Positions 1 to 64,000 of a stretch of 64,000 nucleotides of DNA are shown here, piece by piece. The first letter of the stretch is position 1. Each line of letters begins with the position of its first letter. This DNA is from Caldisphaera lagunensis DSM 15908. Lineage in GTDB: Archaea; Thermoproteota; Thermoprotei_A; Sulfolobales; Acidilobaceae. The stretch spans positions 744,001-808,000 of the forward strand of contig NC_019791.1 in NCBI RefSeq assembly GCF_000317795.1, read 5' to 3'. The notes under the pieces were generated by a model that saw nothing but the letters and a program-made list of their open reading frames with translations, made no database searches and was not told the origin of the DNA. Made by a program: the position numbers and the translations under genes.

Positions 1-51
1 TCTAGATAATTTTCCGCAATATTCGCTACCAACTTCATCAATAAATCTCAT
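1..51 (-). CDS. partial CDS, N-terminus only, unknown function
   Basis: An ATG on the minus strand (positions 51-49) opens a frame that stays open to the window edge, giving 17 residues beginning MRFIDEVGSEYCG. Its start shares one base with the stop of the upstream gene (TAATG), the arrangement usual for translationally coupled genes. Only 17 codons are visible, so no family can be named. The support is the coupling and the open frame alone. Confidence 0.4.
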   Translation of the reverse strand, partial: MRFIDEVGSEYCGKLSR

Positions 52-677
52 TAATGATCCATCCAATTTCTACTCCCTCTCAAAGCTATAACCATAGCGG
101 ATCTTACATCTTTATCCTTAAATATCTTGAATATAGGAGTTTTTGGCATGTTTTTTGCCACATCATCTTCCCTTACTATTTTATATGAAAGACCATTTTT
201 TATGAGAGAATTTCCTGCGGTTATCCAGCCTTCACCAGAACCAAGTATTACTTCCTTATTAATATGAGGAATTTTTTCTAATTCCTTCTTAATTGTATTA
301 CCTATGGTATTGCAGGAGACTTTACCTTCACCTATAATTAATCCATCCCCTAAAATTACATAACCACATGAAATGCCTGGGTCTATCCCAACTATTACAT
401 GATCAAATTTACTTTTTGGATAAACTATTGCTTTGAATAATGCGACTTCTGGATCTTCTTCGTATATTACATTTTTAAGGTGTTCTATGTTTTTATAATA
501 CACATCATATTCTGGCGTATTTTTTAATGGAGATATTATTACACTAGTTTCAGAATTTATGTAGTCATTAATTATTATTATTCCTTGTTTTTCAAGAAGT
601 TCTTTTTTACTTTTTATAATCTTTATAGCCTTATAATCTCCCCTTAGGCACATTATTATTCTATTTGTCGAATTCAT
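51..677 (-). CDS. RNase H/RuvC-fold conserved archaeal protein
   Basis: This 208-residue protein carries a segment near residues 95-112 (VGIDPGISCGYVILGDG), a glycine-rich acidic strand-turn typical of the first catalytic strand of RNase H-like folds (RuvC, HJR, predicted nucleases of archaea). A second possible conserved part is DVRSAMVIALRGS at the C-terminus. The N-terminal 90 residues resemble nothing I can name. Function as a nuclease is inference from the fold motif; only one clear acidic catalytic position is visible. GAGGTG lies almost directly in front of the chosen ATG, so a later start such as the ATG at residue 9 is possible. It is followed by a coupled gene at the window edge. 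Confidence 0.7.
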   Translation of the reverse strand: MNSTNRIIMCLRGDYKAIKIIKSKKELLEKQGIIIINDYINSETSVIISPLKNTPEYDVYYKNIEHLKNVIYEEDPEVALFKAIVYPKSKFDHVIVGIDPGISCGYVILGDGLIIGEGKVSCNTIGNTIKKELEKIPHINKEVILGSGEGWITAGNSLIKNGLSYKIVREDDVAKNMPKTPIFKIFKDKDVRSAMVIALRGSRNWMDH

Positions 678-778
678 ACACCTCTATCATCTTCATTTAT
701 TTAATAACAAATAAGAAGTTAATTAATTTTTATACTTAAAAATTCCTCGAAATAAGATATTTATAATTAAAATTTTAA

Positions 779-1732
779 TTATAAATTAAACTTCTTTATT
801 TGAGATGGAGGATTTATTGCAATACTCGCAGCCCCATATAATACCTGGTCATCACCAAATGTGCACATCTTTATTTCTGGAACTCCCAACGCACTAAACA
901 TGGGTATGTATTTAATTAAATATGGCTTTATAAGATCCTCATTATAAAGGTAAATACTACCTCCTATGTATATAACTTCAGGATCATATGCGGCTATTAT
1001 ATTTGATATACCAGCAGCATGTATTATGTTTAAGAAATCTACTAAAGACTTGGAAAATTCATCATTTTTTCTCGCTAAATCATAGAGTTTTTCTGGAGTC
1101 AAATTGTTTTCTTTGGCTAAAAAATATCCTTCAGATTCTTTACCTTTCCATTCATTTGCAAACTCTTTAGCAACCTTAGGTATATTTTTGCCTCCTGCAT
1201 ATGCTTCCCAATGACCTATCTTACCACAACCACAAACTAAATTTGAATCAAATTTAACTAGGCTATGACCCATTTCATGTGAATTACCTCTTCTACCTAC
1301 GATTAAATTTCCATCAATTATTGCCCCAACTCCAATGCCTGAGCTCATAGTAATATATACTAAATCATTTTTATTCTTTGCATCTCCAAGGATTTTTTCA
1401 GCCCATACTGCAGCCATGGCATCATTTGCTATATATACATCTTTATGGAATTCATTAACTAGAGGGTCTCTTAAAGGAATATTTTTAAGGCCTAAATTTG
1501 GTGCAAGCTCTATAATTCCTTTCTTTAAATTCAATGGTCCTATTGTTCCAATACCAATAGATTGAAAGTCCCTATTTGGGGATAACTCATTTATCATCTT
1601 TATTATTGATTTTGAAATTGAGTTTGGATCATCTCTAGGAGTTTTTACTTTTATTTCGTTAATTTTAGAATTATTTTCGAATAATGCCACCCTCAAATTT
1701 GTTGCTCCTATATCAATTGCTATTACCTTCAT
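779..1732 (-). CDS. glk: ROK-family sugar kinase (ATP-dependent glucokinase/hexokinase)
   Basis: At 317 residues this has the length and architecture of archaeal ROK hexokinases. The N-terminal phosphate-binding motif is AIDIGATNLRVAL, the second domain has ITMSSGIGVGAIIDG, and the ROK signature with zinc ligands is visible around residues 152-178 (EMGHSLVKF followed by CGCGKIGHWEAYAGG). The family phosphorylates glucose or related hexoses with ATP in the cytosol; exact sugar range cannot be read. AGGAG sits six bases before the ATG. It is divergent from the acyl-CoA synthetase at 1899, with a 166-bp shared upstream region. Confidence 0.88.
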   Translation of the reverse strand: MKVIAIDIGATNLRVALFENNSKINEIKVKTPRDDPNSISKSIIKMINELSPNRDFQSIGIGTIGPLNLKKGIIELAPNLGLKNIPLRDPLVNEFHKDVYIANDAMAAVWAEKILGDAKNKNDLVYITMSSGIGVGAIIDGNLIVGRRGNSHEMGHSLVKFDSNLVCGCGKIGHWEAYAGGKNIPKVAKEFANEWKGKESEGYFLAKENNLTPEKLYDLARKNDEFSKSLVDFLNIIHAAGISNIIAAYDPEVIYIGGSIYLYNEDLIKPYLIKYIPMFSALGVPEIKMCTFGDDQVLYGAASIAINPPSQIKKFNL

Positions 1733-1898
1733 ATTTTTCTCCTAGAAAAATTGGTTTAGATTAGATTTTAAAAACAATTGTGATATAATTTTTTATTTTT
1801 ATTAAAATTAGTTTTTAATATATATATTCGACAATAAAAGTTTAAGTATTCATCTAAGAATACAATTTAGTGGTAAAAAAGTGGAGTTGGTGATCTAA

Positions 1899-3869
1899 AT
1901 GTCGGAAGAATCCCAAAAAGAAAAGGAATTGATATTGATTCCACCTTTGGTAAAATATTTATCCCAATTGGCAGAAAAAGATCCTATAGCATTTTGGGAA
2001 AAAATTGCATTAGAAAATACAAAGTATATATATTGGAAAAAGATGTGGGAGAAAACATTTGAGTGGGGTAAAAATGGTGAGCCATATAAATGGTTTATTG
2101 GAGGAATAACAAACACGGAATATAGCCACATCGATTTTCAGATAGAAAAGGGTTATGGCAATAAGGCTGTTTATATCTATGAAAATCCAGAAATTGGTGT
2201 AACAAAGACTTACACTTTTTCACAATACAAAAATATTGTAGACAAATATGCAGCAGCCATGAGAGGTATTGGCATTAAAAAAGGCGATAGAGTATTAACT
2301 TACATGTCAACAAGGCCTGAATCTGTAGCCGTACTTCATGCTGCTGCAAGAATTGGAGCCATACACTCAAGCGTCTATGCTGGCTTTTCTGCTAAGGCTT
2401 TAGCTGATAGGATTGATGGTGTTGAGTCCGAATGGGTATTCGTTCAGGATTATAACATGAGGAGAGGAAAGCTTTCAAATTTAAAGCAGATAGTAGATGA
2501 TGCTTTAAAAATGGTAAAGACAAAGGTAAAGAAGGTAATTGTTTTAAAAACTGGTTATTCAAATCAAGATGTTGGCATGGAAAAGGGAAGAGATATATAT
2601 TTTGATGAATTTTTAGACTATTATAAAAATGGATCAAGTGATGTGGAATGGATGGAATCTAATGAGCCCATATTTATAACTCCGACATCGGGAACTACAG
2701 CAAAACCTAAGCCTGTCGTTCATAAACATGGTCCATTTCAGAATCATGTTGTGACTATGGCAAGGTGGATTTATGATTTAAAGCCCAGCGATACTTGGTT
2801 TATAACAAGTGATGTAGGATGGCAGGCAGGAATTAGCTATATGGTTTGGGGAGTGCCAATATTTGGGGTTCCCAGCATTTTATATGATGGTGTACCTGAT
2901 TATCCTAAACCTGATATGTGGTGGGAGGTAATTGAGAAAAACAAGGTTACAAAAGTTTGGTTTTCACCAACTGCGATAAGACTTTTAATGAAATATGGTA
3001 CAGACTATGCTAAAAAACACGATTTATCAAGTTTAGAAGTAATATTTAGTGCGGGTGAACCACTAAATCCAACCCCTCTAAAATGGTTGATGTATGATGT
3101 ATTAGAAGGTAGGGTGCCTGTAATAGATCATTATTGGCAAACAGAAACTGCTGGCCCTATAGTAGGAAATACGTATGGGATTAAAATGATGCCTATAAAA
3201 ATAGGAAGCGCAGGAATACCATTGCCAGGAATATTAGGAGAAGTAGTAGATGAAAATACTGGTAAACCAGTAAAACCCGGGGAGAAAGGTGTATTAGTTA
3301 TTAAGCAACCCTTCCCAGGCTTTACATCTGAACTATGGAAAGATCAAGAAAGATATTGGAAATCATATTGGGAAGCAAATCCAAATCTTAAGGGTATGAT
3401 ATATACTGGAGATGCAGCAATGGTAGATGAGGATGGCTATATTTGGTTTATGGGAAGAGCGGATGATGTAATAAAAATTTCAGCTCACAGAATAGGTACA
3501 TTTGAGCTCGAGAGCGCGTTAGTTTCTCATCCATCAGTTGCTGAAGCAGCGGTAGTAGGGGTTCCCGATCCTCTTAGAGGAGAGGTTGCTATCGGATTTG
3601 TTGTATTGAAGGAAGGTTATAAGCCTACAGAAGAATTAAAGAAGGAATTAATTGAACATACCAGAAAAACATTTGGACCAATTGCAGTTTTTCAGACTAT
3701 AGAAATTGTAAAATCTTTGCCGAAAACAAGAAGCGGAAAAATTATGAGAAGGGTTATTAGAGCAGTTTATTTAAATCAACCCCTAGGTGATGTTTCCACA
3801 TTAGAAGATGAGGCATCAGTAGAAGAAATTAAGAAGGCTATAGAACAATTTAAGAAAGAGATTTTGTAA
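1899..3869 (+). CDS. AMP-forming acyl-CoA synthetase (acetyl/propionyl-CoA synthetase-like)
   Basis: This 656-residue protein aligns along its length with the acetyl-CoA synthetase family: N-terminal ACAS-type start, adenylate motif at about 375-480 (DHYWQTETAG), hinge region YTGDAAMVDEDGY, and the catalytic lysine K614 in RSGKIMRR. The phosphate-loop motif near residues 261-278 is deviant, TSGTTAKPKPVVHKHG, where the family normally has TSGTTGKPKG. DHYWQTET is closer to propionyl-type enzymes than the DTWWMTET of the second paralogue at 48101. It likely activates a short acyl acid other than, or in addition to, acetate; that is inference. A TATA-like GTTTAAGTAT lies about 50-60 bp before the start. 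Confidence 0.85.
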   Translation: MSEESQKEKELILIPPLVKYLSQLAEKDPIAFWEKIALENTKYIYWKKMWEKTFEWGKNGEPYKWFIGGITNTEYSHIDFQIEKGYGNKAVYIYENPEIGVTKTYTFSQYKNIVDKYAAAMRGIGIKKGDRVLTYMSTRPESVAVLHAAARIGAIHSSVYAGFSAKALADRIDGVESEWVFVQDYNMRRGKLSNLKQIVDDALKMVKTKVKKVIVLKTGYSNQDVGMEKGRDIYFDEFLDYYKNGSSDVEWMESNEPIFITPTSGTTAKPKPVVHKHGPFQNHVVTMARWIYDLKPSDTWFITSDVGWQAGISYMVWGVPIFGVPSILYDGVPDYPKPDMWWEVIEKNKVTKVWFSPTAIRLLMKYGTDYAKKHDLSSLEVIFSAGEPLNPTPLKWLMYDVLEGRVPVIDHYWQTETAGPIVGNTYGIKMMPIKIGSAGIPLPGILGEVVDENTGKPVKPGEKGVLVIKQPFPGFTSELWKDQERYWKSYWEANPNLKGMIYTGDAAMVDEDGYIWFMGRADDVIKISAHRIGTFELESALVSHPSVAEAAVVGVPDPLRGEVAIGFVVLKEGYKPTEELKKELIEHTRKTFGPIAVFQTIEIVKSLPKTRSGKIMRRVIRAVYLNQPLGDVSTLEDEASVEEIKKAIEQFKKEIL

Positions 3870-3974
3870 ATTAATTATTTTTTTAATTTGTTAATTGATA
3901 ATATAGTTATATTTTTTTCAAAATCTATAAAAACATTTATAGTTTAGTATTTTGTAATATTATAGGAATTTAGT

Positions 3975-4457
3975 ATGAGAAATTCACAAATTGTTTTAAA
4001 ACCAATAGGAGAAGTAATAAATGATCATAGTGACGAAGAAGTTAGAAATTCATTATTTGGAGTTCATGGCAAAATTTTGATTTATGATGATTATAAAGAT
4101 GGAATATGCTGCCTTGAAGGTTTTTCTCATATAATTGTTATTGGTTATGCCCACAAATTGAAAGAAGAAGATAAGAAAGTGTTAAAAGTAAGATTAAGGA
4201 AAATTGAGAGATTATATAATATACAAACACCTGAAGTAGGAGTATTTTCCTCTGGATCTCCTGCAAGACCTAATTTACTTATAGTAAGTATTTTGAAATT
4301 AATAAATATAAACAATAATGTGTTGGAAGTTGATAATTTAGATATGTATGATAAGACTCCCATACTAGATATAAGACCATTTACCATTGAAAGAATTCCA
4401 CAGGAAGAAATTAAGGTACCAGAATGGTATGAAAAAATATTTAATAAAAACAAGTAA
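3975..4457 (+). CDS. TrmO/TsaA-like tRNA methyltransferase (UPF0066)
   Basis: The 160-residue protein has the UPF0066 beta-barrel signatures: LEGFSHIIVIGYAHKLK near residues 48-64, GVFSSGSPARPN near 90-101, and LDMYDKTPILDIRPF near 122-136. Members methylate N6-threonylcarbamoyladenosine 37 in some tRNAs using SAM. The conserved segment usually reads ATRSPxRPNPIG; here SSGSPARPNLLI departs from it, so activity on the standard substrate is uncertain. It stands alone behind the acyl-CoA synthetase with a 105-bp gap. Confidence 0.8.
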   Translation: MRNSQIVLKPIGEVINDHSDEEVRNSLFGVHGKILIYDDYKDGICCLEGFSHIIVIGYAHKLKEEDKKVLKVRLRKIERLYNIQTPEVGVFSSGSPARPNLLIVSILKLININNNVLEVDNLDMYDKTPILDIRPFTIERIPQEEIKVPEWYEKIFNKNK

Positions 4458-4499
4458 TAGGTGAACATTTGTTGTTTAATTAAACCAGTCTGTTTAGGA

Positions 4500-4770
4500 T
4501 ATAATATTTCATCCTCTTCGCAAGAGACCCCGTCCGTTAGGGCAAGGAGTGCACCACAAATAAATATAATGTCTACGCACATATAAAGTTGAGGAATGTT
4601 TCCTCATGGAGGGATGCATCACTAATACAATAATAGAAATCATAAATAGTCCATGCCTTATTAAGTTATGGGTCGGGGATACGTAAACACCCTAAAGGAG
4701 GAATGAAGGTATACCGTGAAGGGTAATAGAAACACTAAAGCCCCGTCCATGAGAGCGGGGTAGTTTACTG
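4500..4770 (+). mobile_element. short IS200/IS605-like remnant with both ends, no transposase
   Basis: This fills most of the gene-free stretch 4458-4878. The left part has a perfect small hairpin at 4514-4526 (CTCTT-CGC-AAGAG) followed by CCCCGTCCGTTAGGGC. The right end has stem CCCCG (4741-4745) / CGGGG (4756-4760) followed by TAGTTTACT (4761-4769). Right ends of this form (hairpin then TAGTTCACT or similar) are familiar from crenarchaeal TnpB/IS605-type elements; that link is from knowledge, not a search. No TnpB or TnpA frame is present. The 4683-4769 part aligns with 10087-10171, so both derive from one family. Probably a deletion derivative or MITE-like element. Confidence 0.55.
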
Positions 4771-4878
4771 GAATAAGATAGATTTAAAGTAAATGAATTT
4801 GTAATTATGGTAATATTTTTCTTTAATTTTGTCTTTTATATCCTAAAAAGGTACATAGCTATGAGAATTTTCACATTC

Positions 4879-5982
4879 TTAACTATTGATTAAAGATAGA
4901 GGTATAGGTTCTTTTGATGGCTTTACAATTAATACTAAAAATACTATAGCCAATACTAAAAATAAAAATGCTACATGCATGTCAAATGGCCAAATTAATG
5001 CTGCAACAACTATTAGAATGTAAGGTAACAAAGAATATCTTCTGGCAGAAGTCCATCTTAAGATCACAGGTAGCATTAATGGCGCATGAATAAATATATG
5101 AATTCCTACAAATCCTATTATTAATAAATGGATGAAATCTAAAAGCGTAATTATATTAAAATAAAACAATATAGATGAAATTAATAATACTATTGAATAT
5201 AGAGCTGATATAGCTTGTCCATAGAGGAGATATAATGTACCTGCTTTAGCATATACATTTGTTGTATTTAGTGCAAAATCACTATATTTTTTATATCTGA
5301 AAATATTTATCGATAAATAAAATACTATTATTGAAATTGAAAATAAAATGACGGATATTTTAAAATAATATTGATAAATCAGGGTTGAAATTGTTTGCAA
5401 AATAAAAAGAAGATAAACTAATAGTTCATTAGGCTTATCTTTAAAAGTATTGGGAAATGAGTGTATTGTTACTGAATAAATTAACGATATTGCATAAACA
5501 AATATAAATCCTATAGCTATTTCAAAAACATTTTTTGTATTATTCAAGATTAAAAATATTGCTGATAATATACCAGTATAACCGATTAATGCAACAGATA
5601 ATCTTATATCACCTTTTGGTCTTGTTGCATTAATCAGATTTACTATCCCAAAATACAATAATGAGATTACTAAAAAGTATATTTTATTTGTAATAATTGT
5701 TACAATGCTTAAGACTAAAACAAGAAGAGCTGATGATATTTGTAAAAATAATATGATAGGAGCTAAATTATCATTTGGCTTTAATGATGACGAAGAATAG
5801 GAAATTGAAACACCTGTAATAAAAATAGGTAAAAATATTAGTAGCATAATTTTAGCATGCCATAAATTAAATCCTCTAGTTATTATGTATAAAGCAATTA
5901 TCAATGCTATTAATGAAATGTAAACCATTATCATGCTTATTTCATGAACAATTTTCATAATTTTACTATAATTTGGTTTCAT
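4879..5982 (-). CDS. polytopic membrane protein, about 12 transmembrane segments
   Basis: The 367-residue product is hydrophobic almost throughout, with roughly 11-12 membrane spans separated by very short loops. Histidines occur in or beside spans (HAKIMLL near residue 43, HSFP near 167, HLLIIGFVGIHIFIHAP near 285-301). The last segment, a His-rich span followed by PLMLPVILRW, is reminiscent of NnrS-type haem/copper membrane proteins, but the resemblance is weak and I do not assign the family. The downstream neighbour on the other strand is a mobile-element remnant; the upstream neighbour at 6017 is an NfeD-like gene on the same strand, 34 bp away. Confidence 0.7.
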   Translation of the reverse strand: MKPNYSKIMKIVHEISMIMVYISLIALIIALYIITRGFNLWHAKIMLLIFLPIFITGVSISYSSSSLKPNDNLAPIILFLQISSALLVLVLSIVTIITNKIYFLVISLLYFGIVNLINATRPKGDIRLSVALIGYTGILSAIFLILNNTKNVFEIAIGFIFVYAISLIYSVTIHSFPNTFKDKPNELLVYLLFILQTISTLIYQYYFKISVILFSISIIVFYLSINIFRYKKYSDFALNTTNVYAKAGTLYLLYGQAISALYSIVLLISSILFYFNIITLLDFIHLLIIGFVGIHIFIHAPLMLPVILRWTSARRYSLLPYILIVVAALIWPFDMHVAFLFLVLAIVFLVLIVKPSKEPIPLSLINS

Positions 5983-6016
5983 AATAATCCCATTATGTTT
6001 ATAATTCTATAGGATT

Positions 6017-6424
6017 TTAAGGCTTTCTCTTGACCTTTAGATAAATTCCTTCAACACTTATTACCTCAACTTCACTGTTTTCATCTATTTCCTCATCACT
6101 CTTAGCAGACCAAAGTTGATCTGATATTTTAATTACACCTGGATTATTTGGTAATATTCTCTTTATTACTACACCTGTTTTACCAATTAGAGTAGTCACT
6201 GTTGGATTAATTGGCATTATGATTTCTGAAGATTTAACTATTATAATAATTATAGCTACAACTGCAAACAATATTGATAAGAACAAATAAAATCCATTAT
6301 GATTATATTTATATACAACTGCAAACAATATTGATAAGATTATCAATAAAATTATAATTGAAATGCTTCCGACTCCCCATCTTATTTTAGAGAAAAAACC
6401 TACATTATTTTCATTTGAATTCAT
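6017..6424 (-). CDS. short NfeD-like membrane protein with OB-fold domain
   Basis: The protein has 135 residues: two membrane spans (about 17-39 and 45-64) and a C-terminal soluble domain (about 76-135) with the NfeD OB-fold pattern LIGKTGVVIKR...GVIKISDQLWSA...VEVISVEGIYLKVKRK. Short NfeD proteins associate with SPFH/stomatin proteins in membranes. It is divergent from the full-length NfeD protease at 6496 with a 71-bp gap, so the two NfeD-type genes and the stomatin gene form one locus. Confidence 0.82.
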   Translation of the reverse strand: MNSNENNVGFFSKIRWGVGSISIIILLIILSILFAVVYKYNHNGFYLFLSILFAVVAIIIIIVKSSEIIMPINPTVTTLIGKTGVVIKRILPNNPGVIKISDQLWSAKSDEEIDENSEVEVISVEGIYLKVKRKP

Positions 6425-6495
6425 TTCGTTCCATCCATATTTTCAAAATATATTTTTATAGCTTTTAAATTTTATTTTATAAATAGGGTATTAAG

Positions 6496-7779
6496 ATGGA
6501 AAAAAACATAAAATATATATTAGTTTTGATAATGATTATAGGATTGATTTTATCGATTCATATGGTTATATCAAAAAGTGCTACCAATAAAAAACCAATT
6601 GTAATAGTCAATTTTAATGTCCCAGTTGATATAGGTTCAAGTGATATGATGCAAAGAGCCTTAACAATAGCAGAATCATATAATGCATCTGCTATTGTAA
6701 TAGTTATGAATACTCCTGGAGGTTATTTAAATGATATGATTAATATTGTTAATACAATAGAAGAAGCAAATAAGTCTGGAATTCCAACATATACTTATGT
6801 TCCACCCAATAGTTTAGCTGCTTCAGCTGGTAGTTATATTGCTATGGCAACAAATCAAATTATTATGGGAACAGGTTCCGAAATAGGCCCTTCAACTCCT
6901 ATAGTTGTTGGTGGTACACCTTTAGAACAAAATCATACAGAGGATGCAATGATTAGCTTCATGCAAAGTCTTGCAGAAAAATGGGGTAGGAATGTTACTG
7001 CAGCGACAAATATGGTATTATATGATATAGCTTATACATCACAACAAGCATATCAATATCATTTAATAAACGGCATTTCTGATTCTTTTAATTCAGCATT
7101 AGAAACATGGAATTTGAGCAGCAATCCTCAAATTACTATAAGCGAAAATTTTTATGAGCAATTTTTAAGCGCAATAAGTAATTCAACTGTTGATGGAATT
7201 TTAATGACTTTAGGAGTGCTAGCAATTTTATTGGATTTATATCATCCTACGATAATTTTAACTATTATAGGAATAATAGCTATTATACTAGGTTTAATAG
7301 GAGCAGAAATAATAAATGCCTCAATATTAGGGATAACTCTAATCATAATAGGAGCAGCTATAATGATATTGGAGCTTAAATCAGGTCATGGATTTGCCCT
7401 AATGGGGGGCATGATTGTTTCGGCAATTGGGATTTACTTTATGGCTGAAGGTATACCATATATAGGTGCCGGAGTACCAAATGGTTATTTGTCTCAACTT
7501 GAAATAACTGGAACTGGAGCTGTTGGAATTATAGCAGGTCTATATATAAGATGGGTTTTAGGCCCATTAAGGAGAAAAGAAAAATTAGCAGGGCCTGAAT
7601 CTTTAATAGGTAAAAAAGCAGTTGTTATTTCTCCATTAAATCCAGAAGGAGAGGTAAGAGTAGAGGGAATTATATGGAGGGCGCATTGTGATTCATGTAA
7701 TGCCAACGTTGGAGATACAGTTGAAATAGTTAAAATAGAGGGTTTGAAATTAATTGTCAGGAAAGTAGAAAATCGTTGA
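6496..7779 (+). CDS. NfeD/ClpP-class membrane-bound serine protease
   Basis: At 427 residues this matches the long NfeD (1510-type) protease. A signal anchor spans residues 7-25. The ClpP-like protease domain covers about 34-200, with the nucleophile S110 in SLAASAGSYIA and the substrate strand NTPGG near 72-76. Four to six membrane spans follow (about 235-355), then a C-terminal OB-fold NfeD domain (about 370-425). In the Pyrococcus enzyme a lysine in the helix equivalent to FMQSLAEKWGRN forms the catalytic dyad; here that position appears to be Q157, with K162 nearby. The next gene starts 4 bp downstream and encodes its usual SPFH partner, whose C-terminus the Pyrococcus enzyme cleaves. Confidence 0.87.
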   Translation: MEKNIKYILVLIMIIGLILSIHMVISKSATNKKPIVIVNFNVPVDIGSSDMMQRALTIAESYNASAIVIVMNTPGGYLNDMINIVNTIEEANKSGIPTYTYVPPNSLAASAGSYIAMATNQIIMGTGSEIGPSTPIVVGGTPLEQNHTEDAMISFMQSLAEKWGRNVTAATNMVLYDIAYTSQQAYQYHLINGISDSFNSALETWNLSSNPQITISENFYEQFLSAISNSTVDGILMTLGVLAILLDLYHPTIILTIIGIIAIILGLIGAEIINASILGITLIIIGAAIMILELKSGHGFALMGGMIVSAIGIYFMAEGIPYIGAGVPNGYLSQLEITGTGAVGIIAGLYIRWVLGPLRRKEKLAGPESLIGKKAVVISPLNPEGEVRVEGIIWRAHCDSCNANVGDTVEIVKIEGLKLIVRKVENR

Positions 7780-7782
7780 TTA

Positions 7783-8724
7783 ATGGGAAATTTATTTTAT
7801 ATATTATTAATAAAATATACATTTTTAAACTTTCAAAACTTAATTATTATCGAGGCGAAAAATTTGGTAAATTTGGCTTTATTAGCAATTGAGATTTTTA
7901 TAGCTTTAATAGTTATAATAATACTATTAAGTGGTATTAAAGTAGTAAAAGAATGGGAAAGGATTCCTGTATTGGTTTTAGGTAGATTTAGAGGGTTAAA
8001 AGGACCAGGTATAGTTTATGTTATACCTTTAATTTCTCAAATACCTTTTAGAATATCAACTAGATTACAGGCCTTAGCGTTTAGAACAGAACAGTCTTTA
8101 ACTAAAGATAATGTACCCGTTATTGTTGATGCAGTAATGTATTATCAACCAGTAGATTTACAAAAAGTTGTTTTATCTGTTGAGAATTATAATGTAGCAA
8201 CACAACTAGCTGCTGAAACAACCCTAAGGGAAGTTATAGGGCAAACTGTTTTAGATGAATTATTAGCTGAAAGAGATAAGGTTGCAGCATTAGCAAGAAA
8301 TATAATTGATAGCAAAACAGAAGCATGGGGTGTAAAGGTAACCGCTGTAGAAATTAGAAATGTAGAAATACCTCATGATTTAGTAGAAGCAATGTCAAGG
8401 CAAGCACAAGCTGAAAGAGAGAGGAGGGCTAGAGTTACTCTTGCGGAGGCTGAGTATGAAGCAGCCCAAAAAATGGTAGAGGCAGCAAACCTATACAAAG
8501 ATCATGATGAGGCATTTATGTTAAGGTGGATGAATATGATATATGAATTAGGGATGGAAGGTAAAAACACATTAATGCTAATACCAGTTAACTTACCTGC
8601 AGCAGGACCAACTTCTGGTTCTCCATTAGGTGTATTTGGAATACAGAAAATGCAAGAATTGATGCAAACTCAGCAAACTCAACAATCCCAGCAAACCAAG
8701 CAACAGGGAGAGCAAAAGGGCTAA
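7783..8724 (+). CDS. SPFH/stomatin-like protein (slipin, NfeD partner)
   Basis: The protein has an N-terminal membrane span (about residues 32-52), then the SPFH domain from WERIPVLVLGRFRGLKGPG through VEIPHDLVEAMSRQAQAERERRARV (about 57-210), then a coiled coil and a low-complexity Gln-rich tail (QTQQTQQSQQTKQQ). The family forms membrane oligomers and is the substrate of NfeD proteases; hydrophobic C-terminal segments such as TLMLIPVNLP are the known kind of cleavage site. The first ATG gives a 27-residue extension; a TTG at 7864 preceded by GAGG (7851-7854) would start just before the membrane span and may be the true start. Confidence 0.88.
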   Translation: MGNLFYILLIKYTFLNFQNLIIIEAKNLVNLALLAIEIFIALIVIIILLSGIKVVKEWERIPVLVLGRFRGLKGPGIVYVIPLISQIPFRISTRLQALAFRTEQSLTKDNVPVIVDAVMYYQPVDLQKVVLSVENYNVATQLAAETTLREVIGQTVLDELLAERDKVAALARNIIDSKTEAWGVKVTAVEIRNVEIPHDLVEAMSRQAQAERERRARVTLAEAEYEAAQKMVEAANLYKDHDEAFMLRWMNMIYELGMEGKNTLMLIPVNLPAAGPTSGSPLGVFGIQKMQELMQTQQTQQSQQTKQQGEQKG

Positions 8725-8859
8725 TTAATTTAAATTAGCTTTATATTAAAAATTTATATTAATTAATAACTTTGTTTAATTTAATCATGTCAGTTTTTTG
8801 CAAGTTAGTAGAAAGCCTAGATCCTTCTATATGTGTATGTGGGAAAACGTTTTACTAAT

Positions 8860-9045
8860 ATTAATTCTATACTCGATTGATAAGATAGATCAACTGATAT
8901 AGCCAGGCCGTACTCTGCCAAAGGAATATAGGATATGGGAGAGTTCTCTACATCTTACGCTCTCATAAGAGGAGTACAACATGCATCATGAGAGTAATGG
9001 GGAACCACTAAAGGAATTTTTATGGTATAAAGAAACACAAAGAAA
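8860..9045 (+). mobile_element. decayed IS200/IS605-type non-coding remnant
   Basis: In the gene-free stretch 8725-9056, positions about 8900-9045 hold an anomalously structured segment: GTACTCTGCC, GGGAGAGTTCTC, CTCTCATAAGAGGAGTAC, CATGCATCATGAGAGTAATGGGG, then CCACTAAAGGAATTTTTATGGTATAAAGAAACAC. The last part follows the same order as the better preserved copy at 4683-4730 (CACCCTAAAGGAG...GGTATACCGTGAAGGG...AAACAC). Similarity is partial and judged by eye. No coding remnant is recognisable. Confidence 0.35.
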
Positions 9046-9056
9046 AAATATTTAGA

Positions 9057-9584
9057 TTAGCTTGGAGGGGTATTTGATGCCGATGCAATAATCAAAGGTC
9101 TTAATATATAACTGCCATTTCCTGTTAATGTTACATGCGGTCCTATACTTATTGTTAAGTATTCAGTCCCACCTGGTTTTATATCTAGTCCACCAATAAT
9201 TGGTACCTTAAATACGTTACTCGGTAATGTTGCAGATACATTAAAATTGTTTGCTAATGTAATTGTTACCGATTGAACAACAAACCTTACTTCAGTATAA
9301 TTTCCTGGAGGCATGTTTGCTGATGTAATTAATTGTGGAGTAGATGATAAGGATACAGTTTCCGTCTTGTTTGATATTGTGATCCATCCCTTTGTTGAGT
9401 GGGCTTGAATAGATGTAATTGTAAAGTAAATATTTACAAAGCTTGTGTTTCCTGGGTCACTTAAATAAACATAAACCTTTCCGCTAGGCCCATAGTAATA
9501 GTAATATAATCCAGCTACAAGCCCTATAACTATTATAATAATAACTATTCCTAATATAGCACCTTTACCTATTCCTCTCTGCAA
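9057..9584 (-). CDS. membrane-anchored DUF4382-like extracellular protein
   Basis: The 175-residue protein has an N-terminal anchor (residues 7-27) with a short cytosolic head, then a beta-rich exported domain. The pattern VYVYLSDPGNTSFVNIYFTI, ITSIQAHSTKGWITI and PPGNYTEVRFVVQSVTITL matches the DUF4382 family of secreted beta-sandwich proteins. Several N-glycosylation sequons (NTS, NKT, NYT, NVS, NGS) fit an archaeal cell-surface protein. Function of the family is unknown. It is a single gene between a mobile-element remnant and the tRNA-Leu gene. Confidence 0.72.
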   Translation of the reverse strand: MQRGIGKGAILGIVIIIIVIGLVAGLYYYYYGPSGKVYVYLSDPGNTSFVNIYFTITSIQAHSTKGWITISNKTETVSLSSTPQLITSANMPPGNYTEVRFVVQSVTITLANNFNVSATLPSNVFKVPIIGGLDIKPGGTEYLTISIGPHVTLTGNGSYILRPLIIASASNTPPS

Positions 9585-9739
9585 TTTATCACCTACTAAA
9601 TAATGATATAATTAATAAAGCTAATATACTTATATAAAATAATAAGAAATTTTTATATTAATTAAATATTATTGGAAATATCTTTTTATTATTTTTATCA
9701 TATGTATTGTTTTCTATGCTTAGTTTATTGTAAAAACAA

Positions 9740-9825
9740 TGCGGGGGGTGGGATTTGAACCCACGCAGGCCTACGCCAACGGGTCTTGAGCCCGTCCCCT
9801 TTAGGCCAGGCTCGGGCACCCCCGC
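9740..9825 (-). tRNA. tRNA-Leu (anticodon CAA)
   Basis: Read on the minus strand, the gene begins GCGGGGGTGCCCGAGCC and ends GGTTCAAATCCCACCCCC-GC. The acceptor stem pairs perfectly (GCGGGGG / CCCCCGC), the anticodon stem is ACGGG/CCCGT with loop CTCAAGA giving CAA, and a long variable arm makes it class II, as expected for leucine. The T-loop is TTCAAAT and the discriminator is A. No CCA is encoded and no intron is seen. Position 9740 is the discriminator base. A run of five T follows on the transcribed strand. Confidence 0.95.
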
Positions 9826-9841
9826 GCACATTTAAACTATA

Positions 9842-9852
9842 TTATATAACTA
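9842..9852 (-). promoter_or_regulatory. TATA box of tRNA-Leu
   Basis: The minus strand reads GTTATATAATA centred about 20-27 bases before the tRNA 5' end, the usual position of an archaeal TATA element for tRNA genes. Confidence 0.5.
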
Positions 9853-9999
9853 GGGAATAAATCTTCTGCTTTTTGTTAACTATATTAATAAAGATTAACT
9901 CTTATTTTATATGAAGATTTTTCATTTATGATATCACATAGAAATCCCTTCTCTGAGGAGTTAGTAAATCATAAAATAATAGTTGGTAAAAGAATATAA

Positions 10000-10175
10000 A
10001 TCATGGAATTTTTCCCAAAAGGATGTCTTCTTGAAATCATAGAAAGCTAAACTAGCTCATGTCTTAATGAGAAATATGTCTGAGTTGTAAACATCCCAAA
10101 GAGGAAATGAATGTGTATCGTGAAGGGTATTATAAACTACAACTTTCATCCAAAAGATGTTTTGGTTTACTAGAA
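10000..10175 (+). mobile_element. decayed IS200/IS605-type non-coding remnant
   Basis: This lies in the gene-free interval between the tRNA and cdvA (9826-10254). Positions 10087-10171 follow 4683-4769 base by base with scattered changes: GTAAACATCCCAAAGAGGAA versus GTAAACACCCTAAAGGAGGA, then a shared CGTGAAGGGTA, and a right-end-like GGTTTACTAG. The terminal hairpin has decayed to CATCCAAAAGATG. I see no coding sequence in it. It is a mutated copy of the same element as at 4500-4770. The rest of the interval is plain AT-rich sequence. Confidence 0.45.
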
Positions 10176-10254
10176 GAAGTTTACAGTATCAAATAAATTA
10201 AATTCTGATAATGAAATAAATTTTAAATTTTATCTAAAAATTATTATTTTAAAA

Positions 10255-10977
10255 TTAACCTTGTATCTTCACTATGAGAGATCCTTGATTTGATTGTGGA
10301 ACTTGAGATATCTTGTTTTCTTCACTTTCTTTTGGTTTTACAACTTCTTTGTTTTCAGTAAATGTAAGCTGTATTGTTTTATCTAATTTCTCCAAATACT
10401 CCTTAGCATTTCTTTTTTCCTCGCTTATTGATTCTTTTAGTTTCCTCAAGTGATTCATGCTCTGTGTATAACCTTTTTCTCCAACTTCTCCGCTAAAATA
10501 TGATATCTCGATTGTTGCTATTGCTTTAGCTACTTTAAGCTCTTCATCCTCAATTTCTCCAACCCTTCCATTTATTATTTTCTTAACTTCATCAGCCTTA
10601 ATTCTTAATGCTTTTATTTCTTCTTCAAGTCTTCTTTTCATTGGTTCTACAACACTGCTTGGTAGATCATTCTGTCCACTTATTGTGTCCAATGCCTTTC
10701 TTCTTTTATATGCTCTATCTAAGTTTTCTATTATTCTGCTTGCCTCGAATTTCCAATTTGGTATAACGACTAATTTGCCGTCATGGATTTTTATCCTTTC
10801 TCCTTCAATTGTCTCCAAGTATCTATCAGCAACTTTAATGGTAACACTTTCAACTCTTCCATCAACAGAACTCTGCACACTTATTATAGTACCTAAAATT
10901 CTACCGTATTCATCATTTATGTCGTCCCCAGTATATCTTGAGATCTCGTCTATTTTTAGGATCGCCAATGTAGACAC
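10255..10977 (-). CDS. cdvA: CdvA, DNA-associated cell-division protein
   Basis: The 240-residue protein has CdvA architecture: an N-terminal PRC-barrel-like beta domain (about 1-75, DDINDEYGRILGTIISVQ), a long charged coiled coil (about 85-205), and a C-terminal tail ending SLIVKIQG, resembling the ESCRT-III-binding (E3B) peptide that docks on the CdvB winged helix. CdvA recruits ESCRT-III to the crenarchaeal division site at the membrane. The first start is GTG; a TTG three codons later (10968) is preceded by GGTG and is an alternative. It is divergent from an ESCRT-III gene at 11083 rather than in a cdvABC operon, and no CdvC ATPase is present in the window. Confidence 0.9.
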   Translation of the reverse strand: MSTLAILKIDEISRYTGDDINDEYGRILGTIISVQSSVDGRVESVTIKVADRYLETIEGERIKIHDGKLVVIPNWKFEASRIIENLDRAYKRRKALDTISGQNDLPSSVVEPMKRRLEEEIKALRIKADEVKKIINGRVGEIEDEELKVAKAIATIEISYFSGEVGEKGYTQSMNHLRKLKESISEEKRNAKEYLEKLDKTIQLTFTENKEVVKPKESEENKISQVPQSNQGSLIVKIQG

Positions 10978-11000
10978 CAGTTTTTAATTAACAGGTAACC

Positions 11001-11008
11001 TATATAAT
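11001..11008 (-). promoter_or_regulatory. putative TATA box for cdvA in the divergent cdvA/ESCRT-III region
   Basis: TTATATA on the minus strand lies 24-33 bases before the GTG start of cdvA, so the transcript would be leaderless or nearly so. The 105-bp intergenic region must also hold the ESCRT-III promoter, for which ACTTATAGAACTATATACT at 11048-11066 is a weak candidate. GGTGAG (about 11071-11076) is the ribosome binding site of that gene. Confidence 0.45.
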
Positions 11009-11082
11009 GTGAAACCCCTATTTACTAAGTTTTTTGCCTTATTAACTTACTTATAGAACTATATACTATCGGTGAGCAATCA

Positions 11083-11760
11083 ATGAGTAGTTTAGAAGAT
11101 TGGAACAAGAGATGGTATGAGCAAAAGAAGGAGACAATTGGTCAAAAAGTAAAGGAGTTCGTAAGACCCCCGCCCCCATTAAAAGGGCAAATAATAAGTG
11201 CATCATATAAGATTGCAACTCAAATTAATAAATTAGACTACAATTTAAGTAAATTAGAAGCATACGATAAACAGCTATTCGAAAAAACAGTAAATGCATT
11301 AGTCGAAGGAGATAAAAGCAAAGCTGGAATGTATGCAAATGAAGTAGCAGAAGTAAGGAAGATGGCAAAGGTATTAATGACAGTTAGGTTTGCATTAGAA
11401 AGAGTAAAGCTAAGATTAGATACAACATTAATATTTGGTGATGTAAACGCAGATTTAGCTCCAGCAATAATTGCATTAAAGAGCGTTGCAGGGTATTTGA
11501 AAGGAATGATGCCAGACGTATTTACTGAATTGATGGGAGTAGATGAAGAATTACAGATGGCTATGATGCAGTACAGCTCTGGTAGTGTACCAATGTTAGA
11601 GAACGAGTTTGTAACAGAGGAAGCACAAAAGATATTGAAAGATGCCAGCTTGGTAGCAGAACAAAAGATGAAACAAGAGTTCCCAGAAATTCCCTCAGTC
11701 GAGGGAGTACCATCTTCAGCTAATAATTTAAACAGCGCAACAGCTGGAGCTGGTAAATAA
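11083..11760 (+). CDS. ESCRT-III family cell-division protein (CdvB paralogue)
   Basis: This 225-residue, mostly helical protein has the Snf7-like ESCRT-III core at about residues 35-190, preceded by a basic N-terminal part with RPPPPLKGQI (about 28-37). ESCRT-III polymers drive membrane constriction during crenarchaeal division. The C-terminus (FPEIPSVEGVP then a Ser/Asn/Ala tail) has a proline pattern like a MIM2 CdvC-binding motif but no winged-helix domain, the element through which CdvB contacts CdvA. It is therefore more like CdvB1/CdvB2 than CdvB itself. GGTGAG precedes the ATG. It is divergent from cdvA and followed at 70 bp by a TrmB-type regulator. Confidence 0.87.
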   Translation: MSSLEDWNKRWYEQKKETIGQKVKEFVRPPPPLKGQIISASYKIATQINKLDYNLSKLEAYDKQLFEKTVNALVEGDKSKAGMYANEVAEVRKMAKVLMTVRFALERVKLRLDTTLIFGDVNADLAPAIIALKSVAGYLKGMMPDVFTELMGVDEELQMAMMQYSSGSVPMLENEFVTEEAQKILKDASLVAEQKMKQEFPEIPSVEGVPSSANNLNSATAGAGK

Positions 11761-11829
11761 ACAATTTTCAATTTACTTTTTTTAAAAAGTTTATTATTTT
11801 CATGCAAAATTATTTTAATAGGGTAAAGT

Positions 11830-12573
11830 TTGTCTGAAAATAGAGAAGAAGTAATAGAAAGGTTAAGAAAAAGTCTTGATTTAACTTTATATGAGGCAAA
11901 ATTATATCTAGCCTTATTGGAAGGCGCTAAGGATCCTAAAGATGCAAGTGCAAAAAGCGGTGTACCATTGCCTAGAATTTATGATGTAATAAAAGTTTTG
12001 GAAGCTAAAGGGATGGCAGTTTCAGATCCTAAAGGATGGTATAGAGCGGTACATCCAAGAGCTGTTGCTGTATCTGCAATAGCAAGATTAGAAGAAGACT
12101 CCAAGAAAAAAATCAAAGAAATTTTAAATATAGCAGATAGTTTGGAGAGCTTTGCTATTTCTGAAAATAATGAATCTATTATTATAGTTAAGGGTTATTA
12201 TAATCTATTATCATTATTAGCTGAGAATATGAAAGATACAGATATTGCTTATATAACAACAAGTAGGGTTTTAAACAATTGGGAAGAAAGTCTTAAACCA
12301 TTAGTAAAATCAATAATTATGTTAGTAAATGAAATCAGAATATTTGTAGAAGAATTTAACGAGTTCAATAAAGGTTTGAACGAGGAGGGAAAGGAAATGA
12401 GAATTTTAACCAAGATATATAAACCAATACTATATGATTTGATATCATCAAAGAAATCATATATAATTATATTAAAAGGTCCTGAGGGATTAATAAGCGT
12501 AGTCAATCAAGGACAGTTGGAAGCAAGGGAAGTTTTTGATAGATTAAATTTAATTTGGAAATTAACGCCTTAA
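11830..12573 (+). CDS. TrmB-family transcriptional regulator
   Basis: The 247-residue protein starts at TTG. Its N-terminal winged helix (about 12-85) reads LTLYEAKLYLALLEG, DPKDASAKSGVPLPRIYDVIKVLEAKGM, the typical TrmB sequence. The C-terminal 150 residues should be the effector/dimer domain but lack an obvious sugar-binding signature, so the ligand is unknown. The position directly downstream of the ESCRT-III gene suggests cotranscription; a link to division control is only inferred from position. Confidence 0.85.
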   Translation: MSENREEVIERLRKSLDLTLYEAKLYLALLEGAKDPKDASAKSGVPLPRIYDVIKVLEAKGMAVSDPKGWYRAVHPRAVAVSAIARLEEDSKKKIKEILNIADSLESFAISENNESIIIVKGYYNLLSLLAENMKDTDIAYITTSRVLNNWEESLKPLVKSIIMLVNEIRIFVEEFNEFNKGLNEEGKEMRILTKIYKPILYDLISSKKSYIIILKGPEGLISVVNQGQLEAREVFDRLNLIWKLTP

Positions 12574-12579
12574 AATAAT

Positions 12580-12888
12580 CTATTTAAAAATTTCCTTAAA
12601 TTTCTCCATTGAAATTGTCTCTTTATATATAGGCTTATCGTGATCTCTTAGTTCTAAAGAAACGTTTCCTTTTTCTATAGATATGTAAATATACATTTTT
12701 TTGGGCTTTCTAGTCATTTCTACAGAAAAACCTATCTTAGATAATTGGCCTCTTAGCAAACTCCATGCATGTCTATCAACATATACATCTAAATCTACAT
12801 TTTGATTTAAAAAGTTTAATAAATCTACATTACCATTAAATAATGAACCAACATATTTTTGACTAACAACTTCCATTATATCTCCCAA
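12580..12888 (-). CDS. small conserved-type hypothetical protein
   Basis: A 102-residue mixed alpha/beta protein with no motif I recognise; predicted pattern is a helix-rich N-terminus (VDLLNFLNQNVDLDVYVD) followed by beta strands KKMYIYISIEKGNVSLELRD. It converges on the TrmB-type gene with a 6-bp gap. The first ATG may be replaced by the one at residue 5. Coding potential is supported by length, codon pattern and lack of any competing frame. Confidence 0.6.
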   Translation of the reverse strand: MGDIMEVVSQKYVGSLFNGNVDLLNFLNQNVDLDVYVDRHAWSLLRGQLSKIGFSVEMTRKPKKMYIYISIEKGNVSLELRDHDKPIYKETISMEKFKEIFK

Positions 12889-13014
12889 TTCATAATAAAT
12901 ATATCTCCAATTTTTTAAGTAGGTAATGCTAAGTAATACTGTTTTGAGAGTATCTTATAAAATTGAAGTTATATATTTAACCTTAATATGAAATTATTTA
13001 TATGGTGAATTAAG

Positions 13015-13338
13015 GTGACTTGTTATATAGATTTAGATAATGTAAATGATCTTGATGAAATTTCTGACGAATTAAATGATTTTGCTGAAGATATAAGTAC
13101 AATACAAGATTATTTAGATGAACATATGGGAGATTTTATTGAAAAGTTGAATGAAGCACTTAATTCAGAAGGCATAGTACTATCATGTAATGAAGCAAAA
13201 GAGGGTAATATGGAATGTAAATATAAATTCCAAAGTGATCTAATTGGAGGAGAAGTCATATTTTTAGTAGAGATAGATCCATTTGATAATAAGATAAAAG
13301 ATTACGATATTGATAAAATAAGATTAATAACCAAATGA
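13015..13338 (+). CDS. small acidic hypothetical protein
   Basis: This 107-residue protein is strongly acidic, especially residues 6-45 (DLDNVNDLDEISDELNDF). It starts with GTG, chosen because GGTGA lies about 8 bases upstream and no ATG is available in frame. The rest is a plausible beta-rich domain ending EIDPFDNKIKDYDIDKIRLI. No family recognised. It converges with the amidohydrolase gene, ending 10 bp from it. Confidence 0.6.
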   Translation: MTCYIDLDNVNDLDEISDELNDFAEDISTIQDYLDEHMGDFIEKLNEALNSEGIVLSCNEAKEGNMECKYKFQSDLIGGEVIFLVEIDPFDNKIKDYDIDKIRLITK

Positions 13339-13348
13339 GTCAATCATA

Positions 13349-14605
13349 TTAACTTTTCTTAATCAAATTACCTTCTTTAAACACAAGCTTTATGTTATTG
13401 GGATTTAACAGTGTATTTATATCATTAAGTGGATCACCTTTAACAACTATTAAATCAGCGATGGCTCCCTTCTTAATCACCCCAACCTTTCCTTCAAGAC
13501 CTGCTGCAGATGCAGCATTCATTGTTGCAGCCCTTATAGCTTCCAAAGGTTGCATTCCTATTTTTTCAACAAAAAGTTTTAATTCCATAGCGTTTGTTCC
13601 CATTCTTCCTATTCCGCCATCAAAGTCTGTTCCAGTTGCTAACTTAACTCCATGCTTATAGGCTAATTTAATTGCATTAATATGTTGTTCATAAACCTCC
13701 GCAGATTTCCTCAACCCCCATTCTGGTACACCTAATTTCTCCCCTTCGTCTAATAATCTCTGTACAATAGATAACGTTGGAACAACTACCGCATTTCTTG
13801 TCTTAGCTTCTTCTGACGCTAATTCATCAATATAAATTGCATGTGCTATTACTTTAACTCCGGCCCTTAATGAGTTTAAAATACCTTCAGTTCCTTGGGC
13901 ATGTGCGTGTACCCATCTATTTGCTGCTTGTGCCTCATCAACTATAGCCTTTAATTCGTTTAGTGTGAATTGTCTATGTTCTGGTCTATCCCTTTGAGAT
14001 AAAACCCCACCTGTAGCCATAACTTTTATAAAATCAGCTCCTTCTCTCATTGCATATCTAGTCGCTTTTCTGCACTCATCTTCTCCATCACAAATTAATG
14101 ACATAAATGGCGTTAATTTTTTGCTTGTCCTGTAGTCAACATATTCAATTGGCATATAATGTTCATCAGCATGTCCAAAGGTCATGCTAAGAGGCAGTCC
14201 TGATGCGATTATTCTAGGTCCAGTTATTGTATTTTCATTGACAGCATCTCTTAAATGAAGGGCAATAAGGCTTCCTGCATCAACAACTGTTGTAAAACCA
14301 GCATTTACTAAATTTTCTAAATCTTTAACAGCTCTTGCAAAAAATACTCCTATTGGTGTTGTTAATCTTTCTTCTATTTTTCCTGATCTTTGCCCAGTAA
14401 CATGAAGATGTGCATCAATTAGTCCGGGCATAACGGTATTTCCTTCACAATCTATTATATTTGCATTTTTGGGTATTTCTATACTTCCCTTTGATCCGAA
14501 ATCTTTTATTAAGCCGTTATCTATTACAATTACACCGTTATTAAAATAACCAGATTCCGGATCTAAAATCCTCAAATTTTCTAACACTGAGGTTTTATTC
14601 TCCAT
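13349..14605 (-). CDS. metal-dependent amidohydrolase (prolidase/imidazolonepropionase-like)
   Basis: At 418 residues this is a full amidohydrolase-1 TIM barrel with flanking beta domain. Metal motifs visible are DAHLHV (H66, H68), the bridging lysine in FIKVMATGG (about 190), HAHAQG (about 227), IAHAIYID (about 250) and TGTDFDGG (about 324). The set resembles the Xaa-Pro dipeptidase-like group of the superfamily, which hydrolyses dipeptides or related amides. Substrate is not certain. It is a single gene, well preserved. Confidence 0.85.
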   Translation of the reverse strand: MENKTSVLENLRILDPESGYFNNGVIVIDNGLIKDFGSKGSIEIPKNANIIDCEGNTVMPGLIDAHLHVTGQRSGKIEERLTTPIGVFFARAVKDLENLVNAGFTTVVDAGSLIALHLRDAVNENTITGPRIIASGLPLSMTFGHADEHYMPIEYVDYRTSKKLTPFMSLICDGEDECRKATRYAMREGADFIKVMATGGVLSQRDRPEHRQFTLNELKAIVDEAQAANRWVHAHAQGTEGILNSLRAGVKVIAHAIYIDELASEEAKTRNAVVVPTLSIVQRLLDEGEKLGVPEWGLRKSAEVYEQHINAIKLAYKHGVKLATGTDFDGGIGRMGTNAMELKLFVEKIGMQPLEAIRAATMNAASAAGLEGKVGVIKKGAIADLIVVKGDPLNDINTLLNPNNIKLVFKEGNLIKKS

Positions 14606-14875
14606 ATTTTTTCACAAATAGAAATGTTATAATTCCCACTTTTAAATCTTTATGGTTTAGGACACTAATTAATGTATTGAATCATTATTAATTTTAATAA
14701 TTAAAACATTAATGTTAGAAATTTATAAATTTAATTTAATATTTTAATTATTCAATGAATATTTTAATTTAAATTTTTATAGAATATTTTTGTATTTTTA
14801 AATAATTAATTAATTTTATGTTTTTAACTCTTGCTTATTACTATACATATAGTAAATGCCTGAAAAGGTGAGATA

Positions 14876-15193
14876 TTGAATATAGGAAGAGATGATAAAT
14901 CTTATGCATTGCTAATACTCGATGCAAGTAGATATCTAAATCAAGCAGCCACTTATTTAAACACAATTATAAGCAAAGATGATACGGGGAACTTAATTGT
15001 AACAAGAGCCTCATTAAAAGGCCTTTCTATGCAGGTTACTAGATTAAGTAAAAACGGGTGTGACATGATAGAAATTCAAAAAATTATAAATAGGGTACAA
15101 AAATTAATAGATCAACTGCCCCCAATTCCTCAAGTGATGCAATATGCCGAACTAGCTAAGGAAAATCTAATTAAGGCAATTGCTTATTGCTAA
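14876..15193 (+). CDS. small helical hypothetical protein
   Basis: This is a 105-residue, mainly helical protein starting at TTG; AAGGTGAG immediately upstream (14866-14873) supports that start. It contains two cysteines and a repeated Leu/Ile heptad pattern, so it may be a helical bundle. I do not recognise a family. Upstream is a very AT-rich 270-bp stretch. Confidence 0.6.
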   Translation: MNIGRDDKSYALLILDASRYLNQAATYLNTIISKDDTGNLIVTRASLKGLSMQVTRLSKNGCDMIEIQKIINRVQKLIDQLPPIPQVMQYAELAKENLIKAIAYC

Positions 15194-15410
15194 TGTTTTC
15201 TTATATTTGTAATACTAAATGAAAATCTCACCTTTAGCATGTGGATGCAAAAAGTTAAGTATTTTGGTCTTCTTTATTTCATATTTATGGATTGAGTAAT
15301 ATGAGTAATTTAAATCATGTCTACATCAGCAATGAAAGTTTTTTCCTAGTCCTTACCTACTCTTATGCCTAATTAAGAGAATCCTTTACTATATAAGAGG
15401 TTAATTGGTT

Positions 15411-16613
15411 TTATTCATTTACTTTATCATTTTTGTCTATTTCTTTGAAGAAAATATAATAAAACAATGGATCTAAAAATGAAATTAATGCTGCAGAAGA
15501 AAATACAAATATATAGGCTCCAATTTGTAGCAAGATTGATCCTAATAAAGAAGAAACCCCATAAGGTAATCTCCTTGCTACACCAGTTATGCTACTACCT
15601 CTTGACCTTTCATCTGGGGAATATAATTCCATGCTTATGTTTTGCCTAATTGGCAATGCTGCTTGATATGATGCTGTCCTTAAAATGTATATTAAACTTG
15701 CTATAAAAAGTGAATGAATTAGTGGGATAATAGCTAAAGGTAAAGAACCTAAAGTCCTTAATATAAATATCCCTTTTATTGATCCAAGGTTTCTTTCTAT
15801 TTTACCTGAAAATATCATTACAAAAACCGTTGCTAAATATGAAAAATCATATATTATAGAAATTATATAATCTGTAGCCCCTATATCTTTAAAATATATT
15901 GGCAGTAAAGGTAATATCATTCCTAATCCTAGACTTCCAAAAAGGCCGGTTATGGCAATCTTACTAATATTTTTAGCTGATTTTCTTGGGATAAAACCTT
16001 TGTTTCCGCTTTTCTGAATTTTATCTGGAGTTTCTTTTATTGGTATAATTAAGAAAATTGATATTGTAGATAAAACTATGGCAGTTTCAAATAAGATCAT
16101 ATAATAACTTTTAGGAAAGGTATTTATAATTAATGATGAAAATATTCCTCCAAGTAGAGCCATGATTATTGCTGTTATTGTTAAATAAGAATAAATGTAA
16201 GTCCTTTCTTTTCTATTTGTTCTGCTTGCTACCATAGCTGTTTGTAGAGGTGCTACAGGTCCTCCACCTGCACCGCCTCCCATAGGACTTAATGATAATC
16301 CAAATAACGATGAAATAAGGGCTATTATTATGTTATGAGTTGAAATAAGTATTATATACGCAATTATGGGTAACATTGAAATTATAATTAAAGTCTTTTT
16401 TCTACTAAATACATCCCCTAAATAACCACTTATTAAGACTAAAATGCTACTGCTTATTGTTGAAATTAATGAATAAAGGCCGACAAGCTCAACACTAAAA
16501 CCTATGTATCTTAAATAAAGTGGTAAAATAAATGCTATATATCCGAAACTAAAGCTTCTCATTGCCCTTATGGATCCTAGTAAATAAATATCTTTTTTAT
16601 ATTCCGAACCCAT
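15411..16613 (-). CDS. MFS transporter, 12 transmembrane segments
   Basis: The 400-residue protein has 12 predicted spans in two halves. The loop after span 2 carries YLGDVFSRKKTLII, the MFS motif A, and a glycine-rich GGGAGGGPVAP lies in span 4. The second half has FSGKIERNLG and SPDERSRGSSITG. It acts in the membrane as a secondary transporter of unknown substrate. It is transcribed away from the mobile-element remnant at 16690 and not in an operon. Confidence 0.85.
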   Translation of the reverse strand: MGSEYKKDIYLLGSIRAMRSFSFGYIAFILPLYLRYIGFSVELVGLYSLISTISSSILVLISGYLGDVFSRKKTLIIISMLPIIAYIILISTHNIIIALISSLFGLSLSPMGGGAGGGPVAPLQTAMVASRTNRKERTYIYSYLTITAIIMALLGGIFSSLIINTFPKSYYMILFETAIVLSTISIFLIIPIKETPDKIQKSGNKGFIPRKSAKNISKIAITGLFGSLGLGMILPLLPIYFKDIGATDYIISIIYDFSYLATVFVMIFSGKIERNLGSIKGIFILRTLGSLPLAIIPLIHSLFIASLIYILRTASYQAALPIRQNISMELYSPDERSRGSSITGVARRLPYGVSSLLGSILLQIGAYIFVFSSAALISFLDPLFYYIFFKEIDKNDKVNE

Positions 16614-16689
16614 TTTGCGTCAAATAGTACATTTTAAAGGTTAGATTTTAAATATATCTTTTAAGTAGATTTTTATTTATCATGGTATT

Positions 16690-17015
16690 CTTCACTTTAA
16701 CTTGATGGGGGTTTAGGGGCGAAAGTCCCCTTCCATGAGGGATGAATAGCCCCCTTATAGAAATGTTTTTATGGTTATACTAAAACAATAAATATAAGGC
16801 TTCGGCTGAAAGTGCTGGGTCATACCCTAGGGACTGGGGATTAAGCATGTGGAAGGCAGACCCTCCGTAACTCCTCTTCCACACGGGATATAACGAAACG
16901 GTTCTGTTTGATGGAACCTCCGCTGTGGATGTAGGGAGATCGAGGTTGCTCTATGAACCAGGAAATCCCCATCGCGAGGTGGGGATGCCCATCTGAAAGT
17001 GCGGGTAGTTCACTG
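16690..17015 (+). ncRNA. orphan omega-RNA-like right end of a TnpB (IS605-type) element
   Basis: This segment lies in the gene-free interval 16614-17345 and is far more GC-rich and structured than its surroundings. An outer stem GGGGG (16707-16711) / CCCCC (16750-16754) encloses the hairpin GGGGCGAAAGTCCCC (16716-16730). A second hairpin ATCCCC...GGGGAT spans 16965-16986, and the 3' end is GCCC-ATCTGAAAGT-GCGGGT followed by TAGTTCACT (17006-17014), the right-end form of crenarchaeal IS605-type elements. A reading frame of about 40 codons ending at the TGA at 16993-16995 could be a TnpB C-terminal remnant. No TnpB gene exists nearby. Identification as omega-RNA is inference from these ends and structure. 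Confidence 0.55.
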
Positions 17016-17140
17016 TACTTAAGATACTTCTCTGATTATCTCTACTTAGTATAGTTCAATCCTGCATTAGAATAATTAATACAAGTTAAAGCTAAAAATA
17101 TTAAGTTTACTATTAAAAGGGAGAGAAAAATACAACTTAG

Positions 17141-17211
17141 CGAATGTGAAGTCTATTATAACAAAATTCTTGAAGGATTAAAAATATCAATGGTTTACGA
17201 ATGTGAAGTCT
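17141..17211 (+). repeat. 14-bp direct repeat, two copies 57 bp apart
   Basis: The identical word CGAATGTGAAGTCT occurs at 17141-17154 and 17198-17211, about 135-205 bp before the MFS gene at 17346. Two copies only. It could be a regulator site or chance; the flanks do not match well enough for a CRISPR repeat. Confidence 0.45.
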
Positions 17212-17345
17212 TAATTAGATAAATAATTTTGATAGCATGTTAAGAATTTTAGATAGCAAATAGCTGATCAAATGATATGTCTCTTTGATACCAACATATA
17301 TTAATATTTTAATATTACTACTATAAATAGTAATTTGGTGAGACA

Positions 17346-18578
17346 TTGGAAAACTTCACAGAAATTGATAAAAAAAGTAAAATAAATAAATATCAATGGA
17401 TAGCCATAATCAGCGCATCAATAACAATGTTTATATGGGGATTTCTATTAGCTTTAGCCCCTATAGCAACTCAGTGGCCTTTTGTACCTCCAAGTGATTA
17501 TACCTATTTGCTGGTAGCAGCTCCTACTTCATTACTAATTGGTAACCTAGTTTTAGGCAGATATACAGATAAGTTTGGGAGGAAAAAACTTTTTATAATA
17601 GACATGATATTATTTGCAATATCAATACCTTTAATTTTGTTATCTAATAATGTTGTTGAATTAGGATTAGGAATAGGAATGGCAGAATTTTCCTTAGGAG
17701 GTGATGAAACAACTGTTTTAACATATCTATCTGAAATATCCCCAAAGAATCATAGAGGAAAAATCATTGTTGGTGTTACAAATATAGCCAACTTTGGAGC
17801 ATTAATAGCAGCTTTGCTTTCTATAGTGACAAGCTTTTCAATATACATACAAAGGCTTTCCTTTGGTATACTCTTAGCTTTATCAATACCAGTAATTGTT
17901 ATCACAAGAGCATTGATACCAGAATCTTTTAGATGGGAATACTATAAAAATGTTGTGAAAGAAACGAAGGTAGAGATAAGTAAAAGGGATTATACTATTA
18001 GACTATACTTTTTAGTATCTATGGCTATAACTATTGTTTTAACATATGCATTAATGGCATTAATTATCGGACCTTATCTTTTTCCAAGGCTTACATCATG
18101 GATAATATTTATTTATAATTTGGGAGAAACTATAGGAGGAATAATATTAATACCTTTTGTAGATTCATTTAGTAGAAAAATAATTGCCTTTATAGCATAT
18201 CTTGGAGGATCGTTCACTATGGCATTGTTTATACCTCAGTTTCTTTTTGCCAGATCAATAATTGCAATATTTATGGCATTGCTGTTTTTAAATGGGTTAT
18301 TTGGAGAACTTGGCTGGGCCTTTAGAGTAATATTTGAGCCAGAGCTTTTTCCAACAAACATAAGAGCAACTGGAATTGGTTTGGTAAGGGCTATAGCTTA
18401 TTCTCTATATGTAGGCTCAATATTTCTCACATCAGGATTTAGTGAATTCACTTATATATTTTACAATTTAGGATTATGGCTATTTGGTCTCTCTGGTGCA
18501 ACTCTATGGCTAAAGTATGGTATAGAAACTAAAAAGAAGTCTTTAGAGGACATCTCTGATATAATAAAAAATATATGA
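17346..18578 (+). CDS. MFS sugar-porter-like transporter
   Basis: The 410-residue protein has 12 predicted spans. Motif A is GRYTDKFGRKKLFI after span 2, the sugar-porter-type PESFRW occurs at the end of the first half, and E..PTNIRATGIG occurs before span 11, as in metabolite:H+ symporters. It starts at TTG with GGTGAG upstream. Substrate unknown; sugars or organic acids are typical. It is a single gene with a 14-bp direct repeat in its upstream region. Confidence 0.85.
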   Translation: MENFTEIDKKSKINKYQWIAIISASITMFIWGFLLALAPIATQWPFVPPSDYTYLLVAAPTSLLIGNLVLGRYTDKFGRKKLFIIDMILFAISIPLILLSNNVVELGLGIGMAEFSLGGDETTVLTYLSEISPKNHRGKIIVGVTNIANFGALIAALLSIVTSFSIYIQRLSFGILLALSIPVIVITRALIPESFRWEYYKNVVKETKVEISKRDYTIRLYFLVSMAITIVLTYALMALIIGPYLFPRLTSWIIFIYNLGETIGGIILIPFVDSFSRKIIAFIAYLGGSFTMALFIPQFLFARSIIAIFMALLFLNGLFGELGWAFRVIFEPELFPTNIRATGIGLVRAIAYSLYVGSIFLTSGFSEFTYIFYNLGLWLFGLSGATLWLKYGIETKKKSLEDISDIIKNI

Positions 18579-18689
18579 AAGATTGGCTGAAAATTAAGAG
18601 TTATTTTAATACTAAGAAGTTTCTTACGGATTTTCATAAAGATCTTTATAACTAAGAATTTGTCATTAATCCCTTGCCTTAAATGATTT

Positions 18690-18920
18690 GAGTGCTAAGG
18701 AATAACCTTTATTGTATTATTATTTAACGCTTAGTAGTTTTAGAAATAGATGTCGTCTCGCACTCCTCATATAGTTAGATAAAGGAATCAATAGCAAATA
18801 GAATTTTTATGAGAGGAATTCTCGAGCCTCTTGACTGCTTATATGATAAATATGTGTGCACGAACCAATGATGGGAATACTCTATCTTTATGCTGGATAG
18901 GAAGTTAATAATAAAACTAC
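18690..18920 (+). mobile_element. possible decayed IS200/IS605-type remnant
   Basis: Within the gene-free stretch 18579-19054, positions about 18750-18915 contain stem-forming GC islands (TCGTCTCGCACTCC, GAGAGGAATTCTCGAGCCTC, and CTATC-TTTATGCT-GGATAG at the 3' side). The layout, with a terminal hairpin followed by GAAGTTAATA where better copies have TAGTTTACT, resembles the remnants at 4500 and 10000. Similarity is weak. The remaining sequence is ordinary AT-rich DNA. Confidence 0.3.
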
Positions 18921-19054
18921 AATTTAAGGTACATTAAATGCTATAAGAACAAATTTTAGTAATATCAAAAATATTTTTAATATCAATAAAATATATATTA
19001 GTTTTTTACAAATCCTTATAGGTTTTAATTTTTACATATAGATTTGGGATAAAT

Positions 19055-20272
19055 TTGATTATTGAAAATGTAATTAAATATATTTTTCATAATTACAATT
19101 GGCATTTAGAAAATTATTCAGCTAAAGAACCTGAAGAATGCATTGATTGCAAGGCATTGTACATTCATGTTCCTTTCTGTTCTTCTTTATGCCCTTTTTG
19201 TATTTTTCATAGTGTGTTATATAATAAGAATTTGGTGAAGGACTATTTTGATTCAATGAAAAAAGAGATAGATAAATATATTGATAAGAATTATAATTTT
19301 GAATCAATATATATAGGTGGTGGAACTCCCACATTAACAACAAGTGAAGTTTGTGATTTAATTGATTATGTGAAGAATTATTATAAAATAAAGGAAATTT
19401 CGATAGAAGGTTCAATACAAGATATTTCTGATGAAAAAGTAAATACTCTGAAAGAATGTGGAACAACTAGGTTATCCTTAGGAGTTGAAGCAATTCAGCC
19501 ATCTATACAAAAATCGATAGGTAGAGCTAATATCGATGAAGAAGAAATATTAAGTAAAATAGATATGGCATCTAAAATAAAGACATTAAATGTTGATATT
19601 TTATTTAATTTGCCAAATCAAACTATAAATGATTTAGGATATGAGATTGAAAAAATAAAGGATTCAAAGGCAAACCAATTAACTTTTTATCCAATAATGC
19701 CTTCTATAAGAAATAATAATTTGAACAAAGAAATAGATGAGAGTAAGGAAAAACAATTTTATTTTTATATAATGAAAAATTTTGTTAATTCATATTTTTA
19801 TCAATCTAATGCATGGACTTATTCTAAGGGTAGTGATTTCATAACAGATGAATATATTGTTGACTATCCATATTTTGCAGGTATTGGGACAGGGGCTATG
19901 AGTTATATAAATGGTAAATATCTTGTTAATTCTTTTAATATAAACAAATATGAAAAATTAATATCAAAAAATTCTATGCCAACAATACTCAGTAAGGATC
20001 TTTCATTAAAGGAACAAGTATATCTTGAATTTATTTATAAGTTTTATTCATTTAATATTGATAATGATACATTTGAAAAGCTCTTTGGAGCAAATATTGA
20101 GAATTATATGAAAGAAGAGCTATATTTATTATATTTAATAAATGCAATAAAAAAAGATAGCAATAAAATAGTGATTACAGACTATGGAAAATACATCGCT
20201 AATTTATTAATGAAATATTTCTATATAAACGTATCTAAGATCAGGAAATATTGCATAGAAAATAACCTATGA
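19055..20272 (+). CDS. radical SAM protein, HemN/HemW-like
   Basis: At 405 residues this has the radical SAM cluster motif CSSLCPFC (about 43-50) within LYIHVPFCSSLCPFCIFH, the glycine motif YIGGGTPT (about 88-95) and RLSLGVEAIQPSIQKSIGR, all arranged as in coproporphyrinogen dehydrogenase and HemW. The C-terminal third has a HemN-like winged region. It could act in anaerobic haem synthesis, haem trafficking or another SAM-radical reaction; CxxxCxxC without the extra Cys of HemN's motif favours HemW-like or an unassigned paralogue. The start is TTG and could be a few codons later. Confidence 0.8.
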   Translation: MIIENVIKYIFHNYNWHLENYSAKEPEECIDCKALYIHVPFCSSLCPFCIFHSVLYNKNLVKDYFDSMKKEIDKYIDKNYNFESIYIGGGTPTLTTSEVCDLIDYVKNYYKIKEISIEGSIQDISDEKVNTLKECGTTRLSLGVEAIQPSIQKSIGRANIDEEEILSKIDMASKIKTLNVDILFNLPNQTINDLGYEIEKIKDSKANQLTFYPIMPSIRNNNLNKEIDESKEKQFYFYIMKNFVNSYFYQSNAWTYSKGSDFITDEYIVDYPYFAGIGTGAMSYINGKYLVNSFNINKYEKLISKNSMPTILSKDLSLKEQVYLEFIYKFYSFNIDNDTFEKLFGANIENYMKEELYLLYLINAIKKDSNKIVITDYGKYIANLLMKYFYINVSKIRKYCIENNL

Positions 20273-20322
20273 TTTTACACCATATAAAGCCTCCCCTTTA
20301 GATCTGAAAATAAGTAAGATAA

Positions 20323-20799
20323 TTAATATTTAATTCCTCTAGCTGCTATTTTATATTCTCCACCAATATCCCATTTATAATCCTTTGGAAACACTAAGTT
20401 ACCTGATAGTATTTTAAGTCCCTCTGTTTCATTTCCATTAAAAATTATTGCCCATGCTTTTAATAGGTCTTCATCTTTCATAATCTTAGTTTCATTATTT
20501 TCACTATTTTTTAAAGATAAGCTTATATTGGTATGTATTCTGCTTATCGCAACTATAGGATCGCAAGTATAAATTAAGGTTAATCCTCCATAAATTGTTG
20601 AAAAATATATTGCTTTTTCAATTTTTGTTAAATTATAATTACTTATATCCCATGCTTTTAACTCATTTATTATGTTTGAAATTATTTTCTCGATATTTTC
20701 ATTTGGCTTCCAAGGGGCGTTTATTATAGGTGCAGCGATATAAAAACAATTTGATTCTGCTAATATTCCTACAGGGTGTAATTCAACCAATACTTTCAC
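20323..20799 (-). CDS. hypothetical protein downstream of DUF2299 gene
   Basis: This 158-residue protein of unknown family is probably cotranscribed with the gene at 20806, from which it is separated by 6 bp. It has a possible alpha/beta fold with WKPNENIEKIISNIINELK and YGGLTLIYTCDPIVAISRI. The GTG start overlaps the GGTGA ribosome binding site; a TTG three codons later (20790) at normal spacing is more likely the true start. Confidence 0.6.
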   Translation of the reverse strand: MKVLVELHPVGILAESNCFYIAAPIINAPWKPNENIEKIISNIINELKAWDISNYNLTKIEKAIYFSTIYGGLTLIYTCDPIVAISRIHTNISLSLKNSENNETKIMKDEDLLKAWAIIFNGNETEGLKILSGNLVFPKDYKWDIGGEYKIAARGIKY

Positions 20800-20805
20800 C
20801 TTTTA

Positions 20806-21303
20806 CTATATGTGCATTACAGTTTGTTCTCCTTGCTTAAATGAACCCCCTAGCTTAATAGTAAAATGAGTTACAATTAAACCGTATGCATTTGAAAGAA
20901 TTCTTACAGAATCTGTAACTTCACTTGGAGTTATTTTATCTTGATATATTATCTTTGTCACTATAATGTTATCTGGATTGTTTATATCAGGCTGAAATAT
21001 AGTTATACATGAAGGACACATCATATACAAATTTTTTAATAATTCTCCTATCATGTTTGCTCTTTCCTGCTCAGGCATTTTAATAATTTTCTCTTTATGC
21101 TGTTCAGCTACTTTGACTGCCATTGTAAATGCAAATTTTTCGGTTTTTCCTTTTGGTCTTTGTATCGAGATAGCTACTCTGAAGGGGGCATTTACCATGG
21201 TATTAATAGCCCACTCTATTGGCGCATCTTTAGGTATTGGTATTTCTGATACTTCTAAGTTTTCTTCTTTTAACCATTTTATTATTTCTTCTTTTAACCC
21301 CAT
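20806..21303 (-). CDS. DUF2299-like archaeal protein
   Basis: The 165-residue protein begins IIKWLKEENLEVSEIPIPKDAPIEW and continues with a beta strand, FAFTMAVKVAEQHKEKIIKMP and LLKNLYMMCPSCITIFQP, a layout I associate with DUF2299, an archaeal family of unknown function. Two cysteines occur in CPSC. Assignment is from memory of the pattern. It is the first gene of a two-gene unit with the 158-residue protein. Confidence 0.62.
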   Translation of the reverse strand: MGLKEEIIKWLKEENLEVSEIPIPKDAPIEWAINTMVNAPFRVAISIQRPKGKTEKFAFTMAVKVAEQHKEKIIKMPEQERANMIGELLKNLYMMCPSCITIFQPDINNPDNIIVTKIIYQDKITPSEVTDSVRILSNAYGLIVTHFTIKLGGSFKQGEQTVMHI

Positions 21304-21450
21304 TTTATTCGCCTATTAATATTATGAAAATTCTTATAAAATACTTTTCCTTTTAATTTTCTATATATATTAAAAATAGCTACAATGCTTATTAATTTCA
21401 TTATATAATATATAGTCTTGTTTAATAAATAATAAAAATAAGGTGAAACC

Positions 21451-22548
21451 ATGGAAGATATAAGAAATGAATTGGATAAGTTAGAAGAGTATCTAAAAAT
21501 AAAGCCATTATATTGGGATTTTGATAAAGGAGAATTTGTTTGGATCGATACCAGATTAATACCTTGGAAAGAGTTGTACAGAAGTACTAAAGATTATCAT
21601 AGAGTTGCACAAGCAATAAAAGAAATGGAGATAAGGGGTGCACCAGCTATAGGAGTTTCAGCTGCATATGGATTAGCGTTAGCAACAATATATAGTAATG
21701 CAAGTAAAGTTGATGACCTATTAAAAGATGTAAAAGAGGCTTATAACGTATTGGCATCAACAAGGCCAACGGCCTATAATCTATTTTGGGCCTTAAATAG
21801 GTTGTGGAATGTAATCTTGAGTAATTACGAAAAAAATGACCTTGAAGATATAAAACAAAATGTACTAAATGAAGCTCACAGAGTTTACATCGAGGATATT
21901 AAGAATAACGTTAATATGGGGAAATATGGTTCTAAAATAATTGAAAACAATTCAAGAATAATAACTCATTGTAATACTGGCGCATTGGCAACAGCTGGAT
22001 TTGGAACAGCTCTAGGAGTTATAAGGTATGCTTTCTATGAAGGCAAAAGCATACATGTTTATGCAGATGAAACCAGGCCTCTATTACAAGGAGCTAGATT
22101 AACAATATGGGAGTTAAAGAAAGAGGGAATACCATCTACACTTGTTGTTGATGGTGCATCTGGTTTATTATTTAGTAAGAATATGGCAGATTTAGCAATT
22201 GTAGGTGCCGATAGAATAACCCTTACAGGTCATGTAGCAAACAAAATAGGAACATTTAATTTAGCGCTTGCAGCAAATTATCATAAAAAACCATTTTATG
22301 TCGCTGCTCCGACAAGTACAGTTCACCCTACAGAAAATCCTAATGATATAGTCATTGAAGAAAGATCACAAGATGAGGTTACTAATATCATGGGAAAATT
22401 AAACATTACAGTTGATGGAACTGAGGCATTCAATCCTGCTTTTGATATAACTCCACCTGAGATAGTTGAAGGAATAATAACTGAAAAAGGAATAGTCAAA
22501 AAGCCATATTTAAACAATTTCAAAGCATTGCTATATGGAAGGCAATAA
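21451..22548 (+). CDS. mtnA: S-methyl-5-thioribose-1-phosphate isomerase
   Basis: At 365 residues this has all MtnA/eIF2B-like signatures: IRGAPAIGVSAAYG (61-74), the catalytic cysteine C174 in THCNTGALAT, ADETRPLLQGARLT (205-218) and the catalytic aspartate D254 in VGADRI. It converts methylthioribose-1-phosphate to methylthioribulose-1-phosphate in methionine salvage. The related archaeal ribose-1,5-bisphosphate isomerase shares the fold, but these motifs favour MtnA. The nucleoside phosphorylase at 63354 could supply its substrate. AAGGTGA precedes the ATG. Confidence 0.9.
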   Translation: MEDIRNELDKLEEYLKIKPLYWDFDKGEFVWIDTRLIPWKELYRSTKDYHRVAQAIKEMEIRGAPAIGVSAAYGLALATIYSNASKVDDLLKDVKEAYNVLASTRPTAYNLFWALNRLWNVILSNYEKNDLEDIKQNVLNEAHRVYIEDIKNNVNMGKYGSKIIENNSRIITHCNTGALATAGFGTALGVIRYAFYEGKSIHVYADETRPLLQGARLTIWELKKEGIPSTLVVDGASGLLFSKNMADLAIVGADRITLTGHVANKIGTFNLALAANYHKKPFYVAAPTSTVHPTENPNDIVIEERSQDEVTNIMGKLNITVDGTEAFNPAFDITPPEIVEGIITEKGIVKKPYLNNFKALLYGRQ

Positions 22549-22704
22549 ATTTTCAATTTTAATTAAATTAAGCTAATAAGTTTCCATGTTTCTTTATAAG
22601 AGAACTTTTAGGAAAGAAAATATTTAAATTAATTTTGTTTCTAACCAGGTCAAATTTAATAAATTTATACTCTATATATATGCATATTTAAAAGGTGAGG
22701 TGAG

Positions 22705-23970
22705 TTGGGTAAAATTCCGTGCAATGTTAATGAGTTGAAACCGCCAAGTGAAGGTCATTTTGCAAAATATGAAAACGGTAAGCTAATTGTTCCAGACGAT
22801 CCAATTGTAGCATTTTTCAAAGGAGATGGTATTGGGCCTGAAATTGTTGATAGTGCAATAAAAATTGTAGATGCTGCTGTAAGCAAGGCTTATGGAGGTA
22901 AAAGAAAGATTACTTGGTGGCAAGTAGCAGCTGGTGAAGAAGCTGAAAAAGAATGTGGTACGCTATTACCTGATGCAACTTTGGAAGCCTTTAAGAGGGC
23001 AAGAATCAATCTTAAAGGACCCTTAACAACACCTGTTGGAAGTGGATTTAGAAGCTTAAATGTTGCTATAAGAATAGCTCTCGATTTATATGCTAATATA
23101 AGGCCTGTTAAATGGTATGGTCAACCTGCTCCGCACTGTCACCCAGAAAAGATTGATTGGGTAATATTTAGAGAAAACACAGAAGATGTATATATGGGTA
23201 TTGAATTTCCATGGAACTCTCCAGAAGCAAATAAAATAAGGGATTTCTTCAAGAAAGAATTAAAAATAGAATTAAGACCTGATGCAGGAATTGGTATAAA
23301 GCCTATATCGAAATTTGGAACTCAAAGATTGATGAGAAGGGCCTTAGAATGGGCATTAAGAAATAATATTAAACGTGTTACGATACAGCATAAAGGTAAT
23401 ATACAAAAGTATACTGAGGGTGCTTTTAGAGAATGGGCTTATGAAGTAGCTGTAAATGAGTTTAGAGACTATGTTGTTACAGAGGATGAAGTAAATACAA
23501 AATTCGGAGGGAAAACCCCACAAGATAAGATATTAGTAAATGATAGAATAGCTGATAATATGTTACAGCAAATTATTACAAGACCAGGAGAATATAATAT
23601 AATAGTTGCTCCAAATCTTAATGGGGACTACATTAGCGACGAAGCAAACGCATTGGTAGGAGGTATAGGAATGGCAGCTGGTATGGATATGGGAGATGGT
23701 ATAGCAGTTGCAGAGCCAGTTCATGGTACAGCACCTAAATATGCTGGCAAAAATGTAATTAATCCAACGGCTGAAATATTAAGTGCAGCAGTCTTAATAG
23801 GAGATTATATGGGTTGGAGAGAAGTTAAAGTTCTAATAGAAAATGCAATAAAGAACGCTATAAATAACAAACAAGTTACATATGATCTAGCTAGAGAAAT
23901 GCCAGGAGTTCAACCAATATCAACATCAGAATATACTGATGTATTAATAGGTTATATAAAACAATCTTAA
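22705..23970 (+). CDS. icd: isocitrate dehydrogenase (NADP-type)
   Basis: The 421-residue enzyme matches bacterial-type homodimeric ICDH: substrate loop GSGFRSLNVAIR (about 112-123), FRENTEDVYMGIE, LNGDYISDEANALVGGIG, and cofactor segment HGTAPKYAGKNVINPTAE. The Lys-Tyr pair in HGTAPKY and the Arg in TYDLAREM are the residues that select NADP in the E. coli enzyme. It decarboxylates isocitrate to 2-oxoglutarate in the cytosolic TCA cycle. The start is TTG with AGGTGAGGTGAG upstream. It converges with a HAD phosphatase 1 bp away. Confidence 0.93.
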   Translation: MGKIPCNVNELKPPSEGHFAKYENGKLIVPDDPIVAFFKGDGIGPEIVDSAIKIVDAAVSKAYGGKRKITWWQVAAGEEAEKECGTLLPDATLEAFKRARINLKGPLTTPVGSGFRSLNVAIRIALDLYANIRPVKWYGQPAPHCHPEKIDWVIFRENTEDVYMGIEFPWNSPEANKIRDFFKKELKIELRPDAGIGIKPISKFGTQRLMRRALEWALRNNIKRVTIQHKGNIQKYTEGAFREWAYEVAVNEFRDYVVTEDEVNTKFGGKTPQDKILVNDRIADNMLQQIITRPGEYNIIVAPNLNGDYISDEANALVGGIGMAAGMDMGDGIAVAEPVHGTAPKYAGKNVINPTAEILSAAVLIGDYMGWREVKVLIENAIKNAINNKQVTYDLAREMPGVQPISTSEYTDVLIGYIKQS

Positions 23971-23971
23971 A

Positions 23972-24640
23972 CTATATTTTTTCTATTTCATTTATTATAT
24001 TACAAATCTCTTTTAGATTATTAATTTTAAATTTAGCTATATTTGATAATGATTCATCATCACCGAATTGTATTGGATACTTAACAAGCTTCATAGCAGA
24101 TGCATCCCATGTAGAGTCTCCTACATATGCTGCTTCGTCTGGCTTAATATTTTCGGAAAGAAGTAACATTTTAAGCGGTTTTTCTTTATTAACTCCAACT
24201 AATGGGTAACCGCCCGGGATTAAATAGCCAAACTTGTCGAATTCTAGTTCATTTGCAAACCAAAAATCAGCGCCAATAACTTTACTTATTCTTGAGACTA
24301 AAAGATCAATACCTCCACTTATAAGAGCTATCAACTTTCTTTTTTTATGCAAACACATAGATACTTCTTGAGCCTCGGGTCTAACTTCAATTTTATTTAA
24401 AATTTCTATTAGTGTTTCTCTTTTTAATTTACCATTATTTTTTTCAATCCATAAGCTTGTATCTAACTTCATCCAATCGACATAGTTTATTTCACCCTTT
24501 TCAAATTTTTCAAAATATATCTTTGCTTTATCCTCTACATTAAAATGTTTATGAACAAAACCCCAACTGCTTTTCTCTTTTGTTAAAACGCCGTCAACAT
24601 CGAAGACAACTAGCTTTATTTTACCCATTTTATTCCCCAT
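23972..24640 (-). CDS. HAD-superfamily phosphatase (phosphoserine phosphatase-like)
   Basis: The 222-residue protein has the four HAD motifs: DVDGVLT (D14xD type) near residues 14-20, the ISGG serine/threonine motif near 110, a lysine in KEKPLKML, and YVGDSTWDASAMK near 168-180. The helical cap between motifs I and II resembles SerB. Substrate could be phosphoserine or another small phosphate ester. Phosphoserine is the precursor of the CysO substrate pool, so the two may be metabolically linked, but this is inference. Confidence 0.82.
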   Translation of the reverse strand: MGNKMGKIKLVVFDVDGVLTKEKSSWGFVHKHFNVEDKAKIYFEKFEKGEINYVDWMKLDTSLWIEKNNGKLKRETLIEILNKIEVRPEAQEVSMCLHKKRKLIALISGGIDLLVSRISKVIGADFWFANELEFDKFGYLIPGGYPLVGVNKEKPLKMLLLSENIKPDEAAYVGDSTWDASAMKLVKYPIQFGDDESLSNIAKFKINNLKEICNIINEIEKI

Positions 24641-24756
24641 TTTTGAAATAAATTTCTAGGAATAATATATATGTATATTAGCTTTAATTTCTTTCCCTCT
24701 TTGTGGTGAAGGAGTAATTAATCTAAAATATTGCGTTATTTTAATTTTGTATTTAA

Positions 24757-25263
24757 TTAAAAATAATCAAATATACTTGGGAAAATTATAATAGATCCAT
24801 CTAATTTATAAATGATTTTCAAAATTTCTTTTATATTATTGCTGTAATACATGTGAGGCATTTTTGAATCTGTTGCCCCCAAATTATCTATTTTTAAAAA
24901 TTTTGAATAAAATAGGCTACTTAATTCGTCTTCTATCTTAACACCATACAAACCCTCTTTATAATAAATTATTGATGGTTCTACTGATTTATTATTTGTT
25001 ACATAGTCTATATGCCATCTCAATTTCTTGTTTTTTGTTAAATGCCTCCTTAGTCTATTGTTTAACCCATTTCCCGCAGAACCAATGTAAATTATATATC
25101 CTTTATCTATAATGAATTCATTCTTATTAATTATTAAATTTATGTAATCATTTACTCTGAAAACAATGATATAAATTCCTTCTTTTGATAAAATTTGACT
25201 CCATATATTATAAATTTGATTCCCATGTATTTGTTTGTTCACTCTTATCATCTTTTGTTGCAA
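24757..25263 (-). CDS. DUF123 GIY-YIG-type nuclease-like protein
   Basis: The 168-residue protein matches DUF123: KEGIYIIVFRV, then DKGYIIYIGSAGNGLNNRLRRHL (GYxxYIGSA and RLxRHL), then LRWHIDYVT and, near the C-terminus, NLGATDSKMPHMYY where the family has GssDC.C.sHLfY. DUF123 is a GIY-YIG variant, sometimes fused to endonuclease III in archaea. The usual cysteines of the last motif are replaced here by Ser and Met-Pro. The TTG start gives four extra residues before an ATG at residue 5. Confidence 0.78.
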   Translation of the reverse strand: MQQKMIRVNKQIHGNQIYNIWSQILSKEGIYIIVFRVNDYINLIINKNEFIIDKGYIIYIGSAGNGLNNRLRRHLTKNKKLRWHIDYVTNNKSVEPSIIYYKEGLYGVKIEDELSSLFYSKFLKIDNLGATDSKMPHMYYSNNIKEILKIIYKLDGSIIIFPSIFDYF

Positions 25264-25743
25264 TTAAAATCTTTAAATTGGGTATATAAATGTTTTTTAA
25301 TTTAATATAAATTTAATATAAACTTAATAAAAAAAGATATAAATATAAAACATATCATTGTTATCTTAATTTAAATAAGAAATGTTATATAGTATAAATA
25401 CTGTTTTATTAAATATGTTTATATTGAACGATTAAACATAAAAACCATTATATTTGTATTTATGAGAAAACATTAATAATTAAAAATTAAGTTTTTTATG
25501 AGCAATTTGCAAAAACATGAAACACTTATTTATGGAAGGGAGAGAATCAAATAAAGGATCCGATACCCCAGAGATTATCATCGCTTTACGCTTCATTCGG
25601 GCACAACTATCTTCATCTCCCATTTATATTTTATATAAGAGGATTTAATCTTTTTAACATATGAGACAATTAAAAAGAAACATTTATAATATTTCTTTGC
25701 ATTTAAATTAATTCCTAGAATATAAATAGATAAGTGAAATATC
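25264..25743. other. 480-bp intergenic stretch with a small GC-richer island
   Basis: Most of this is very AT-rich. Positions about 25535-25623 are GC-richer. On the minus strand TTATATAAAATATAAATG (25638 down to 25621) resembles a TATA box and leads into a 47-codon frame (25623-25480) and into GATGAAGATAG...GCGATGATAATC, which is faintly C/D-box-like but has no CTGA. I cannot decide between a tiny gene, an RNA and chance. Confidence 0.3.
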
Positions 25744-26616
25744 ATGAAAGTACTTGTAATAGGGTTGCTTGAAGAAAATTCTGGTAAAACAATATTCGCA
25801 TCAAGCATAATTAATGCATTAATAAGTCAAGGATACGATTCAGTTGGATTTAAGCCATTAGGTGCGACCGAATTATGGAGTCATCCTGAAGCTCTGATAG
25901 AATCAAAAAAGAATAAGATGGTTGTTACAAGCGATTCAATAATGCTGCATAAATTTTCTAGAGAAAAAGAACCTATAAATATAATAAATCCTTTTGGCGG
26001 ATTATTAATACCAGTTTTGCCTGAAAAATTAAGGAATCTTAACAGTTTTAGTAATGCTCTTTATATGCCAAATATGAGACTTGGTATATCAAGATTAACT
26101 TTATGTCCTAGCAATTCATTATATAACACCCATTTGATAAACGTAAATGCTATAGAGAGGAGTTCTAAAAGTGTTGAATATGAACTCCTAGATCTAGTTT
26201 CTGTTATTGAAAATATAGTTAAAGTTGACGATGAATATATTTTAAATTTAATTTCAGGTGGAGCTTTAAGAGATATTGATAAATGTTTAAATTACCTAGA
26301 AAATAGACATGAGATTGTCGTTATAGAATCTAATTCAAATATAGCATCACCAACTCCGTTATCAACAAATGCAGATGTAGTAGTTATAGTAACCCCGGGA
26401 GAAGCGATGGTAGTTGATGGGAATAGATATAAAAAAGCTATAGAACTTTTAAATCTTAATGGTAAACCCTGGGTTATAAAAACGCAAGAAGTATTTCAAT
26501 TAACTAATTATTTATTTTCGATAGAATTACCAATACTTGAGGATCAATTTTCTGGCTATAATAATGATACATTGAATTATATAATAGAATATATTAAAAA
26601 TATAATAAAACAATAA
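25744..26616 (+). CDS. SIMIBI-class P-loop NTPase (BioD/CobB-like), function unknown
   Basis: The 290-residue protein begins MKVLVIGLLEENSGKTIFAS, a Walker A variant ending in SGKT as in BioD/CobB/MinD relatives, followed by a helix and VGFKPLGATELW. A Walker B-like strand is HEIVVIESNS (about 195-204), and ADVVVIVTPG resembles the guanine/adenine-side strand of these ATPases. It may be an ATP-dependent ligase or partitioning-type ATPase; no substrate can be assigned. It precedes a DUF981/thioredoxin/FAD cluster by 101 bp. Confidence 0.7.
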   Translation: MKVLVIGLLEENSGKTIFASSIINALISQGYDSVGFKPLGATELWSHPEALIESKKNKMVVTSDSIMLHKFSREKEPINIINPFGGLLIPVLPEKLRNLNSFSNALYMPNMRLGISRLTLCPSNSLYNTHLINVNAIERSSKSVEYELLDLVSVIENIVKVDDEYILNLISGGALRDIDKCLNYLENRHEIVVIESNSNIASPTPLSTNADVVVIVTPGEAMVVDGNRYKKAIELLNLNGKPWVIKTQEVFQLTNYLFSIELPILEDQFSGYNNDTLNYIIEYIKNIIKQ

Positions 26617-26717
26617 ACAGAATTAGTTTATAAATTTTTTATATAAAGAGGGTATTTATCTATAATAAGAGAATATTTAAAATTCTGTATGTATAGAATT
26701 ATAATCAGGTGAGATAA

Positions 26718-27314
26718 ATGGCATTGTTTGTAGACGTGTTAGACATAGAATTAATGTTGTTAGGTGGAGGTCTATTAGTATTAGCTTATTGGGTATTGTT
26801 AAATTTCACACTAAATTATGATCAACAGAAATTAAGTGAAATTAATAGAGGATTTGGATATTTCTTCTTGACATTAGGTATCTATTCTTTAGCAATGGGC
26901 TTATGGAGTTCATTTGTTTGGCCTTTACCATCATCTTATAATTTGGTTTTGTCAGATCCATTTAGCTTATATGGAATAGCACTAATCGCTTTAGGATTCG
27001 CCAACATATACAAAGTACCTATTACAGGTGTTTTAGCTGGAATCGCTATTCTTTCAATACCTGTTATAAATTATGGTGCTGCAATTTTGCATTTTGGCAT
27101 GACTAATTCTCCTACAGGGGCTGGGGCATTATATTTGTTAATTGGAATAAATGGATTATTGAGCCCAATATTGCAAACAAAGGCTAAAAAATATTGGAGT
27201 TATATAGCAATTTTGTTGTTAGTGTTAGCAGCAATATTAGCCCTCTACACCGGCATTGCTGCAACATATGAACATATAGAAGGATGGAGAAGCTGGGCCC
27301 CATTTTATGGTTAA
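26718..27314 (+). CDS. DUF981 family membrane protein
   Basis: The 198-residue protein has six predicted spans. The segment LGIYSLAMGLWSSFVWPLPSSYN and DPFSLYGIALIALGF match the DUF981 pattern, a family of predicted membrane proteins of unknown role in archaea and actinobacteria. CAGGTGAG precedes the ATG. It is followed by a thioredoxin-like gene at 17 bp, which suggests an operon with redox character. Confidence 0.78.
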   Translation: MALFVDVLDIELMLLGGGLLVLAYWVLLNFTLNYDQQKLSEINRGFGYFFLTLGIYSLAMGLWSSFVWPLPSSYNLVLSDPFSLYGIALIALGFANIYKVPITGVLAGIAILSIPVINYGAAILHFGMTNSPTGAGALYLLIGINGLLSPILQTKAKKYWSYIAILLLVLAAILALYTGIAATYEHIEGWRSWAPFYG

Positions 27315-27331
27315 TTAGCTAGTGAAAAATT

Positions 27332-27775
27332 ATGGATTCAAATTCAATACCCAATTCAAATGGTTTTTATTTTTTTGATCCTAAATCATTCAAATGGGTT
27401 ATTATTGCATGTGATGAGACAAATTTAAATTATTTTCATGATGGAGTTAATATAATATACTTCAGCAATAATTTATGTCCAGCATGCAAAATTTTTAATT
27501 TGATTTGGTATCCATTCGTTAATAATTTTTCAAAAACAAAAAACACATATTTTTATGTTTTTGTTTGTGAATGGTTTACTGAATTTTGTAATTCTGATTG
27601 TTCAAGGAAGGGATTTATTTATTTTAAAATAAAAGCTTCTCCTACAGTTGTAATTATTATTAAGCATAAAGATAAAATAGTAAAAAAAGTTATAGAAGGG
27701 AATGTAGGAATTGATATTTTAAATGAAATTGTAAATGAATCTATTTCTTTGTATAAAAAATTTTTAGAAAACTAA
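27332..27775 (+). CDS. thioredoxin-fold protein with CPAC motif
   Basis: The 147-residue protein has a thioredoxin-like core: strand VNIIYFSNNLCPACKIFN with redox pair C49/C52 (CPAC), and the cis-proline strand IKASPTVVII near 104-113. Two further cysteines (FCNSDC) lie between. No signal peptide is seen, so it is likely cytosolic. It sits between a DUF981 membrane gene and an FAD oxidoreductase, possibly their redox partner; that role is inferred from context. Confidence 0.7.
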   Translation: MDSNSIPNSNGFYFFDPKSFKWVIIACDETNLNYFHDGVNIIYFSNNLCPACKIFNLIWYPFVNNFSKTKNTYFYVFVCEWFTEFCNSDCSRKGFIYFKIKASPTVVIIIKHKDKIVKKVIEGNVGIDILNEIVNESISLYKKFLEN

Positions 27776-27833
27776 TTAAGTATAATAACCCAAAAATACA
27801 TGGGATTTAATGTGAATATATTTGGGTGAACCG

Positions 27834-28856
27834 ATGACAAAGGTAAAAATAATAGGTGCAGGATTTTCAGGTTTGTGGACAGCTTACCTCATGGCTAAAA
27901 AAGGATATGATGTAGTATTAAAAGAAACCAATTATCCAGGATTTGGTGCATCAAGCAAAGCTGCAGGGATATTATCATTCCAGGTCCCAAAAAACATGAT
28001 AGATATATCACTTAAATCTATGGAATTGTATAAATCTTTAGGCGATGATATCCTATATTGGCATGATTCTATTTGGTTACCTAAAGATGATGAGTTCAAT
28101 TGCGCTTTAGATATATTAAACTATTTAAGTAAAAATGATATAAAGACAAAAGTTATTTATGATGATATGTTTGATGGTATTTATATAAAAAAAGGATTGA
28201 TAATTTCTCAACCAACAATTAATATTGGGAAGGCATTAAACGTTTTGATGAAAAATTTTGAAATTTTTAACGGAAAAATAAATGATGATAATGAGGGATA
28301 TTATGATATAATCATATATGCAAACGGCCCCTGGATTCAAGATACATTAAATTTGAAAGGATTAGTTAAATATAAATGTCAAGCCCATAGTGTTGAAGGG
28401 AAGCAAATAAATTCAATAATAGAAGATGATATTAATGAATTTTATTATGTGCCAGAATCTAGTAAAAGAGCAATAATAGGTAATGGGAAAAGAATTATGT
28501 TATCGAAGCCAGAGGATGGTTTTATAGTTGATTCAAGTGAAGTTTATAACATATTAGAGAAAATATCAAATGAATATAAAGAAGCTTTAAATATGTATCC
28601 AGTGAATTCATGGTCAGCACCATGTATTACTACATGTGATGGATACCCAGTTGTAGGAGAAATAGGTAAAAACCAATATGTTTTAAGCGGGCTAAATGGT
28701 GCTGGATTAACACTATCTGCAGGATTATCAGATTTATTGATAAATATTATTGAGGGAAAAGTAAAACAACCTAAGTATCTAGATCCTTTAAGGTTTAAGG
28801 GCAACTGCAGCAAAATTCTGGAAATATTTGATAATATCTGTGTTAATGAGAAATAA
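27834..28856 (+). CDS. FAD-dependent oxidoreductase (DAO/glycine oxidase-like)
   Basis: The 340-residue protein starts with a Rossmann GxGxxG motif, KVKIIGAGFSGLWTAYLMAKKG, and has the DAO-type C-terminus DGYPVVGEIG, YVLSGLNGAGLTLSAGLSDLLI. Family members oxidise amines, amino acids or glycerol-3-phosphate. I chose the ATG at 27834 because GGGTGA lies just upstream; a TTG at 27822 would add four residues. Its last 14 bases overlap the convergent DUF62 gene. Confidence 0.8.
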   Translation: MTKVKIIGAGFSGLWTAYLMAKKGYDVVLKETNYPGFGASSKAAGILSFQVPKNMIDISLKSMELYKSLGDDILYWHDSIWLPKDDEFNCALDILNYLSKNDIKTKVIYDDMFDGIYIKKGLIISQPTINIGKALNVLMKNFEIFNGKINDDNEGYYDIIIYANGPWIQDTLNLKGLVKYKCQAHSVEGKQINSIIEDDINEFYYVPESSKRAIIGNGKRIMLSKPEDGFIVDSSEVYNILEKISNEYKEALNMYPVNSWSAPCITTCDGYPVVGEIGKNQYVLSGLNGAGLTLSAGLSDLLINIIEGKVKQPKYLDPLRFKGNCSKILEIFDNICVNEK

Positions 28857-29646
28857 TAACTTCATCGCCAATCTTTAAACCTAAAAATTTTGAGGCGTTT
28901 CCCTTATTCATTGCTATTTCTGCAAAACCAAAACTATTTTCATAAATTAATAATTCTCCTTCATTTACATCTGCAAATTTTTCTCCTACTTTAATTCCAA
29001 TTTCAGAACCATTCCTTATAATTTTGACTACTTTACTATCCTTAATGTTTAAATTATTAAATTTTGAACTCAAAACCACATTTCCAAAATCATCAATATA
29101 TATAACCTTAAGGTATATTTTATTATCTTCTTTAATATAGTCTAGTATCTTAAGCTCAACAATTTTATCTATATTTTTAGTAAAAAGGCTAATATTTTCA
29201 TTCAATGATAAGAGAGCCGCGCTAGGGGCAAAAACATCTCTACCATGAAAAGTTCGTGAAATATTTATATTTAAATCATATTTATTTCTTAAAAGATTGT
29301 TTAATTTTTCAATTTCTATTTCATGCATAGATACGATTCCATCATTAATAGCGCTTTCATATAATAATCCATTATCTGGTCCAACGAAGTAATAATTTTT
29401 TGTTTCTAAAATCAATGCTCTTCTTTCAGTTCCTACTCCAGGATCAACAACAGCTAATAATATTGCTTTCTTTGGCATCCATTCATATGATGTATATAGA
29501 ACATAAGAGCCTGATAGGATTGAGAACTTAGGTATATTATTGTCTATATCTATTATTGAAACATTATTATTTATATTCTTTATTACACCTTTCATAATTC
29601 CAGTATAAAAATTGTTACCAAAATCTGTTATAAGTCCTATGACCAT
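28843..29646 (-). CDS. SAM hydrolase (DUF62 / SAM-hydroxide adenosyltransferase)
   Basis: The protein (267 residues from the chosen start) has DUF62 motifs: ITDFGNNFYTGIMKGVI at the N-terminus, VVDPGVGTERRALI with the conserved Asp and Arg, FVGPDNGLL, and FHGRDVFAPSAALL with the conserved His. The C-terminal beta barrel reads YIDDFGNVVLS. The family cleaves SAM to adenosine and methionine using water. The start at 29646 is preferred because GGTGGG lies 4 bases upstream; an earlier start at 29676 exists. Confidence 0.88.
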   Translation of the reverse strand: MVIGLITDFGNNFYTGIMKGVIKNINNNVSIIDIDNNIPKFSILSGSYVLYTSYEWMPKKAILLAVVDPGVGTERRALILETKNYYFVGPDNGLLYESAINDGIVSMHEIEIEKLNNLLRNKYDLNINISRTFHGRDVFAPSAALLSLNENISLFTKNIDKIVELKILDYIKEDNKIYLKVIYIDDFGNVVLSSKFNNLNIKDSKVVKIIRNGSEIGIKVGEKFADVNEGELLIYENSFGFAEIAMNKGNASKFLGLKIGDEVIISH

Positions 29647-29729
29647 TTTCCCACCCAGATAACAATATTTTGGCAAATAATAAAATAATTATTGAATTTT
29701 TAGTTTGTTTTCAAAGTTTTATTTTGAAA

Positions 29730-30944
29730 TTATTTTTTGAATATGTCCTTTGTAAATTCTACAATCCTTTCTGCTCCTTCTTTTATGGACTCCATGCTTG
29801 TTGCATAACTAAATCTTACGAATTCTTTCCCTGCTTTATCTGGAAAAGCGTCTCCTGGTAAAACTAATACACCAGCTTTTTCAAGTAATAAATTGACGAA
29901 CTCTTTCACTGTTAAGTTGGTCTTTCTTAGTATGGATGATATTCTTGGGAACATATAGAATGCACCTTGAGGTAAATATGGTTCAAAACCTTCAGCATTC
30001 TTTAATATTGTATAGAGGACTTGGGCCCTTCTATTAAATTCTTCTGCCATGTTTTTAACTGGTGTCCAATCACCATTTAATGCTATAACACCTGCTTTTT
30101 GAACAAAAGATGTGGCACAGCTATACAATGAGACAGCTAAATCATTAAACCTGGGCATTAATTCTTTTCTCGCAACTAAATATGCAAGCCTCCAACCTGT
30201 CATAGAGAACGTCTTAGAGAAGCCATTTATATATAATAGATTATCTCTCCATTCTGAGTAAGAGATAAGACTCTTAAAGGAACCTCTATATATTAAGTTA
30301 TCGTATATTTCATCAGCAACTAATATTATATTCTTTTTTCTTGCCAATTCTACAAGCTGGTCCAATTGATCTCTTGAGAATACAGCCCCTGTTGGATTAT
30401 GGGGATTATTAACGAAGATCATTCTTGTATGATTTGTTATTTGTTTTTCTATTTTTTCTACATTTAAACTGAAACCTTTATTTGGGTCAAAATCTAAGGA
30501 AACAAATTTTGGTATTCCTCCAAATAATTTTACTACTTGGGCATACGCATAATAGCTTGGCTCTATGATTATTGCCTCATCATTTTGCCTTATATATGCT
30601 GCAGCAGCCATAAATATTGCTGTTTTCGATCCTGGAGTAACTATAACTTCTTCACTTTTTACATCAGAACCATATCTTGAATTTAAATAATTTGCAACAG
30701 CTTCTCTTAGTTCAGGAATCCCTTGAGTTTCTGTATAACCAGTAAAGTTATCATCTAAGGCAGCTTTAGCTGCATTTTTAATATGATCTGGTGTAGGAAA
30801 ATCTGGTTGGCCTATACCAAAGCTTATCACTTTTTTCCCTTGGTTTTGTAATTTTCTAATAATAGGAAGATAAGAAAATGCACTTTCTCCTTCTATCAAG
30901 TATACATTTGGTTGCATATCCATTACTGGCGGATTTATGGACAT
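29730..30944 (-). CDS. aspC: aspartate aminotransferase (class I PLP aminotransferase)
   Basis: The protein of about 404 residues has the class I aminotransferase pattern: FGIGQPDFPTP, TPGSKTAIF, NNPHNPTGAVF, VADEIYDNLIY and the PLP lysine in NGFSKTFSMTGWRLAY, with an arginine near the C-terminus (EFVRFSYAT) for substrate carboxylate. It exchanges amino groups between aspartate or a related amino acid and 2-oxoglutarate. I start at the ATG at 30944, for which GGTGA is correctly placed; an ATG four codons earlier also exists. Confidence 0.88.
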   Translation of the reverse strand: MSINPPVMDMQPNVYLIEGESAFSYLPIIRKLQNQGKKVISFGIGQPDFPTPDHIKNAAKAALDDNFTGYTETQGIPELREAVANYLNSRYGSDVKSEEVIVTPGSKTAIFMAAAAYIRQNDEAIIIEPSYYAYAQVVKLFGGIPKFVSLDFDPNKGFSLNVEKIEKQITNHTRMIFVNNPHNPTGAVFSRDQLDQLVELARKKNIILVADEIYDNLIYRGSFKSLISYSEWRDNLLYINGFSKTFSMTGWRLAYLVARKELMPRFNDLAVSLYSCATSFVQKAGVIALNGDWTPVKNMAEEFNRRAQVLYTILKNAEGFEPYLPQGAFYMFPRISSILRKTNLTVKEFVNLLLEKAGVLVLPGDAFPDKAGKEFVRFSYATSMESIKEGAERIVEFTKDIFKK

Positions 30945-30956
30945 TCTCGTCACCAT

Positions 30957-31284
30957 TTGTAAATTATATATTTGAAGAAATATAAAATATATAGTTGCAA
31001 TTTAGATATAATTATAGTGGGATCCTAATATATCTATAAAAATGAAATTAGATGAGTAGAAGGTTTATTTATTGTAAACTTGATTACAGAATAAGAAATT
31101 AATCAATTTTAGCAAATATAAGGATATCAATATGGATAAAATTAGAAGTTCTAAATATTGTTTTATATACTCTTTTATCTCAATGGGATATAAGAAATTG
31201 AATTTATGAGAACTTTGCTATTTATGCAAATGTCAGTAAAAAGAATATTAATAGCTTTAATACAAAATTAAGTTGGTAGGTAAC
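30957..31284. other. 328-bp gene-free stretch
   Basis: AT-rich sequence between the aminotransferase start and the gene at 31285. It must hold both divergent promoters. I see no RNA gene, repeat or element end in it. Confidence 0.4.
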
Positions 31285-31878
31285 ATGGCAAAAAGTCAAA
31301 AATCAAAAGAACAAAAATTCAAAGCGATAGTTCAATGGTTTAAAAAAGAAACAATTGATTTAGAAGAAATATCGTTTGATGGCTATAAATTAATTAATGT
31401 TGAAGAAATCGAGAGTAAGGAAGATCCTTTAAATTTTCTATATAATTTAGCAGAAGAGAAGAGAAAAGAGAAAAAAGGAGATTTTTTTGTTATAAATGTA
31501 GAATCTTTGGAAACCAAATATGTTTTTGCCGATGGAGTTAAGGATAGGGGAAGACTTTTATATAATATACCAATAAAATTGAAAAGGGTTGGCCTCATAA
31601 AGAAGAACCAATTAAAAATGTCACCTGAAGGATATTTTATCTTCAAAAACGATGATATAAAATGGATTGATATAAGCAATGAAATTTACATTTATTACGG
31701 TACATTAAAGGCAAACGATGATATAGAACTTGTTGTATTAGATACTGAGAAAGATAAAAGGATTATAAAGACCCAACATCTTTCGATGATGAAGCTATCC
31801 TCTCCGACTCCCGAACAACAGAATCAATCAGATCATAATAATGAGAACGAATTAGATGAAGATAATAACCCTTCTTAG
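31285..31878 (+). CDS. hypothetical protein with disordered acidic tail
   Basis: The 197-residue protein has a basic N-terminus (AKSQKSKEQKFKAIVQWFKK), a mixed alpha/beta middle and a low-complexity C-terminal tail (NQSDHNNENELDEDNNPS). I recognise no family. The ATG at 31285 is chosen over the TTG at 31273 because GGTAGGT precedes it. Its last 116 bases are antisense to the 3' end of the zinc-finger gene at 31763. Confidence 0.6.
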   Translation: MAKSQKSKEQKFKAIVQWFKKETIDLEEISFDGYKLINVEEIESKEDPLNFLYNLAEEKRKEKKGDFFVINVESLETKYVFADGVKDRGRLLYNIPIKLKRVGLIKKNQLKMSPEGYFIFKNDDIKWIDISNEIYIYYGTLKANDDIELVVLDTEKDKRIIKTQHLSMMKLSSPTPEQQNQSDHNNENELDEDNNPS

Positions 31879-32077
31879 TAAAAGGTCCCTTATTGCAAAA
31901 ATAGCATATGAGTAACCCTTCTTTTGTTGTATGTAAATTTATTCCAATTTTTTTGACTGCTTCGATTACATGAGATGCTAAGATTGGCGTATTAAAATCA
32001 TCTGGATTTTCTAACCCGCTTGCAATCTTAGCCACATTATCTGCTATCATTGATTCGAAAATCCTCTTTCTAGACAA
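31763..32077 (-). CDS. small C2H2 zinc-finger protein
   Basis: The 104-residue protein contains a single finger, LLICYFCNKGPFTKKGYYLHLIRSH, at about residues 55-79 with spacing C-x2-C then H-x4-H, a typical C2H2 layout found in small crenarchaeal proteins. The N-terminus is helical. The start is TTG with GGAAGG upstream. The tail after the finger overlaps the opposite gene by 116 bp, unusual for real gene pairs here, but the finger itself lies outside the overlap. Confidence 0.68.
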   Translation of the reverse strand: MSRKRIFESMIADNVAKIASGLENPDDFNTPILASHVIEAVKKIGINLHTTKEGLLICYFCNKGPFTKKGYYLHLIRSHYYDLIDSVVRESERIASSSKDVGSL

Positions 32078-32132
32078 AATTCCTTCCCTGTTTTAATTAT
32101 AATCAAGACCTATTAAATTGATTTGATAAGGC

Positions 32133-32495
32133 CTATTTGTTTTTGAAAATTTCTTTATAAAGATTTGAAGCAACTTTTCTTCCCTCTTTACTCAAATCAT
32201 AATAAATTCCAGAGGGTTTATGTTTGAATTCTTTTGATTTTACCTTTAGCCAAGGTTTTATAGAAGATGTCACTTTCATTTTTAATTCTCCTTTATAAAC
32301 AACTAATAATCCTTCTTCTTCCAATGTTTTGCAATTCTTCTCGATTTCATCAGGATCATATTTTGCACTATATCCATAATTACCAAGTAGTCTATGTGCC
32401 ATCAGCCATGGTGTATCTGGGCCAAATCTATATATGTGAACTAGGATGTATTTTTCTAAAGTATTAAGATTTTTTATATCTCTCATTTTTATCAA
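32133..32495 (-). CDS. winged-helix protein, DUF2250-like
   Basis: The 120-residue protein has LEKYILVHIYRFGPDTPWLMAHRLLG followed by a recognition helix region DEIEKNCKTLEEEGLLVVYKG and a wing, i.e. a winged HTH. The pattern resembles the archaeal DUF2250 family. It probably binds DNA. No effector domain is seen. Start choice is between two ATGs three codons apart. Confidence 0.68.
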   Translation of the reverse strand: MIKMRDIKNLNTLEKYILVHIYRFGPDTPWLMAHRLLGNYGYSAKYDPDEIEKNCKTLEEEGLLVVYKGELKMKVTSSIKPWLKVKSKEFKHKPSGIYYDLSKEGRKVASNLYKEIFKNK

Positions 32496-32543
32496 TGTAT
32501 TTTTTATGATACAAGTATTTAAATTATTGAGAAAAAATATATA

Positions 32544-34005
32544 ATGGTGGTAGGTTACGAAAGGGGTCCTTTTATCTGGAAAAGAATATGAAACAGATAA
32601 AAAGGTAAAAATAAGATCCCCTTCTAATCCTGATAATATAATTGATGAAGTCTATTTTGCTGATAAAGAATTAACAAGGAAAGCTATAGATTATGCTATT
32701 GATGGATTTAATAATTTATCTAAGTTATCATTAAGGGAAAGAGAAAAGATAATAAAAAAAGCTGCTGGCTTAATTGAAGAAAGGAAAGAATCTCTGGCAA
32801 AATTATTAGCCTTAGAAAGTGGAAAGCCGTTGAAGGATTCAAGGGTCGAATTGATTAGGGCAATTCAATTATTTAATATAACTGCTGAGGAGGCAAGGAT
32901 TGTTTTAGAAGGTAAATATCATAGAATAGATTCATATGAATATCCTCCAGGTAATGAGAATAGAATGTTATTAGAGATAAGAGAGCCTATAGGTGTAGTA
33001 GGAGCAATACTTCCATTTAATTTTCCTGCAAACTCATTTGCTCATAAAGTTGCTCCAAATATAATTGTAGGAAATGCTGTTATAGTGAAGCCATCACCAT
33101 TTACTCCTTTAACAGCATTGGAATTGGGAAAAATACTTTATGAAGCAGGATTACCAAAAGATGCTTTGAGTGTATTGCCAGGGGATGCTGATGTTGGTGA
33201 CGAAATCGTTACAAATCCAAAAATTTCTGGAATAACATTTACTGGATCTACAAACACTGGAATTATTATTGCTAGTAAAGCAGTTCAGACAGCTAAAAAA
33301 CTTATGATAGAAATGGGGGGTTCTGATCCAATAATTGTATTAGATGATGCAAATATAGATTACGCAGTTAACATTGCAATTAGAGCCAGATATGAATATG
33401 CAGGACAAAATTGTAATGCTGGCAAAAGAATATTGGTGCATGAAAGTATTTATGATAAATTCTTAAATGAATTTATTAATAAGGCAAGAAATCTTAATGT
33501 TGGCGATCCTCTAGAAGAGAAAACAGATCTAGGACCAGTTATTTCCATTGACGCCCTTAATAAAATGGATTATTTTGTAAACGATGCGTTGAATAAAGGA
33601 GGAAAATTGAGGCTAGGTGGATTTAAATTAAATATGAAGGGATACTATTATTCTCCAACGATAATAACAGATGTTGGTAAAGATATGTATTTATTTAAAG
33701 AAGAAGTATTTGGCCCCATAGCTCCAATTTATAGCTTCCATAATGAAGAAGAGGCCATAGAAGTTGCAAATTCTTCTCCATTTGGCTTACAAGCAGCTAT
33801 TTTTTCAAATGATATTAAAAGAGCTATTAAAATTGCAAAGGAATTAAAAGTTGGAGGCGTTATGATAAATGATTCCCCAAGATTAAGATGGGATGCATTG
33901 CCATTTGGAGGCGTTAAATTTAGCGGTATTGGAGGAAGAGAAGGTGTGAGATCTACTATAGAAACTATGAGTGAAATAAAGTTAATCTCAATTAATTTGT
34001 CGTAA
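32544..34005 (+). CDS. aldehyde dehydrogenase with anomalous 5' end
   Basis: From 32554 to 34005 the frame encodes a nearly complete NAD(P)-dependent aldehyde dehydrogenase: an N-terminal part LLSGKEYETDKKVKIRSP, PIGVVGAILPFNFP, ITFTGSTNTG, catalytic Glu in IEMGGSDPIIVL, catalytic Cys in YAGQNCNAGKRI and the closing motif FGGVKFSGIGGREG. No ATG, GTG or TTG occurs in this frame before 32830, where starting would lose about 90 conserved residues. An ATG with GGTGG context at 32544 is in another frame and joins if one G of the GGGG run at 32563-32566 is skipped. Substrate may be glyceraldehyde-3-phosphate, glyceraldehyde or a semialdehyde. Confidence 0.78.
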
Positions 34006-34039
34006 AACTTATATAAAAATTTAAATTAAATAAAAATTA

Positions 34040-34738
34040 TTAATACAAGGCAGAATTATTTTTCTTTATTCTCCGATTTATGCTCCATTTTAATACATTA
34101 AATATGGTTGATATTTTCATATAGTTAATTGTAGGAGAACATTTTCCTTTCCTAATTGAGTTTATAATATTATATACATCACAATCAGTAGTATCTAATC
34201 TAGTTGGAGATGTGCCCAATTCTTGTATTATATGGGCATCGCTTCCGCTTGTTTTTGGTTTAGAAAATTTTTCTGCTAATTTCATAGCTGGTTTATTTAA
34301 AAAGGGTATACCTCTTGGATTCCATACCTCTATTGCATCAAAATAGTTAGGATACTTTTTTAAATAACCTCCTATGCTTTTTCTTCCTACATGGAAAGGA
34401 TGTGCAGCTATTGTTATACAATTATTTATGCTTGCCCAATCGTGTAATAGTGGAGGTTCTCTTGGGGGCTCTTCGTAGGGAATCTTTTCACATAAAACCA
34501 ATACATCACCTTTTATAGTTCTAACCTCGTTTGCTGGAATTACTGTTATATTCAGGTCCAATTTCTTTGCTGATTCAATGGCTATAGCAGACCCTCTGAA
34601 TGTATTATGATCAGAAACTGCTATAGCAGACAGTCCTAAATATACTGCTCTTAATATAATTTCTTCAGGAGTTGATTTACCATCACTAACTAAGCTATGC
34701 GAATGAAGTTCGGCAAGACATGGCAAAGTTTTTAACAC
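34040..34738 (-). CDS. PHP-domain phosphoesterase
   Basis: The 232-residue protein has PHP motifs in order: ELHSHSLVSDG (10-20), AVSDHNTFRG (about 40), a Glu in PANEVRTIKG, ITIAAHPFHVGRKS (about 111-124) and TSGSDAHIIQELG (about 169-181). These bind three metals for phosphoester hydrolysis. The family includes histidinol phosphatase-like and nucleotide phosphoesterases; substrate unknown. It converges with the aldehyde dehydrogenase. Confidence 0.85.
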   Translation of the reverse strand: MLKTLPCLAELHSHSLVSDGKSTPEEIILRAVYLGLSAIAVSDHNTFRGSAIAIESAKKLDLNITVIPANEVRTIKGDVLVLCEKIPYEEPPREPPLLHDWASINNCITIAAHPFHVGRKSIGGYLKKYPNYFDAIEVWNPRGIPFLNKPAMKLAEKFSKPKTSGSDAHIIQELGTSPTRLDTTDCDVYNIINSIRKGKCSPTINYMKISTIFNVLKWSINRRIKKNNSALY

Positions 34739-34832
34739 CGTATTATTTTAGTCGTGTAAAGTTTATTTTTGTATTCTTATTTCTATTTTTATTTTCTTCG
34801 AAAAAATTATTATCTCCTTATACAAAATTTTA

Positions 34833-34892
34833 ATGTGATGATGTAATGTATAAGCTGAGCAAAAGCTATGAAGATGGAACCGATTACTGATT
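34833..34892 (+). ncRNA. C/D-box sRNA (2'-O-methylation guide)
   Basis: In the gene-free stretch 34739-35199 there is a complete box set: C box GTGATGA (34835-34841), 13-nt guide, D' box CTGA (34855-34858), 9-nt spacer, C' box ATGAAGA (34868-34874), 12-nt guide TGGAACCGATTA, D box CTGA (34887-34890). Order, spacing and length are those of archaeal C/D sRNAs that guide fibrillarin. By the rule that the fifth base before box D marks the site, the D guide would target C in TAATCGGTTCCA. I cannot locate the target RNA. The remainder of the stretch is AT-rich without features. Confidence 0.82.
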
Positions 34893-34897
34893 TTTTT
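34891..34897 (+). terminator. oligo-T terminator of the C/D sRNA
   Basis: Seven T residues follow the D box directly, the usual archaeal termination signal. Confidence 0.55.
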
Positions 34898-35199
34898 AAG
34901 ATCTTAATCAATACAGATAGATTAACTTTTACGTTTAATTAATCATAATAAAATCAATTTATTTGATTATGTTAAAAATTTGAAAGTATAACATCTCTAC
35001 TAAAAATTTAATTCTAAAAATTTATTATTTTGTGGCATGATAGTCCAAATCTATGATTATTATATACAATTTAATTTCTAAAAAATAAATTAAATAAGTG
35101 AATTGTATAAATAATATTAATAAATATTCACTATTAATTTTTAATATATACAATATAATTTATTATCATAGTATGAGATAAATTAATTGTGAAGAGAGA

Positions 35200-36324
35200 A
35201 TGATAATATTTCAGGGAATACTATCAATACTGCTAATAGGAATAATCATAATTACATTATTAGGTATAAGGTCATTGAATAGAAGTATGAAGTCGTTCAG
35301 AGAATTTAATGGTGTAGGAAAAAGAGGGGTAACAGTTGTGATGGCAGCAAGAAATGAACAAAACAAAATTGGTAAAACTCTTGAAAGTCTAGTAAAAGTT
35401 GATGATAAACTAGAAAAAATAATAGTTGTAAACGATAGAAGTACTGATAATACTAGAGAAATAATAAAGAAATACATGGAAATTGATAAAAGAATAGAAC
35501 TGTTAGATATTGATAAGGTCCCAAAATCATGGGTGGCTAAATCTTACGCATTATATAATGGTGTAAAAAGGGCAAAATACAATAATGCCTTGCTATTCCT
35601 GGATGCAGATATAGAAGGAGATATGCAAAGAATTGTAAATGTTGCATCAAATATAAAGGAAGGAGAATTATATACATTTATGCCATATTTTGAAACGGAT
35701 AATGTCATATCAAACTCATCACAATCATTTTTATCTGCATTATTACATGGATACTTTGGCTATGATAGGAGCGTGAATAAAAATAGTAACTATAGCTTAA
35801 TGTTTGGCTGTTGTTGGTCTATAATGCCATACACTTATTATGAAGTTGGAGGCCATGCTTCTGTTAAATCTGATTTAATGGAAGATAAAAATTTTGCAAC
35901 TAGAGCGAAATCTATGGGAGTTAATATAATACCTATAGATGGAAGAGATTTTATAAAGACTAAATCGTGGAATAACGTTGATGATATAAAAGGATTATTA
36001 TCAAGAATATTTTTTGATTATGAGAAAAATCTTAGTAATCCAATTAATATTTATTTGCTTGCCATAGGTTTAATATTATTATTTTATCTACCATTAATTT
36101 GGATTCCATTAATACTTATTAAACAATATTTATTATCATTTATATCATTTATGACCTATATGATAGAAAATATATTCTTTTATTTAGGAGGCTTAACCAA
36201 TAAAATTAAAAAACCTTATAGCCTATTATACTTTATACCAGCATACCTATTAATAACAGGATTTATAGAAGCTAAACGTAAGGGGGTTATTTGGAAAGGG
36301 GAAACTTATAAAATAAATTCATAA
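35200..36324 (+). CDS. family 2 glycosyltransferase with membrane anchor
   Basis: The 374-residue protein has an N-terminal span (1-23), a GT2 domain with VTVVMAARNEQNKIGKTLESL, IIVVNDRSTDNT and the DxD-like LFLDADIEGD (about 128-137), MEDKNFATRAKSMG as ED motif, and two to three C-terminal spans (about 285-355). It resembles CrtQ-type and lipid-linked GT2 enzymes, so it probably transfers sugar to a lipid or carotenoid-like acceptor at the membrane. Its stop overlaps the convergent phosphatase gene by 6 bp. Confidence 0.82.
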   Translation: MIIFQGILSILLIGIIIITLLGIRSLNRSMKSFREFNGVGKRGVTVVMAARNEQNKIGKTLESLVKVDDKLEKIIVVNDRSTDNTREIIKKYMEIDKRIELLDIDKVPKSWVAKSYALYNGVKRAKYNNALLFLDADIEGDMQRIVNVASNIKEGELYTFMPYFETDNVISNSSQSFLSALLHGYFGYDRSVNKNSNYSLMFGCCWSIMPYTYYEVGGHASVKSDLMEDKNFATRAKSMGVNIIPIDGRDFIKTKSWNNVDDIKGLLSRIFFDYEKNLSNPINIYLLAIGLILLFYLPLIWIPLILIKQYLLSFISFMTYMIENIFFYLGGLTNKIKKPYSLLYFIPAYLLITGFIEAKRKGVIWKGETYKINS

Positions 36325-37218
36325 TTCAACAAATTCCACTTCATCTTCATAAATAATTATTGAACCTGCTCTTCCTAGATGATACCTACTTGAAAAAACT
36401 GTGATAACACTACCATATAATTGATCTTTATAGAATTTTTCATTATTTTTTATTTTGCTAATAAAATCCCCATCGTTTTTCCATATATGAAATCCATCAA
36501 CTGTTTCATGACCTCTAATTATTAGGTTTACATTATTTTCTTCCATAAATTTCTTCCACGCTTTTTTACCATAATAGTAAACTCCATCACCTCTCATATA
36601 ATTTGGCTCAAACCAATCTATAGAACCGTCAGGATCATTCCATGCCATTTGTAATATTACATTATCTTTGAATTCTAAATATTCTTCTTTTCCTTTAATA
36701 TTATTGAGGTGTTGGAAGTAATTAATTAAATTTATTTGATCTTCCTTATTTTTGCAGTCAATGCATGGTACTCCTCCATGTACAAAAAAGACATCATTAA
36801 TTATAATTGATATAGGCAAATTAGAATAAAATTGATTAATTATATCTAAACCTTCTCTGCCAATTTTTGATAGCAATTCTTCATAAAATCCATAATACAT
36901 ATTCATATCGAGGCTTTCATGATTTCCTCTAAGCAATACTATTTTATCATTAAAATCTACCAATAAGTTAAAGATTTCATTCAAAACTTCTACACCCATA
37001 TGACCTCTATCGACATAATCTCCTAGGAACACTAATTTATTTGCTGATACCTCTTCAGCAATTTTCTTAAATCTATCAAGGCTATCTAAAAAGCCATGAA
37101 TGTCTCCTATTATTGCTAAAGGATATTTGCTTTCTATTTTCTCGAAAATTGGTCTTTTTTCTAAAATATTAATTGTTTTAAAGAGATTTTGTAAAAATTC
37201 TTTTCTATTTACATTCAT
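36319..37218 (-). CDS. PPP-family serine/threonine protein phosphatase
   Basis: The 299-residue protein has the three PPP signatures: GDIHGFLDSL (about 38-47), GDYVDRGHMG (about 66-75) and LLRGNHESLD (about 97-106), plus FVHGG and IIRGHETVDG. These bind two metals at the catalytic site. Crenarchaeal homologues are PP1/PP2A-like enzymes that remove phosphate from Ser/Thr, and the atypical kinase at 41397 could be a counterpart, though this is only inferred. Confidence 0.88.
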   Translation of the reverse strand: MNVNRKEFLQNLFKTINILEKRPIFEKIESKYPLAIIGDIHGFLDSLDRFKKIAEEVSANKLVFLGDYVDRGHMGVEVLNEIFNLLVDFNDKIVLLRGNHESLDMNMYYGFYEELLSKIGREGLDIINQFYSNLPISIIINDVFFVHGGVPCIDCKNKEDQINLINYFQHLNNIKGKEEYLEFKDNVILQMAWNDPDGSIDWFEPNYMRGDGVYYYGKKAWKKFMEENNVNLIIRGHETVDGFHIWKNDGDFISKIKNNEKFYKDQLYGSVITVFSSRYHLGRAGSIIIYEDEVEFVEL

Positions 37219-37366
37219 ATTTACACCTTTTTTAATTTTAAAGACGAAAAGTTTTTAATATAAATGATAAGTTGCAAATATTTCAATTTTAAAGACTAAA
37301 AATAATGAGATTTAGAATTTTTAGACCTATGTATTTAATTCTAAATGGGAAGGAATTAGATAGAAA

Positions 37367-38548
37367 TTGGTGGCAAATTTGGCAAAGATTAAAGAATTGG
37401 ATAGTTTGATTAGCGATAGAGTTGAATTTAACATAATTATTGATAAAATAAAAGAGCTCTTAAGGAGCGGAACCCAAAAAGAAGCAATTTTAATAAAAGG
37501 AAATAAGGTTATTAAAAATCAAGAAATTTATTGGGCGTTAAAATATTTGGGCACAAAATATGCAGCAGTTTCTGAAAATGAGGAAAATGTTAATGTTTCA
37601 TTAGATTTTTTAGCTCTCTATGATGAAATATCCGATCCAGGAATTAGAGTATATAATAATGCAATAGAATTGATAGAAAAGGATAAGCCTACTCCATTAG
37701 TAAAGTTAAATGGAATAATAAATGATGAAAAAATAAAAATTTGGGGAAAACTAGAATGGTATAATCCGTTTAGTCTCAGCATAAAGGATAGGACTGCATG
37801 GTACATAATTTTTAATAATTTAGATAAAATAAATAATAAAGAAAAGATTATAGAAGCAACATCAGCAAATACCGGGATTTCATTATCTGCTATATCATCG
37901 ATTTTAGGCAAAAAAACTAAAATTTTAATGCCCAATAGTTCTCCTGAATATGCTGATAAGATGTTAAAGATTTATGGATCTGAAGTAGTGAGGGAAGGAA
38001 ATAGTACAAATGATTTGATAGAAAAAGTTAAAAAAATCGCTCAGGAAGAGAACGCGTTTGTCCCCGATCAATTTTCAAATATATTTAATGTTTTAGTTCA
38101 TTTAAGGTATACTGCTAAAGAATTAGATTATCAAGCCATCTATGGGAAACTAAGGCTAAAAGGCATTTTCGCATCAATGGGAACCGGAGGTCATATTGCT
38201 GGCATATTATTATATTTCCATAATAAATATAATGGAATAAAAGTATTTGGTGTACAACCAATGGAAAATGGATCAATTCCGGGCATCAAAAAGCAAGATT
38301 TTAATAAATGGTGGAGCATAAGTGAATTACCAGATAAAGTATTTTCAGTTAGCTTTGATGAGGCTGTAGAAATGATTGTTAAGACTGCAAGAAATAATGG
38401 AATAATTCCAGGTATTAGTGGAGGGGCAGTTTTAGCTGGATTTAAAAAAGCTTATGAGCAAGGGATTTTGGAAGAAGGAGATTATTCATGTATTATACCT
38501 GATAATGGTATTAAATATCTTGATGATATTTATGAGGAACTTTCTTAA
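37367..38548 (+). CDS. cysO: O-phosphoserine sulfhydrylase (cysteine synthase)
   Basis: The 393-residue PLP enzyme matches the Aeropyrum OPSS in length and in having an extra N-terminal domain of about 100 residues before the cysteine-synthase fold. K140 in FSLSIKDRTAW is the PLP lysine; SANTGISLSA, GTGGHIAGIL and SGGAVLAG are cofactor and phosphate loops. It makes cysteine from O-phosphoserine or O-acetylserine and sulfide. The start is TTG or the GTG next to it. Confidence 0.87.
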   Translation: MVANLAKIKELDSLISDRVEFNIIIDKIKELLRSGTQKEAILIKGNKVIKNQEIYWALKYLGTKYAAVSENEENVNVSLDFLALYDEISDPGIRVYNNAIELIEKDKPTPLVKLNGIINDEKIKIWGKLEWYNPFSLSIKDRTAWYIIFNNLDKINNKEKIIEATSANTGISLSAISSILGKKTKILMPNSSPEYADKMLKIYGSEVVREGNSTNDLIEKVKKIAQEENAFVPDQFSNIFNVLVHLRYTAKELDYQAIYGKLRLKGIFASMGTGGHIAGILLYFHNKYNGIKVFGVQPMENGSIPGIKKQDFNKWWSISELPDKVFSVSFDEAVEMIVKTARNNGIIPGISGGAVLAGFKKAYEQGILEEGDYSCIIPDNGIKYLDDIYEELS

Positions 38549-38681
38549 AAATTGATTAGAAGATGATGGATTTGTGAATTCATTCCTGATCTATATGTAG
38601 AGTAAATTTATTTTTAACGATTTGTTCTCTATATAGGAAATACTTAAAAACTCTCCACCGATTTAGTAATAAGGGATTAAA

Positions 38682-40109
38682 ATGAATAGCAGGAGAGATG
38701 TATTGCTAAATAACATAAGGCAAAGGTTATCTTATTATAGAAATTTGGGTGCAGATCCATTATCTTTAGCAACAGGTTGTGCAGTTAAAGTTGATTTATT
38801 GAAAGTAGTATATCCAGCTATGGAAAAAATAAGACCATATTTGTTATCAAAAAATTTAAGGATTGCCGAGAGGGAAGATGCTGATATATTTTATGCTGAT
38901 CCTGAATCTGTAGAAATAAAAAGGAAAGTTCTGCCATTAGGAGAAAATGTAGATATTGATTACAAATTTGACAAAGAAATAAGAGCAATTATATTAATAC
39001 AAGTATATCAGCTATCAGCAAATGAGCCGGAAAAATTCATTAAAAAAGTTTTACCAGCTTATGAAAGCATCTGTAATTGTGCTCCATTAATAAATCTAGG
39101 AAAGGGGCATTCCATTGTAACTCCTTTCAGAGAAGACGAATTCATGTTAGCAGATTTAATTTCATATGATAAAGGTGATAAGCTGGTAGCAGCTAATAAT
39201 GATACGATGCATATAATAGATCCTACAAGCCTGCCATCAGATTATAGACAAGTATCAGGTTCTCTATCTAATTCTTTAAACGATTTATTTGTAGTTGGAG
39301 CATATAATAATTTAAAGATTGCTCCAGTTTTGAACGCTCCTTCAGATGAGCTTAGAGAGGAATTATACAAAAATGCTAAGAGATTTGCCAATGAAGTTGG
39401 GGCAAAATTACTTGATATAGAGCAACCTAAAAGGGGAAGGCTTTTGCTTGGAGCAACTGTCTTATCTTCTAGCAATAAAAAACCCCCAACATTCCATGAT
39501 AAGGCTGATAAAGGAATGAAAATTATAACAACAAGACCATTGGGAGAGCTATCACCTATAACGACTTATTTATCAACAGCTATAGATGAGAGCATAATAG
39601 ATGAATTAGAGAATAAAGGAATTGATATAGACCAATTAGAAAAAATTAAGGAGAAGGCAGTTAATATAATATCTTCACCAAATAAAGCCATGGCTGAAGT
39701 GATAGCAAAGTATTTACCTGATCTAAATGAAGAATTTTCCAAAGAAAAACACATAGTATCAGCTACTGATGTAACTGGGCCTGGGATTTTAGTTGTATGG
39801 GAACAATCAAAATTAACTAACACTCATATAAAATTGTTTGATTTTCCATTACTTTTCCCTGAAATATCAGAATTCGCTACTGAAAACTTTTTGATGCCAA
39901 ATGCAACAGCCGGTACCAATGGGGGTTTCATAATTATAGCCCCAGAGGAGATACACGAAGATTTGATTAAAGATTTAAAATATAAAGGTTACGATCCATA
40001 CATTATAGGAGAAATTGTTGAAAAGGGAAAACAACAGGTTGATGCGCCGAAGAAAATAAAGAAATACATCTTAGATCAAGAAATTATAGATAAATTTAAT
40101 TTATATTGA
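38682..40109 (+). CDS. SelD/AIR-synthase-related protein (selenophosphate synthetase-like)
   Basis: At 475 residues this is longer than SelD. SLATGCAVKVDLL has C33 and K36 in the C-x-x-K spacing of the SelD active site (GCGCK in E. coli). DISYDKGD/AANNDTMHI and TDVTGPGILVV provide AIR-synthase-type ATP and metal residues, and the end FLMPNATAGTNGGFIII...YIIGEIVEKGK is the standard SelD C-terminus. Selenophosphate or a thiophosphate product is possible; no selenocysteine system is visible here. It is followed after 9 bp by acylphosphatase and then a TusA-type gene. Confidence 0.78.
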   Translation: MNSRRDVLLNNIRQRLSYYRNLGADPLSLATGCAVKVDLLKVVYPAMEKIRPYLLSKNLRIAEREDADIFYADPESVEIKRKVLPLGENVDIDYKFDKEIRAIILIQVYQLSANEPEKFIKKVLPAYESICNCAPLINLGKGHSIVTPFREDEFMLADLISYDKGDKLVAANNDTMHIIDPTSLPSDYRQVSGSLSNSLNDLFVVGAYNNLKIAPVLNAPSDELREELYKNAKRFANEVGAKLLDIEQPKRGRLLLGATVLSSSNKKPPTFHDKADKGMKIITTRPLGELSPITTYLSTAIDESIIDELENKGIDIDQLEKIKEKAVNIISSPNKAMAEVIAKYLPDLNEEFSKEKHIVSATDVTGPGILVVWEQSKLTNTHIKLFDFPLLFPEISEFATENFLMPNATAGTNGGFIIIAPEEIHEDLIKDLKYKGYDPYIIGEIVEKGKQQVDAPKKIKKYILDQEIIDKFNLY

Positions 40110-40118
40110 GGTGGTTTA

Positions 40119-40382
40119 ATGGAAATTTGCCTAAAGATATTAGTAAATGGTCATGTTCAAGGTGTTGGATTTAGACATTTTATATGGTCAAATGCTAAAA
40201 AACTGAATTTAAAAGGATATGCAAAAAATCTTCCTGATGGTAGAGTTGAGGTTGTAGCAAGCGGCTTAAATGATTCGATAAATAAGCTCATAGATATAAT
40301 AAAAAATAGTTATTTTGACATAGAAGATATAAAAGTAGAGCAATTATATAACTGCTCTTTTGATGATTTTAGAAAATTTTAG
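40119..40382 (+). CDS. acyP: acylphosphatase
   Basis: The 87-residue protein has GHVQGVGFRHFIW with the catalytic arginine and GYAKNLPDGRVEVVASG with the catalytic asparagine, and is normal length for the family. It hydrolyses acyl phosphates. GAGGTGG precedes the ATG. It lies 9 bp after the SelD-like gene and 10 bp before the TusA-like gene, so all three are probably one transcript. Confidence 0.92.
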   Translation: MEICLKILVNGHVQGVGFRHFIWSNAKKLNLKGYAKNLPDGRVEVVASGLNDSINKLIDIIKNSYFDIEDIKVEQLYNCSFDDFRKF

Positions 40383-40392
40383 GGTGAGATTT

Positions 40393-40638
40393 ATGAGAAG
40401 TATTGATTTGAGGAACCTTGATTGTCCTGAACCCATGTTTCTTGCATATAGAGAGTTTGGAAAAATGGGTCAAGGAGAAGAAGTAGAATTTATAATGGAT
40501 AATGAGGTATGTGCTTATAATTCATATAAACTAATTAAAAATACTGGCAATGCTTTGGTAACAATTATGACTGATTACAATGGTTTATATAAATTGCATG
40601 TTATTAAAATTAAGGATTTTAGGACGAGCATTTTATAA
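40393..40638 (+). CDS. TusA/SirA-family sulfur carrier
   Basis: The 81-residue protein starts SIDLRNLDCPEPMFLAYREF, the TusA signature with the reactive cysteine in CPEP (CPxP), followed by the beta strand EVEFIMDNEVC. TusA proteins carry persulfide sulfur to acceptors, and YedF-type members often sit next to selD. The ATG at 40393 is chosen because GGGTGAG precedes it. It overlaps the convergent HIT gene by 6 bp. Confidence 0.88.
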   Translation: MRSIDLRNLDCPEPMFLAYREFGKMGQGEEVEFIMDNEVCAYNSYKLIKNTGNALVTIMTDYNGLYKLHVIKIKDFRTSIL

Positions 40639-41067
40639 TTGTTTCAGATAATCCTTAACTACATCGATGTGATTTGATAGCATGTTAATTACTTCATTAG
40701 CCTCCTTCTCATTTAATTGATGACGTCCGCTTTTTTTAAATCCGTCTTGATCCCATCTTGGTATTACATGAACATGAAAATGAAAAATAACTTGACCAGC
40801 TGGAGATCCGCTATTGGTAACTACATTAACTCCAGGAGCATTTAGATTTACTCTATAAATTTTTGCAAATGCAGATGCAGTAACCCAAGCTTTTATCAGC
40901 GTTTTTACTGGCGTATCTTGGATCCCTTCATGATGTTCTTTGGGGATAACTAATAAATGGCCTTTCGATATGGGGTTTATATCGAGTATTGTCATTATAT
41001 CATCATCTTCATAAATTATATAAGCGGGTTTTTCTTTCTTTGAAATTTCGCAAAATACGCATCCCAT
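40633..41067 (-). CDS. HIT-family nucleotide hydrolase
   Basis: The 144-residue protein begins MGCVFCEISKKEKPAYIIYEDDD (two zinc-type cysteines) and contains the histidine triad HFHVHVIPRW near 97-106, typical of the HINT/FHIT branch. Members hydrolyse AMP-linked substrates. The start at 41067 follows GGTGG at normal spacing; the longer frame upstream to 41259 has no family match and overlaps the next gene. Confidence 0.88.
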   Translation of the reverse strand: MGCVFCEISKKEKPAYIIYEDDDIMTILDINPISKGHLLVIPKEHHEGIQDTPVKTLIKAWVTASAFAKIYRVNLNAPGVNVVTNSGSPAGQVIFHFHVHVIPRWDQDGFKKSGRHQLNEKEANEVINMLSNHIDVVKDYLKQL

Positions 41068-41136
41068 TTTTCCACCGAGATTAAATATAATGATCAAATA
41101 TATTAATCTAGTTAGTTTATTAGATATTGGTGTAAA

Positions 41137-41397
41137 ATGGCTAAAAAAAGAAGTAAAATAAAAGACATAATAAGCAAAGCAATATATTCTGATAAAAAAG
41201 AAACATATACTATTACGTACATAGATAGAACTAATGATTATGGGATTAGATTGCTGCAAATAACAACCGATGAGGTCTTTGCTGTTAGCAATTGGGCAAT
41301 AACATTAAATGATAATGAAACAGTTATTCCAATACATAGAATAGTTGAAATTAAAGATAATGATGGTAAAATTTTATGGAAAAAAGGTGTTAAATAA
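41137..41397 (+). CDS. DUF504 (UPF0248) protein
   Basis: The 86-residue protein matches UPF0248: KIKDIISKAIYS, YTITYIDRTNDYG, VIPIHRIVEIKDNDGKILWKK. The iPxHRI segment is the family hallmark. Function is not established, though the family is linked to RNA-related contexts. Its stop TAA shares its last base with the ATG of the kinase-like gene (TAATG), so translation is probably coupled. Confidence 0.85.
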   Translation: MAKKRSKIKDIISKAIYSDKKETYTITYIDRTNDYGIRLLQITTDEVFAVSNWAITLNDNETVIPIHRIVEIKDNDGKILWKKGVK

Positions 41398-42755
41398 TGG
41401 AAGGCGAAATAAAGGGAATTAATTACAAAATAAAAATTGTTAATGGTTTTAAATTACCAACATTTGAGAATAATACTCTAGTCGTTGGTGATTTGATATT
41501 TTCTGCTGATGTAAAGTTAAGTACGTTGGGTGATGTTGTTTCAGGTCTTTTAATACCACCTGTTGAATATGATGATACCATAAAAAGTCTAGTTGAATAT
41601 TATAAGTTAAGGGTAACAATTGAACAGGCATATGAAATTTCGCAAAGATATGGAGAATTGGCAAATAAAATTAGAATTCCTATAGAGTTTATACCATTAT
41701 CTAGAATGCAACCTTTAAGAAATATTTATTCATGTATATTTAATGATGTAATAGATAAAATAGGTGTAGAAGGTTTAAGGAAGGAATATGAAGACTATAT
41801 AAAAAATATAGGTAGTAATGTAAATGGAAATATAAACTTAAATTTTGACCTGCTAAATATAAGCACTAATAAAATTATGGGAAATATAGGAAAAAATGTT
41901 ATACTAGGATTTTTAACTATGTATTCTGGGAATAATTTTAGTATCGGAAAAACATGCAAACCAAACGAATTAATAGAAAATCCTTATTCTTTATTGTCTC
42001 TCCCTGAAGGTAGTATATTAAATTCATGTAATGATTTAGATAATTATATAAAAAATATTTTAGGGTATAATTATTCCTGTAAAAGGCCTGGTCTTTTGTT
42101 TTCTAGTCAAATTTGTGAAAACGATAAAAATAAGGTTGTAATTAAGGAATACATGTATGGTACATTAAAATGGTTCATGGCTGGAGCAGTTTCTGCTTCC
42201 ATATTTCCATTTAAAGAGACACCATTAGCAAGGCTAGGAAATGAATATAATTCTCTTATAGATTTAAGGAAGATTGTTAATACTCCAAAGATATTATCCA
42301 TATGCATTGATAAATATGAATATAAAATGATGAGGGAATTCATTAAAGGCGAAGTAGTGTTGAAGAGCAAGAATCCATATGTATGGAGTGATTTAGGTAG
42401 CACATTAGCTTTAATACATAATAATAATAGAACTCTAGGAGACTCAAATCCAGGAAATTTTGTTGTAACAGATGAAGATAAAATGACTCTAATTGATGCT
42501 GAACAAGTTAGCAATTATACTCCTAAAAAAGCTGCTTGGGATATTGCTGTATTTTATGCATATGCAAGAACTTTCCAGGCAAACTCAAGGCTTGTTAGGG
42601 AAGCTTTAGGATCTTATGTAAACTCTAGACCAAAAGATGAATGGAAAAAGGTATTAAATTATATTAAAGGACCTCATTTAACTATGTTGATGACTCCTTT
42701 ACCCAATCTTCTAACAGAATTGAGACTAACATTAAGGGAATTAGATAATGACTGA
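41397..42755 (+). CDS. atypical protein-kinase-like protein (RIO/Bud32-type core)
   Basis: At 452 residues this has an N-terminal region of about 230 residues with no known family, then a kinase-like core: K250 in KVVIKEYM (VAIK-type lysine), E283 as possible helix C Glu, catalytic loop TLGDSNPGNF with D349 and N354, and D367 in LIDAEQ replacing DFG. That loop is the form found in RIO/Bud32 and aminoglycoside-phosphotransferase-like kinases. Substrate is unknown. It is coupled to a DUF504 gene and overlaps the regulator at 42741 by 15 bp. Confidence 0.72.
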   Translation: MEGEIKGINYKIKIVNGFKLPTFENNTLVVGDLIFSADVKLSTLGDVVSGLLIPPVEYDDTIKSLVEYYKLRVTIEQAYEISQRYGELANKIRIPIEFIPLSRMQPLRNIYSCIFNDVIDKIGVEGLRKEYEDYIKNIGSNVNGNINLNFDLLNISTNKIMGNIGKNVILGFLTMYSGNNFSIGKTCKPNELIENPYSLLSLPEGSILNSCNDLDNYIKNILGYNYSCKRPGLLFSSQICENDKNKVVIKEYMYGTLKWFMAGAVSASIFPFKETPLARLGNEYNSLIDLRKIVNTPKILSICIDKYEYKMMREFIKGEVVLKSKNPYVWSDLGSTLALIHNNNRTLGDSNPGNFVVTDEDKMTLIDAEQVSNYTPKKAAWDIAVFYAYARTFQANSRLVREALGSYVNSRPKDEWKKVLNYIKGPHLTMLMTPLPNLLTELRLTLRELDND

Positions 42756-43691
42756 TTGCTCAATTACATTATATGGTAGGACAACGTTTCTAATATTTGA
42801 TAGGTTTTTCTTAAGATAATTTTTATCAGGTTCCTCGAAAAAAGTGTAGTTTTTAACTGATTGTTTAACTAAATCCAATGGCATCCCAATTAAATTTGCA
42901 TATCCATCAAGATTTGTCATTTTAAATGTACTTATCGTTTTTGAAAATATTTTTGTTATTTTTTCGTATTTTTCACTTAAGGATGCATTTGCTCCTAATA
43001 AACAACAAGTATCTAATTCACATGAAATAGTCTTTATGTTATTTCTAGATGCTATAGATAAATAAGGTTCCCAAAGAACTCCATATCTAACGTGCCCACT
43101 TACAACCTTATTTAATATTTCATCTCCACTATTACTATAAATTCTTGGTGTTTCTAATTTGTTTATTTCAGCGCATAATTCCATTGATGACATCATTGAT
43201 GTAGAATGACCTTCTTTTCCACTAGGATTCATTGCTATACCGCTACCCCCACCACTTCCTCCACCAATTATGTGAACCATACCTTTGCTAAGCCTATTTA
43301 TTGCGAGCAATGATATTGCAGGATTCATTGCTAATTGTATCTTACCAGTTGATAAGTCTACAGCTTCCTTAAAAGCATTATCATAAACTACAATGTTAAC
43401 ATGGTCAAAAATATCTCTTAATCCTTTTACAAAATTTAATATGTATGGATATTCACTGGCTCTAAGAATTCCAATGCTTATAACAGGGTTCTTTTGATCG
43501 TTGATTAAAATTATTGAAACCCCTCCTTGATTCTTTATATTTATAAGTCCATAATATTCAAGTTTTTTAATTCTTTTATATATCATACTTTTGCTATGCT
43601 TTACATTTCTCGCAAGCTCAGATAAAGTAATTGGCATATATTCTTTAATGTAGTTGTATAATTCGAAGTCGAATTCGTCTAGTTCTTCCAT
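42741..43691 (-). CDS. one-component regulator: HTH fused to periplasmic-binding-type domain
   Basis: Residues 8-55 form a MarR/ArsR-like winged helix (ITLSELARNVKHSKSMIYKRIKKLEYYGLI). From about 68 to 310 the sequence looks like the NMT1/ThiY-SsuA type substrate-binding domain, with GKIQLAMNPAISLL, a glycine-rich IIGGGSGGGSGIAM (141-154) and YGVLWEPYLSIA, typical ligand-site segments. No signal peptide is present, so it would sense a small molecule inside the cell. It is convergent with the kinase-like gene. Ligand unknown. Confidence 0.75.
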   Translation of the reverse strand: MEELDEFDFELYNYIKEYMPITLSELARNVKHSKSMIYKRIKKLEYYGLINIKNQGGVSIILINDQKNPVISIGILRASEYPYILNFVKGLRDIFDHVNIVVYDNAFKEAVDLSTGKIQLAMNPAISLLAINRLSKGMVHIIGGGSGGGSGIAMNPSGKEGHSTSMMSSMELCAEINKLETPRIYSNSGDEILNKVVSGHVRYGVLWEPYLSIASRNNIKTISCELDTCCLLGANASLSEKYEKITKIFSKTISTFKMTNLDGYANLIGMPLDLVKQSVKNYTFFEEPDKNYLKKNLSNIRNVVLPYNVIEQSVII

Positions 43692-43789
43692 TTTTCCACC
43701 TTAAAAAACAGTTGTATTCTAAGGCTAAAATTTTATATAGAAATCTAAATATTTATTTCTTGAAGATATGTTATAAAGAGGTGCAATAA

Positions 43790-44920
43790 ATGTCTGAAAA
43801 AAACGAGATAAAATTAGATCCATGGGGAAGGCCTGATATTAAAGATTATAGTAGGCTTTATGATTTATTTGGTATAAGACCATTTAACGAAGTAATAGAT
43901 AGAATGAAAAAAGATAACATAGAGTTGAGCCCATTTATTAAAAGAGGCATAATATTTGGCCATAGAGATTTTGATAGTAAAATATTGAAAGCAATTGAAA
44001 ATAAAGAAAAAGTTGCAGCTATGACCGGTTTTATGCCTAGCGGTAGATTCCACTTTGGACACATGATGACTGGGTTAGAATTAATTTATTTCCAAAAACT
44101 AGGTTTTAAAATATTTGTTGGTTTAGCAGATGCGGAGGCCTATGCAGTTAGGCATTTGCCTAGAAAGGATTTAATTAGAATTGGTATAGAAGAATATGTT
44201 GCAAATCTTATTGCATTGGGCCTAGATCCTAAAGAAACAGAATTCTATTTCCAAACTAATAGGAAAGGTTCTTATCATTCATTAATTCAACTATTTAGCT
44301 CTAAGATAACATTTAATGAATTAGAAGCAATTTATGGAGACATAACTCCAGGGAAAATTGTTTCAGCTTTAACGCAAGCTGCAGATATTTTGCATCCTCA
44401 ATTACCAGAATATGGTGAATATAAGCATGTAGTAGTTCCTGTTGGTGCTGACCAAGATCCACATCTAAGGTTAACAAGAGATTTGGCTGATAGATTTAAA
44501 GGGGACTTAGATCTGGAGCCGCCTGCTTCAATATATCATAGACTTATCAGGGGATTAGATGGAGGTAAAATGAGCAGTAGTAAACCAGATGTAACGATAT
44601 TCTTAACAGATCCAATAGATCAAGCAAAGAAGAAATTTATGTCATCATTAACCGGTGGTAGGAATACAGCTGAAGAACAAAGAAGATTGGGAGGAGAACC
44701 TGAGAAATGTCCTGTTTATGATCTATATTTATATCATTTAGTTCCGGATGATGTTGAATTAACTGATATATATAAAAGGTGTAAATCAGGATCAATGTTA
44801 TGTGGAGAATGTAAATTGTTTGGTTCAGCCCGTTTAGAAAAGTTTTTAACAGAACATCAAAAGAAACTAGAGAAGGCTAAGGATATCGCATGGTCTATCG
44901 TTGAAATTCCTAAGATTTAA
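43790..44920 (+). CDS. trpS: tryptophanyl-tRNA synthetase
   Basis: The 376-residue class I enzyme has HIGH-type PSGRFHFGHM (83-92), GLADAEAYAV, VPVGADQDPHLRLTRDLADR and the KMSKS motif GGKMSSSKPD near 257-266, as in archaeal/eukaryal TrpRS. It charges tRNA-Trp. AGAGGTGC precedes the ATG. A TnpB-element remnant follows immediately after the stop. Confidence 0.95.
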   Translation: MSEKNEIKLDPWGRPDIKDYSRLYDLFGIRPFNEVIDRMKKDNIELSPFIKRGIIFGHRDFDSKILKAIENKEKVAAMTGFMPSGRFHFGHMMTGLELIYFQKLGFKIFVGLADAEAYAVRHLPRKDLIRIGIEEYVANLIALGLDPKETEFYFQTNRKGSYHSLIQLFSSKITFNELEAIYGDITPGKIVSALTQAADILHPQLPEYGEYKHVVVPVGADQDPHLRLTRDLADRFKGDLDLEPPASIYHRLIRGLDGGKMSSSKPDVTIFLTDPIDQAKKKFMSSLTGGRNTAEEQRRLGGEPEKCPVYDLYLYHLVPDDVELTDIYKRCKSGSMLCGECKLFGSARLEKFLTEHQKKLEKAKDIAWSIVEIPKI

Positions 44921-44927
44921 GATTCTG

Positions 44928-45168
44928 ACATCCTTCCTACCCTAATGGGGGGCATTATCTCATCGATTCTTATTATACATGTAAAATTAGTGAAGAAAGT
45001 TGAGGAATGGTATATTTATCTCATCATTGAAAAAGTATTTTTCTAATTACAGGGACACCAATTGAGGGTATTTGAGAAAGAAATCCTGCAACAGTTTTAG
45101 CTGAAGATAAGCTATTAAAAGGTATCTTCTTTTCTGGTTCTAAGATAAAAAATGTGGGGGTAGTTTAC
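44928..45168 (+). mobile_element. short IS200/IS605-like remnant with both ends
   Basis: This fills the gap between trpS and the NikR-like gene. The left end reads GACATCCTTCCTACCCTAAT followed by GGGGGGC, resembling the GACATCCTCCCC left end of IS605-type elements; the right end is TGTGGGGGTAGTTTACTT (45153-45170). It is about 240 bp long with no coding capacity. The right-end TAGTTTAC contains the stop codon of the minus-strand NikR-like gene (45165-45167), so insertion may have reset the end of that gene. Confidence 0.5.
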
Positions 45169-45572
45169 TTGTTGTAACTATCAACATTAACTAAAGGTAT
45201 ATATCTGGGTTGGCATTTTCCTTCTTTTTCTAAGTTCTTTTGTAGTTCAGCAATTTTTTCTGATGGACCCGAAACAAAAAGCAATTCTATACAAATATTA
45301 TTTTCATGTGTGTGGATATAGGTTTTTGCTACATCCTGAAATCTATCAATGGCTTCTTTTGCTGCTGTTTCATCTTTGCAAGAAATTATCATAACACCAA
45401 TACAATTATGGGGAGTTAAGTAATGCTTATAATCATTGATAAATGTCTTAACTGCTTGTTCAACAAGATCGCTTCTGTTTGTGTCCAATTGTTTTGATAA
45501 TTTATTTAAATTATCATATAGATCATCAGGTATGCTTATACCAAATCTCTTCTTGGACAATATTCTCATCAC
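45165..45572 (-). CDS. NikR-like ribbon-helix-helix metal regulator
   Basis: The 135-residue protein has an N-terminal CopG-type RHH domain (RFGISIPDDLYDNLNKLSKQL) and a C-terminal ACT-like NikR domain. Metal ligands H87 and H89 (YIHTHENNICIEL) are present, but the spacing to the cysteine is one residue shorter than HxH-x5-C of E. coli NikR (C94), and the position of the fourth ligand (His76 in E. coli) appears to be D76. It may bind nickel differently or another metal. It lies 22 bp after a DtxR-type gene on the same strand. Confidence 0.82.
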   Translation of the reverse strand: MMRILSKKRFGISIPDDLYDNLNKLSKQLDTNRSDLVEQAVKTFINDYKHYLTPHNCIGVMIISCKDETAAKEAIDRFQDVAKTYIHTHENNICIELLFVSGPSEKIAELQKNLEKEGKCQPRYIPLVNVDSYNK

Positions 45573-45594
45573 TTTAAGCTATGTTAATTAAAAA

Positions 45595-45999
45595 TTAAAA
45601 ATTTTTATCAGATACACATTTATTAACAAACTCTTTTAGTTTCTTTACTGCATTATCGCTTATTTTATGTTCCAATATACATGCTATATCTTCGCTTTCT
45701 TTTTCATCAACTCCTATCCTAATTAGCAAATTTTTGATCTCATTTTCCTTTTCTACTATTGAAGAGGCCAATTCATTACCTTTGTTTGTTAATCTAACAC
45801 CTTTATAAGGAAAATAATATATGTAACCATCTTTGGCTAATTTTTGCATTGCTTCCGTTACGCTTGCCTGAGTAGTTCCTAAACTTTTAGCAATATTTCC
45901 AAATCTGATCCAATTATTATTTCCTCCTTCTTTAAGGATTGTCGTCAAATATTCTTCTAAACTTATAGAGATCCCCCTTCTTTTTATATGAACAGACAC
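45595..45999 (-). CDS. DtxR/MntR-family metal-dependent regulator
   Basis: The 134-residue protein has a winged helix, SLEEYLTTILKEGGNNNWIRF, AKSLGTTQASVTEAMQKLAKDGYI, followed by the DtxR dimerisation region with metal ligand candidates in ENEIKNLLIRIGVDEKESEDIACILEHKIS (C106, E109, H110). No SH3-like third domain. It likely represses iron or manganese transport genes. It precedes the NikR-like gene, an apparent two-regulator operon. Confidence 0.85.
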   Translation of the reverse strand: MSVHIKRRGISISLEEYLTTILKEGGNNNWIRFGNIAKSLGTTQASVTEAMQKLAKDGYIYYFPYKGVRLTNKGNELASSIVEKENEIKNLLIRIGVDEKESEDIACILEHKISDNAVKKLKEFVNKCVSDKNF

Positions 46000-46041
46000 G
46001 TTTTCCCCCAGTTTTAAAAAAGAAGTTAAACCTTATGATTT

Positions 46042-47394
46042 TTACTTTGTGTAGTCTATTAATGGATCTTTAATCAAGCCTCTTTGATATACTGTTTCTA
46101 GCTTCTTCCTTGATAATGAAATCATATATGTAGCATTATCTAATTCTTCCTTATATGTTGTTGTTTTTCTAGCAACCCCTTCTTCAACTGCCTTTACAGC
46201 AACTGCAGCAGCAACCCTAGGATATACTTCCCATTCTTCCATTGTTGGAACAATGTAATTTTCACTTAAGCCCTTTTCTTCAGCAAATTTAGCAATTTCA
46301 TATGCAGCAGTTATAGCCATTGTATCGCTAATTGTTTTTGCCCTCACATCTAAAACTCCCCTAAAGATAGCTGGAAAAACCAACGAATTATTTATCTGAT
46401 TTGGAAAATCACTTCTCCCAGTAGCTACAATCTTTGCCCCAGCCTTTTTTGCATCTTGTGGCCATATTTCTGGTACAGGATTTGCTAATGCAAATACAAT
46501 TGCATCCTTATTCATTTTAGAAACCCATTCCTTCTTTAACGTATCTGGCCCAGGTGTACTTGCTGCAATAACAACATCTGCATTTTCAAATGCTTTATCA
46601 ATTGTTGAATTTGGTGGTAATCCCCCACCCTTTGTTTCTATTGCTATATCATATTGCCATTTATTACTTATCATCAATTTATCTATATTGGGCATCTCTG
46701 GATGCAAGATACCATTTTTCTCTACTACTACTATATTTTCTAGATCTGATTTAATGCCCTTTAATAGCCTATAGAAAGCAGTATTTGCAGCCCCAGCTCC
46801 CACTATTACTATTCTAACATCTTTAATTGATTTCTTAACGACTTTTAATGCATTAATGAGACCTGCTAAGATTATTGTTGCTGTTCCTTGTTGATCATCA
46901 TGCCATACAGGTATTTTTAGCCTTTTTCTTGCCTCATCTAATATATAAAAACACTTAGGACTCTCAATATCTTCAAGGTTTATACCACCATAACTTGGCT
47001 CAATATCTTCCAAAAGTTGCAAGAATCTATTGGGATCTCTTGCTCTATGTACTAATGGAACTGCATCAACTCCACCTAAATACTTATAAATTAATGCCTT
47101 CCCTTCCATAACAGGATAAGCTCCTTCAGGCCCAATATTACCCAAACCCAAAACTCTTGTCCCATCACTTACAACAGCTATTGTATTCCATCTAGATGTT
47201 AATTCAAATGATAAATCAGGGTTTTTACTAGATAATCGTGATGCTTCTGCAACACCAGGTGTGTACCAAATAGCGAAATCTTTAAGCCTTCTAACAGGAA
47301 CCTTAGGTATTATTTCTATCTTACCTCCATAATATCTATGTAATTCAACGCTTAACTTATACCATTCTGCAGTTGCAGATTCTCCTTCAGACAC
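46042..47394 (-). CDS. malic enzyme (NAD(P)-dependent, decarboxylating)
   Basis: The 450-residue enzyme has KIEIIPKVPV, YTPGVAEASR (malic enzyme N-domain), VVSDGTRVLGLGNIGPEGAYPVMEGKA, HDDQQGTATI and the Rossmann GAGAANTAFYRLL. It converts malate to pyruvate and CO2. It fits with acetate use because it makes pyruvate and NAD(P)H from TCA intermediates. It lies within the minus-strand block of regulators and acetate genes. Confidence 0.92.
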   Translation of the reverse strand: MSEGESATAEWYKLSVELHRYYGGKIEIIPKVPVRRLKDFAIWYTPGVAEASRLSSKNPDLSFELTSRWNTIAVVSDGTRVLGLGNIGPEGAYPVMEGKALIYKYLGGVDAVPLVHRARDPNRFLQLLEDIEPSYGGINLEDIESPKCFYILDEARKRLKIPVWHDDQQGTATIILAGLINALKVVKKSIKDVRIVIVGAGAANTAFYRLLKGIKSDLENIVVVEKNGILHPEMPNIDKLMISNKWQYDIAIETKGGGLPPNSTIDKAFENADVVIAASTPGPDTLKKEWVSKMNKDAIVFALANPVPEIWPQDAKKAGAKIVATGRSDFPNQINNSLVFPAIFRGVLDVRAKTISDTMAITAAYEIAKFAEEKGLSENYIVPTMEEWEVYPRVAAAVAVKAVEEGVARKTTTYKEELDNATYMISLSRKKLETVYQRGLIKDPLIDYTK

Positions 47395-47503
47395 TAGATT
47401 AACACCCTAATATATTAAATGAAAATTAAACGTAAAAAATTTATTTCTTATCATTTAATTTTATAAAAAATTAAAAAAATGATTAATTAAAATTAAAAAA
47501 TGA

Positions 47504-48055
47504 TTATTCAGGGACAACAACTTTTCCTTTTACTGTATTAATGACTATAGCCATAGATAAATATACTGCTGATATACCAGTTATCAATCCTATCCAACCG
47601 GCTGCTTTCAATATCATTGAACTAGTTGAAAAATCAGCAGCGGATAGTATAAAGAATGTGATAAATAATAAGGTTAATACAATACTTAAAACTCTTGCTT
47701 TAGCTAATATAGCTCCAACATCCATATATAGCGTAAAAATACCCCATAATAGCATCCATAATCCTAATTCAGAAGAACTGACATGTAAGCCCAGAATTAA
47801 TGCTAATGCTAAACCAATCCAAAATAGGCCGTATCCGCTAAAAGCTGTCCCGCCAAATGTATCGTTTCTCCTAAAAGATATCCATCCTGCAAAAACTTGA
47901 GCTAGTCCTCCCCATGAAACTGCATAGCCTATTGTCAATCCAGTTGTTGGTATTATACCAGCATTGGCTAAACTTAATGCAATAGTAGTAAGACCAAAAC
48001 CTACTAAACCTAAAGCCGCCGGATTCCCCCAAACTTCCTCTTTACTCATATTCAT
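47504..48055 (-). CDS. GPR1/FUN34/YaaH-family acetate permease (SatP-like)
   Basis: The 183-residue protein has six predicted spans and the family motif NPAALGLVGFGLTT near residues 11-24 (NPAPLGL in the family), with FAGWISFRRNDTFGGTAFSGYGLFW as the second conserved region. It imports acetate or succinate with protons. It lies 45 bp downstream of the acetyl-CoA synthetase gene on the same strand, which makes an acetate-uptake and activation operon likely. Confidence 0.88.
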   Translation of the reverse strand: MNMSKEEVWGNPAALGLVGFGLTTIALSLANAGIIPTTGLTIGYAVSWGGLAQVFAGWISFRRNDTFGGTAFSGYGLFWIGLALALILGLHVSSSELGLWMLLWGIFTLYMDVGAILAKARVLSIVLTLLFITFFILSAADFSTSSMILKAAGWIGLITGISAVYLSMAIVINTVKGKVVVPE

Positions 48056-48100
48056 CCCACCTCATAATTTTTACAAAATAAAAAATTTCAAAATAAAAAA

Positions 48101-50074
48101 TTACTTCATACTAAGCTTAAACTCATCCCATGCTCTTTTGAGCTCATCGACAGACGTGGGATCTTCTAATGTTGAAACATCTCCAACAGGTCCATTAGTT
48201 AGTATTGCCTTAAGAACTCTTCTCATAATTTTACCGCTTCTTGTCTTTGGCAATTTCTTTACGAATATTATAGCTTGAGGCGTTGCTATAGGGCCTATTG
48301 TTTTTCTTATCACATCAATTAATTCATTTTTAAGATCATCTTTTGGATCTACTCCTGTTTTTAATACAACAGCTGCTATAGGTACTTCTCCCTTAATTGG
48401 ATCTGGCACACCAATTACTGCTGCTTCTGCTACTGCAGGGTGTTTAAGTAATGCATCTTCCATTTCGATGGTTCCTATTCTATGGCCTGCTACTTTTAAT
48501 ACTTCATCCGCTCTGCCCAATAGCCAGAAATATCCCTCTTCATCTTTTACTGCATAATCACCAGCATAAAATAGACCTTGATATTTGCTGAAATATGTTT
48601 TAACATACCTTTCCGGATCTCCCCAAATTCCTAAAGGCATACCCGGCCATGGTTTCTTAATTACTAAATATCCTTTAACTCCAGGAGGAGTTGGATTTCC
48701 ATTGTCATCTAGCACATCTGGCAAAATCCCTGGTAATGGATACGTTGCTGAACCAGGCTTTAATGGAACAAGTCCTAGATGTGGCGAAGGGGCTATCATA
48801 GATGCTGAAGTTTCAGTCATCCACCATGTATCTACAATTGGGCATTTTCCTTTTCCTATAACATTAAAGTACCAATCCCAAACATCTGGATTTATAGGTT
48901 CACCAACTGTACCTAGTATTCTTAATGATGATAGATCATGCTTTTTAACCCAATCATCACCATATTGCCTTAGCAATCTTAAAGATGTAGGAGAGGTATA
49001 AAGAATTGTTACTTTATATTTTTCAACAATGCTCCATGGTCTATCAGGAGCTGGATATACTGGAGCACCTTCATACATGACTTCAGTTGCTCCGTGCATT
49101 AAAGGTCCATATACAATATATGTATGTCCTGTTATCCATCCCACATCTGCAAAGGTCCAATGAACATCTTCAGGTCTTATATCCCAGTTCCACTTAAACG
49201 CATGATATACATAAGTCATATATCCTCCAACAGAATGCATTATACCTTTTGGTTTTCCAGTTGTACCGCTTGTATACAAAATAAATAGGATATCATCGCT
49301 TTTCCTTGCAACTGGTTTAACATATGTATTATCTGGATATTTGTTTACCAATTCGTGATACCAATAATCTCTCCCTTCAGTAAACGGTATTTCGCTTCCT
49401 AACCTCTTAACAACAATAACTTTTTCAACATTAACTCCTTGATTTTTAGCCAACATAATTGCTTGTTCTACATTTTTCTTTAATTCTATAGGTTTCCCAT
49501 TTCTTGGATACGAATCAGCCGTTATCAAAACCTTGGACTTTGCATCAACTATTCTTGTTGCTAGAGCTTCTGGGCTAAATCCTGAAAATACTACGCTATG
49601 CATAGCCCCTATCCTTGTTATTGATAACATAGATATCGGTAGTTCTGGGATCATTGGTAAATAAACTGTTACTACATCATTTTCCTTTACTCCTAAATCA
49701 ATTAGTGCCTTGGAAAATTTGTTAACTTCCTTATATAAATCTCTATAAGTAATGACCCTAGCAGTTCCATCTTCTCCTTCCCAATAATATGCGACCTTAT
49801 TAAAAGTTACAGTATTTTGCCATCTATCTAATGCATTAAGATTTATATTAGTTTGACCTCCAACGAACCAACGATAAAATGGTGGGTTAGAAGAATCTAA
49901 TACCTTATCCCATGTTTTATACCATATAAGTTCTCTAGCTTTCTGGTCCCAAAATTCTTCAATATTATCAACACTTTTTCTCCAATAATCTATATAAGCA
50001 TTATGATAAGGAAATCTCTTATCCTTATAAGGAAGATTCTCAATCTCGCTCAAAAGACCCGCCTCAGTATACAT
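48101..50074 (-). CDS. acs: acetyl-CoA synthetase (AMP-forming)
   Basis: The 657-residue enzyme has canonical motifs: P-loop ILYTSGTTGKPKG (about 268-280), DTWWMTETSAS (about 415-425), YAGDYAVKDEEGY, WLLGRADEVLKVAGHRIGT and the catalytic lysine K615 in RSGKIMRR. It activates acetate through acetyl-AMP. It is followed by the SatP-like acetate permease. A deviant paralogue lies at 1899. Confidence 0.92.
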   Translation of the reverse strand: MYTEAGLLSEIENLPYKDKRFPYHNAYIDYWRKSVDNIEEFWDQKARELIWYKTWDKVLDSSNPPFYRWFVGGQTNINLNALDRWQNTVTFNKVAYYWEGEDGTARVITYRDLYKEVNKFSKALIDLGVKENDVVTVYLPMIPELPISMLSITRIGAMHSVVFSGFSPEALATRIVDAKSKVLITADSYPRNGKPIELKKNVEQAIMLAKNQGVNVEKVIVVKRLGSEIPFTEGRDYWYHELVNKYPDNTYVKPVARKSDDILFILYTSGTTGKPKGIMHSVGGYMTYVYHAFKWNWDIRPEDVHWTFADVGWITGHTYIVYGPLMHGATEVMYEGAPVYPAPDRPWSIVEKYKVTILYTSPTSLRLLRQYGDDWVKKHDLSSLRILGTVGEPINPDVWDWYFNVIGKGKCPIVDTWWMTETSASMIAPSPHLGLVPLKPGSATYPLPGILPDVLDDNGNPTPPGVKGYLVIKKPWPGMPLGIWGDPERYVKTYFSKYQGLFYAGDYAVKDEEGYFWLLGRADEVLKVAGHRIGTIEMEDALLKHPAVAEAAVIGVPDPIKGEVPIAAVVLKTGVDPKDDLKNELIDVIRKTIGPIATPQAIIFVKKLPKTRSGKIMRRVLKAILTNGPVGDVSTLEDPTSVDELKRAWDEFKLSMK

Positions 50075-50336
50075 TAACTTACACTTAATAGTATATTAAT
50101 TTTTCTATGTTAAAAATATATATTGGTGTTCAAAATATCTAATATTTATTAGATAAATTAAAAATATAAAGATATTAACACTTAGAAAAATTTTTGTGAT
50201 TTTAAATTAGTGGGATATTTAATGGAATTATTTTTATATGAAACAAAAATAAGTAAGCATCAAAATTTTTTATTTAATTAAAGAAGCGGAAATAATCTAA
50301 AATAAGTTTTTGCATCAATATTTATAATAAAATCAT

Positions 50337-51347
50337 TCATGGATTAATAAGGTCATAATTTTGAGAAAGACACTCTATATCAAATATAGATTCAGCATTT
50401 TCATGCGCAAACTTTTCAAGATCCCTTTTAGATATACCACTACTTAAGAGAGTTAAGAATACATCTTCCATATAATTTCTAGGATTGGCATTGCTAACTG
50501 CAGGATAATCAGATCCATACATAATCCTATCTCTTGGAAACATCTTCATTACGATAGGTATTAGTTGCACTGGTAATGCTGAAGTATCAATATAGACGTT
50601 AGGATATTTTTTAACCAATTCTAATGTTTCATCAATAAATACTCCAGGAGCTATAGCGCTATACCCTCCTGCGTGAGCAATTATTATTTTAGCATCTTTA
50701 TATTTATTTAGAATACGATCAAGTTTGCTGGGATCTCCATATTTACAGAATTTTGGTAGTTCCCATATGCCTGGGTCACAACCTCCATGTATTGTAACCG
50801 GTAAACCTTTTTCATTAGCAACCTCTATTGTTGCTTCTACAGATGGATCGTCTAGATGTTTAAAAAACAGGGTAGATATTATTTTAAATCCCTTAAATCC
50901 CTCATTTAATGACCTTTCTAATATTGTTGATAGTACGTCAGGCTCTAATGATAAATTTGCTGGAAACAATACGGTAAAATTTGAAAGGGCAGATATTTCT
51001 TGATGCTTAATAAAATGGCAAAAACTTTCAGAAATCTGATGGGCCATTATAAATAGATTTTCTGGTGTTAAAAAATCCTTAACTTCTTCAGCAAATTTTT
51101 CAATAAGATATTTGGTTCTTTCATATTCTGTTAAAATGTCATCATAAGATACCTTTAATAACAAGTCTTTAAAGGGGGGAATACCTAAGATTACCGCTCC
51201 GCCTATTCCAGAATCTATTAATTTTCTAAGGTATTCATTTACATCCTTTGCATTTTTCATTACAGGGCTGTGTACGTGGGCATCTATTATGCAGGATACT
51301 GGTATGTCAGCTTTCAAGTATACTACCCAAATTTTATTCTTCACCAA
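50337..51347 (-). CDS. amidohydrolase-2 family metal hydrolase
   Basis: The 336-residue TIM-barrel protein has an HxH at IIDAHVHSPV (about 20-29), GFKGFKIIS, VTIHGGCDPG (about 185), IIIAHAGGYS (about 227), NVYIDTSALP and MYGSDYPAVSN (about 286-296), the PF04909 pattern (amidohydrolase 2). Many members are decarboxylases or lactonases; the substrate cannot be read. The true start may be the TTG at 51317 directly before the barrel. Confidence 0.8.
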   Translation of the reverse strand: MVKNKIWVVYLKADIPVSCIIDAHVHSPVMKNAKDVNEYLRKLIDSGIGGAVILGIPPFKDLLLKVSYDDILTEYERTKYLIEKFAEEVKDFLTPENLFIMAHQISESFCHFIKHQEISALSNFTVLFPANLSLEPDVLSTILERSLNEGFKGFKIISTLFFKHLDDPSVEATIEVANEKGLPVTIHGGCDPGIWELPKFCKYGDPSKLDRILNKYKDAKIIIAHAGGYSAIAPGVFIDETLELVKKYPNVYIDTSALPVQLIPIVMKMFPRDRIMYGSDYPAVSNANPRNYMEDVFLTLLSSGISKRDLEKFAHENAESIFDIECLSQNYDLINP

Positions 51348-51515
51348 ACATTTTAAGTTTAACGTGGTAATTAAAAAATATAGGAAGTTTTTATTATGAA
51401 AATTTTATATAATCCAATACTATGTATACTATGTAAATGTTGAATTTGTATTAATAATTTAGTTAAACGAGTTAAAAGGGATTGCAATAGACATTAAAAG
51501 TGAGCGGTGGCATAG

Positions 51516-52659
51516 GTGGAAGAAAAAATACCAGGAAAACAATTAAACAGGAAAATAATGTTAAAATTAATGAATGCTATTCAAGAAAATAAGCCACCTT
51601 ATAGTTTAACTAGGCTAGCTGATTATATGGATGTTCCCGATTCAACTTTAGAACCTTATTTTAGGTTATTAAGGGATAACAAATTTGCAACAGTAGTATT
51701 AGATTTTTCAAGAAAAATTTTTAGAATTAAAATTAACATTTGCTATTGTAAAAGGAAAGTGGTTAGATTCGTCGCCGCTCAAAGATTATTGGCTAGTGGG
51801 AAGATTTCATACATCTATAGGAACAATATTAAATTATTATTTTCCAATTAATGAAAAAGAAGCCATTGAAAAATTAAACGAAATAGCAAATGGTAGTGTT
51901 TACCAATTTGATGATATGTATATTTCAAGACCAAATTGGCTATATTATTATGATTCTCAAAATGATAAATTGTATGATATAAACACAATATATAAAATGT
52001 TAGATAGTCACCCACCAATCAATATCGATATTCCAGATCCAGGTAGAAGGCCTGATGCATTAGATGTTTTAATATTGTCTGCATTAGGTGCAAATGCTAT
52101 AGATAATTATAGATTGCTTATAGAGGCATTTAAGGGGCCTAGTCCAATAAAAAAGTTTAAACCGTATTCATCGTTTAGATTTCATTTAAAGCATGCAAAT
52201 TTATATTCAAGAGGTGGTGCATTTTTACCAAAGATTGGATTAAATTCATTTAATCTAAGATTAGATGAACCAATGCCTTTCACTTCAGGATACGTTTTAT
52301 TAAAGGGTTCTAGTAAAAATATAAGAAGCCTCTTTAAGAGATTATTGGCTTTTCCTTTTGTTGGTCAAATTTTTTTAGGTAGTAATTCAATATATTTTAA
52401 CTATGTAATTCATACAAATTATTTTGATACAACTATCGTTAATGAATATAGACAATATGATTGGGATGAAATTATACAATTTAATCTCTTAGGGCGGGAT
52501 ATAAAAGAGAGATATTTATTGCCATTTAGAGAATATGATCCTATATTAAAGCAATGGATACCTAATAGTAATTTAGATGAAATTGTTAGAAAGAAAGCCA
52601 AACTATCAGATTTTGAAAAATGGTATAATGAACATTATTTAAATGAAAAAAAGACCTAA
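51516..52659 (+). pseudogene. frameshifted HTH regulator (two overlapping frames)
   Basis: The first frame, 51516-51851, encodes a winged-helix N-terminus (SLTRLADYMDVPDSTLEPYFRLLRD) then loses homologous sense. The second, open from 51703 and ending at 52659, starts without a ribosome site and continues as a globular protein (KLTFAIVKGKWLDSS, YWLVGRFHTSIGTIL, DIPDPGRRPDALDVLILSAL), with a further HTH-like part. Skipping one base in the AAAAATTTTT run at about 51713-51722 joins them into one protein of about 380 residues. It may be a pseudogene, sequencing error or +1 slippage. The start is GTG with GCGGTGG upstream. Confidence 0.65.
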
Positions 52660-52671
52660 ATTTTCTCAATG

Positions 52672-52842
52672 TTATACGAATATGTCGTCATCTCCAGTTA
52701 CTGGATTGATTGCTTGTAAATGTGCCTGTGTTGTTGCTGGGTGCCCTAGATGAAGGCCCAATACCAGGCTTATTATAGCAATTATAGCAGGCATAACTGA
52801 TAAAATTTTCATACCATACCTCTTAAATCCTCTTATACTCAT
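52672..52842 (-). CDS. small single-span membrane protein, 56 residues
   Basis: The frame begins with ATG at 52842, preceded by GTGGTGAGAAAGT, a good ribosome site. The product has a basic N-terminus (MSIRGFKRYG), one membrane span (about residues 13-32) and an exterior tail HPATTQA...VTGDDDIF. Basic head and acidic tail give the right charge bias for an N-in single-span protein. It converges with the frameshifted regulator. Function unknown; it is below usual gene-caller length cut-offs. Confidence 0.6.
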   Translation of the reverse strand: MSIRGFKRYGMKILSVMPAIIAIISLVLGLHLGHPATTQAHLQAINPVTGDDDIFV

Positions 52843-53125
52843 ACTTTCTCACCACATCCTAGTAATATACGAGTTCTTCATGAACTATTATTCTTTATTT
52901 CGGATATTTTTGAGAGTATTACGGAGAAAGATTTATATAATGTAATACTTTTTTGTTTTATTTGTAAAATTATTAGAGTCTTATTAAAAGTAGGAATATT
53001 GAAAATAACATTAAATGTAATTACACCTCATATGCTTTAAAATATCCTCATGTTTTTCCATTATGAACTTTTCATGTAGTATTTATGCATTAATTATCTA
53101 TAGGTAACATGTCTGGTGAATACTA

Positions 53126-55840
53126 ATGGGTACCCGTGAAAATATGCGTTCCATTTCAAAAGGTATAATTGCTGGTATTGTAATAATTGTAATAGTAATA
53201 ATAGGGATCGGGGTATATTTTGCAACTAGAAAATCATCCGTTTCTACATCAACAAAGACATCATCAACTTCAAGTATCCAACAATTATCTGCAGTGTCTG
53301 TGTCAACAAACACATTAATTGCAGGCTCAAAAGTTAACTTTTATTTACCTAATTTCCCATCAGGTACTAAATATGCCATATTATACACGGGAGATGGAAA
53401 TGAAATAAATGTAACTTCACAATATGCATCTTACGTATACAAATATCCTGGTAGATATTTAGTTATGTACAATGTTTATTCAAGCAAAGGTTCTTTAATA
53501 GGTGGTTCATATCAAAATTTGATAGAATTAACAGTAAGTCCAAACATAAGCGATAAAATAGCTCCATTAATTACAGTTCCAACAATTACATTTAATTCAA
53601 CAGAAAACCCGACAGCACCCTTATTTAATGTATCTCAAAAAATTTATTTGATAGGAAGCTTTTTGCAACCACCATCTGGTCAAAACATGACAATATATGA
53701 ATATGTATGGAACTTTGGTAATGGAACAATAAAAACAATATTAGCAAATCAAACAACATTATTACCTGAATATAATCCAGTTGTTGTTTATAATAAACCT
53801 GGTTTATATGCTGTATCATTAACAATAATAACTAAAAACGTTTCATCTGGGAAAACATATAACTATACAACATATCAAAGCATTGCAGTATCAGGTAATG
53901 GTCAAACTTACGCATTGATGTCCGTTTCAACAAAGATACCAAATCCAGGAGTAATAGAAGTTTCTGAAAATGTTGCTGGAGGTCCATATAGCTTTGATCC
54001 TCAAATAGATTATGAAACTGTTGGTGGGGAAGTTATTTTAAACATATATTCTACATTAGTTATTTATAATGGTTCATCAACAACATCTTTCCTACCAATG
54101 GCAGCAGCTTATTTACCAACTGTTGGTAATTGGTCAAACATAACTGCTAGATATTTATATGGAGCAATTTCACCAAATTATACAGTTTACATATTTAAAA
54201 TAAGACCTGGTTTGTATTTCTCTAATGGAGATCCATTAACAGCATATGATGTATGGTATTCATTTATAAGGGATATATTATTTGCAGGAGGAACACCTCC
54301 AACACCAGGTTGGATATTAACACAATACCTCATACCTAACTATTCTGCTGGTACGTTTGTAATAAAAGCACCAAATGATACACAAGGATTTGATGAAATA
54401 ATGAATGCAATAACTTATAATAACCAAACAGATACAGTAACTTTCCATCTATATAAACCAACAGCTCCACAATTCTTATTTACTGCATTAGCTGATCCAT
54501 TAGGTGCTGGTATATTGGATGCTAAATGGTTAGAACAAATAGGGGCAGGAATTAATTTCACGCCAGCTGGATTTTATTCATATCAACAACAAGCAAATGA
54601 AGGTAATTATAATACACAAGTACAATGGAACCCAATATCATCTGGACCATACATGATCAAATCTTATACCCCTGGAGAAAGCGTTGTTTTATCACCAAAT
54701 CCATATTGGCCTACAAATATTTCATACATACCAAAACCAAATGATACTGTTATAATATATTGGGTTAAAGATCCCAACACTGCATATGAAATGTTTGCAT
54801 CTGGACAAGCTGATATAGTAACTGGTTTACCATCTAACTATATACCTATGATTCAACAAATGGAAAGCAAAGGACAGGCATCATTATATGAATTCCCAAC
54901 ATTATCAGAATTTTTCTTTGAATTTAATTCAAATATTAGTCAATCAATGCTATCTTCATTAAACCCATCTTATCATATTCCATCATATTACTTCGCAAAC
55001 CCATTGGTTAGAGAGGCATTTGCATATGCATTCAACTATACACAATACCTAAATGATATAGTAGGTAATGTTAAATATCACTTTGACTTTGCAAGTCCCT
55101 ATTGTGGAGTTATAATACCTGGTTTACCCTATTACATTCCACCAACAGAGCTAACAGGTTGTCCAACATTTAACTTAACATATGCAAAACAATTAATGGA
55201 AGAATCTGGATATTATAATATATCAGTATACTTCCCAATAATTGTACCAAGTGGTGATACTGTTGATTTCACGGCAGCATCAATGTGGGCACAAGCATTG
55301 CATAATATTGATCCAAACATAAATGCTGTTCCACTGTACGAACCATTTTCAACTATAATATCATATCAGGTTCCAGGAGAAAATCCAATGCCAATATATT
55401 ATCTAGGTTGGCTAGCTGATTATCCATTAGCAAGCGATTTCGTTAATGCTATGTACTTAAATACATCAACTTATCCATCTGTAAATGGTTTTAATTCACA
55501 ATATTTTGCTAATCTAAGCAAATATTATGCTTCACAAGGAAATACATTCTTAGCACAATTATATGCTAATGAATCTAATGAATATGCTGAATTAAATAAT
55601 TTAATAATAATGGCTGATAATGCAGCTCAAAGTGGTAATACTACATTGGCACAAACACTTTATAAAGAAGCTGAGCAATTAGGAATAAATCTGTATATGT
55701 ATGTATACACTCAACAGCCAAACCAATATTGGATAATTAAGCCATATATGCATGGATTCAATAATCAAATAAGCTATGAAGAAAATCCAATGATAGGAGG
55801 AGGGGCCGATTCTTTATATTACTGGTGGGTTAAAGGATAA
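53126..55840 (+). CDS. membrane-anchored family 5 solute-binding protein with PKD-like domains
   Basis: The 904-residue protein has an N-terminal anchor (about 12-33), a Ser/Thr linker, two Ig/PKD-like domains (about 55-140 and 150-255, with YEYVWNFGNGT), and a dipeptide/oligopeptide binding domain from about 285 to the end (SYTPGESVVLSPNPYW, VKDPNTAYEMFASGQADI). More than ten N-glycosylation sequons indicate a surface location. It should present peptides or sugars to an ABC permease, but no permease genes are in the window. A close inverted paralogue lies at 57623-60355. GGTGA precedes the ATG. Confidence 0.87.
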   Translation: MGTRENMRSISKGIIAGIVIIVIVIIGIGVYFATRKSSVSTSTKTSSTSSIQQLSAVSVSTNTLIAGSKVNFYLPNFPSGTKYAILYTGDGNEINVTSQYASYVYKYPGRYLVMYNVYSSKGSLIGGSYQNLIELTVSPNISDKIAPLITVPTITFNSTENPTAPLFNVSQKIYLIGSFLQPPSGQNMTIYEYVWNFGNGTIKTILANQTTLLPEYNPVVVYNKPGLYAVSLTIITKNVSSGKTYNYTTYQSIAVSGNGQTYALMSVSTKIPNPGVIEVSENVAGGPYSFDPQIDYETVGGEVILNIYSTLVIYNGSSTTSFLPMAAAYLPTVGNWSNITARYLYGAISPNYTVYIFKIRPGLYFSNGDPLTAYDVWYSFIRDILFAGGTPPTPGWILTQYLIPNYSAGTFVIKAPNDTQGFDEIMNAITYNNQTDTVTFHLYKPTAPQFLFTALADPLGAGILDAKWLEQIGAGINFTPAGFYSYQQQANEGNYNTQVQWNPISSGPYMIKSYTPGESVVLSPNPYWPTNISYIPKPNDTVIIYWVKDPNTAYEMFASGQADIVTGLPSNYIPMIQQMESKGQASLYEFPTLSEFFFEFNSNISQSMLSSLNPSYHIPSYYFANPLVREAFAYAFNYTQYLNDIVGNVKYHFDFASPYCGVIIPGLPYYIPPTELTGCPTFNLTYAKQLMEESGYYNISVYFPIIVPSGDTVDFTAASMWAQALHNIDPNINAVPLYEPFSTIISYQVPGENPMPIYYLGWLADYPLASDFVNAMYLNTSTYPSVNGFNSQYFANLSKYYASQGNTFLAQLYANESNEYAELNNLIIMADNAAQSGNTTLAQTLYKEAEQLGINLYMYVYTQQPNQYWIIKPYMHGFNNQISYEENPMIGGGADSLYYWWVKG

Positions 55841-55886
55841 AGAATAAATTTTTATTTTTTTGCTATATCTTATTTTTTGATAAGAA

Positions 55887-56786
55887 ATGTTTGAAAGAGT
55901 TATCTTAAGATTAGTTAAGAAAAAAATATATAATGAAGTCTATGAAGAAGTATACCCTGGTAAAAATGTTTTATTTGGTAATGAGATATTTACTATAAAG
56001 ACTTATGATTCTGATTTGGAATATTTATTAATTCAAAAAATTGGTTATCCTGAAGTCTATAAATACAATGGAACTATTAAGCTTATAACTGAAAATATAA
56101 ATAGCTTTTGTGAATGGCATAATGGTCCATTAGATGAGGTTGATGATCCAACAAAAAGATTTTATTGCCCAATATCTTCTGAAGGTTTCTGCAGCAAGCA
56201 TAAAAGAAGTGATAGGGCAATCTATAGCTTATGCTTATCTTATAGAGGAGAAAAAGCTTTAGAGGCATGTAAAACTATTGATAAAAAAATTACCAAAGGG
56301 GAATATATAGTATATTTGATTGATTATGGAGGACAATTACCAAAGGTAGGAACAACAAGAAAATTTAGATTGTTGGAAAGAATAGCTGAGCAGCCTCATA
56401 TAATAGCTACTCAATTGTATTTAACAGATAGTTTATATAAAGCAAGATTAATGGAGATGAATATATCAAAAAGCGGTTTAGCAAATGAGTTGTGGAGACA
56501 TAGATGGATTTCTACAGAAAACTTGTATAATTCTATTATTAAGATTAAGGATATGGCTGATAAAATATTAAAGAAATTTGATATCAAAGAGGAAATAAAG
56601 CTATTCAGGATTAGACAGCCTAAAATTAATTTTATTCAAGGAGATTTAAGTAATAAAGAATTAAAATTAAACGGAGCGTGGGGAGGTTATTTAATACTAT
56701 CAGATATGAAATATAATTATATATATTCAGAATCTCAACTATTACATAAAGATAGTATTTTAATTAATAATGAAATAAAATTGTAA
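55887..56786 (+). CDS. DUF2797 family protein
   Basis: The 299-residue protein has EYIVYLIDYGGQLPKVGTTR and ERIAEQPHI..., the DUF2797 pattern (a GIY-YIG-like strand pair with KVG and an arginine). An N-terminal Cys/His cluster, SFCEWHNGP, FYCPIS and FCSKHKR, may bind zinc. Function not established. It lies between two convergent paralogous solute-binding genes; no functional link is evident. Confidence 0.8.
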   Translation: MFERVILRLVKKKIYNEVYEEVYPGKNVLFGNEIFTIKTYDSDLEYLLIQKIGYPEVYKYNGTIKLITENINSFCEWHNGPLDEVDDPTKRFYCPISSEGFCSKHKRSDRAIYSLCLSYRGEKALEACKTIDKKITKGEYIVYLIDYGGQLPKVGTTRKFRLLERIAEQPHIIATQLYLTDSLYKARLMEMNISKSGLANELWRHRWISTENLYNSIIKIKDMADKILKKFDIKEEIKLFRIRQPKINFIQGDLSNKELKLNGAWGGYLILSDMKYNYIYSESQLLHKDSILINNEIKL

Positions 56787-56893
56787 TTTAGGTTATAAAT
56801 AATTAGAAACATTTTACAAATATAAATCATTTGTTTATTTTGCATTTATATATTTGTTTATGCATATTTTAAATATTGAAAGGTGAAAAAAGT

Positions 56894-57622
56894 TTGGATT
56901 TAACTGCGGTTATTCCAGCGGGTGGAGAAGGTTCTAGATTTAAACCATATACAGATATAGTTCCTAAGCCAATGATACCCCTGGGTGAAGAAGAAAAACC
57001 AATTCTAGATTACATTGTACACCATTTATCAAGAAATGGATTTGAACATATAATCTTATTGGTTAACTATAAATGGAAATATATAAAGAATTATTTTCAA
57101 GATGGTAATAGATATAATTTAAAAATAGATTATAGTATAGATGATGATAAATATAGTAACACTGGTGGATCATTATTAAAGGCATACAAAAATAACTTAA
57201 TTAATTCAGATCCTGTTTTAATATGGTATGGGGACATACTGGCTAATCTTAATCCTAACGATATAGTAAAGGTTCATAAAGAAGAAGATTTAGACGCACT
57301 TCTTGTTGTTGCAGATAAATACCAAATTCCCGTTGGAGTGGCTGAAATAGATGAGAATAATAACATTGTTCGCTTAAGGGAAAAGCCATGGTACGAAATA
57401 AAGGTAACGATTGGTATACTCACTTTAAATGTTGATGTATTGAAAAGCATAGAAAACGCTTTAGGAACTAAATTCGATATAATGGGAGATTTAATTCCAT
57501 ACATGATAAAAAATAAGAAGAAAGTTAAAGCTTATATCTATAATGAGGAATGGATCGATGTAGGTAGTTTAGAAAGGTATAAAAAAATTGATGAAAAAAT
57601 TTTAAAGAAAGTTATTAGATAG
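56894..57622 (+). CDS. sugar-phosphate nucleotidyltransferase
   Basis: The 242-residue protein has the NTP-transferase signature AVIPAGGEGSRFKPYTDIVPKPMIPL at the N-terminus, VLIWYGDILANLN with the DxD-like metal site, and EEWIDVGSLERYK at the end, as in glucose-1-phosphate thymidylyltransferase-like and mannose-1-P guanylyltransferase-like enzymes. The TTG at 56894 has AGGTGA at proper distance; the earlier TTG at 56876 does not. It ends directly against the stop of the inverted solute-binding gene. Confidence 0.87.
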   Translation: MDLTAVIPAGGEGSRFKPYTDIVPKPMIPLGEEEKPILDYIVHHLSRNGFEHIILLVNYKWKYIKNYFQDGNRYNLKIDYSIDDDKYSNTGGSLLKAYKNNLINSDPVLIWYGDILANLNPNDIVKVHKEEDLDALLVVADKYQIPVGVAEIDENNNIVRLREKPWYEIKVTIGILTLNVDVLKSIENALGTKFDIMGDLIPYMIKNKKKVKAYIYNEEWIDVGSLERYKKIDEKILKKVIR

Positions 57623-60355
57623 CTATTTTTCCCACCACCAATAAACTGAATCGGTGGCAGCATTTGTTAATGGATTTTCTTCCCATGATATTTGATTGTT
57701 ATAACCATGTATATATGGTTTTATAACCCACATATTTGTAGGTTGAATTGTGTAAACATACATATATAAATTGATCGTTAATTGATCGACTTCTTTATAT
57801 AACTGCATGGCTTCACTTGTATTACCAGCAACCTCAGCTTTCATTGCTTGCAGTGTTAAATTATTCAATAAAGAATATTCATTACTTTCATTTGCAAAAA
57901 GATTTGCCAAATACGTATTGTTTTGAGAAGCGAAATAGTTACTTAATTGACTCAAATATGTTGAATTAAATCCATCTGGGGCAGCATAAGGACCTCCTTC
58001 TTCTATCATTCCTTGGGCGAATTCAAGAGCTGTAGGAGTGCCTGGCGACCATCCCATATAGAAAATTGGCATTGGATTTTGGCCGTATATAGAATCATAT
58101 GCATACATTGTAACAAATGGCATATATAAAGGAACAGCATTTATGTTTGGATCAATATTATGCAATGCTTGTGCCCACATTGATGCTGCCGTGAAATCAA
58201 CAGTATCACCACTTGATACAAAAATTGGGAAGTATACGGTTATGTTATAAAATCCAGATTCTTCCATTAATTGTTTAGCATATGTTAAGTTAAATGTTGG
58301 ACAACCTGTTAGCTCTGTTGGTGGAATGTAATAATCAAGACCTTGTATTAATATGCCACAATAAGCATTACCAAAGTCTATATGGTATTTTTCGTTTCCT
58401 ACGATGCTATTTAGATATTCCGTATAGTTAAATGCATATGCAAATGCTTTCCTAACCAATGGGTTTGCAAAGTAGTATGATGGAATATTGTATTGAGGAT
58501 TAATACTTTTTAGCATAGAAGTGTTAACATTTAATGTATATGCAAAGAAGTTTTCACTAAAGGTGGGATATACATAAATGGTTGCTAAACCTTCAGATTC
58601 AAGGTTTAAAATAGAAGGTGTATAGCTTGAAGGTATGTTAGTCAATATATCAGCTTGGCCAGATGCAAGCATTTCATATGCAGTGTTTGGATCTTTAACC
58701 CAATATATTATAACAGTATCATTTGGTTTAGGTATATCGGGTATATTTGTAGGCCAATATGGATTTGGTGATAAAACAATGCTTTCTCCAGGAGTATAAG
58801 ATTTGATCATGTATGGTGCGGTAGACATAGGATTCCATTGTACTTGTGTATTATAATTCCCACCATTGCATGTTTGTTCATATGCATAAAATCCAGCTGG
58901 TGTGAAATTAATGCCATCCCCAACTTGTTCTAACCATTTAGCATCATATACCGATGCTTCCGATTCTGTTAATATACTAAAGAAAAGTTGAGGATTTACT
59001 CTTTCTGTTAAATTAAACGTAACAGTATTAGTATCATTATTATAAAACACAGAATTCATTATCTCATTAAATCCATTGGTATCATTAGGAGAGGTTACAA
59101 TTGGCATGAATTCACTATAATTTGGTATTAAGTATTGTGCTAACGCATATCCTGGTGTAGGTGGTACACCTCCAGAGCAAAGAAGGGATCTTATTATTGA
59201 GTACCAGACATCATATGCAGTTAAATTATCTCCATTTGCTGCTCTCAAATTTGGTCTTATTTTAAATGTGTACATAGAATAGTTGGGGGCTATTCCTCCA
59301 TAAACATATCTTTGAGACCAATTACCAACAGTTGGTATATACTCTGCTGCCATAGGCAAGAATTTTGATGTACTAGAGCCATTATATATAACCAAAGTAG
59401 AATAGATATTCCTTATTATTTCTTCACCAACAACCTCTAAATCTATATCTGCATCAAAGCTATATGGACCTCCTGGAACATTTTCTGCAACAATTATTGT
59501 ACCTGGGTTAGGTATGTTTAGATTAGATGAGAATATTTTAAACATTAAACTATTATTAGATACTGCAATAGTTTGATATGTTGTATAGTTATATGTTTTC
59601 CCAGATGAAACGTTTTTAGTTATTACTGTTAATGATACAGCATATAATCCTGGTGAAGAATAAGTTACATTAACTGGGTTTTCTTCAGGTAATAATGTTG
59701 TTTGGTTTGCCATAACAGTCATAGTTTGACCATTACCAAAGTTCCATACATATTCATATATAGTCATGTTTTGACCAGATGGTGGTTGCAAAAATCCTCC
59801 TGATAAATAAACTGTTTGGCCTGTTGAGAAAATTGGTGCTGTTGGATTTCTTGTTATGTTAAATGTAATTGTTGGAACTGTAAGGTATTGGGATAAGTTT
59901 AATGGTATATTAGGAGTAACAACTAATGTAATGAGATTGCTTGATGAACTACCATAGATTAAACCGTTTTGATATACTTCATAGTAAAGCATATACATAC
60001 CTGGATATTTATATAATACATTTACATAATTGCTAGTTGAATTCAAAACGCTCCCATTACCAACATATATTAAAGCATAGCTTCCTTTAGAGCTTGTATA
60101 CCCAGGTAAGAAAACGCTTATTGGATTATCTGCTATAACTGTTAAAGATGCAGGAGATGCTGGTTTTAATGAATTTAATGTGGATTGAGTTTGAGTTGAT
60201 GTTGATGATGTGCTTTTACTCGATATTGATCTATAATAGTAAAAACTAAATAGTATTCCTATAACAACCACAACCAATATAATTAATAATACAATAAGAG
60301 ACCTAGAGATTGATTTCCTATTCCACGAATAACCTACTTCAATAGGCATCGCCAT
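57623..60355 (-). CDS. membrane-anchored family 5 solute-binding protein, paralogue of 53126
   Basis: The 910-residue protein has the same architecture as the one at 53126: anchor (about 17-45), Ser/Thr linker, two PKD-like domains with YEYVWNFGNGQT, then the family 5 binding domain. Segments near KSYTPGES.VLSPNPYWPTNI and PKPNDTVIIYWVKDPNTAYEM are nearly identical between the two, while other parts differ, as after local gene conversion. It has many N-glycosylation sequons. It probably binds peptides or oligosaccharides for an ABC importer encoded elsewhere. Confidence 0.87.
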   Translation of the reverse strand: MAMPIEVGYSWNRKSISRSLIVLLIILVVVVIGILFSFYYYRSISSKSTSSTSTQTQSTLNSLKPASPASLTVIADNPISVFLPGYTSSKGSYALIYVGNGSVLNSTSNYVNVLYKYPGMYMLYYEVYQNGLIYGSSSSNLITLVVTPNIPLNLSQYLTVPTITFNITRNPTAPIFSTGQTVYLSGGFLQPPSGQNMTIYEYVWNFGNGQTMTVMANQTTLLPEENPVNVTYSSPGLYAVSLTVITKNVSSGKTYNYTTYQTIAVSNNSLMFKIFSSNLNIPNPGTIIVAENVPGGPYSFDADIDLEVVGEEIIRNIYSTLVIYNGSSTSKFLPMAAEYIPTVGNWSQRYVYGGIAPNYSMYTFKIRPNLRAANGDNLTAYDVWYSIIRSLLCSGGVPPTPGYALAQYLIPNYSEFMPIVTSPNDTNGFNEIMNSVFYNNDTNTVTFNLTERVNPQLFFSILTESEASVYDAKWLEQVGDGINFTPAGFYAYEQTCNGGNYNTQVQWNPMSTAPYMIKSYTPGESIVLSPNPYWPTNIPDIPKPNDTVIIYWVKDPNTAYEMLASGQADILTNIPSSYTPSILNLESEGLATIYVYPTFSENFFAYTLNVNTSMLKSINPQYNIPSYYFANPLVRKAFAYAFNYTEYLNSIVGNEKYHIDFGNAYCGILIQGLDYYIPPTELTGCPTFNLTYAKQLMEESGFYNITVYFPIFVSSGDTVDFTAASMWAQALHNIDPNINAVPLYMPFVTMYAYDSIYGQNPMPIFYMGWSPGTPTALEFAQGMIEEGGPYAAPDGFNSTYLSQLSNYFASQNNTYLANLFANESNEYSLLNNLTLQAMKAEVAGNTSEAMQLYKEVDQLTINLYMYVYTIQPTNMWVIKPYIHGYNNQISWEENPLTNAATDSVYWWWEK

Positions 60356-60391
60356 GAATAAATTTCCTTAGGGGTTTAAAAATTTTTTGAT

Positions 60392-60772
60392 TTATTTATC
60401 TAAAAGAATTATTTTATTTCCTTTCACAATTATTTTATCTCCATCCTTTATATCTTTTAAAACATTAATATCTATATTATCAATTAAGGGTATGTTAGAC
60501 AAGGCACAGCCTGCAATTATTATGGGTTCAGATTTAGCCATGATAATTGCTTTTGGTGCAAAACCATTTTCCTTTAAAGCATATATAATATAAGAACCAA
60601 CAGTGCTTCCCCTTGGCTTATATGCAACTAATATTTTATCTTTCACATTTCTTCCATCAACTAGATTACCATTGTTTGGGTTAATATCTCCATAAAAACT
60701 GATCTCTTGTATAACTAAGGCTTCCCCTTCAGCTTCACCTTTTATTAAAGCCCTTCCAGTTATTTCCCTCAT
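60392..60772 (-). CDS. phosphomevalonate dehydratase small subunit (aconitase X swivel)
   Basis: The 126-residue protein has the DUF126/aconitase X swivel pattern: LVIQEISFYGDINP, KDKILVAYKPRGSTVGSYIIYAL, where RGSTVGS is the conserved substrate loop, and GCALSNIPLIDNID. Together with the adjacent large subunit it dehydrates mevalonate 5-phosphate in the archaeal mevalonate pathway. It overlaps the large subunit gene by 4 bp (ATGA), indicating translational coupling. Confidence 0.88.
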   Translation of the reverse strand: MREITGRALIKGEAEGEALVIQEISFYGDINPNNGNLVDGRNVKDKILVAYKPRGSTVGSYIIYALKENGFAPKAIIMAKSEPIIIAGCALSNIPLIDNIDINVLKDIKDGDKIIVKGNKIILLDK

Positions 60773-61971
60773 AATTTTAATACCTCTTTCAAGTTGTTAA
60801 TTGATATTAATGAAACATTTATACCCTTTTTAGATAAATAAAAATACGCCTTATAGCTATTAGTTGCTATGTTTAATCCTCTATATCCAAATGGGCTTAC
60901 AATTAAACATGTATCTCCAATAAGCTTTACATTTTTTTCTTTAAGTATACTTAAAGTCTCTTTGCTCACCTTTGAAATTTGTTCTCTCGATGTAGTAATT
61001 ATTATTTGGGAATTAATTTTTTCAAATTCCTTTAATTGATTTGCAATTTTTTCAATTTCATCTTTGTTTGCATGAGGGCATCCAAAATATATGATATCTG
61101 GCGTTTTGGAAGGCATTAATTCATCTTCTCTAGTTTTTATGTCTTTATAATCTATGGTAAATGTTTCTTTTAGTTTGTTTTCATCAATTTTTTGTTTTGT
61201 TACACCTTTAATAACTATCATAGCTATGTTTCCTGCTGCCCCCAAGGAAGCAGATAATTCTTTGATAATTGTTTCGTTACTTATATATTCATCTAGGTAT
61301 GGTGGTCTTTCATCATTGTGAGCTTTTGATATTATTTCTCCTATTATACCTATTCTAACTTCATTTAATTCATAATCATCTGGTCTTCTTATTATATATC
61401 TTATGCTAGGTATCCTATTTTCATCTATATGGAGTCCATAATAATATGTTTTCCCAGTTATTGCTGCCATTAAAGAAATGGGCCCACCTTCTCTATTTGT
61501 TTTAATTCCTAAAACACTATTGCCATAAACAACAGCATTAGACTCTCCCCAAGCAACACTACTCCCTTCTTTAATATCAATCACTTCTGGTAAATAATAT
61601 GGGGTGCAGGATAAAGAAAGATTTGCACCCATTTTCTTCAATGACATTAATATATCTTCTTGACCCTTAAGATAATTTCTATCAATTTTTGTAAGTGGTA
61701 TTGCATCATAGTCTATAGTATCATAGCCAATTGGGTTAACTGTTGTCTTTACTGAGAATTTAACGCCAGAATCTGCAAATTCCTTTATTAATTTTCTTCC
61801 TGGATCTCCTATATTACCATAAGAAACTCCTGATATATGAGCATGAGAAATATTAATGAGTTTTTCAGCATTTAATGATTCTCCAATAGATACTATAACT
61901 TTTAATGCCTTAGATACTGCCCATCCATAATCTCCATTAAGCATCTTTTCTTCTTCTTTTGTTAAATACAT
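60769..61971 (-). CDS. phosphomevalonate dehydratase large subunit (aconitase X catalytic)
   Basis: The 400-residue protein matches aconitase X (DUF521): MYLTKEEEKMLNGDYGWAVSKAL, ISHAHISGVSYGNIGDPG, LSLSCTPYYLPEVID, GESNAVVYGNSVLG(I)KTNREGGP. Aeropyrum enzymes of this pair hold an Fe-S cluster and make trans-anhydromevalonate phosphate. The upstream gene at 61981 (HhH/Cys-rich) is 9 bp away on the same strand and may be cotranscribed. Confidence 0.9.
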   Translation of the reverse strand: MYLTKEEEKMLNGDYGWAVSKALKVIVSIGESLNAEKLINISHAHISGVSYGNIGDPGRKLIKEFADSGVKFSVKTTVNPIGYDTIDYDAIPLTKIDRNYLKGQEDILMSLKKMGANLSLSCTPYYLPEVIDIKEGSSVAWGESNAVVYGNSVLGIKTNREGGPISLMAAITGKTYYYGLHIDENRIPSIRYIIRRPDDYELNEVRIGIIGEIISKAHNDERPPYLDEYISNETIIKELSASLGAAGNIAMIVIKGVTKQKIDENKLKETFTIDYKDIKTREDELMPSKTPDIIYFGCPHANKDEIEKIANQLKEFEKINSQIIITTSREQISKVSKETLSILKEKNVKLIGDTCLIVSPFGYRGLNIATNSYKAYFYLSKKGINVSLISINNLKEVLKL

Positions 61972-61980
61972 TTTACCGCC

Positions 61981-62985
61981 CTAATACCACCATGTATTTT
62001 TAAAGTTGTGCTCAGGTATCATATATATTCTATTCTGAAAAGCTTTACATTCTTTTGTAAATATGCAATTTTCTTTGCATCCAGTAATTTTTATGCATTC
62101 ATTTGTGCATGAGGTTTTACAAACGGGATCTTTTGTCTTGCAACAGCTTCTACCAAATGCCCATAGAAAATCATCTAGTATAAAGGGGTCAATGCCTGAA
62201 TATTGGGATACCATTTTATATGCCTGTCTAACTGATAGTCTTAATAAAATATCTTCCCAATCAGAAAATTCAATATTAGCATAAATTTTCTCTCTTGTTG
62301 TATCGTCAACATCTACAATACCTAATCTTAAAGCAATTCTCGTTAAATGATTATCTATTGGTAACTCTTTATTGTATGGATCATTAATGCTTAATATAGA
62401 TCTTCTTTCCAAAAATTTTGCTAATAAAAAAGCCTTTTTTTCTACAGGATCTTGATATGCCTTAAAAATTTTTAAAATATCGATAAACCCATTTCCGTAG
62501 TCCCTTCTTAGATATCCTTTAGATATTGTTATTATATCATAGGGATCGCTAAAGTTTTTCTTAATCTTTATCCCAATATCCTTTAATAGCTCATGTCTTA
62601 CTCTAATATCGCTAGGATATATTTTTTTACCTTCTTTATTTTCAATAGTAAGCCATTTGGTTACGGTATCTATATTAATATTTGCTAAATTTTCGGGATA
62701 GAAAAATGAAGGATCATCTTTATATTTTAAAATACCTAGCTTATATAATGCATCCGCCCCATGATAAAACTTATTTTCAATAAATCCCTCAAAAGGTTTA
62801 TCATGGAATCTTAATCTATGATCTATAGATACCATAACTAAGAAATATAGGAAAACATTTTCTTTTGATTCTGTTAATGGTGGAAAATAATTTTCATCAT
62901 CATACATATCAATATTTTTCATTTTTAATGATTTTAATTGTGATCCTAATTTTTCGCAGGATTCTTGATTAATTTTGACTTGCAT
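61981..62985 (-). CDS. HhH-GPD-like protein with Cys-rich C-terminus
   Basis: The 334-residue protein has LPIDNHLTRIALRLGIV (about 212-228 from this start), similar to the HhH-GPD active-site strand with its catalytic Asp (compare VDTHVRRVLNRLG), and a C-terminal region with ten cysteines in about 45 residues (RSCCKTKDPVCKTSC, NECIKITGCKENC, FTKECK), probably Fe-S or zinc sites. This suggests a DNA or nucleoside glycosylase-like protein. The start at 62985 has GGCGAT upstream; a TTG at 63012 is an alternative. Confidence 0.62.
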   Translation of the reverse strand: MQVKINQESCEKLGSQLKSLKMKNIDMYDDENYFPPLTESKENVFLYFLVMVSIDHRLRFHDKPFEGFIENKFYHGADALYKLGILKYKDDPSFFYPENLANINIDTVTKWLTIENKEGKKIYPSDIRVRHELLKDIGIKIKKNFSDPYDIITISKGYLRRDYGNGFIDILKIFKAYQDPVEKKAFLLAKFLERRSILSINDPYNKELPIDNHLTRIALRLGIVDVDDTTREKIYANIEFSDWEDILLRLSVRQAYKMVSQYSGIDPFILDDFLWAFGRSCCKTKDPVCKTSCTNECIKITGCKENCIFTKECKAFQNRIYMIPEHNFKNTWWY

Positions 62986-63057
62986 TTTATCGCCTATTTC
63001 ATCTATAATCAAATTAATTATTAAATCCCTGTGCCCTTAATAATATAAGGAGGGAAA

Positions 63058-63333
63058 ATGGCAGAACAATGGTTAATAGATTCTTCAAAAATAATAGAAA
63101 AAGCAAGGAATTTATCTGAAGTAGAGAAAAAGGTTTTCAAATACTTTTTAGAAAGCATTTCAGTAGGTGATTTAAGGGCAATTATGGAATTAGAGAAAAA
63201 AGGAATAAAAGATCCTCGTTCAGTTATTGAGAATTTGATTTTAATGGGCCTAATAGAAAGAGGTAATTATTGTTATAACTTGCCTTATCCATTGAGGGTT
63301 TATATATCTAAGCAAGGTATTCCTGAAATATAA
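63058..63333 (+). CDS. small winged-helix-like protein
   Basis: The 91-residue protein is mostly helical: LSEVEKKVFKYFLESISVGDLRAIMELEK, KDPRSVIENLILMGLIERGN, matching a winged HTH in which ENLILMGLIE would be the recognition helix/wing boundary. Family not recognised. AAGGAGGGA is an excellent ribosome site. Divergent from the HhH-GPD-like gene at 61981, and 20 bp before the nucleoside phosphorylase, so probably one operon with it. Confidence 0.68.
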   Translation: MAEQWLIDSSKIIEKARNLSEVEKKVFKYFLESISVGDLRAIMELEKKGIKDPRSVIENLILMGLIERGNYCYNLPYPLRVYISKQGIPEI

Positions 63334-63353
63334 TTCTTCTAGGGGGTAAGAGG

Positions 63354-64000
63354 ATGAAAAAAGTATATCATTTAGATGCTGATGAGGTCCCAAATAGGGT
63401 CATTATTATGGGAGATCCTCAGAGGGTAATTAATTTATCATTATTATTGGAAAATCCTGTTGAAATAAGCAAAAGTAGAAATTTGTTTATTTATAAGGGT
63501 TATTATAATAATAAGGAAGTTGCCTTAGCATCTCATGGTATAGGTGGTCCCAGCGCAGCAATAGTTATTGAAGAATTAATTAAATTAGGTGCAAATGTTT
63601 TGATTAGATTAGGAACTGTAGGTTCGCTAAAGAAAGAAATTGATGTAGGTGATGTTATAATACCTACAGGTGCTTCATATTGGCATGGTGGTGCAGGGCT
63701 TGGAATGTATTTTAATAATATCTGCCCTCCAACAAATCCAAGCTATGATTTAGTTTATGATTTAATTAAAGAAATTAATAATAACCAAATAAGGTATCAT
63801 GTTGGTTCAATCTTTTCAAGTGATTCATTTTATGCCGAGAAAGATTATATAGATATATTAATAAAATTAAACTTCATAGGAATTGAAATGGAATGCGCGA
63901 CTTTATTTGCAATTTCAAATCTAAGAGGCGTTAAATCTGCATGTTCATTAGTTACAAGCAATAATTTAATAAAAGGTACAAAAGGGGATTATAATGATGT
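63354..64000 (+). CDS. nucleoside phosphorylase (PNP/UDP family), 3'-truncated by window
   Basis: An ATG at 63354 preceded by AGGGGGTAAGAGG opens a frame that runs to the window end (about 215 codons). It reads RVIIMGDPQRVINLS, LASHGIGGPSAAIVIEEL, LIRLGTVGSL, VGDVIIPTGA and IEMECATLFAI, the PNP_UDP_1 phosphorylase motifs (phosphate loop GDP.R, ribose/base residues EMEC). It cleaves a nucleoside with phosphate; uridine, inosine or methylthioadenosine are all possible, and the latter would feed MtnA. Start is chosen by the ribosome site. Confidence 0.85.
   Translation, partial: MKKVYHLDADEVPNRVIIMGDPQRVINLSLLLENPVEISKSRNLFIYKGYYNNKEVALASHGIGGPSAAIVIEELIKLGANVLIRLGTVGSLKKEIDVGDVIIPTGASYWHGGAGLGMYFNNICPPTNPSYDLVYDLIKEINNNQIRYHVGSIFSSDSFYAEKDYIDILIKLNFIGIEMECATLFAISNLRGVKSACSLVTSNNLIKGTKGDYND

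Follow-up and report, generated by a model that had tools for sequence, protein, structure and literature searches.

The question raised by this locus is what a compact, GC-rich block of hairpins is doing in an AT-rich archaeal genome with no tnpB gene beside it. It lies in the 64,000-nucleotide stretch of the Caldisphaera lagunensis DSM 15908 genome analysed here (the window), and an earlier note had taken it for a well-preserved omega-RNA-like element that might be either a non-autonomous element mobilised in trans or a retained regulatory or guide RNA. Our comparisons identify it, with high probability, as a decayed SMN1-type non-autonomous copy derived from an ISC1733-like IS200/IS605 element, from which tnpA and tnpB have gone and in which the omega-RNA has been retained. 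The hairpins are where they had been described: GGGGG (16707-16711) pairs with CCCCC (16750-16754) around GGGGCGAAAGTCCCC, and ATCCCCATCGCGAGGTGGGGAT (16965-16986) is followed by GCCC...GGGT (16987-17006). The block is also richer in G+C than its surroundings, at 0.42-0.54 versus approximately 0.25-0.37 (about 30%) in 200-base windows. Since the true unit spans 16696-17013, the two groups of hairpins are the ends of one element, which runs flush from TTTAAC to TAGTTCAC, the latter occupying 17006-17013. The 1,546,846-bp genome holds nine near-full copies at different sites, the window copy included, and the others are 72-91% identical to it, so that the element is more than a chance arrangement. 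All nine start with TTTAAC, most end with TTCAC, and their flanks are unrelated and show no target duplication.

Two readings of the flanks were considered and rejected. The TTCAC at 16691-16695, immediately to the left of the window copy, is not a target repeat, as the flanks of the other copies are unrelated there, and a match to the flank at genome positions 612069-612125 is not a clean empty site, as it lies in a duplicated, decayed transporter gene. The duplicate covers genome positions 611780-612126 (L033:781-1126) and corresponds to the transporter gene at 15411-16613 of the window together with its upstream region; its similarity breaks off no more than a few bases from where the element is inserted. 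The features of the element are collected in the table.

Features of the element and its predicted RNA (positions in the window)
Feature	Position	Strand	Basis or remark
Whole non-autonomous element, SMN1 type, 318 bp	16696..17013	+	Ends of nine copies in this genome and of about 40 from elsewhere
TTTAA(C), target site and TAM, left junction (first 5-6 bases)	16696..16701	+	TTTAAC at the start of all nine copies in this genome
Branched left-end hairpin, subterminal structure where TnpA is expected to bind	16707..16754	+	Helices 1-3; binding inferred
BRE/TATA-like promoter AGAAATGTTTTTATG	16759..16773	+	Precedes tnpA in the autonomous element; conserved in copies
5' hairpin P1 of predicted RNA, specific to MITE branch	16798..16821	+	Helices 4-5; absent from autonomous omega-RNA
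Match to R1 covariance model (autonomous tnpB-3'-end half)	16823..16964	+	15.4 bits, E 0.22
Predicted omega-RNA stem 1	16825..16839	+	Helix 6; loop GGAC (16831-16834) = pseudoknot 5' half
Predicted omega-RNA stem 2, 5' arm	16846..16850	+	Helix 7; partner 16958-16962; 3/5 pairs left here
Predicted omega-RNA stem 3, inner stem enlarged	16852..16954	+	Helices 8-12; 12 pairs with two-sided changes
Right-end hairpin P4, ATCCCCATCGCGAGGTGGGGAT	16965..16986	+	Helix 13
Terminal right-end hairpin = predicted omega-RNA stem 4	16987..17006	+	Helix 14; 5/9 pairs left here
GTTC (pseudoknot 3' half) and TTCAC right-end motif	17008..17013	+	Guide would begin after it
Host flank that would serve as guide	17014..17033	+	Position only

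Relatives were searched for with a consensus of the copies in 214 genomes of the order and in plasmids and a virus. The family is present in 25 of these genomes, on two Sulfolobus islandicus plasmids (86.5% identity to the family consensus), one of them described as pARN4, and in Acidianus tailed spindle virus. Aligned members measure 292-353 bp; an exact TTTAA start was read in 36 of 50 copies and an exact TTCAC end likewise in 36 of 50. The viral copy (17239-17565 of the virus; L174:601-927) and that of pARN4 (L173) are near-perfect, and the virus and the plasmid are likely to have carried the element from genus to genus. In the annotation of the virus an ORF, gp28, lies antisense within the element; it is probably spurious.

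Neither a protein gene nor tnpB is present in the 318 bp, and there is no overlap with a tnpB 3' end. In intact elements elsewhere in the order, element positions 1-102 (left) and 260-318 (right) flank tnpA and tnpB, and the left end of the window copy is 74-84% identical to theirs. One of these (L080), 1733 bp long when both ends are counted, encodes an intact TnpA of 135 aa and TnpB of 412 aa; the TnpA belongs to the Y1 transposases (Pfam 8e-41) and is related to solved IS200/IS605 transposases, the best being 2xm3, the structure of ISDra2 TnpA. The match of both ends to those of 1733-bp TnpA- and TnpB-bearing elements argues for an IS200/IS605-derived, non-autonomous element and supports the proposal of mobilisation in trans. 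Some autonomous elements and some MITEs of the Sulfolobaceae (L089, L093, L149, L161, L163) have an alternative right end in common, with ACGGTAGAyCCAAAATCA... instead of GGGCGGGGTAGTTCAC, and beside the TnpA/TnpB element of genome G048 lies a RadA-like gene with an apparent intein (L066:595-2133).

The host has a single element with matching ends, at approximately 1272845-1274459 on the reverse strand, in which TnpA and TnpB are both broken. The earlier statement that no tnpB is within reach is thus correct for the window, this element being about 510 kb away. In this element TnpA is missing 37 residues and lacks both the second HUH histidine (DHFR versus DHFH) and the catalytic-tyrosine region, and TnpB contains internal stops; two further TnpB loci (86909-87100 and 318556-318747) are related fragments of another TnpB type, both broken. 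Nothing found in this genome can therefore now move the element, and the window copy is a relic here because the only TnpA and the only matching TnpB are broken.

Judged by sequence, the interior of the element is a TnpB omega-RNA scaffold, consisting of stem 1 with its pseudoknot, stems 2-4 and a terminal UUCAC, so that its earlier description as omega-RNA-like holds; because the element has no tnpB gene, we speak of a MITE-borne omega-RNA homologue rather than of a TnpB locus. The fold obtained from 41 copies begins with P1, a short hairpin and a five-pair CCUGU/GCAGG stem around an 8-9-pair stem and a long inner stem, and continues with the two right-end hairpins and then UAGUUCAC. The 3' end of autonomous tnpB together with the right end adopts the same fold, P1 and the inner stem excepted. 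The stem-1 loop GGAC is common to MITEs and tnpB-encoded omega-RNAs, and its pseudoknot with the last bases of the element, GUUC, is paired in 152 of 164 cells; other TnpB families have GAGC/GCUC, GAAC/GUUC or GGGC/GCUC in this position. In stem 1 itself GGGG/CCC has given way to CCC/GGGG around an unaltered loop. Stems 2, 3 and 4 follow in order and the scaffold ends at the right edge, although in the window copy they are weakened.

The earlier note had named multiple conserved copies with compensatory changes as a result that would support it, and this is what was found: two-sided compensatory changes occur in 32 of 83 pairs among the 41 copies, in every helix of the RNA part except helices 5 and 7. 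Cells with two-sided changes number 89, compared with 42.3 (sd 5.9) in shuffles, of which none in 500 reached 89, a significance that is overstated because the copies are related and not independent. A control without that fault, in which the structure was slid along the alignment, gave 45-56% paired cells versus 88.7% for the structure in place; the structure itself was derived from the same 41-copy alignment. An independent test was provided by R1, a 100-nt covariance model of the autonomous tnpB 3' half only with the right end excluded, as it was built from autonomous elements and not from the MITE alignment. R1 gives full-length matches to the interior in 25 MITE loci (best 38.6 bits, E 3.7e-7) and, when run blind on the whole host genome at E <= 1, found the broken parent and three MITEs only. 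On the window copy its match covers the full model length, lies in the right place and is the sole one in the window, but is weak when taken alone (15.4 bits). A second model, R2, from the MITE interior was left unused, as its automatic structure was poor. We had also considered that the interior might be unrelated DNA, as a BLAST comparison with the parent matches the ends only; comparing the structures and searching with R1 led us to reject this. The search against Rfam that had been proposed came out negative for the element, which matches no family at the gathering threshold; an 86-base tRNA match at 9740-9825 on the reverse strand was the sole Rfam match in the window.

The view that the block is little decayed was only partly right, and its good preservation is not supported. 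The window copy has kept 56 of its 66 RNA pairs compared with 65-66 in fresh copies elsewhere, and its RNA half folds no better than shuffled sequence (z -0.83, versus -4.89 for the fresh viral copy). Pair counts per copy indicate that the host copies decay independently of each other.

Across the family, conservation is 0.75-0.87 along the element, with the sole exception of alignment columns 81-100 (0.54). These columns are the spacer between the BRE/TATA motif and P1, variable in sequence and conserved in length, mostly 31-34 nt from the end of the BRE, so that some 26 nt separate P1 from the centre of the TATA box. This is the expected distance to an archaeal transcription start, and in L080 the ATG of tnpA lies at the same distance behind the same promoter. 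Such spacing suggests that the former tnpA promoter probably drives the omega-RNA, which deletion of the genes appears to have brought under its control. In three families the interior shows the same degree of conservation as the ends.

Shorter derivatives differ in what they have kept. In genome G008 one of 259 bp (L070) consists of the left end, a tnpB-type omega-RNA and the right end, and in genome G206 two of 253 and 262 bp (L176, L178) have P1 and a parent-like inner stem; these derivatives of differing make-up all retain the promoter and the whole omega-RNA. Others, L068, L073, L075 and L188 among them, are free of the scaffold: several decayed ones of 189-334 bp and two minimal left-end/right-end fusions in the host genome, L035 (1001408-1001487, about 80 bp) and L036 (1312526-1312585, about 62 bp), which retain the TTTAAC and TTCAC ends. 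As some derivatives show, a copy can exist without the omega-RNA.

TnpB is thought to prevent the loss of IS605 elements by cutting the empty donor site. Our working hypothesis is that, in a cell with an autonomous element, TnpA would excise the MITE and insert it as single-stranded DNA 3' of TTTAA, while the left-end promoter would give one RNA, starting near 16798 and running through TTCAC into the flank, the first 16-20 nt of which would be the guide. TnpB supplied in trans would load this RNA and cut the resealed empty site, TTTAA plus guide, and the element would be copied back from the sister chromosome. Transcription, TnpB loading and guiding in trans are inferred here from sequence, which suggests that the family borrows its relative's RNA-guided nuclease as well as its transposase. 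On balance we lean towards regarding SMN1-type elements as ‘guide-RNA-only’ transposons, which would parasitize TnpA for movement and TnpB for restoration after excision and in which selection would keep the omega-RNA under the captured tnpA promoter. The system looks alive in the Sulfolobaceae, with the window copy as its relic.

The same observations can be read otherwise. Many MITEs of insertion sequences retain their ends only, and were this an ordinary MITE, the ends alone would matter, as TnpA needs them, and the interior would be a neutral leftover of the tnpB tail shared by common descent. The commonness of such ends-only MITEs, the scaffold-free derivatives of 62-205 bp and the relatedness of the copies favour this account; conservation of the interior to the level of the ends, two-sided changes in all helices of the RNA part but 5 and 7, a stem 1 exchanged strand for strand around the same loop, the maintained pseudoknot to the right end and the retention of the scaffold by derivatives of differing make-up argue against it, and we consider it unlikely. 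Less probable still is a decoy role, in which the MITE RNA would bind TnpB without productive cutting and so protect the host or inhibit the parent transposon: the enlarged stem 3 and the extra hairpin P1, both confined to the MITE branch, speak for it, but all parts of a working guide are retained, the pseudoknot and UUCAC included.

That the host has kept the element as a regulatory or guide RNA of its own, the other possibility raised earlier, seems to us very improbable. Nine copies with recognizable structure and a promoter-like motif could be read in this way, but no intact matching TnpA or TnpB remains in this genome, given the stops in TnpB, the histidine, tyrosine region and 37 aa missing from TnpA and the different type of the other two, fragmentary TnpB loci, and the copies decay independently. 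Nor is there a second target for the guide of the window copy: a search of the host genome for 17014-17033 with TTTAA at up to two mismatches returned the element's own edge only, and at three mismatches two sites versus one match of a reversed control pattern.

If the guide-RNA-only reading is true, an element that has shed all its proteins and retained a promoter and a structured, covarying guide RNA would be evidence from nature that a guide RNA pays for its own retention, and MITEs could turn a nuclease already present in the cell on new sites. Sulfolobus, with working SMN1, ISC1733 and TnpB genetics, makes the idea directly testable.

PATE-type palindromic derivatives and REP/REPIN elements are likewise non-autonomous, use a TnpA-like (Y1) transposase and keep ends only, whereas the MITE described here retains a complete guide-RNA scaffold. 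A fixed left target, a fixed right cleavage motif, subterminal hairpins and the lack of target duplication place the element in IS200/IS605; about 320 bp long, multicopy, without a protein gene and with ends common to a 1733-bp TnpA-bearing element, it resembles SMN1. According to Berkner and Lipps (2007), as cited in PMC3718332, SMN1 is a MITE of 320 bp that the ISC1733 transposase mobilises; its movement has been reported in S. islandicus (PMC3718332), and SMN2 is known from pMGB1/SMV1 (PMC3839810). As far as these citing accounts go, the likeness extends to size, non-autonomy, a 1733-bp partner IS, the same archaeal order and the lack of an ORF, and we filed the element as an SMN1-type MITE of ISC1733 because of its size, partner and target site, an assignment made from the published description of SMN1. 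Unlike SMN1 and SMN2, the copies here lie outside the Sulfolobaceae, are older and have no working partner. The SMN1-type MITE is thus already described, and the omega-RNA interior is the new part: PMC3718332 and PMC3839810 describe no RNA, and no report of one in SMN1 was found in the literature searched, most subscription papers being outside its scope. The omega-RNA of ISDra2 comprises stems 1-4 and a pseudoknot (PMC10097598), and S. islandicus TnpB7, an IS605 TnpB, has TTTAA as TAM and insertion site and TTCAC as right-end motif, its guide beginning after UUCAC (PMC11043419). The predicted MITE scaffold shares stems 1-4, the pseudoknot and a scaffold end at the transposon edge with these RNAs, and TAM and right-end motif with TnpB7; it differs from both in lying outside a tnpB gene, in its own tnpA-derived promoter, in its extra 5' hairpin and in its larger stem 3.
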